Source: Bacteroidota bacterium
Lineage (GTDB): Bacteria > Bacteroidota > Bacteroidia > Bacteroidales > FEN-979
Length of the DNA stretch: 33,023 bases
Assembly: GCA_030706225.1 (NCBI GenBank)
Contig: JAUZOW010000008.1
Span: 1 to 33,023 of the forward strand
Direction: 5' to 3'
The notes beneath the pieces were generated by a model, which had not been told where the DNA came from, did not search any database, and was given only the letters and a program-made list of their open reading frames with translations. Shown piece after piece: positions 1 through 33,023 of this stretch (position 1 is the first letter of the stretch; each line of letters begins with the position of its first letter). A program made the translations under genes and the position numbers.

Positions 1-1377
1 GGCGTTCCTGACTATCTCGGGTATTCAAAGATTGATCAGCTTAGTGATATTACCCGGACAAGTTACACCGATGACAATTACGGAACCGGGTTAAATCAGG
101 GAATCAAGTATTGTTATCTTGTAGTTGCGTATTACGGCGACAATGCCGAAAGCTATGCTTCCAATGAAGCCTGCGCCCAACTAAAAAAGGATGTTCCCGT
201 AATCACTAATGTCAGTGTCATCGAAACCAGCTCTGCCAATGGTTCCATGTATATCGCCTGGTCAAAACCGACACAACTTGATACATTACAGGCCCCAGGA
301 CCGTTTAAGTATATTATCCGAAGATCCGCTACCGGAACCCAAGGATCTTATATCCCCATTGACTCTCTTTCCGGCCTGAACGATACGATCTACACAGATC
401 ATTCTCTTAACACGCTGAATAACAAATACATCTACATCATAAGCCTTATCAATAACACACCCGGTAATCGTTTTCTTGTCGGTTCATCACAAGCCGCCTC
501 CTCTGTCTTTCTCCAACTTTATCCTACTGACAAAAAGATGAAGCTCCGCTGGAATAATGATATGCCATGGACAAATTACCGCTTTGATATTTTCCGCCGG
601 GATCCGGGTTCACTGGTTTTTGATTCTATCGGAATATCAACCCTTCCTGCTTACGATGACTTGAATCTTGTCAACGGACAGGAATATTGCTATAAAATCC
701 GTAGCGTGGGAAAATATTCAGCCGGGGGATTTATTGAACCCATCGTAAATATGTCACAGATTACCTGTGCCATTCCGGTCGATAATATCCCGCCCTGCCC
801 ACCTGTCCTGCATATAACGACCGATTGCCAGCATTCCGTGAATTCTCTGAGCTGGACCAACCCTAAGGATACATGCGGAAATGATATTGCAAAATATTAC
901 ATATATTATTCTCCTTCATTGGCGGGTTCGCTGACAGTGATGGATTCTATTTTGAATGCAGAAGATACTGTTTACCAGCATAAGCCCGACCAGTCGATTG
1001 CCGGATGCTACGCAATAGTGGCCGTTGATTCCGTCGGAAATCGCAGTGAAATGAGCAATACCATTTGTATCGACATCACCGCCTGTTCTACCTATTCTCT
1101 TCCTAATGTATTTACCCCCAACGGTGACGGAAAGAACGACTATCTTGTACCTTTCCCTTATACTTCCGTAGAAAAGATCGATCTCAGCGTTTTCGACAGA
1201 TGGGGGAAGAAAGTATTTGAGACCCATGAACCGGATATCCGCTGGGATGGGAAAGACATGACTACTGGTCAGCCTTGCAGCGATGGAGTTTATTATTATA
1301 TCTGCGATGTCTATGAAGTAACATTGGCAGGAAATATCAAGAGAAATCTTCATGGATCAGTGACTATTCTTCACTAG
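1..1377 (+). CDS. Secreted/surface protein with fibronectin-III-like repeats and C-terminal gliding-motility (CHU_C, T9SS type B) sorting domain; 5' truncated by window edge
   Basis: Frame 1 is open from base 1 ([14 protein letters not shown]...), so the listed M at 247 is internal. The C-terminus has [19 protein letters not shown]...[11 protein letters not shown]...WDGKD...G.YYY, the classic CHU_C signature. Confidence 0.9.
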
Positions 1378-1409
1378 TCAGCATACAACAGATTCTTACT
1401 ATTTTTCAT

Positions 1410-1417
1410 TACATTTG
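1410..1417 (+). promoter_or_regulatory. Candidate Bacteroidota -7 box TACATTTG upstream of lepA
   Basis: Exact match to TAnnTTTG, only 4 nt before the GTG start; no TTTG -33 element found at 19-21 nt spacing. Confidence 0.45.
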
Positions 1418-1421
1418 CGCT

Positions 1422-3209
1422 GTGAAAAAGATCCGTAACTTCTGTATCATTGCCCATATTGACCATGGAAAGTCTACACTTGCTGACAGACTTCTGGAAT
1501 TGACTCATACGATCACTGACCGGGAATACCAGGATCAGGTACTGGACGATATGGACCTGGAACGTGAACGGGGCATTACCATCAAGAGTCATGCGATCCA
1601 GATGGATTACAGTCAGGATGGTGAAGATTATGTGCTGAACCTGATAGATACTCCCGGGCATGTTGATTTTTCATATGAAGTTTCCCGGGCTATTGCAGCC
1701 TGTGAAGGAGCTCTCCTGGTGATTGATGCGACTCAGGGTATTCAGGCTCAAACCATTTCCAATCTTTACCTGGCCATCGAACACAACCTCACCATTATTC
1801 CGGTCCTGAATAAAATCGATATGGATAATGCCATGGTCGAAGAGGTAAAGGAACAGATCGTTGATCTTTTAGGTTGTGATCCGGATGAAATCATTGCAGC
1901 GAGTGCAAAAATGGGAATTGGCATTGAAGAGATCCTGCAGGCTATTGTGAACCGGATTCCGCCTCCAAAAGGGGATCCGGATGCTCCCTTGCAAGCATTG
2001 ATCTTTGATTCGGTATTTAATTCCTTCCGTGGTATTGTTGCCTATTTCCGGATCTTTAACGGAACGATTCATAAAGGAGACCATGTGAAATTCGTTCACG
2101 GAGGCGCCGATTATAATGCGGAAGAAATCGGGATTTTGCGTCTGAAGCCACAGCCCCGTGAAGAATTAAGCGCAGGTAATGTCGGATACATCATTTCCGG
2201 AATTAAAACCAGCCGGGAAGTTCAGGTCGGTGATACGATTACTCATTACGATCAGCCCTGTGAAACTGCCATTGAGGGTTTCAAAACCGTAAAACCCATG
2301 GTTTTCGCCGGGATTTATCCTATAGATGCCGACGATTATGAGGAATTAAGAGATTCGCTGGAAAAACTTAAGCTTAACGATGCTTCCCTCACTTTTGAAC
2401 CGGAATCTTCCGCTGCTTTGGGATTCGGATTCCGTTGCGGATTCCTCGGTCTGCTTCATATGGAGATCATTCAGGAAAGGCTTGACCGTGAATTTGATAT
2501 GGAGGTTATCACGACGGTCCCGAACGTATCATATAAGGTTTATACAACCAAGGGAGAAATGCTCGAAGTGCACAATCCCAGCGGACTTCCGGAAATCACT
2601 ACCATCGATCATATTGAAGAGCCTTACATAAATGCCGACATTATTACCCGCGCAGAATATGTTGGCGGCATCATGAAGCTCTGTATCGATAAAAGAGGCA
2701 CCTTGAAAAACCAGGTGTATCTTACAACCGATCGTATGGAACTGAACGTTGAGCTTCCTCTGGGAGAAATCGTTTTCGATTTTTATGATAAACTGAAAAG
2801 TATTTCTAAAGGCTACGCTTCTTTCGACTATTTCATCTCCGGCCATAGGCAGGCAGATCTTGTCAAACTTGATATTCTGTTGAATGGCGATTCTGTGGAT
2901 GCATTGTCCACCTTGCTTCACCGCGACAACGCTTACGATTTCGGCAGGAAATTCTGTCTTAAGCTGAAAGAATATATTCCCCGTCAGCAATTTGATGTAG
3001 CCATCCAGGCAGCCATTGGCGCCAAAATCATCGCCCGTGAAACAGTCAAGGCTGTCAGGAAAGATGTAACGGCAAAATGCTATGGCGGAGATATCACCCG
3101 TAAACGTAAACTTCTTGAAAAGCAGAAGAAAGGGAAGAAACGGATGCGACAGATCGGAAATGTGGAAGTTCCACAGAAAGCATTCCTTGCTGTTTTGAAA
3201 TTAGATTAA
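1422..3209 (+). CDS. lepA: Elongation factor 4 (LepA), GTG start
   Basis: [43 protein letters not shown] and the LepA C-terminal domain ([41 protein letters not shown]). Confidence 0.99.
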
Positions 3210-3216
3210 AAATATG

Positions 3217-3246
3217 ATCCGGCTTGTAACAAACCGGATTTTTTTT
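3217..3246 (+). terminator. Rho-independent terminator after lepA
   Basis: ATCCGGCTTG-TAA-CAAACCGGAT stem with one mismatch, followed by a T tract. Confidence 0.85.
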
Positions 3247-3276
3247 CGTCTTATACCGAAATAAAATCAATCCGTC

Positions 3277-4230
3277 ATGAAAAATTATTCAACTTTTCTG
3301 AAACCTGTCCTGGTTTCACTTTTTTTGCTGTTTTCCGTAGGTCTTATCCAGGCACAAAGCGAAGATAAACCTTATCATTCATCAAAAGCGGATTCCATTG
3401 TCTGTTCCCGCCATGGTGTCCATATCGTCAAGAATGGGCCTGATTCTATGGTAATTGTCGTCAACAAACACGATGTACCGGATTTCAGGCATAATTTCTG
3501 TCATTCCCACAAACACGGGTATCATAAATTCAACGGACACTGGGCAGGCATTGACCTTGGGATCAATGGGTATGTCAATGATAATTTCAACATGGATCTT
3601 CCTTCCGAGTATAAATTTTTAAATATTAATACAGCAAGTTCCTGGCAGGTGAACCTGAATCCTTGTGAACTTAATTTCAATCTGATCCGGAATCATTTCG
3701 GATTGGTTTCAGGACTTGGTTTTCAAATCAATAATTATGTCTTCAGCGATAAGAGTTATTATTTAAGCAGCGATTATCCTTCAATCACGGCATTTCGTAT
3801 TTATGACCAGAATGGGAATCCTGTCGGGCTTAAAAAAAGCAAGATGGTAGTTTGCTGGGTGAATATCCCCCTGATGCTTGAATATCAGACTAACAGTCAC
3901 TGCTTCTCAAACAGCTTTCATATTTCAGCCGGTGTGATTGGCGGAGCAAGAATCGGACAATACACCAAGCAATATTATCCTGCTGCCAATACAACTTATT
4001 ACCTGGAAGACCTGAACGGCTATCCTGCCGGCTCATTCACAACCAATAAGGAAAAATCCCATGATCACAGTCAGTATCATCTGAATCCCTTCAAGGTTGA
4101 CCTGACCGCCAGGATCGGATGGTCATTCCTGAATTTTTGGGCTGATTACAGCCTCACCCCAATGTTCCAGGATAAACAAGGTCCGGAAATTTATCCGTGG
4201 GCAATCGGAATTACTTTACTGGGTTGGTAA
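3277..4230 (+). CDS. Predicted outer-membrane beta-barrel protein (PorT-like) with His-rich N-terminal segment
   Basis: Signal peptide MKNYSTFLKPVLVSLFLLFSVGLIQAQ, alternating beta-strand pattern, C-terminus ending in ...IGITLLGW. Confidence 0.7.
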   Translation: MKNYSTFLKPVLVSLFLLFSVGLIQAQSEDKPYHSSKADSIVCSRHGVHIVKNGPDSMVIVVNKHDVPDFRHNFCHSHKHGYHKFNGHWAGIDLGINGYVNDNFNMDLPSEYKFLNINTASSWQVNLNPCELNFNLIRNHFGLVSGLGFQINNYVFSDKSYYLSSDYPSITAFRIYDQNGNPVGLKKSKMVVCWVNIPLMLEYQTNSHCFSNSFHISAGVIGGARIGQYTKQYYPAANTTYYLEDLNGYPAGSFTTNKEKSHDHSQYHLNPFKVDLTARIGWSFLNFWADYSLTPMFQDKQGPEIYPWAIGITLLGW

Positions 4231-4239
4231 TTCAGTAAT

Positions 4240-5028
4240 TTAGTGTTTTGTACCCACTTCGACCATAACCTGCTGATCAATCTTCAGCCCAAGGAGGCTG
4301 GAGGCTTTACCCTGGTTTATGGCGATCTCCATGAGGCCGGAGGTGCTGAATAAAGCCAGCATCTCCCCTTCCACAACATCTTTGTAAGATTTACTGATGG
4401 TATTTATGCGATAAGCTGCTGAGCGGAAGGAGATGGCGAAGTCCTGTTTCTGGACAAACGAATTGAATAATTTTTCGGAAATATTGGTAAAGGCATTTTC
4501 GTAGTTATCGATGTAAATTACCTTCCCTTTGATCATGTTCCCGTCAATAACCGGTTGGAACGATATCCTTTTTAACAGGTTGGTTTTCGGATGCCCCAGC
4601 TCTTCAAGAGGTTTCCCTTGTGCAATGTGGCAGGCAACCTTGACAAATACATCCCGGCAGGGAAAAGTGAAATAATCCGAATCCTGCAGGACATCCAGAT
4701 CAATGATGGTTTCCGGTGGTTCATCGAAGATGAGGGAAAAAATTCCATTATCGGCTGCGATGAAATAGTGGCCATCATAAACCGCCAGTGTATGAGGCGT
4801 TTCAATGGATGCTTCAGAATTAATACCCAGAATATGAATCGTTCCTTTAGGGAAATTCGGATAAAAATGACGAATAATGAAAGCGGCCTGGTTCAGATCA
4901 AATGGCGTGATATCATGGGACACATCGACTACTGTGGCATCCGGCAACTGACTGTATATTGCACCTTTTACAGCAGCCACATAATGATCTTTCCAACCCC
5001 AGTCCGTGGTAAGAGTTATTACCGGCAT
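4240..5028 (-). CDS. SAM hydroxide adenosyltransferase / SAM hydrolase family protein (DUF62)
   Basis: MPVITLTTDWGWKDHYVAAVKGAI...VVDVSHDITPFDLNQAAFIIRHFYPNFPKGTIHILGI and YFIAADNGIFSLIF are typical of the family. Confidence 0.9.
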   Translation of the reverse strand: MPVITLTTDWGWKDHYVAAVKGAIYSQLPDATVVDVSHDITPFDLNQAAFIIRHFYPNFPKGTIHILGINSEASIETPHTLAVYDGHYFIAADNGIFSLIFDEPPETIIDLDVLQDSDYFTFPCRDVFVKVACHIAQGKPLEELGHPKTNLLKRISFQPVIDGNMIKGKVIYIDNYENAFTNISEKLFNSFVQKQDFAISFRSAAYRINTISKSYKDVVEGEMLALFSTSGLMEIAINQGKASSLLGLKIDQQVMVEVGTKH

Positions 5029-5042
5029 GAAAAAAAATAGCG

Positions 5043-5050
5043 TAAATTTG
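5043..5050 (+). promoter_or_regulatory. Candidate -7 box TAAATTTG for phoH
   Basis: Exact TAnnTTTG match, 31 nt upstream of ATG 5082. Confidence 0.5.
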
Positions 5051-5056
5051 TTGAAT

Positions 5057-5064
5057 CAAAGGTA
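5057..5064 (-). promoter_or_regulatory. Candidate -7 box TACCTTTG for the SAM hydrolase-family gene
   Basis: Exact TAnnTTTG match on the minus strand (CAAAGGTA on plus), 28 nt upstream of the start at 5028. Confidence 0.5.
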
Positions 5065-5081
5065 GTAATTAAAATGGGTTG

Positions 5082-6032
5082 ATGAGCGAAAAAATTATCA
5101 GCATCGAATCGCATCATCCTATGGATATTTTCGGGGTGAATGACCAAAACCTGGAAATTGTGCGAAATGCATTTCCAAAACTGAAGATCATATCCCGTGA
5201 TAATTTTATTAAAGCCATAGGTGAAGAAAGTGAGCTGGCAGAATTTGAGCATCGGTTTGCTTTTCTCCTGCTCCATCTTGATAAATTCGGGAAACTAACC
5301 CGTGATGATATCTTCCAGCTTTTAGGGAATGAGCCGGTTCCGGCTCCTGAAAACCCGGAAGAGCTTTCTGATGTTCTGGTTCACGGGAAAAACGGTATGC
5401 TGATTCGTGCCCGTACACTTAACCAGCGCCGGCTTGTTAAAAGTATCGGTGATAACGACCTGGTTTTTGCCATTGGTCCTGCAGGGACAGGAAAAACATA
5501 TACTGCCGTAGCTTTAGCAGTGAGAGCTCTCAAGAACAAAGAAATCCAACGCATTATCCTCACACGTCCCGCAGTGGAAGCCGGTGAAAGCCTTGGATTC
5601 CTCCCGGGCGATCTGAAAGAAAAGCTCGACCCGTATCTCCAGCCTCTCTATGATGCTCTGAAAGACATGCTCCCTCCGCAAAAACTCCTCTCATACATTG
5701 AAGACGGCACAATTGAAATTGCACCTCTTGCTTTTATGCGCGGACGCACATTGAACAATGCCTTCGCCATCCTCGATGAAGCCCAGAATACAACCCCTCT
5801 CCAATTGAAAATGTTCCTTACCCGTATGGGCGCATCTGCCAAATTTATCGTTACAGGAGATATTACCCAGATCGATCTTCCGAAACACCAGACTTCGGGA
5901 TTGGTCCATGCTCAGACCATTCTGAAAAATGTTCCCGGAATCGGCTTTATTTATCTGGATCAACAAGATATTATCCGACATAAGCTGGTATCGAGAATTA
6001 TTCAAGCCTATTCAGAAATAAAAGGAAGTTGA
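5082..6032 (+). CDS. phoH: PhoH family ATPase
   Basis: Walker A GPAGTGKTYTAVALAVRAL, RPAVEAGESLGFLPGDLKEKLDPYLQPLYDAL, FAILDEAQNTTPLQLKMFLTRMG. The ORF-track start at 5079 is TTG; ATG is at 5082. Confidence 0.97.
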   Translation: MSEKIISIESHHPMDIFGVNDQNLEIVRNAFPKLKIISRDNFIKAIGEESELAEFEHRFAFLLLHLDKFGKLTRDDIFQLLGNEPVPAPENPEELSDVLVHGKNGMLIRARTLNQRRLVKSIGDNDLVFAIGPAGTGKTYTAVALAVRALKNKEIQRIILTRPAVEAGESLGFLPGDLKEKLDPYLQPLYDALKDMLPPQKLLSYIEDGTIEIAPLAFMRGRTLNNAFAILDEAQNTTPLQLKMFLTRMGASAKFIVTGDITQIDLPKHQTSGLVHAQTILKNVPGIGFIYLDQQDIIRHKLVSRIIQAYSEIKGS

Positions 6033-6086
6033 CAATAATCTTTATAAAACAGAATAAATCTTTTAAAAACATTGATTTTCCATATT

Positions 6087-7037
6087 ATGCAAAACGTCAT
6101 TGTAAAAACCGATTTTCACTTTCCCGGACAAACCAGAAAATACACCGGAAAAGTTCGTGATGTATATACCATTAAGGATCAGTACCTTGTCATGATCGCT
6201 TCCGATCGTATTTCGGCTTTTGATGTTGTATTGCCGAAAGGCATTCCATACAAAGGTCAGGTATTGAACCAGATTGCCTCTTATTTCCTGGATGCAACCG
6301 CCGATATTTGCCCGAACTGGAAAATAGCCAGCCCGGATCCGATGGTAACCATCGGTAAATTCTGCAAACCTTTCCCGGTGGAAATGATTATCCGTGGGTA
6401 TCTGACGGGAAGTTCATGGCGGGCATATAAAAACGGCCAGCGTCAGATTTGCGGAGTTCCCATTCCCGAAGGAATGAAAGAGCATGAAAGATTCCCTCAT
6501 CCCATCATCACACCTACCACAAAAGCCATGGAAGGTCATGATGAAGATATTTCCAGGGAAGAGATCATAAAACAGGGACTGGTTTCAAAGGAAGATTACG
6601 AACTCATTGAAAAATACACGCTTGCTCTTTTCAAAAGGGGATCTGAAATGGCTGCCAGGAAAGGCCTGATCCTGGTAGATACCAAGTATGAATTTGGAAA
6701 AGCTGATGGAAAGATATATCTGATCGATGAAATCCACACTCCGGATTCCTCCCGTTATTTTTATCTTGAGGGGTATGAAGAACGTCAGGCAAAAGGTGAA
6801 CCCCAGAAACAGCTCTCCAAGGAATTCGTACGGGAATGGCTTATGGCTAACGGTTTTCAGGGAAAAGAAGGGCAGAAAGTTCCCGAAATGACAGATGCCT
6901 TTGTCAACCAGATCTCCGAACGTTATATCGAGCTTTACGAAGGAATTGTTGGTGAAAAATTCCAGCGGGCTGATGTTTCCAGTATTCTGGAAAGAGTTGA
7001 AAAGAATATCATAAACTGGTTAAAAGCCAACCAATGA
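6087..7037 (+). CDS. purC: Phosphoribosylaminoimidazole-succinocarboxamide synthase
   Basis: [59 protein letters not shown]. The ORF-track start at 6072 is TTG; ATG is at 6087. Confidence 0.97.
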
Positions 7038-8245
7038 TCCCATTCAGCCCTCCCCGTATTGACCAGAAGATCCTGGACGCTGTTTGCGACACCCTCCGTT
7101 CGGGATGGATCACGACGGGACCGAAAACAAGACTTTTCGAAGAAAAGCTTACGGAATTTTCCGGTAATGCTGCTACGCTCTGTGTTAATTCAGCTACTGC
7201 CGGACTGGAGATCATCCTTCACTGGTTCGGGCTGCAAGAAGGCGATGAAGTCATCGTCCCTGCTTATACTTATTGCTCTACAGCTAATGTGGTTGTACAT
7301 TGCGGAGCAAAAGTCGTTTTTGTCGATTCCGGAGAAGATTTTCTTATCTCTCTTAAAGCCATTGAAAAAGCGATCACGCCCCGTACCAAAGTAATCATGC
7401 CGGTGGATCTGGCCGGTTTTCCCTGTGATTATGATGAAATCCTTTCCCTGGTTAAACGGAAAGAAATCCGCGCCCTGTTTCAACCCCGGAATGACCGGCA
7501 GAATCAGTTGGGACGGATCATGGTCCTTTCGGATTCCGCTCATTCACTGGGCGCCTGGTATAAAGCAAAACGTGCCGGAAGCCTTACAGATGTGACGGTT
7601 TTTTCCTTCCATGCTGTCAAGAATCTTACGACAGCTGAAGGTGGGGCTGTATGTTTGAACCTTCCCGAACCTTTCGACAATAATCAGATTTGCAATGGTC
7701 TACGGATCAAATCGCTTCACGGACAAACCAAAGATGCGCTTTCCAAGATGCAGATCGGTTCCTGGCGCTACGATATCATTGAGCCCGGCTTTAAATGCAA
7801 CATGACTGATATTCAATCGGCGATGGGACTTGTTGAGTTGGAACGGTACGACAACGATATGCTGGCAAAAAGAAAGCATATCTTCCAAGAATACGACAAG
7901 GTTTTTTCAACGTATGGTTGGGCCCAGCTTCCCGTTTATGAAACGGAAGAAAAAAAATCCTCCTATCATGTTTACCTTCTCCGGATCAAAGGGATCACGG
8001 AAGAACAACGCGACAGGATTATCCGGAAAATTTTTGACCGGGAAGTGGCAGTGAATGTACATTTCGTTCCTCTTCCCATGATGACTTATTATAAAAATGC
8101 CGGATACCGGATGGAAGATTATCCGGTGGCTTATGATAACTATTCGAGAGAGATCACTTTGCCTGTCTATTATGACCTTTCAGATCCCATGATAAAGGAA
8201 GTTACAGATGCTGTTATTGCTGCTGTAAAATCCGTGATTTCATGA
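7034..8245 (+). CDS. DegT/DnrJ/EryC1/StrS family PLP-dependent aminotransferase
   Basis: PFSPPRID..., [29 protein letters not shown]-lysine motif [22 protein letters not shown] overlap with purC. Confidence 0.95.
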
Positions 8246-8829
8246 TTCGCATTTTTGATATCCTCTTTTCGTTTTTGGGGCTTTTGCTTCTCTCCCCCTT
8301 ATTGCTGATTCTCGGCATTGCAGTCTGGGTCAGTTCGCATGGAGGTATTTTCTATTTCCAGGACCGTGTCGGGAAAGAGGGTAAAAATTTCCGCCTGATT
8401 AAATTCCGGAGCATGGTTCCCGGAGCCGACAAAGGCAGTGGACTGACCATTGGTGAAGGAGATCCTCGCATAACAACGGTTGGAAAGTTCCTGAGACGTT
8501 ACAAGCTGGATGAATTACCCCAGCTTTTCAATGTCCTGACAGGAGAAATGAGTATTGTAGGGCCACGTCCGGAACTCCGGAAGTATGTAGATCTTTATAC
8601 ACCATCACAAAGAAAAGTGCTTGAGGTAAGACCGGGAATCACCGATTATGCCTCGATTGACTATTTTGAGGAGAATGCAATCCTGGGATCTGCTACCGAT
8701 CCGGAGAAAGCCTATATCGAAGTAATCATGCCGGCAAAGATCAGCCTGAATATGACCTATATCTCCAATCCATCGGTCTTCAACTATTTCCGGATTATCT
8801 GGAAGACTATAAAAAAAATTTTCAGTTAA
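8242..8829 (+). CDS. Sugar transferase (small monotopic phosphoglycosyltransferase, PglC/WcaJ-C-terminal-like)
   Basis: FYFQDRVGKEGKNFRLIKFRSMV, RRYKLDELPQLFNVLTGEMSIVGPRPE, VRPGITDYASI. ATGA overlap with the upstream aminotransferase. Confidence 0.95.
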   Translation: MIRIFDILFSFLGLLLLSPLLLILGIAVWVSSHGGIFYFQDRVGKEGKNFRLIKFRSMVPGADKGSGLTIGEGDPRITTVGKFLRRYKLDELPQLFNVLTGEMSIVGPRPELRKYVDLYTPSQRKVLEVRPGITDYASIDYFEENAILGSATDPEKAYIEVIMPAKISLNMTYISNPSVFNYFRIIWKTIKKIFS

Positions 8830-9977
8830 GGGATCAGGATAAGTTTTTTTGCAGTGATGTAATTTCCCGACCGGAGAACGGAAAAATAAGATCCGCGCGG
8901 AAATTCAGTTGCATTCCATTTAATGTTATACGTGCCCGGATCCAGTGTTTTATTCAGGAGTATCACTCTTTTTACACCCATAACATCATAAATTGAAAGT
9001 TCGATAGGGGTTTTGGGATACCTGATTTCCACCGGGATCGTGGTAACATCCGAAAAAGGATTTGGGTATCCGGCAAACAGCATTTCCCCGAAATTTCCCT
9101 GATTCCCGATAATATCATCAGTAGATTGAGGCATTCCGGCATTTACCCAGGCAGTATAGATCAGGCAGGCAAGGGAAAGAGACGCATCCTTGAATAACCG
9201 GATAGTAAAATCTTTTGACTCTCCCCAGAAAGCATTATAATACGCATCGGAACTGGTACTTCCGGTGGCAGCTTTTGCATCTGCATCTGCTTTAAGCAAT
9301 GTATCAAGCCGGTCGTATGAGTAATAAATCCTTGAAAAAATAAAAGCGGTTACATCTGTAACGTACCATGCGTTATCATCCGGGTAAACAATCTGGTCGT
9401 CAAAACGATCGATCAGGTGTGTTTCATATCGTGAGTGCACTCCTGTATTCCCCGAATATTGCCCGTTATAATTACGGGTAATGTGAAGAGGCTGATGGCC
9501 ATCGGCAATATAATGCCCAAGATCTGCTGCAAAAAGAGCTGCTTTGGTAAAATCCTTCCGCTGGAAACAATTTTGCAAAGAATCGTAGGCAGTTACAGCG
9601 GCCCAGGGCAAAATACCATTAGCACTCACAAAGGAATATCCATATGAAGAAACCAGTGAATCATAATTCTGTGGAATAAATCCTGTCTGGTTAAATTCCA
9701 GGTAATTGTCAATGTTTAAAAAATGCTTTTTGGATTCAGAAGGGTCCCATGATTTGCGGTAATCGGCATCGGAAGCGTGTTCTGCCAGGGTAATAGTCCA
9801 TGATGCCTTTAAAAACGACATCTGGGAAGGCAAAGACGCTGGTGCATGTTCATTTATCTTTTTATGTCCGGTATTTCCCCAACTTGATAATAAAAGGGAT
9901 AAAGCAATACAAAGTGGAATAAAAGCAAGTTTACGGAGTTTAAATTTTATCAGATTATTCATTCCAATAATAGCCAT
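8826..9977 (-). CDS. Secreted zinc-dependent phospholipase C / S1-P1 nuclease superfamily protein with T9SS type A sorting domain
   Basis: Post-signal SSWGNTGHKKINEHAPASLP, then HYIADGHQPLHITRNYNGQYSGNTGVHSRYE (Zn-ligand motifs), and C-terminal GYPNPFSDVTTIPVEI...GVKRVILLNKTLDPGTYNIKWNATEFPRGSYFSVLRSG. Confidence 0.8.
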   Translation of the reverse strand: MAIIGMNNLIKFKLRKLAFIPLCIALSLLLSSWGNTGHKKINEHAPASLPSQMSFLKASWTITLAEHASDADYRKSWDPSESKKHFLNIDNYLEFNQTGFIPQNYDSLVSSYGYSFVSANGILPWAAVTAYDSLQNCFQRKDFTKAALFAADLGHYIADGHQPLHITRNYNGQYSGNTGVHSRYETHLIDRFDDQIVYPDDNAWYVTDVTAFIFSRIYYSYDRLDTLLKADADAKAATGSTSSDAYYNAFWGESKDFTIRLFKDASLSLACLIYTAWVNAGMPQSTDDIIGNQGNFGEMLFAGYPNPFSDVTTIPVEIRYPKTPIELSIYDVMGVKRVILLNKTLDPGTYNIKWNATEFPRGSYFSVLRSGNYITAKKLILIP

Positions 9978-9992
9978 TAAAAGATTACAAAA

Positions 9993-10889
9993 TCACAGAA
10001 TATCCTCGTCTTCCCCTTTGGGAGTCAAAACATGAAGGATTCTTTTAATAGAATCCATTTTCCCCTGATCTCCCTGCTGGGTATAAGAAACGATCAGTCC
10101 CTTGAACCAGCGTCGTATAATATCAATATTTGAACAGGGCATAAAATATGATGGATCCAATTTCATTTTGAGCTGATAAATAAAAAGCTCGATTTCCCTT
10201 CTTGTGAAAATATTCCCTTTATTGAAAGGATCGATGTAAAACAGGACATCCTCCCCGGAAGGTATTGCAGTGGTCAGTCCGGAAGTATATGCCAGTATAA
10301 AATGCTGAGGCAGGTTAACCCCGTATACAGGAATCTTCAGTTTCTGGGCAATAATAATATAAAGCATCCCAAGTGTGAGGGCATTTCCCTGATGACTTTC
10401 CAGCAAGGTATTCAGATAAAAATTCCCGGGAGAAAACGGATTAACCTTATTGGACTCAAACCCTTTTATCTTGTAAAGAATATGATTGAGAACTTTAATA
10501 TTCTCAAGGGCCGTAAGGTTATCGTTCAATTCCAGCCAGGCGTCCAACTTCATTTGCTCAATATCGATAACGAGCTTCCCTTCATCCAGAGAAGGATAAT
10601 GGATCCGGCTGGCAAGTAAATACCCTTTCAGGAGATCGGAGGAAGAAGTTTCCATCCAGATCCGGAATTCACGGGATAATTCATCTTCCCGGATATCCTG
10701 CATTATTTCAAGTGCCCTTTCCCGGATCAGGGAATCCATAGTCTCGAAAGTGGTTTTTTCAAGTACAGGAATAGCTTCAGCACCGTAAGAAAAGATCCGG
10801 ATTTTGATACGTGAAAAAACCTCTTCATCCGGCTCATCCAGCAGGCTGATCAATGCAAGTAGTTGATTTTTATCAGAAATCTGTTCCAT
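9993..10889 (-). CDS. SirB1-type transglutaminase-like family protein
   Basis: NPFSPGNFYLNTLLESHQGNALTLGMLYIIIAQKLKIPVYGVNLPQHFILAY resembles the SirB1 / Transglut_core2 core. Confidence 0.75.
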   Translation of the reverse strand: MEQISDKNQLLALISLLDEPDEEVFSRIKIRIFSYGAEAIPVLEKTTFETMDSLIRERALEIMQDIREDELSREFRIWMETSSSDLLKGYLLASRIHYPSLDEGKLVIDIEQMKLDAWLELNDNLTALENIKVLNHILYKIKGFESNKVNPFSPGNFYLNTLLESHQGNALTLGMLYIIIAQKLKIPVYGVNLPQHFILAYTSGLTTAIPSGEDVLFYIDPFNKGNIFTRREIELFIYQLKMKLDPSYFMPCSNIDIIRRWFKGLIVSYTQQGDQGKMDSIKRILHVLTPKGEDEDIL

Positions 10890-10901
10890 AATCCCTGAGA
10901 A

Positions 10902-11777
10902 TTAATCAGGAGTTAATTTTCCCAGAACATATTCAATCAGCTTTTGTATGGCCTCATTGTGATTTCTGGAATATTCATGAGTTGCACGGTTTGCAAGCAA
11001 AACGCAAACCGTCACTGCACGATGCCCGAGCAAACGGCTTAAGCCATAAAGAGCAGAAGTTTCCATTTCGAAATTAGTAATTCTCCATCCTTCATGCTGG
11101 AATTTGCGGATCTTTTCAAACAACTTCGGATCCGACTGAGCAAGCCTGAGACTTCTTCCCTGGGGAGCATAAAACCCGGGAGTGGTCGCGGTAATCCCTT
11201 TCAATGGAATATCTGCGAATATATTCAATAACTCTTCCGATCCTTTGACAATGTATGGACGGGAAAGAAGAGGATTCCATCCTGCGTGTTTCAGGAATGC
11301 TTCCTCCATGTTGGCTTCAAACATTTCGGATGGAGAGTGATAGAAATGAATGAGGTTATCAAAACCCAGTCCAAAGGAAGAAAGGACAAGGGAATGGATG
11401 GGCATATCGGCATGAATCGCTCCGGAAGTACCTACTCTGATAATTTTCAGCGAACGCCGGTCAGACTTTGGTTGCCGGGAGTTAAAATCGATATTAGCCA
11501 ATGCATCCAACTCATTCATGACAATATCCATGTTATCGGTGCCAATACCGGTGGAAAGGACTGTTATTCGTTTTCCTTTGCACATACCGGTGCATGATAC
11601 AAATTCACGATTTGCAGATGTAAATTCGATACTGTCAAAATGATGATAAACCTCAGGTACGCGGCCCGGGTCACCTACAATGATGATGGTATTAGCTAAC
11701 TGATCCGGATGAAGTTTCAAATGAAAGATCGAACCATCCGGGTTGATCATCAAATCCGTTTCAGAGATTGTAGCCAT
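10902..11777 (-). CDS. Nucleoside phosphorylase (uridine phosphorylase-like)
   Basis: IIVGDPGRVPEVYHHFDS, TGIGTDNMDIVMNELDALANID, RVGTSGAIHADMPIHSLVLSSFGLGFDNL, NFEMETSALYGLSRLLGHRAVTVCVLLANR. Start reassigned to MATISETD; the ORF-track extension to 11888 runs into cinA. Confidence 0.9.
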   Translation of the reverse strand: MATISETDLMINPDGSIFHLKLHPDQLANTIIIVGDPGRVPEVYHHFDSIEFTSANREFVSCTGMCKGKRITVLSTGIGTDNMDIVMNELDALANIDFNSRQPKSDRRSLKIIRVGTSGAIHADMPIHSLVLSSFGLGFDNLIHFYHSPSEMFEANMEEAFLKHAGWNPLLSRPYIVKGSEELLNIFADIPLKGITATTPGFYAPQGRSLRLAQSDPKLFEKIRKFQHEGWRITNFEMETSALYGLSRLLGHRAVTVCVLLANRATHEYSRNHNEAIQKLIEYVLGKLTPD

Positions 11778-11793
11778 ACTAAAGTTATATGTA

Positions 11794-11801
11794 CAAAAAT
11801 A
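11794..11801 (-). promoter_or_regulatory. Candidate -7 box TATTTTTG for nucleoside phosphorylase operon
   Basis: Exact TAnnTTTG on minus; TTTC (3/4 match to TTTG) 19 nt upstream at 11821-11824. Confidence 0.5.
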
Positions 11802-11828
11802 CGAATAATCGCATTGATTTGAAATGCT

Positions 11829-11836
11829 TATTTTTG
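11829..11836 (+). promoter_or_regulatory. Candidate -7 box TATTTTTG for cinA
   Basis: Exact TAnnTTTG match 4 nt before ATG 11841; no clear -33 element. Confidence 0.45.
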
Positions 11837-11840
11837 TTGC

Positions 11841-13097
11841 ATGGATGCAGAAATTATTAATATTGGCGATGAATTGCTTATCGGGCAAGTCATAAATACA
11901 AATGCTTCATGGATGTCAGAGCAACTTAACCTTGCCGGATTCGGGGTTAGTCGCGTGACGGTAATCCCTGATTCAGAAAAAGCCATCATCGAATCGCTGA
12001 AAGAAGCGGAAAACAGAACAGAGATCATCCTTATCACAGGAGGGCTTGGACCCACAAAGGATGATCTGACAAAGAAAGTGCTTTGCGAATACTTCAACAC
12101 GCGTCTAATTTTTCATGAACCCACTTTACGGGATATTCAGAGCTTATTTGATACCCGGGGATATAATGTCACTCTTTTAAATCGAACGCAGGCTGAGATT
12201 CCGGAAATGTGTACTCCTATTCCCAATACATTCGGAACTGCTCCCGGAATGTGGTTTGAAAAGGGGAAAGGAGGTAAGACCATTGTTTTTATCAGCATGC
12301 CCGGCGTTCCTCATGAAATGAAAGCCATGTTTACCGCGTGGGTAATTCCGCATTTGAAAGAAAAGTTCATTTCACAGGTGATTTTTCACAAAACAATCCT
12401 TACCCAGGGCGTCGGAGAATCTTTTCTTTCCGATATGTTGGAAGACTGGGAAACGCACCTTCCAGAATGCATTTCGCTTGCGTATCTGCCTCAACCCGGT
12501 ATCGTTCGGCTTCGTATGACAGCAAGAGGCGAAAACAGGGAAGAATTGAGAAAGATAGTTGACAATGAAGAGCAAAAGCTGAATAAAATCATTCCTCAAT
12601 ATATTTTCGGGTACGATAATGATTCATTGGAAGATATAGTTGGAAAGCTCCTTGCAGAAAGAGGGCTGACGGTTTCTACGGCGGAAAGTTGTACCGGAGG
12701 CTATATTGCTCATTTGATCACACGTATCCCGGGAAGTTCGCGCTATTTCAAAGGAAGTGTCGTCGCATATGCCAACGAAACTAAAATGAATATTCTGGGA
12801 GTAAAAGAAGGTGATCTTGGCCGGTACGGCGCTGTCAGTGAACAGGTCGTCATTGAAATGGCAGAAGGTGCCCGGAAGAAAATGAAAACCGATTATGTCA
12901 TCGCAACTTCCGGAATTGCAGGACCGGATGGGGGTACAAAGGAAAAACCTGTCGGAACTGCCTGGATTGCCATAGCAACACCGGGAAAAACTCTTTCAGG
13001 CCATTTTATGATGGGAGAAGAACGTGAAAGAAATATCCGGAAAACAGCTTTACAGGCTTTAAATATGCTTCGGAAAGCCATCCTTGGAATTGAATAA
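11841..13097 (+). CDS. cinA: CinA family protein (competence/damage-inducible protein with nicotinamide-nucleotide amidohydrolase domain)
   Basis: MDAEIINIGDELLIGQVINTNASWMSEQLNLAGF; GGLGPTKDDLT; C-terminal PncC domain LTVSTAESCTGGYIAHLITRIPGSSRYFKGSVVAYANETK...SGIAGPDGGTKEKPVGTAWIA. Confidence 0.97.
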   Translation: MDAEIINIGDELLIGQVINTNASWMSEQLNLAGFGVSRVTVIPDSEKAIIESLKEAENRTEIILITGGLGPTKDDLTKKVLCEYFNTRLIFHEPTLRDIQSLFDTRGYNVTLLNRTQAEIPEMCTPIPNTFGTAPGMWFEKGKGGKTIVFISMPGVPHEMKAMFTAWVIPHLKEKFISQVIFHKTILTQGVGESFLSDMLEDWETHLPECISLAYLPQPGIVRLRMTARGENREELRKIVDNEEQKLNKIIPQYIFGYDNDSLEDIVGKLLAERGLTVSTAESCTGGYIAHLITRIPGSSRYFKGSVVAYANETKMNILGVKEGDLGRYGAVSEQVVIEMAEGARKKMKTDYVIATSGIAGPDGGTKEKPVGTAWIAIATPGKTLSGHFMMGEERERNIRKTALQALNMLRKAILGIE

Positions 13098-13119
13098 AGA
13101 TATTTTTTTCCAAAAATCA

Positions 13120-13150
13120 TTTGCTTATACAGAAAAATTTCCGATCTTTG
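13120..13150 (+). promoter_or_regulatory. Bacteroidota sigma-ABfr-type promoter upstream of rpmB (TTTG-N19-GATCTTTG)
   Basis: TTTG at 13120-13123, 19 nt spacer, GATCTTTG at 13143-13150 (TAnnTTTG with one mismatch). Confidence 0.65.
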
Positions 13151-13184
13151 CACTCCATTTTTAAAAGATTAAAACCGAATCGCT

Positions 13185-13424
13185 ATGTCTAAAGTTTGTG
13201 AGATCACCGGAAAAACAGCAATCGTTGGAAATCACGTATCGCATTCAAATATAAAGACAAAGAGGAAATTTTATCCAAACCTCCAGACCAAGCGTTTCTT
13301 TATTCCTGAAGAAAACCGTTACATAACTTTAAAGGTTTCCGCACAGGGATTAAGAACTATCAATAAAAAGGGGATTTCTGAATGCCTCAAAGAGGCAAGG
13401 GAAAAAGGTTATCTGAAAAAATAA
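13185..13424 (+). CDS. rpmB: 50S ribosomal protein L28
   Basis: MSKVCEITGKTAIVGNHVSHSNIKTKRKFYPNLQTKRFFIPEENRYITLKVSAQGLRTINKKGI. Confidence 0.97.
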   Translation: MSKVCEITGKTAIVGNHVSHSNIKTKRKFYPNLQTKRFFIPEENRYITLKVSAQGLRTINKKGISECLKEAREKGYLKK

Positions 13425-13440
13425 GATGATTTTGGGTATT

Positions 13441-13474
13441 AAAAAAGGCTGTCTGAAAAGACAGCTTTTTTTTT
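13441..13474 (+). terminator. Rho-independent terminator after rpmB
   Basis: Perfect stem GCTGTCT-GAAA-AGACAGC followed by nine Ts; preceded by an A tract. Confidence 0.93.
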
Positions 13475-13552
13475 AAAAAAAAGGAAGAAATAAAAAGAAG
13501 GCCAGACCGTTTTTCTTAGTAATTTAGAAGATTAAAGACAACCTGTAATAAT

Positions 13553-14212
13553 ATGGTCCGAATAAAAGAAATTGTTCTTTTCTTTTTTGTACCATTTCTC
13601 TTTTATCCGGTCGCCTCTGCCTGTCAGAACACAGATAAAGAGTTGGTCCAATTTTCGGGTATTACCATCACAGCCGACAGCCTCAATCCAGTTCCTTTTA
13701 CCAAAATCAATATCAAGGGCACTCATAAAGCAGTGACCAGCGACCTTACAGGGTATTTTTCATTCGTCGCCCATAAAAAAGATACGATCCTGTTTCTGGC
13801 TATCGGTTTTAAGCCTGCTTCATTCATTATTCCTGATACCATAACAAAAAACAGGTATTCACTGATTCAAATGATGACAGCCGACACCATTACCCTAACT
13901 CCAGCGATCATTCTCCCCTGGCCTACTCTTGAAGAATTCAAACAGGCATTTATAAATACAAAGATTCCTGAAGATGATCTTGCCCGTGCCAGAAAAAATC
14001 TTGACATAAATGCCATTCGGATTCAAGCTGAAAATACCCCCTGGGATGGACCCACAAATTATGCCAATTATATTGAAAACCAGACCAGTAAATTATATTA
14101 TTACGGTCAGCAACAACCGTTTCAGATCTTAAATCCATTTGCCTGGGCGCAGTTTATAAAAGCCTGGAAAGAAGGTAAATTCAAACGGAAACAATCTACA
14201 ACCAACGAATGA
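13553..14212 (+). CDS. Carboxypeptidase-regulatory-like domain protein, secreted/envelope
   Basis: Hydrophobic N-terminus, then ITITADSLNPVPFTKINIKGTHKAVTSDLTGYFSFVAHKKDTILFLAIGF, a CarboxypepD_reg-like beta-sandwich pattern. Confidence 0.7.
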   Translation: MVRIKEIVLFFFVPFLFYPVASACQNTDKELVQFSGITITADSLNPVPFTKINIKGTHKAVTSDLTGYFSFVAHKKDTILFLAIGFKPASFIIPDTITKNRYSLIQMMTADTITLTPAIILPWPTLEEFKQAFINTKIPEDDLARARKNLDINAIRIQAENTPWDGPTNYANYIENQTSKLYYYGQQQPFQILNPFAWAQFIKAWKEGKFKRKQSTTNE

Positions 14213-14222
14213 CCCTGTACCT

Positions 14223-16649
14223 GTGAAGAAACTTTTTCTGATTGGTATTTTTATACTAAGTTCTATTGTAAACGCTTTTCCGCAACAAACAGCGACCATC
14301 TTCGGTAAGATAACCGGTGAGGAAAGAAAACCTATTCCAAATGCCAATATCATTATCGACGGGCATCCGGGAGGCACTGCCTCTGCAAAAGATGGATCCT
14401 ACCAGATTCTGGTTCCCGCCGGAAAAAAAATAACACTACTCATTTCCTTTATAGGATATGAAACACAGAAGCTTGAAGTGCTTCTTAAATCCGGTGAACT
14501 GAAAGAATATAACATCTATCTTCCTCCTTTAGCTACTCAACTTGAATCCATTGAGGTAAAAGACCAGCAAATCCATACACAGTCATTTTCCAGACTGAAT
14601 CCTAAAGCCGTAACCCTGATCCCGACAATGAATGCCAGTATTGAAGATCTGGTGAAGACATTACCCGGAGTCGCTTCCCGGAATGAACTCAGCTCCACCT
14701 ATTCTGTAAGAGGTGGCAATTATGATGAAAACCTGGTTTTTGTGAATGATATTGAGATCTACCGGCCTTTTCTGGTTAGAGCAGGCCAGCAGGAAGGAAT
14801 GAGCTTTCTGAACCCAGACCTGGTTTCCGGTATTTCCTTCTCTGCTGGAGGTTTCGATGCACGTTACGGCGATAAGATGTCATCGGTTCTGGATATCCGC
14901 TATAAAAAACCAACTTCCTTTGCCGGCTCTTTTGATCTAAGCCTTCTTGGAGCCAATGGCCATCTGGAAGGTAAAATCGGTCGGAAATTTTCCTATCTGA
15001 CAGGTATCCGCTATAAGTCCAATTCATATTTTCTGAAAGGCCTTGATACAAAAGGAAACTATAAACCCAGATATTTCGATTTCCAGTCACTTTTTAACTA
15101 TGAGGTAAGCAAAAAATTTGAAATTTCTCTGATGGGGACTTATTCAAATAATTCTTTCAAACTTGTTCCCGAAACGAGAGAAACCAGCTTTGGAACACTG
15201 GATGAAGCGTATAAGATCAAAATGTATTTCGACGGGCAGGAAGTGGATAAATATCAGAACTGGTTAGGAGCACTGACTCTTCAGTATAAACCGACGGAAG
15301 ACATCCGGCTTAAGCTGATATCCTCAGTTTTCCAGACCTTTGAAAGTGAAACCTATGATATTTCAGCAGAATACTGGATTGGCAAACTGGAAGCTTTTCA
15401 AAATTATAACGAATACGGACAAGGCAGCGAAGAATTGGGAGTCGGAGCTTATATTGATCATGCCCGGAACTACCTGAACGGTACTGTTGCCGATATTGAA
15501 CACCTGGGAAGCTGGAATAAAGGGAACAGCCAGATGATGTGGGGAATTGGTTATCGACATGAATTCTTCAGATATAAAATGAATGAATGGCAGCTTACGG
15601 ATTCTGCAGGTTATTCGCTTCCTCATGAAACAGATTCAGTAGGGGGTTCCCATCCACCTCACAATGCATTCACTATCCCTGATTTTATACAATGCGATAA
15701 TTCAACAGGACTTAATAAGCTTTCAGCATTCCTTCAGGAAACATGGACCTTCAAGAAAGGGCGGAATGATATTTCTCTTTCTGCCGGTTTGCGGACAATC
15801 TACGATGACCTGAACGGTCAATTCCTTGCCAATCCGCGGGCAACCTTATCTATTAAGCCTCACTGGAAAAAAGAAGTTGTTTTCCGGTTTTCAGGTGGAT
15901 ACTATTCACAGCCGCCCTCCTTCCGGGAACTTACAGATCTTAACGGAAATATTATTTCTTCGCTGAAAGCACAAACCGCTTTTCATGCCGTTGCCGGAAC
16001 AGATCTTTATTTCGACGGCTGGGGAAGACCGTTCAAATTTGTTACGGAAATATATTATAAATATATGACCCACCTGATCCCTTATGAAATCGACAACCTG
16101 GAAATCCGTTATTACGGGAATAATAATTCCTTCGGATATGCAGCAGGAATCGATTTCCGGATCAACGGCGAATTTGTAAAGGGAGCTGAATCCTGGGCAA
16201 GCCTGTCATTTATGAAAACGGAAGAAAATATTGACGGATACTGGGTTCCGCGGCCTACCGACCAGCGGGTAAACCTGTGTATCTTCTTCCAGGATTATGT
16301 TCCGGATTTCCCCAGCTGGCGGGTAAATCTTACGCTGTTTTATGGCACCGGTCTGCCTTTCGGAGCTCCGGGATCGCCTAAGAAAGATCAAACGCTGAGA
16401 ATTCCTGATTACCGGCGTGTGGATATCGGATTGTCAAAACAGATTATCGGCGATCAAACCTTTTTCTCCCAGAAGAATCCATTACGGGCATTTCATTCCA
16501 TGTGGCTTGCCATGGAGGTATTCAATCTTCTCCAAATCAGCAATACCGTATCTTATCAGTGGGTGACTGATATCAACGGTCAACAGTACGCGGTGCCAAA
16601 TTATCTGACACCGCGACTGTTCAACCTTAAATTAATTGCAAATTTCTGA
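14223..16649 (+). CDS. TonB-dependent receptor with N-terminal CarboxypepD_reg-like domain (GTG start)
   Basis: ATIFGKITGEERKPIPNANIIIDG..GTASAKDGSYQI; plug VKTLPGVASRNELSSTYSVRGGNYDENLVFVNDIEIYRPFLVR; long C-terminal barrel ending in KLIANF. Confidence 0.92.
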   Translation: MKKLFLIGIFILSSIVNAFPQQTATIFGKITGEERKPIPNANIIIDGHPGGTASAKDGSYQILVPAGKKITLLISFIGYETQKLEVLLKSGELKEYNIYLPPLATQLESIEVKDQQIHTQSFSRLNPKAVTLIPTMNASIEDLVKTLPGVASRNELSSTYSVRGGNYDENLVFVNDIEIYRPFLVRAGQQEGMSFLNPDLVSGISFSAGGFDARYGDKMSSVLDIRYKKPTSFAGSFDLSLLGANGHLEGKIGRKFSYLTGIRYKSNSYFLKGLDTKGNYKPRYFDFQSLFNYEVSKKFEISLMGTYSNNSFKLVPETRETSFGTLDEAYKIKMYFDGQEVDKYQNWLGALTLQYKPTEDIRLKLISSVFQTFESETYDISAEYWIGKLEAFQNYNEYGQGSEELGVGAYIDHARNYLNGTVADIEHLGSWNKGNSQMMWGIGYRHEFFRYKMNEWQLTDSAGYSLPHETDSVGGSHPPHNAFTIPDFIQCDNSTGLNKLSAFLQETWTFKKGRNDISLSAGLRTIYDDLNGQFLANPRATLSIKPHWKKEVVFRFSGGYYSQPPSFRELTDLNGNIISSLKAQTAFHAVAGTDLYFDGWGRPFKFVTEIYYKYMTHLIPYEIDNLEIRYYGNNNSFGYAAGIDFRINGEFVKGAESWASLSFMKTEENIDGYWVPRPTDQRVNLCIFFQDYVPDFPSWRVNLTLFYGTGLPFGAPGSPKKDQTLRIPDYRRVDIGLSKQIIGDQTFFSQKNPLRAFHSMWLAMEVFNLLQISNTVSYQWVTDINGQQYAVPNYLTPRLFNLKLIANF

Positions 16650-16652
16650 GAA

Positions 16653-17876
16653 TTAATCGAATGACTTTATTGACCGGGCGATAATATCAACCGATTCGCG
16701 GATTTGATCTTCGGTAATGACCAGAGGAGGAGCAAACCGGATGATATGGTCATGGGTGGGTTTTGCAAGCAACCCGTTATCTCTCATTTTCAGACAAACA
16801 TCCCAGGCTGTTTTGCCGTTCTTCGGTCTGATTATGGCTGCATTCAGCAATCCTTTACCACGAACGAGCTCAATCATAGGGGAATCTATCTTTGTCATTC
16901 CTTCACGGAAAATCTTACCCATTGCTAAAGCATTGTCGGCAAGCTTTTCATCGCGGATCACTTCCAATGCAGCAATAGCAATACGGGCTGCCAGCGGACT
17001 ACCACCGAACGTGGAACCATGTTCACCCGGAAGGATCGTCAACATGATCGGATCATCCGCCAGGACGGCCGAAATCGGATAAAGACCACCCGAAAGGGCT
17101 TTGCCCAGGATTAAAATATCAGGACGAACTCCTTCCCAATCGCAGGCAAGCAGCTTTCCCGTACGTGCGATACCGGTTTGAACTTCATCGGCAATGAAAA
17201 GAACATTTTTCGATTTACAAAGATCATAGGCTTTCTTAAGATAACCTTCGTCAGGAACGAAAACACCAGCTTCACCCTGGATCGGTTCCACCAGGAATCC
17301 AGCCACATTCGGATCTTCAAGAGCTTTTTCAAGCGCTTTCACGTCATTATAAGGAATAGTGACGAACCCTGGGGTAAACGGGCCAAATCCATCACGCGCC
17401 GAAGGATCGGTCGACATGGTAATGATTGAAATCGTACGGCCATGAAAATTACCTTCACAGCAGATTATTTTTGCCTGGTTTTCAGGGATTCCTTTCACTT
17501 TATAACCCCATTTGCGGCAAAGCTTGAGTGCGGTTTCATCTCCTTCCGCTCCGGAATTCATGGGAAGGATCTTATCATAACCGAAATAGCTGGTAACAAA
17601 TCTTTCGTACACTCCCAGCACATTATTGTAAAAAGCACGGGATGTAAGTTCCAGAGTTTTTACCTGATCAATCAGGGCATTTACGATTTTGGGATGGCAA
17701 TGGCCCTGATTCACTGCCGAATATGCCGAAAGAAAATCATAATAACGCTTCCCTTCCGTATCCCACATAAATACTCCTTCTGCTTTCGCCAGAACGACCG
17801 GAAGCGGATGGTAATTATGTGCACCATACCTGTCTTCCAGGTCCATCGCCATTTTAGAATTAATTTTTTCGAGCAT
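16653..17876 (-). CDS. rocD: Ornithine--oxo-acid aminotransferase
   Basis: [121 protein letters not shown]. Confidence 0.95.
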
Positions 17877-17894
17877 AATAATATATATATTGGT

Positions 17895-18917
17895 TTATTT
17901 CAAAATCTGGAAAGAACCTGAATTCAAGATCTTTTCCCCTTTCCTGACCTGGTAATAATAAATCCCGTCAGCTAATTTATTTACAGGAAGTAAATTTTTC
18001 TGATCCGGAAGCACAAAGGTAGCCATACTTTTTCCTTCTGCATTAAAAATTTCTGCAATAGCATTTTCGACACATTCTCCCAGTTCCATAGTCAATGCGT
18101 TCTGTGCAGGATTCGGGAATACATTAACGGATACTTTCGGCATGACCGATTCCTGAATTCCTGCCGGATATTCAAGCATCAAATCATCAATATACATTGT
18201 ACTTCCAACCGATCCTTTGCAGGCCATAAAATTTGACAGGTTGAAGGCTGCACTGGAAACGACAAGCAAGGTCATTGTATCCGGTGACAGAGAACTCGAC
18301 GGATAATTGTACTGAATCGTAACATCAAACGGAGTATAGATAGATACAGCATCCCTGATCACCTGTTCTCCGTACCCAATGGTATCTCTTTTCTTTGAAG
18401 AAGAATTCCATTTTGTGAGCAGAGCTAAAGCACAGCAGGAATCTCCGTTTACAGGATAATACTGATAATAGCCTGTAAAATGAAGAGGTTTGCAACCTGC
18501 ACAGGGACGACCCAGGATTGCCCGGATATTGGCAAAATCCAGCGTAGCAGTACCCAGCATCCCGGGAATAAAAATATCCGTCGGATTTACAAAAAAGCTT
18601 CCGGAAGTCAACCGGGCTGCATAACTACCGAAATTGGAGGAATCGGTCCGGTATACTGTGACAGGACCGGGGCCCAAAGGAGGAGCAATGGATGCCAGTT
18701 CATTCAGTGTGGTAAGCCAGTTATCGTTTTTCCCTGATCCCAGCTGCCAGTATGAAGAAGATCCGGAAACTGAAACCTGATACCAATTTTCAAAATTCCC
18801 GTTGGGAACGTTTGATTGACTGAAACCTGCATTCAGCAGGAATAAGGAAATAAAAAGCAAAAGAATTTTTTTCATAGTAATATTTTTAATTATTAGTTTG
18901 TTAATGAGCAACATCAT
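17895..18917 (-). CDS. Secreted protein, PCMD/carbohydrate-binding-like fold with T9SS type A sorting domain
   Basis: NVPNGNFENWYQ..., STMYIDDLMLEY, C-terminal SVNVFPNPAQNALTMELGECVENAIAEIFNAEGKSM...LADGIYYYQVRKGEKILNSGSFQILK. Start is either 18917 (ATGA overlap) or MKKILLLF at 18875. Confidence 0.8.
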   Translation of the reverse strand: MMLLINKLIIKNITMKKILLLFISLFLLNAGFSQSNVPNGNFENWYQVSVSGSSSYWQLGSGKNDNWLTTLNELASIAPPLGPGPVTVYRTDSSNFGSYAARLTSGSFFVNPTDIFIPGMLGTATLDFANIRAILGRPCAGCKPLHFTGYYQYYPVNGDSCCALALLTKWNSSSKKRDTIGYGEQVIRDAVSIYTPFDVTIQYNYPSSSLSPDTMTLLVVSSAAFNLSNFMACKGSVGSTMYIDDLMLEYPAGIQESVMPKVSVNVFPNPAQNALTMELGECVENAIAEIFNAEGKSMATFVLPDQKNLLPVNKLADGIYYYQVRKGEKILNSGSFQILK

Positions 18918-21319
18918 ATCTTGTAAACAACCTGAAGTTCTGTCAGACGTGGTGGTTCCACCGTCATTGGACGCAAAGAAAACTCAGTATTCATAAGGTT
19001 GTTTACAAGCAGGGAAAATTTGAAATTTCTCAGCATATAGCTGAACCTGTAATCCACGATAAACGTTCCGGAATTATGCTGTTCCCTGTATTCTTTAATA
19101 CCTGAATTCACATTGAAAAGCTGGTTATCCAGATAATCATAGAAGAATTTATCAATATTCTTCATAAAGCCATAGTACCTTCCTCCGAAACCGGTTGAAA
19201 AATGCTTCCATGTTAATTGGATATCCGCTTTCATTATGCTTTGTTCCCGATACTTTAAAATATGACCTGAAGTATCAGAAGAAGTGGTAAGATATGTGTA
19301 ATTGAAATTTTTGATCTTATAAAAGACATAATTCGGATCAGAAGATTGCGGGACAGAATAAGTATAGCCCAGCATGACGGCAAGATTCAGATTATGAGCC
19401 ACATTACCTTCGCCATTCAATGTAAGGTCAAGTCCATAAATCCTTGCCGGCCCGGTATTAAAGAATTTAAATCCGATATTCCGGGTGGGATCGGTGGTAT
19501 TGGATCCCCAGCTCCCGAAATTGAATTCAACATAATTTTTATAATCCTCATAAAATCCGGCGAGGTCGGCTATTCCCATAAATTTGCCAAATTTGAAGAG
19601 CTGCTTTACACCCACTTCATAGGAAACACTTTGTTCCGACTTAAGATCGGGATTGGGATAAAAGCCAAATTTACCGGAATGGGTTGTTATATATCTTTCT
19701 CCGATACTTGGAACTCTGTAACCCTGTCCGACAGAAGCACGAAGGAAAGTCGCTTTTGATGCCTGGAAATTAAGCCCGGCGCGGAAGATCGGCTTGCTTT
19801 CTGTAAAGTCAGCCATATTGTAATATTCATACCTGCCGCCAAATAAAATAGTCAAACGTTCGAAGAATTTCTTTTCAAACTGAGTGTATACTGAAAAATT
19901 CTCAGAGGAATAGGTTCCGTTGTTACCTGTCGTCGGAGTACCGTCCGAAGAAAGCTGACCTGAAAAAACCTGTCCATAAGCATAAACATAAATATTGGAA
20001 GCGCCTGCCACCATAGTAAGATCTCCCAGCTTTTTGAATTTATGAGTAAACTGGTAATCATTATAAACCGTAATTTGTCGTGACGATTGGTCGTTATTTC
20101 CTGAAGAATTGGTATAAAATACGCGATTTCTTGAAGCATGGGAATCACCGTTCTTGTTGTAATATTTTACAAAAGGATCAAGATAAAAAGTAACCTCCTT
20201 GAATATGGAAAGAGATCCGGGATAGGAACGGTAAATATTGGTATCTGAATCATTCCAGAAAAATGTCTCCGCATTCTGATCGTAAAGCAGGTTGCCATTT
20301 AATCCATAGGATAATCCATCTACTTTTTTGGACCGGATCCTTGAATTGAAGTAGAATTTGAACCTTTTTTCAAACTGACCTCCATTATAAACGGAATCGA
20401 CCGCTTTCTTTTCAGGTACACCTCCGATATAGCCATCATCGGTATAATAGCTTACTCCTCCAGAAAAATCAATATTGTCAAAACGTTGAGAATGGGTCAT
20501 TGTCACTCCGTACACCAGGGGATTCATACCCGTCCAAGGTGTAGCATATCTGCGGCCGGGCTTGCTGTACATTCCGAGAAAAGTATTGATTTTGGTTTCC
20601 GGGTTATCTCCCGGCCATGCCGTACGGATATTAATGGCACCATTTATGGCAGAGGATCCATATACAACAGACGAAGCGCCTTTTACTACTTCAATCTGAT
20701 CTACGTCATCAATGGGAAGAACATTCCAGTTTGGTCTGCCTGCATCGCCGCGCAACAAAGGGATTTCATCTACCATGATCATTACCCGAGATCCCAGTCC
20801 GGAGCTAAACCCGCTTCCTCCCCTTATCTGTGGCTCATTGTCAACAATAGCTACTCCCGGAATTCGGTCAACGGCTTTATCAATGCTTGGTAAATTCGAA
20901 ACCTCAATGCTCTGGGCTTTCATCACCTCAATGGAAGAAATGGATTCCTGGATTTTCTGGGCATATTTAGATGCTGAAACGACAACCATATTCAGATCTT
21001 TCGAAGTCGTTTCCAGCGCCACATCCAGCGTATGAGTCTTTTTCCCCGCTAATATTACGGTAGTTTCATATCTGTCGTATCCTACGAAAGAAAAGAAAAT
21101 AATGTATGTGCCTTTGGGTAAATCCAGCGTATATGAACCGTTTTCGTCAGTATAGGTTCCTCTGTTCTGGTCCTTTACGCCAATATTAACAAAAGGTAAG
21201 GGTTCAAAGGTTTTTGCATCCATTACTTTCCCTTTTAGTATGATATTTTGTGAATATCCACCAAGAGAAAATAACAAAAGACTGACTGAAGACAATAAAA
21301 AGGTAAGGAACACTTTCAT
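18914..21319 (-). CDS. TonB-dependent receptor (CirA/BtuB-like) with CarboxypepD_reg-like N-terminus
   Basis: IILKGKVMDAKTFEPLPFVNIGVKDQNRGTYTDENGSYTLDLP; plug DKAVDRIPGVAIVDNEPQIRGGSGFSSGLGSRVMIMVDEIPLLRGDAGRPNWNVLPIDDVDQIEVVKGASSVVYGSSAINGAINI. Confidence 0.95.
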   Translation of the reverse strand: MKVFLTFLLSSVSLLLFSLGGYSQNIILKGKVMDAKTFEPLPFVNIGVKDQNRGTYTDENGSYTLDLPKGTYIIFFSFVGYDRYETTVILAGKKTHTLDVALETTSKDLNMVVVSASKYAQKIQESISSIEVMKAQSIEVSNLPSIDKAVDRIPGVAIVDNEPQIRGGSGFSSGLGSRVMIMVDEIPLLRGDAGRPNWNVLPIDDVDQIEVVKGASSVVYGSSAINGAINIRTAWPGDNPETKINTFLGMYSKPGRRYATPWTGMNPLVYGVTMTHSQRFDNIDFSGGVSYYTDDGYIGGVPEKKAVDSVYNGGQFEKRFKFYFNSRIRSKKVDGLSYGLNGNLLYDQNAETFFWNDSDTNIYRSYPGSLSIFKEVTFYLDPFVKYYNKNGDSHASRNRVFYTNSSGNNDQSSRQITVYNDYQFTHKFKKLGDLTMVAGASNIYVYAYGQVFSGQLSSDGTPTTGNNGTYSSENFSVYTQFEKKFFERLTILFGGRYEYYNMADFTESKPIFRAGLNFQASKATFLRASVGQGYRVPSIGERYITTHSGKFGFYPNPDLKSEQSVSYEVGVKQLFKFGKFMGIADLAGFYEDYKNYVEFNFGSWGSNTTDPTRNIGFKFFNTGPARIYGLDLTLNGEGNVAHNLNLAVMLGYTYSVPQSSDPNYVFYKIKNFNYTYLTTSSDTSGHILKYREQSIMKADIQLTWKHFSTGFGGRYYGFMKNIDKFFYDYLDNQLFNVNSGIKEYREQHNSGTFIVDYRFSYMLRNFKFSLLVNNLMNTEFSLRPMTVEPPRLTELQVVYKI

Positions 21320-21338
21320 ACTTCAGTTTCTTTATTCA

Positions 21339-21369
21339 CAAAAATAAGAAAATATTCAGCGTGGACAAG
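21339..21369 (-). promoter_or_regulatory. Candidate promoter for the TonB receptor operon (CTTG-N19-TATTTTTG)
   Basis: Minus-strand TATTTTTG at 21339-21346, 19 nt spacer, CTTG (3/4 of TTTG) at 21366-21369. Confidence 0.55.
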
Positions 21370-21374
21370 TGTTT

Positions 21375-23270
21375 TTAAGCTATTGCATTATAACTGGTAA
21401 TCAGCGATTTATATTTCAAAGAAGGCGATGGTATCAAATTTCCCAGATTCAGTTTGGGCCATATTTCATTGATTTTCCGGATCGTTGCATCATCCATAAC
21501 AATGATATTTGGCCATTCTCTCTGAAATCCATCAATCCCCTTTTCTTTTCGTGTCCCGTCAACAAAAAGAACAGGATAACGATTCCCATTACCATCCTTT
21601 ATATAAAAACAATCACGCGACGGATCAATATTATTGAAAACAATCCAGGCAACATCTTTCCAGCATTGAATATCTGCACCTTCATCGACAAAAACAATAA
21701 ATTTCATTCCATAGATCAGTTTTTTCCGGAGAAGGTCCCGGGATATTTCCTGAATAGCCCCCGGTTCTTTTTTCCGGATAGTAAACAGGACAACTGAAAT
21801 TCCATTCTGAAGCAATGCATCATTCACGCTGGAGATTCCGGGAAACATTTCAGATATTTTTTCTTTATCTATAAAATAATCCACCGGTAATCCAGGATCC
21901 GGGGAATCTTCACCGGGAAGCTTCTCCGTCGCATCGATTCCCATCTTGCTTCCGAATGCAAAGCGCCGGCTGGAATGGTCAAGGATATCGACAGGCCCTG
22001 CAGAGAAATGAATGTCATTTACCGGATCTACTCTCTGAGAGACCATACGGGCTATTCCGGTATAGTCTTCAGGCGAGGTATCCCCTGTGACAAGGATCAT
22101 AACCTTGTTGGTCATGAGTTGCCCTGCGCCCCATAGTGCATTCATTGTCTTGAATGCTTCGCCCGGGTATGTCTTTTTTATTCCTGCAATGACCAGATTA
22201 TGAAATACGCCTTCGATGGGCATATGCATACCGGTAAGCTCTGGTGCAGAAGTCAGCTGGATCGGGAACCGGAAGATCTTTTCCGTCGCCTTCCCAATCC
22301 ATCCATCCTCCATGGGAGGAATACCGACAATGGTTGCCGGATATATGGCATTTTTACGATGTGTTATGCAAGTCACATGAAAGCGGGGATAATAATCCGC
22401 CAATGAATAAAATCCGGTATGATCTCCAAACGGGCCTTCAAGTATGAGATCTTCTTCCGGGTCAATGTATCCTTCGATTACAAAATCCGCATCTGCGGGA
22501 ACTTCCAGATCCTGAGTCAGGCATCGGACAAGCTCCACCTTTTTTTTTCTTAGAAATCCGGCAAATAAAAATTCATCCAGATTTTCGGGAAGAGGGGCGG
22601 TTGCAACATAAGTGCAGGAAGGATCTCCTCCAAGTGTGACCGCTACCGGCATACGTTTTTTCAACAATTTATATTTCCGGTAATGAGTAGCCGAACCTTT
22701 ATGAAGATGCCAGTGCATTCCGGTCAGTAAAGGTCCGAATACCTGCATGCGGTACATGCCGGTATTATGAATGCCATTTTCAGGATCTTTTGTTCGAACA
22801 ACCGGTAGTGTAATGAAAGGCCCCCCGTCGGCAGGCCAACAGGTAAGAACCGGAAGTTTCGTAAGATCCGGAGGATCCATAACCACTTCCTGGCAGGGTC
22901 CCCGTCCGGAAACGACTTTGGGTAGCCAGGATGCAACTTCCTGTAAAACAGGCAGAACCTTAAGCTTCTCAATAAAGGTATCTCTGGAAGAAACAAATTC
23001 CTTCAGTAATTTTATCATCCGCTCATCAAACTCATCCAGACTATTTACCCCCAATGCCATTGCCATTCTTTTCTCAGATCCAAATGCGTTAATAAGCAAA
23101 GGAAAAGGCGTACCCGTATTCTCAAAAAGCAGCGCTTTCCCGTTTGTTTTCATCACCCGGTCGGCAACTTCCGTGATTTCCAGCCTGGGTGAGACAAATT
23201 CCCTGATCCGGACCAACTCGCCCGCATTTTCAAGGGTTGATATAAACTGATATAGATTTTTATAAGCCAT
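21375..23270 (-). CDS. ubiD: UbiD family decarboxylase (menaquinone biosynthesis decarboxylase-like)
   Basis: DRVMKTNGKALLFENTG, VTLGGDPSCTYVATAPLPENLDEFLFAGFLR, EGPFGDHTGFYSLADYYPRFHVTCITHRKNAIYPATIVGIPPMEDGWIGKATE. UbiD catalytic E and R region recognisable. Confidence 0.93.
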   Translation of the reverse strand: MAYKNLYQFISTLENAGELVRIREFVSPRLEITEVADRVMKTNGKALLFENTGTPFPLLINAFGSEKRMAMALGVNSLDEFDERMIKLLKEFVSSRDTFIEKLKVLPVLQEVASWLPKVVSGRGPCQEVVMDPPDLTKLPVLTCWPADGGPFITLPVVRTKDPENGIHNTGMYRMQVFGPLLTGMHWHLHKGSATHYRKYKLLKKRMPVAVTLGGDPSCTYVATAPLPENLDEFLFAGFLRKKKVELVRCLTQDLEVPADADFVIEGYIDPEEDLILEGPFGDHTGFYSLADYYPRFHVTCITHRKNAIYPATIVGIPPMEDGWIGKATEKIFRFPIQLTSAPELTGMHMPIEGVFHNLVIAGIKKTYPGEAFKTMNALWGAGQLMTNKVMILVTGDTSPEDYTGIARMVSQRVDPVNDIHFSAGPVDILDHSSRRFAFGSKMGIDATEKLPGEDSPDPGLPVDYFIDKEKISEMFPGISSVNDALLQNGISVVLFTIRKKEPGAIQEISRDLLRKKLIYGMKFIVFVDEGADIQCWKDVAWIVFNNIDPSRDCFYIKDGNGNRYPVLFVDGTRKEKGIDGFQREWPNIIVMDDATIRKINEIWPKLNLGNLIPSPSLKYKSLITSYNAIA

Positions 23271-23276
23271 GCCGAC

Positions 23277-23693
23277 TTAAGGATTCGATTGAAAACTTTT
23301 ATCTCTGAATTTTTCAGGTTTTTTTTCCGTATTGTATTTCGAAGGACACTTGAGTAAAAGGCTTTTGGCCTGAAAATAATCCTTTTCCATATGCCCTGTC
23401 ACAACGATCTTTTCCGATTTTTCAAAATCATGCGGTTTTGCATCATTATAAACAACCTTTTTCTCAATCCCTTTTTCATCCTTCATATAAAAAGAAAACT
23501 GATTTGCATTTTTGCCGGGATTGTATTCAATAGGTTTGTTTTTATCCAGGATACCTATAATCTGAAAATCCCTGGAAGACTTTAAAGCAGCTTCCGAGAA
23601 ATCAGCATAGGTACCCGAATGAGTGAGGGTCGAAACAACCACAGCAATGATCGTTACCAGGATCAGAAGAATGAGGATATGACTGGTTTTCAT
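23277..23693 (-). CDS. ccmE: Cytochrome c maturation protein CcmE (CxxxY variant)
   Basis: Single N-terminal TM, OB-fold-like region KNANQFSFYMKDEKGIEKKVVYNDAKPHDFEKSEKIVVTGHMEKDYFQAKSLLLKCPSKY, lying after ccmB/C/D. Confidence 0.88.
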   Translation of the reverse strand: MKTSHILILLILVTIIAVVVSTLTHSGTYADFSEAALKSSRDFQIIGILDKNKPIEYNPGKNANQFSFYMKDEKGIEKKVVYNDAKPHDFEKSEKIVVTGHMEKDYFQAKSLLLKCPSKYNTEKKPEKFRDKSFQSNP

Positions 23694-23845
23694 ACCGGAT
23701 CATTAATATTCCTGCTCTTTTCTTTCCATTCCTTTTCAAGGCGTGATACCTTCCGGTCGATAATAAAGAGATAAACTATCAATCCTATCAGGATCACTGC
23801 AAGGACGGCTATCACTACGACAATTTTACCGTATTCCATAAGCAT
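23690..23845 (-). CDS. ccmD: CcmD-like small membrane protein (51 aa, not in supplied ORF track)
   Basis: Translation MLMEYGKIVVVIAVLAVILIGLIVYLFIIDRKVSRLEKEWKEKSRNINDPV: one TM helix plus charged tail, ATGA overlap with ccmE, positioned between ccmC and ccmE. Confidence 0.82.
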   Translation of the reverse strand: MLMEYGKIVVVIAVLAVILIGLIVYLFIIDRKVSRLEKEWKEKSRNINDPV

Positions 23846-23861
23846 ATATTAAAATCGTACA

Positions 23862-24545
23862 TCAGGCGGTCATTTCTCCATTCAGCTTATTGATCCTGAC
23901 TCTCAAATTCAGAATCCAAAATCCGAGCAGGATCCATCCCAGCATTGCCGGATAAAAAACCCATCGCATAGCCGGGTCAAGGTGCATTGGAAGAACCGGA
24001 GAATCTTCATTTCCCGGGTGAATGCTTGCACCGGAAACGCGCGGAATAACCAAGACAAAAACGATCCACATTACAAAAGCAAAAATGTTATAAACTGCCG
24101 AAATTTTTGCCCGGTTCTTAATGTCATTGACTGAGCTTCTAAGGACCATATAGGCAAGGTATATCAATAAGCCTGCCGCTGCTCCATCCAGTTTCGGATC
24201 ATTAACCCAGGGGGCTCCCCATGTAAAATTGGCCCAGATCATACCTGTCAGGATTCCCAGGATACCAAATAAAATCCCGGTATTCACCGCTTCCACCGCC
24301 ATCCTGTCCTCTTTCAGATTAAATGTTCTGAGAAATCTCAGACTATAGATAAAACCGGTAGTAAGCATGGCAAGCATTCCAAACCACATTCCCACATGAA
24401 AAAAGAGATTCCGTATGGTTTCCTGAATCATAGTATCCGGAACCGGAATACTGAAGCCCATGACTATTGCATAAATCAACAATACCCCGGATAAAACTTT
24501 CCACCAATATGTTTTAAAAATCCTCAATCGTAATGCGTAATGCAT
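23862..24545 (-). CDS. ccmC: Heme exporter / cytochrome c biogenesis protein CcmC
   Basis: LFFHVGMWFGMLAM, GMIWANFTWGAPWVNDPKLDGAAAGLLIYLAY, PVLPMHLDPAMRWVFYPAMLGW; six predicted TMs. Confidence 0.92.
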   Translation of the reverse strand: MHYALRLRIFKTYWWKVLSGVLLIYAIVMGFSIPVPDTMIQETIRNLFFHVGMWFGMLAMLTTGFIYSLRFLRTFNLKEDRMAVEAVNTGILFGILGILTGMIWANFTWGAPWVNDPKLDGAAAGLLIYLAYMVLRSSVNDIKNRAKISAVYNIFAFVMWIVFVLVIPRVSGASIHPGNEDSPVLPMHLDPAMRWVFYPAMLGWILLGFWILNLRVRINKLNGEMTA

Positions 24546-24554
24546 AAATAAAAT

Positions 24555-25214
24555 TCATTCTTTCCAAATATAAGGAAATAAGATAAATGCCAGCAAGATT
24601 ACAGTAATATCAATCATGATCAGCAGGATCAGCCATCCGGCGTTTCCGGCCCATCCTACGGTATTCAGAGCCGATGAAGAAACCCTGACCAGGATGAGCA
24701 GCAAAGGCAATATAATAGGAAAACTGAGGATTGCAATCAGAGAAAAATTATTTGAAGCCCTGGAAGCAATAGCAGCTACCATGGTTAGAGTGGAAGACAA
24801 TCCGATACTACCCAGGAAAAGAACAGCCAGAAAAAGCGGAAAATTCAGTATTCTGTTTCCCATCAGGAGAATAAAAAGTCCGGATGACAAACCTGCAAGC
24901 AGGATCATAAGCAATCCGTTATAGAGTATTTTCGACAGCAGGATCCCTTGCGGGCTCGATAATGTATAATAATATATTAAGCGGGAAGGGCTTTCCTGTA
25001 CAAAGCTTTTGGATATACTATTTACTGCCACAAACAGGAGGATGATCCAGAAAAGCGAATTCCACGTCTCCGGATCAATAACCCGGCTGAAGGCCAGATA
25101 CGCGATAAGAATAGTGGAAACCAGGTAAAGCAGAATGCCATTCAGAACATATTTTTGCTTTATCTCAAGCCGGATCTCCTTTCCTGATAATATTTTGATT
25201 TCCTTCAGCAGCAT
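24555..25214 (-). CDS. ccmB: Heme exporter protein CcmB
   Basis: MLLKEIKILSGKEIRLEIKQKYVLNGILLYLVSTILIAYLAF...FVQESPSRLIYYYTLSSPQGILLSKILYNGLLMILLAGLSS. The ORF-track start at 25280 reads through a terminator, so start reassigned to 25214. Confidence 0.88.
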   Translation of the reverse strand: MLLKEIKILSGKEIRLEIKQKYVLNGILLYLVSTILIAYLAFSRVIDPETWNSLFWIILLFVAVNSISKSFVQESPSRLIYYYTLSSPQGILLSKILYNGLLMILLAGLSSGLFILLMGNRILNFPLFLAVLFLGSIGLSSTLTMVAAIASRASNNFSLIAILSFPIILPLLLILVRVSSSALNTVGWAGNAGWLILLIMIDITVILLAFILFPYIWKE

Positions 25215-25229
25215 AAGGCTCGTTTCATG

Positions 25230-25237
25230 CAAAAATA
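25230..25237 (-). promoter_or_regulatory. Candidate -7 box TATTTTTG for the ccm operon
   Basis: Exact TAnnTTTG on minus, 15 nt upstream of the ccmB start, immediately downstream of the terminator U tract. Confidence 0.5.
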
Positions 25238-25242
25238 ACATT

Positions 25243-25274
25243 AAAAAAGCCGTCCCGGAAATCCGGGACGGCTT
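25243..25274 (-). terminator. Rho-independent terminator of the upstream T9SS protein gene
   Basis: Perfect 12 bp stem AAGCCGTCCCGG-ATTT-CCGGGACGGCTT on the minus strand followed by a T tract. Confidence 0.95.
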
Positions 25275-25307
25275 AATCATATAGTCAGTAATAATTTTTT
25301 TTCAATC

Positions 25308-27167
25308 TTATTCGACTACCATTTTGTTGGTAACTGACTGGCCGTTAACTCTGACAGTATAAAAATAGACACCGGTTGTCAGGTTGTTGCCATCAATAGC
25401 AATCTGGTAAGTACCGGCAGGTTTGTAACCTTTATCGGCTGACCAAACTACTTGTCCCATCATATTGGTAACTTCAACAGAAACGTTACCGGCTTTTTCC
25501 ATATTGATACCGATCCGGGTTGTTCCTTTGAAAGGATTCGGATAGTTTCTGGAAACAGTCAGTGCAGGTTTCATATTCTTGTTTGAAACACCCGTCTGGA
25601 TTGTATTCTTTGACGGAGTCAGAACTTTGAAATAGTTTTCACTCATTGAAGTCTGTCCCTGATAGCTTGTCTGGCTTGCGCCTTTTACATAGCTTCCTGC
25701 ATATTCATCATTCTGGAAAACAATATAAAGCTTATCATTGCTGGTAGGTGAAGCGCTGGGGTACATACATTCTGTCATGAAAAATTCGAGGTCTTTGGTC
25801 AGAATATTGGTGCTGTCGCTCCAGATCACATTGTTTCCGGAAATGGTAGCAGTACGTTCAGAAATATTCCTGAGCATATATCCATCGCCATCAGCTGTAG
25901 AAGTAACCTGAGTATAGATCAGGAACATATTGTTGTTATCATCAATCACCATGGTCGGATCGCTCGTCATGGAGTTATAATAATAAGCAAGCGTCGGAGT
26001 TCCGGTAAAGCAAACGGTATCAGTGACGTAAGCAGGTAAATTTCCATGAGCATAAAGGGTATCCGGATTCAGATCCTGAGGTAGTTGGGTCATATTTTCA
26101 TTCCAGTAAACAAGACCATCTGTATAAGGATACCATTTTTTCCCATCTGCATCACCTTTGGCTCTCTGAAGACCGAAAGAAAGATGAGCCACATCATTAT
26201 TATCCAATGCTATAGCCATACATCCATCGGAGCAATAAAAAGCAGGAGTTGTATCGTTAGAAGTCGTCCATTTGTCATAAGGGCACTGCCATACGATGGT
26301 TTTGGTCCATGTTGATCCATTATCGGTTGATTTCATTACGAATTGGTCAATAAAGTTGTCACCGACTGCAAAAGCAAGAGTATTTCCGTGAGGTTCAGCC
26401 CATGCGTATGCATCACCGGCGAAACCGATATATTCATCGGATCCCATTCCATCAAGTTGTTTCCAACCATCCCAGGTTGCACCGCCATCCAGTGAACGGT
26501 TGTAGAGGATAGCCCCATCCAGTCCGTTATAAGCGGTACCACCATTAGCAGTAGGTTCGGTCATAGCAATAATATGAACAGTATTGTGGTCAGTTCCACT
26601 GGTAACAACGCGTGCCCAAAGCATGGCTGCTGCTCCGCTTGGGTTAGGCATATTTGTCTGTGTCCAGGTACCTGTTCCTTTAGTAGCGCGGGTAGAAACT
26701 ATCAGATTGGCACTACCGTGAGTGACTACTATTTCTCCCGAAGGTCCAAGAGGTGCATATGAAGGCCATCCGGTTCTGACATTTTCGATTCGCTGTGAGG
26801 GTTCTGTTGCCCAGCTGCTGCCGTCGAAATAGTTGTAACCGGTTCCACGATCGGTAAAACTGGTTGACTGACTGTGAGACATAATGGCTGTTGCACCAAT
26901 AGTCCCATCAGAAAACATGTAGATCCGGTTCATGTTAGAAGAGTTCGTCTGTAAATCATAGTATGATTGGCAAACCTCACCAGCTTCCTGAAGCGATTTT
27001 GTCGATAATACCGGGTTTGGACTTTGCATTCCGGGCCGAAGGTCATTGATGGCTGCGGAGGGTTTCAGAACAGCGATGTTCTTATGCCGTGCCATGATGC
27101 TTCTTGGCTGAGCCATGGCTCCTCCGGCCACAAGAGCGATCGCGAGAAGGACTACTAGTTTTTTCAT
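25308..27167 (-). CDS. Secreted Asp-box (BNR-like) protein with T9SS type A sorting domain
   Basis: Signal peptide MKKLVVLLAIALVAGGAMAQ; Asp-box motifs SLDGGATW and STDNGSTW; C-terminal SRNYPNPFKGTTRIGINMEKAGNVSVEVTNMMGQVVWS...GVYFYTVRVNGQSVTNKMVVE. Confidence 0.87.
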   Translation of the reverse strand: MKKLVVLLAIALVAGGAMAQPRSIMARHKNIAVLKPSAAINDLRPGMQSPNPVLSTKSLQEAGEVCQSYYDLQTNSSNMNRIYMFSDGTIGATAIMSHSQSTSFTDRGTGYNYFDGSSWATEPSQRIENVRTGWPSYAPLGPSGEIVVTHGSANLIVSTRATKGTGTWTQTNMPNPSGAAAMLWARVVTSGTDHNTVHIIAMTEPTANGGTAYNGLDGAILYNRSLDGGATWDGWKQLDGMGSDEYIGFAGDAYAWAEPHGNTLAFAVGDNFIDQFVMKSTDNGSTWTKTIVWQCPYDKWTTSNDTTPAFYCSDGCMAIALDNNDVAHLSFGLQRAKGDADGKKWYPYTDGLVYWNENMTQLPQDLNPDTLYAHGNLPAYVTDTVCFTGTPTLAYYYNSMTSDPTMVIDDNNNMFLIYTQVTSTADGDGYMLRNISERTATISGNNVIWSDSTNILTKDLEFFMTECMYPSASPTSNDKLYIVFQNDEYAGSYVKGASQTSYQGQTSMSENYFKVLTPSKNTIQTGVSNKNMKPALTVSRNYPNPFKGTTRIGINMEKAGNVSVEVTNMMGQVVWSADKGYKPAGTYQIAIDGNNLTTGVYFYTVRVNGQSVTNKMVVE

Positions 27168-27426
27168 TTTTTGATCTTTTTGTTTAATTGTTTTATGGTT
27201 TACTGAATAGATGATTTTTATATATATTAATTTAATATTATTCTAATGATCAGTATTATATATTCTCAAACTTTTCCGTTTGAAACGATTCCGTTACCCG
27301 AACGGCAAATGCTCTTTCTAAAGAATATTTTTCAGAATGGAATTCTGTAAATTTCGACTAAAACCCCACACCTTCAAGGAGTTTTCAGTGAATAACCCTG
27401 AACTTTCAGAATTTGGGTTCAAATAT

Positions 27427-27455
27427 AAAAAAACCCCGCGATTTTACGCGAGGTT
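27427..27455 (-). terminator. Rho-independent terminator of the 27498-29417 gene
   Basis: Minus-strand stem AACCTCGCG-TAAAAT-CGCGGGGTT (one G.U) followed by a T tract. Confidence 0.88.
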
Positions 27456-27497
27456 TTTTATATAAATAATTTAAAGAATATAGGAATCTGTATTCCT

Positions 27498-29417
27498 TTA
27501 TTTTACGATCATCTTATGCGTATAGGATTTTCCGTCCATAGTAACGGTATAGAAATAAACGCCGCTGTTCAGATCGTTTGCATTGATCGTCAGTGTATGC
27601 ATACCCTGGCTCATAACGCCGTAGTTGACATTGCTGACCTGCTGTCCAAGGATGGAAGAAACGGAAACATTTACAGAAGTTGCTTTCTGCAGATTAATAT
27701 TGACCTGGGTTTTCCCTTTAAACGGATTTGGGAAGTTCGCTGAGACAGGTGAATAAGCAGTTTCTGCATTATGATTCGGTGTGCCCACATAGGTACCAAA
27801 ATCGGAATCATTGAAAGTCAGGCCTGTTACATATTGGAACAGAATAGGATCACTGCTTGTGCTTCCGAGAACATCGGTAGTTACAGGAAGAGTAGATGCA
27901 GCAGCTGTGCCATCATAGAAAGCATCCGTTGCAACTCTCATATAGAAGTTATCAGCCATATATTCGGTACCCTGAGTAAAGTTCTTAACAGGAGTGATGA
28001 GGAAATTTTCAGCATCATAACCGATAGCTTTGATATCCGGAGCTGAATTATCGGCAGCAAAGAAAGGATCTGTATCTGTCCATACGCAGAAAACTTTGGA
28101 TCCATCCGGTGTACGGGTCATTTGCATTTGGTGATCAAATGCAAGGCCAAAAGAACCTGCTTCAGTATCCGTTGATTTCAAAGTATCGATATAATATGCA
28201 TTCCAGCTACCGTAACGAGTCATATAAACATCAAACAGTTGAACCGGTTCTGCTGAATAGAAATAATTCAGAGAGTCAGGATTGATGGAAATAGTACCTC
28301 TTACATAACCAAAAATATGAAGGTTGCCAAATTTATCGACAACAGCGCCGTTAGTGGATTCGTTACGGGTATCAGCCCATTTATTGAACCAGCGGGGGAT
28401 TACGAGGCTTGTATCCATCCGGGTCGGGAAGAGATAGGATTTAAAAACATTAATGGTTGAATAATCGAAAGCCGGAGCTTTTTCCCAGGTTGCGCCATGG
28501 TCAGTTGATTTGTAAACAATAGGCCATTCAACACCGTATGGGTTGTAATTTGCATCGGCATCGATCGCTGTGAAAACGAAATAACCGACAGATCCGTCCG
28601 GAGACCATGCAATAGCTGCAGCATCTGTACGACCGTCTTCCAGAACATCCGGTTTCAGGGAATCGATGGGAGCCCAATCAAATTTTGAAGTAGCCGAATT
28701 GAAAGCGCCATTGAGGATTTGGAAACCATTCTGAGTATAGCTGCCAGTTGTACCAAGCAGTAAGTTGGATGCAACAGTCGCATGTCCATCCGGTGAGCAA
28801 TACAGGCAAATATCCATATGATTCAGGTAAATACCGGAAGCGTTTGTTTTAAAGTTAACATCTTTATTCGTGCCATCCAGTTTAATACTGCCGTAGAAAT
28901 TTTCAATCCAACTGGAACCGTTTGTGATAGGGCCGGTGAAAACGCCGTACATATCATGAGGATTCGTAGAATTATTCGGATTGTAAGTCACCATGGAAGG
29001 ATAACGGAAGTTATGACCGCTGGTTGCTGTAACAACACAGCTATCCCAGTTTGCTCCCTGATCAGTAGTAAATGTGAATTTCAGATCGTTCCCGGTGTTG
29101 CCATAAGCGCCACCTGCACGGTTCCCAAAATTAAACATATTGGCACTGGGAGAAATGGTAAGAAACCTTTCATCGTAATTAAAGATTCCATTAGGATTCG
29201 CTGATGAACCAAATGTAACTTTTAATAGGCTTGATGAATTATCAGCAGTGCTTAAAATTTTGGTAGGACCATTAAAGGAGGGCGTTTCATTGATCAAATT
29301 CAGACTTGCTCCCACAGGGCGCACTTTCGCCTGATAGATCCCGGTTGTGTGTCGGTTTTGAGCGATAACAAAAGATGCTATACTCAATGCCATGACCAAG
29401 AGTAATGTTTTTTTCAT
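27498..29417 (-). CDS. Secreted Asp-box protein with T9SS type A sorting domain; paralogue of the neighbouring gene
   Basis: Signal peptide MKKTLLLVMALSIASFVIAQ; Asp-box-like TTDQGANW and STDHGATW; C-terminal SANFPNPFKGKTQVNINLQKATSVNVSVSSILGQQV...GVYFYTVTMDGKSYTHKMIVK. Confidence 0.87.
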   Translation of the reverse strand: MKKTLLLVMALSIASFVIAQNRHTTGIYQAKVRPVGASLNLINETPSFNGPTKILSTADNSSSLLKVTFGSSANPNGIFNYDERFLTISPSANMFNFGNRAGGAYGNTGNDLKFTFTTDQGANWDSCVVTATSGHNFRYPSMVTYNPNNSTNPHDMYGVFTGPITNGSSWIENFYGSIKLDGTNKDVNFKTNASGIYLNHMDICLYCSPDGHATVASNLLLGTTGSYTQNGFQILNGAFNSATSKFDWAPIDSLKPDVLEDGRTDAAAIAWSPDGSVGYFVFTAIDADANYNPYGVEWPIVYKSTDHGATWEKAPAFDYSTINVFKSYLFPTRMDTSLVIPRWFNKWADTRNESTNGAVVDKFGNLHIFGYVRGTISINPDSLNYFYSAEPVQLFDVYMTRYGSWNAYYIDTLKSTDTEAGSFGLAFDHQMQMTRTPDGSKVFCVWTDTDPFFAADNSAPDIKAIGYDAENFLITPVKNFTQGTEYMADNFYMRVATDAFYDGTAAASTLPVTTDVLGSTSSDPILFQYVTGLTFNDSDFGTYVGTPNHNAETAYSPVSANFPNPFKGKTQVNINLQKATSVNVSVSSILGQQVSNVNYGVMSQGMHTLTINANDLNSGVYFYTVTMDGKSYTHKMIVK

Positions 29418-29468
29418 TGGTTTTTGTTTTTAAGTTAATGATTCAAATTCATTTACCCGTTTAAAAAT

Positions 29469-29499
29469 CAAAAGTAGTTAATTCCAAAGAAAAATCAAA
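29469..29499 (-). promoter_or_regulatory. Bacteroidota promoter TTTG-N19-TACTTTTG upstream of the 27498-29417 gene
   Basis: Minus strand: TTTG (29499-29496), 19 nt spacer, TACTTTTG (29476-29469); exact consensus with preferred spacing. Confidence 0.75.
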
Positions 29500-29530
29500 C
29501 TTAATTTGAAAAAAACAAATTTTAAATATC

Positions 29531-30727
29531 TTATTCCGTCTTTAAAGCCTTTTCCTTTGTATCAACCGGAATAATTGAAGAACGCTGAAATTCAATGTCC
29601 GATGAAAAGATCTTCCGGTAAGTTATATGACGTTTGGCAAAAACCGCCCCTACCGATTCATGCAATGCACGCATCTTGGGATTGAAATCCCCTACCCATG
29701 ACAATTCCAGCTCTGTTATTTTAGGTTTATGCTTCATGGCTTCATTTAAATGCCAGAAAATCCCTGATTCAAGTCCGAATCTTTGATATTTGGGCTTGAC
29801 TCCCATGATGACAATTCTTGCACGGGTGATTACATTTTTGATTTTCAAGAGGTAATAAAAACGTAACACACTCATCAGATTTATTTTCCCATTCAGATGA
29901 TGTAATACCTGGTTGATATCAGGAAACATGATCAGGAAAGCAACCGGCTCATCTTTATGAAAAACAAACCAGAGCATCTCCTCATCAATAAAAATCTTTG
30001 CTTTCTCAACGGTTTTCAGGATCACATCCACTTCCAGCGGAGTAAAATTTTCATGAAACTCCCATGCATTATCGTATACTTCTTTCATAGCATGGATAAA
30101 CTCATCCTGTTTATCCCAGGAAAAATGAACAAACCGGAATTCCTGTTTTGCAAGAACCCACTTTGCAATCTTCCAGAATCTGTCAGGAAATGGTTTTCTT
30201 AAATCCAGATGATTGGAAATCTGCTCAAAATAGAATTTAAACCCGTAGGATTCAAAGAATTCCCTGTAATACGGCGGATTATAATTCATGCCAACTCCGG
30301 GATGCGTGAATCCATCAACGAGCAATCCCCAGTTTACATCGTTTTCTCCGAAATTAATCGGCCCGTCCATTGCTTCCATACCACGAATTGTCAACCATTT
30401 CTGACAAGCATCGAAAAGCATGAAAGCAGCCGTTTTATCATTGATGCATTCAAAAAATCCCATCCCGCCGGTTGGCTGCTGATACGTTCTGGCTTTGTTC
30501 CAGTTTATAAATGCTGCAACCCTTCCGATCAGATGTCCCGAATCATCCTTCAATACCCATCTGACAGCATCTCCATGCTGATAAAATGTATTTTTCCCAC
30601 GATCGAACGTGGCTTCCAGTTCTCCATCCAGCGGACATACCCAAACAGGATCATTTTTATAAATAATTCTGGGAACATCAAGAAATTCCCTGTGTGTTTT
30701 TTTATTATTTACTTCTACAAGTTGCAT
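29531..30727 (-). CDS. GNAT-superfamily acetyltransferase-like conserved protein
   Basis: MQLVEVNNKKTHREFLDVPRIIYKNDPVWVCPLDGE...GRVAAFINWNKA...MDGPINFGENDVNWGLLVDGF; C-terminal GNAT-like region ELSWVGDFNPKMRALHESVGAVFAKRHITYRKIF. Confidence 0.72.
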   Translation of the reverse strand: MQLVEVNNKKTHREFLDVPRIIYKNDPVWVCPLDGELEATFDRGKNTFYQHGDAVRWVLKDDSGHLIGRVAAFINWNKARTYQQPTGGMGFFECINDKTAAFMLFDACQKWLTIRGMEAMDGPINFGENDVNWGLLVDGFTHPGVGMNYNPPYYREFFESYGFKFYFEQISNHLDLRKPFPDRFWKIAKWVLAKQEFRFVHFSWDKQDEFIHAMKEVYDNAWEFHENFTPLEVDVILKTVEKAKIFIDEEMLWFVFHKDEPVAFLIMFPDINQVLHHLNGKINLMSVLRFYYLLKIKNVITRARIVIMGVKPKYQRFGLESGIFWHLNEAMKHKPKITELELSWVGDFNPKMRALHESVGAVFAKRHITYRKIFSSDIEFQRSSIIPVDTKEKALKTE

Positions 30728-30756
30728 CAGAGAAGAATTTAAAATTGGGTTAGCTA

Positions 30757-30789
30757 CAAAATTACACGATTCCGGATTTAAAAGTCAAA
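30757..30789 (-). promoter_or_regulatory. Candidate promoter TTTG-N21-TAATTTTG for the GNAT-like gene
   Basis: Minus-strand TAATTTTG at 30757-30764 (exact TAnnTTTG) with TTTG at 30786-30789. Confidence 0.55.
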
Positions 30790-30796
30790 GAATATG

Positions 30797-30804
30797 TAAA
30801 TTTG
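30797..30804 (+). promoter_or_regulatory. Candidate -7 box TAAATTTG for the LptF/G permease gene
   Basis: Exact TAnnTTTG match 18 nt before ATG 30823. Confidence 0.45.
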
Positions 30805-30822
30805 TCCGGTCATCCTGTTTTC

Positions 30823-32265
30823 ATGAAAAAGATCGACCTGTTCATTCTGAAGTCCTACCTGGGACCGTTGATAATGACTTTCTTTATCGCGTTATTTATC
30901 CTCCTGATGCAATTTCTCTGGAAATACATCGATGATCTCGTGGGGAAAGGACTGGAATGGACTGTCGTCGTCAGACTCTTTTTTTATGCTTCCACCACTT
31001 TCGTACCTCTTGCTCTTCCTCTTGCTATCCTACTTTCTTCACTGATGACTTTCGGGAATTTAGGAGAACATTACGAGCTGGTTGCCATGAAATCAGCCGG
31101 CATCTCCCTCAGCAGGATCATGCGCTCGCTGATCATTGTTTCCATTCTGATCAGTGGACTGGCTTTTTACTTTTCCAACAAAATATTGCCGGCTGCCAAT
31201 CTGAAATTCCTGTCATTGCTGTATGATATCCGTGAAAAGAAATTCGCATTCAATATAAAAGAGGGCGTCTTCAACAGCGATATGGAAGGATTTGTCATCC
31301 GGGTTGGTAAAAAGGATGCCGACGGAAATACGATCCGGGATGTTATGATCTATAACCATTCCCAGCGCCATGGAAATGTTTCCGTTACCATGGCCGACTG
31401 GGGAAAGATAGAAATGACATCCGACAAGCGGTTTCTTATTTTCCGGCTCTACGACGGATATAATTATGAAGAGCGATGGGATCTTAGGGGGGCAGAAAAG
31501 AGCCATCCTTTCCAGCGATCTCATTTCAATGAACAATACCAGATGTTCGATCTCTCTGCTTTCAATCTTACCCGAACCGATGAAAAATTATTTAAAAGCA
31601 ATTTTGAAATGCAGAATATCCATCAGCTTCATCGCTCCGTGGATTCTCTGACTCATGATGTCGGATTGGAAAAAGCAAACTACGGCAGAATGTTTGTTCA
31701 CAACTATCATTTCTTTGCTGATAAGGATACGGTCCGTGTTTCTGTTGACAAAACCATGTCTGCTGCTTATAAAAAGGATATTCTTGCCGGTTTCAGCAAG
31801 CAGGATAAGATCATGATCCTGAACAATGCAATAAACTCAGCTTCCGCTATAAGAGATAACGTCAAAGTCAATTACGACGGGATGAATAACCGTGAGCAAA
31901 CCATTAACAGACACGAAATAGCGCTTCATAAAAAGTTTACTTTCTCCATCGCCTGCTTTCTGCTGTTCTTTATCGGCGCACCTCTCGGGGCTATTATCCG
32001 GAAAGGAGGACTCGGCATGCCAGCTGTCATCTCCACGATTTTTTTCATCCTTTTCTGGATCCTTTCATTTATTGGGGAAAAATATGCCATTGCAGGCGTT
32101 CTTCCGGCTTCCCAGGGAATGTGGATTGCACCGGCAGTCTTGCTCCCGATCGGGATTTTCCTTACTTATAAGGCCACAATAGATGCTTCCCTGCTCGATA
32201 TTGAAGCATGGACAAAGCTCTTTAACAAACTGTTCCGGATCCCAACACCTCCTCCCGAATCATGA
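30823..32265 (+). CDS. LptF/LptG family (YjgP/YjgQ) LPS export permease
   Basis: KKIDLFILKSYLGPLIMTFFIALFILLMQFLWKYIDDLVGKGL, PLALPLAILLSSLMTFGNLGEHYELVAMKSAGISLSRIM, C-terminal FFIGAPLGAIIRKGGLGMP. The ORF-track start at 30802 is TTG; ATG is at 30823. Confidence 0.95.
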   Translation: MKKIDLFILKSYLGPLIMTFFIALFILLMQFLWKYIDDLVGKGLEWTVVVRLFFYASTTFVPLALPLAILLSSLMTFGNLGEHYELVAMKSAGISLSRIMRSLIIVSILISGLAFYFSNKILPAANLKFLSLLYDIREKKFAFNIKEGVFNSDMEGFVIRVGKKDADGNTIRDVMIYNHSQRHGNVSVTMADWGKIEMTSDKRFLIFRLYDGYNYEERWDLRGAEKSHPFQRSHFNEQYQMFDLSAFNLTRTDEKLFKSNFEMQNIHQLHRSVDSLTHDVGLEKANYGRMFVHNYHFFADKDTVRVSVDKTMSAAYKKDILAGFSKQDKIMILNNAINSASAIRDNVKVNYDGMNNREQTINRHEIALHKKFTFSIACFLLFFIGAPLGAIIRKGGLGMPAVISTIFFILFWILSFIGEKYAIAGVLPASQGMWIAPAVLLPIGIFLTYKATIDASLLDIEAWTKLFNKLFRIPTPPPES

Positions 32266-33023
32266 AAATCCTCCTGCTTTGCAATAAATCTCCTTTCCCT
32301 CCCCGCGAAGGAGGGCCGATCGCGATGAATATGATCGTGGAAGGTTTAATGGAAGCAGGTCATGAAGTCAGAATACTGGCATTCAATTCCAATAAATACT
32401 TTATACCCACGGAATCAATTCCTTCTGATTACCGTGAAAAAACAAAAATCAGACTCATTCCTGTCGACCTCAGCCTGAAAGCCAAGGATGCATTCCTGAA
32501 TCTTTTTTCTTCTCAATCTTATCATGTTCAACGTTTTATTTCACAGGATTTCAGGAAAAATCTGGAAGATATCCTGAAAAAAGAATCTTTCGATGTTGTC
32601 CAGTTTGAAATGATTTATATGGCACCTTACCTGGATTCTGTCAGGAAATATTCAAGCGCAAAAACCGTTCTCCGCACTCACAATATCGAACATCTGATCT
32701 GGGAAAGAGTGGCTGCCCATACAAGACAGCCATTTAAAAAAATCTACCTGAAATATCTTGCTGAAAAACTGAAACGGTATGAATGTTCTGTTATCCGGGA
32801 ATTCGATGGAATAGCTGCAATAACCGAAAAAGACGCAAAGTATTTCAGAGAGATTTCAGGAGATGCTGCTTTTTCGGAAAAAATAACTTCCATCCCTTTT
32901 GGGATTGATTTTGAACAATTCCCGGAATCTTCAGTATTACATGAATTCCCTTCCCTTTTTTCCCTGGGTTCCATGGACTGGATTCCGAACCTTGAAGGTA
33001 TTTCCTGGTTTCTTGAAAAAGTA
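32262..33023 (+). CDS. Glycosyltransferase family 4-like protein, 3' truncated by window edge (not in ORF track)
   Basis: Open frame to the window end: MKILLLCNKSPFPPREGGPIAMNMIVEGLMEAGHEVRILAF...VVQFEMIYMAPYL...VLRTHNIEHLIWER...FSLGSMDWIPNLEGISWFLEKV. ATGA overlap with the LptF/G gene. Confidence 0.9.
   Translation, partial: MKILLLCNKSPFPPREGGPIAMNMIVEGLMEAGHEVRILAFNSNKYFIPTESIPSDYREKTKIRLIPVDLSLKAKDAFLNLFSSQSYHVQRFISQDFRKNLEDILKKESFDVVQFEMIYMAPYLDSVRKYSSAKTVLRTHNIEHLIWERVAAHTRQPFKKIYLKYLAEKLKRYECSVIREFDGIAAITEKDAKYFREISGDAAFSEKITSIPFGIDFEQFPESSVLHEFPSLFSLGSMDWIPNLEGISWFLEKV

Follow-up and report, generated by a model that had tools for sequence, protein, structure and literature searches.

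The CcmE heme chaperone encoded in the window (the whole 33,023-nucleotide stretch of Bacteroidota DNA analysed here) is, judged by its sequence, of the Cys type that defines System I* (reviewed in 2011; PMC3601427), with CxxxY in place of HxxxY, and the Cys type is the normal form of CcmE across the phylum Bacteroidota, the motif of the window being real but ordinary. With a probability of roughly 0.9, the ccmB-C-D-E genes (Table 1) would represent the heme-delivery half of an ordinary Bacteroidota System I* pathway, which as a whole would be a working CcmABCDEF system. This reading draws on the sequence motif, gene content, synteny and the phylogenetic profile, from which all the biochemical steps are inferred.

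Table 1. Features of the ccm locus in the window and the likely ccmA gene on contig C112
Feature	Position	Strand	Evidence and remarks
ubiD-family menaquinone biosynthesis decarboxylase	21375..23270	-	TIGR03701 3.3e-178, above cut-off
ccmE, periplasmic heme chaperone, 138 aa	23277..23693	-	Pfam PF03100; single copy in genome
CPSKY (CxxxY) heme-attachment motif, C116-Y120	23334..23348	-	Direct codon reading
ccmD (CcmD_alt family), 51 aa	23690..23845	-	Pfam PF20077 4.8e-13; 4-base overlap with the ccmE start
ccmC, heme-handling membrane protein	23862..24545	-	Pfam PF01578 1.7e-15; NCBIfam TIGR01191 3.1e-12, under its cut-off
ccmB, membrane subunit of the CcmAB transporter	24555..25280	-	Pfam PF03379 2.3e-08, above cut-off
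Likely ccmA, ABC ATPase	C112:45576-46205		lpxA-efp neighbourhood and phylogenetic profile

The ccmE product matches the Pfam CcmE profile with an E-value of 7.1e-14 and 52.4 bits, above the curated cut-off of 24.6 and with the OB-fold domain covered, and its layout comprises a single N-terminal membrane anchor, the OB-fold domain and a C-terminal LLLKCPSKY motif. The codons of C116 (TGT, 23346-23348) and Y120 (TAC, 23334-23336) yield the motif LLLKCPSKYNTE, in agreement with the original prediction of CxxxY instead of HxxxY at this place. In phmmer alignments to solved structures, C116 falls in register with the motif Cys of Desulfovibrio vulgaris CcmE (2KCT, 'LMTKCPLEHH'; a weak pairwise match, E 0.016) and with the heme His of Escherichia coli CcmE (1SR3, 'LAKHDENY'; likewise weak, E 1.2), and no HxxxY lies in register with the heme site; the heme-binding His of HxxxY, by which classical System I is recognized, is thus replaced by Cys at that position. 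C116, P117, S118 and Y120 are invariant in an alignment of 13 sequences with identities of 31-62% to the CcmE of the window, and therefore the motif is not due to chance. With 2.66 Mb on 241 contigs and a completeness of 99.2%, the genome contains exactly one CcmE, and a genome-wide search with the CcmE profile detects no His-type protein, which upholds the predicted System I* type.

In 192 of the 297 Bacteroidota genomes searched, the CcmE profile finds a match, almost always a single one. The motif census covers CcmE genes from part of these genomes together with relatives, spans more than 40 Bacteroidota family labels, and was drawn by profile and blind to the motif, with the lowest-scoring matches left out. 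Among 114 distinct Bacteroidota CcmEs, CPSKY occurs in 112 and CPSRY in two, the His type is found in none, and the C and Y of CxxxY are present in all; in four more matches, which are paralogues resembling CcmE or fragments, no motif aligns. The Cys type therefore looks fixed throughout the phylum. A separate scan of named genomes returned at least 585 relatives, the best 80 of which all carry Bacteroidota names, including Pedobacter, Chitinophaga and Bacteroidales MAGs; its search pattern contained KCPSKY, which makes it blind to His types, and it was kept out of the census. In some Bacteroidota, small CcmE-like membrane-anchored proteins are encoded near ccmE (L026:1081-1458, L015:441-800, and also on L220 and L231); both complete ones lack CxxxY, and the only one compared with Pfam, from L015, matches no family there.

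Cys-type CcmE, CPSKY and System I* are already known, while the extension of the Cys type to the whole of Bacteroidota looks mildly new. Of 36 bacterial genomes with the variant, 25 have CPSKY, which makes it the commonest variant motif; the groups featured among the variants include the delta-proteobacteria, Chloroflexi and Firmicutes, and the Desulfovibrio System I* set is functional in E. coli with neither CcmH nor CcmG (PMC3601427); Bacteroidota are absent from the variant-CcmE lists consulted, and no published statement of a phylum-wide fixation was found in a search that left subscription papers mostly outside. The cysteine is a rule for Bacteroidota rather than an oddity, and Cys-type CcmE is therefore commoner in bacteria than one would gather from 'a few bacteria like D. 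desulfuricans' (PMC9084895). Cultured Bacteroidota with a single CcmE would be handy models for the re-breaking of the Cys-heme bond on the chaperone, a step described in the 2011 review as 'not obvious' (PMC3601427).

The neighbours of ccmE are those predicted, with Pfam matches for the CcmD-like protein, CcmC and CcmB. CcmC carries a tryptophan-rich (WWD-type) stretch at about W104-W113 in a motif scan, and CcmB has syntenic homologues with 62-70% identity in most loci of the same family. The usual Bacteroidota order is ccmB-C-D-E-F, with ccmF directly after ccmE in most of the loci read from other Bacteroidota. Conversely, in the uncultured Bacteroidales-like family of the window the order is ccmB-C-D-E-ubiD: ubiD occupies the slot held by ccmF in most other Bacteroidota, and ccmF is relocated. 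The ccmBCDE block is syntenic across this family, with CcmE identities of roughly 48-65%.

The original prediction that ccmA, ccmF and ccmH are lacking beside this operon is correct as to adjacency, but the implied absence does not hold for ccmA and ccmF, both of which are probably encoded elsewhere in the genome. Contig C193 codes at positions 15452-15667 for the last 72 residues of CcmF in an open frame that reaches the final base of the contig. This tail is 64% identical over 56 aa to the CcmF of a relative (G305) and adjoins a PCMT gene, and the relatives' ccmF, separate from ccmE, is often beside PCMT too; at the syntenic spot they encode a full-length CcmF as one long protein, and 39 of 42 genomes of the family give a strong CcmF match. 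The N-terminal ~620 residues, including the active-site WWD stretch, were not found in searches of the assembly's contigs. Their lack is most simply accounted for by an assembly gap, and the relatives point to an intact CcmF. A weak Cytochrom_C_asm match on C201 (E 0.56) was rejected as a CcmF candidate, the better query of a same-family CcmF having matched C193 only. In another family of the same order, G350 (99% estimated completeness) shows a strong, near full-length CcmF match, yet has neither a CcmE match nor an ATPase of the CcmA type.

As for ccmA, the likely gene is flanked by lpxA and efp, at a distance from the rest of the ccm genes. In G370, a relative of the same order, an ABC ATPase gene is located in an lpxC-lpxA-X-efp-lpxD cluster (its genes were named by reading their sequences) directly beside ccmBCDE, and its orthologue on C112 occupies the same cluster. 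Among the 38 genomes of the order that belong to other families, strong matches to this ATPase are confined to G343, G358, G365 and G370, the same four that have CcmE, so that the two agree in 38 of 38 (Fisher p 1.4e-5); in the family of the window it is present in 40 of 42 genomes. TIGR01189 alone does not single out a CcmA, since all 33 ABC ATPase matches remain under its cut-off, and that choice was rejected. The C112 protein reaches 82 bits against the NCBIfam ccmA cut-off of 131.6, and a ccmB-adjacent ATPase of another Bacteroidota genome, at 105 bits, likewise falls below it. The assignment of C112:45576-46205 as the likely CcmA is based on the neighbourhood in the relative and on the phylogenetic profile instead of the curated cut-off. 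The genome encodes CcmC and a likely CcmAB transporter, with B and C identified by Pfam and A by neighbourhood and profile.

The predicted absence of CcmH is supported by a genome search that gave no match at E <= 10. DsbD is encoded in one copy, on contig C112, and CcmG is not distinguishable from other thioredoxin-like proteins of the genome. Two c-type cytochromes are encoded, and therefore clients exist for the pathway: a lipoprotein-like protein of ~350 aa with six CxxCH motifs (contig C90; Pfam Cytochrome_C7, 1.2e-10) and a monoheme Haem_bd protein with a signal and a CMGCH motif (contig C235). The count of CxxCH DNA patterns (230 versus 104 for the reversed pattern) is of little use beyond the six in-frame matches on C90.

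The alternative of a reduced system, in which ccmF was lost in the lineage and CcmBCDE is a relic or serves another job, for example the export of heme to the periplasm or to other proteins, would explain why no contig holds the core of CcmF, and a same-family genome, G302, suggests that loss does occur: it has neither CcmE nor the CcmA-type ATPase and retains a 178-aa CcmF-like N-terminal remnant between PCMT and enolase (L109:6863-7396), probably after recent loss of the entire pathway in this one family member. In the genome of the window, however, CcmE, C, D and B are all intact, intact c-type cytochrome genes also remain, and the CcmF tail runs open into the contig end with 64% identity to a full-length relative, as expected for an assembly break; loss of ccmF is rejected for the position of this tail and for the whole gene carried by relatives, and the reduced system is improbable.

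In the preferred System I* pathway, CcmC, together with CcmD, would load heme onto CcmE through C116, as deduced from homology, and the bond would likely be a thioether. CcmA, encoded on the other contig in the lpxA-efp neighbourhood, would hydrolyse ATP and act with CcmB in the release of holo-CcmE, and CcmF, from the third locus cut by the contig end, would pass the heme to the CxxCH motifs of secreted apocytochromes, among them the hexaheme and monoheme proteins, with reductant supplied by DsbD and CcmH unused. For the CcmE of D. vulgaris, non-covalent binding of ferric heme by way of the Cys has been reported (PMC3884852), and C116 might similarly not be a covalent ligand, heme being held non-covalently or by another residue; this has a slim chance given the invariance of the motif Cys in the Bacteroidota census, the covalent heme on D. 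desulfuricans CcmE (PMC3601427) and the requirement of the Cys for heme binding in Methanosarcina acetivorans CcmE, in which C120A loses heme (PMC9084895).

The proposed pathway resembles System I* of Desulfovibrio, archaea and other bacteria in its CPSKY CcmE, in the adjacent CcmB, C and D, in that CcmH was not found and, judging from the tail on C193 and from relatives, probably also in its CcmF, but differs in the Bacteroidota gene order B-C-D-E(-F), in the CcmD_alt-family CcmD and in the dispersal of CcmA to lpxA-efp and, in the family of the window, of ccmF as well. With the archaeal CcmABCEF of M. acetivorans (PMC9084895) it shares a CxxxY CcmE, dispersed genes and no CcmH, whereas archaea are without CcmD and CcmF is split in M. 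acetivorans, unlike the CcmD present here and the single long CcmF of relatives. The E. coli system, a classical System I (CcmABCDEFGH, with HxxxY), has homologous CcmB, C, D, E and F that are expected to play the same roles, but here Cys stands in place of H130, CcmH is missing and the genes are not confined to one operon. CcmD beside a Cys-type CcmE had been taken as a sign of a hybrid, and is none, because D. desulfuricans has both a CxxxY CcmE and CcmD, the latter being required (PMC9084895), and about one third of bacteria with variant CcmE even keep CcmH (PMC3601427). Accordingly, the description of the locus as a 'hybrid or reduced System I' does not hold, the Cys motif being the Bacteroidota norm and ccmF and ccmA probably lying elsewhere in the genome. 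A true System I/I* hybrid, in which a His-type Bacteroidota operon gained a Cys-type CcmE by horizontal transfer, has in its favour only the general occurrence of the two motif types among bacteria (PMC9084895) and can be dismissed almost entirely, being strongly contradicted by the census, with the family-wide synteny of the block also against it.

A tentative proposal, to be held with reserve, is that the form found across Bacteroidota (CcmD_alt, CcmA by lpxA-efp, no CcmH) may constitute a separate lineage that attaches heme without any CcmH/CcmG step, within which the family of the window would also have uncoupled ccmF from ccmE, with a menaquinone gene instead.

The arrangement aminotransferase, T9SS-tailed protein, TonB receptor, ubiD and ccmE-D-C-B (window 16653-25280) is conserved in the family, and a menaquinone gene thereby adjoins the cytochrome maturation genes. 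On the other flank, 25308-27167 and 27498-29417 each encode a large secreted protein that has a type IX sorting tail and weak repeats of a BNR-like kind, and in some relatives two or three tandem copies of such proteins occupy the same site beside ccmB.
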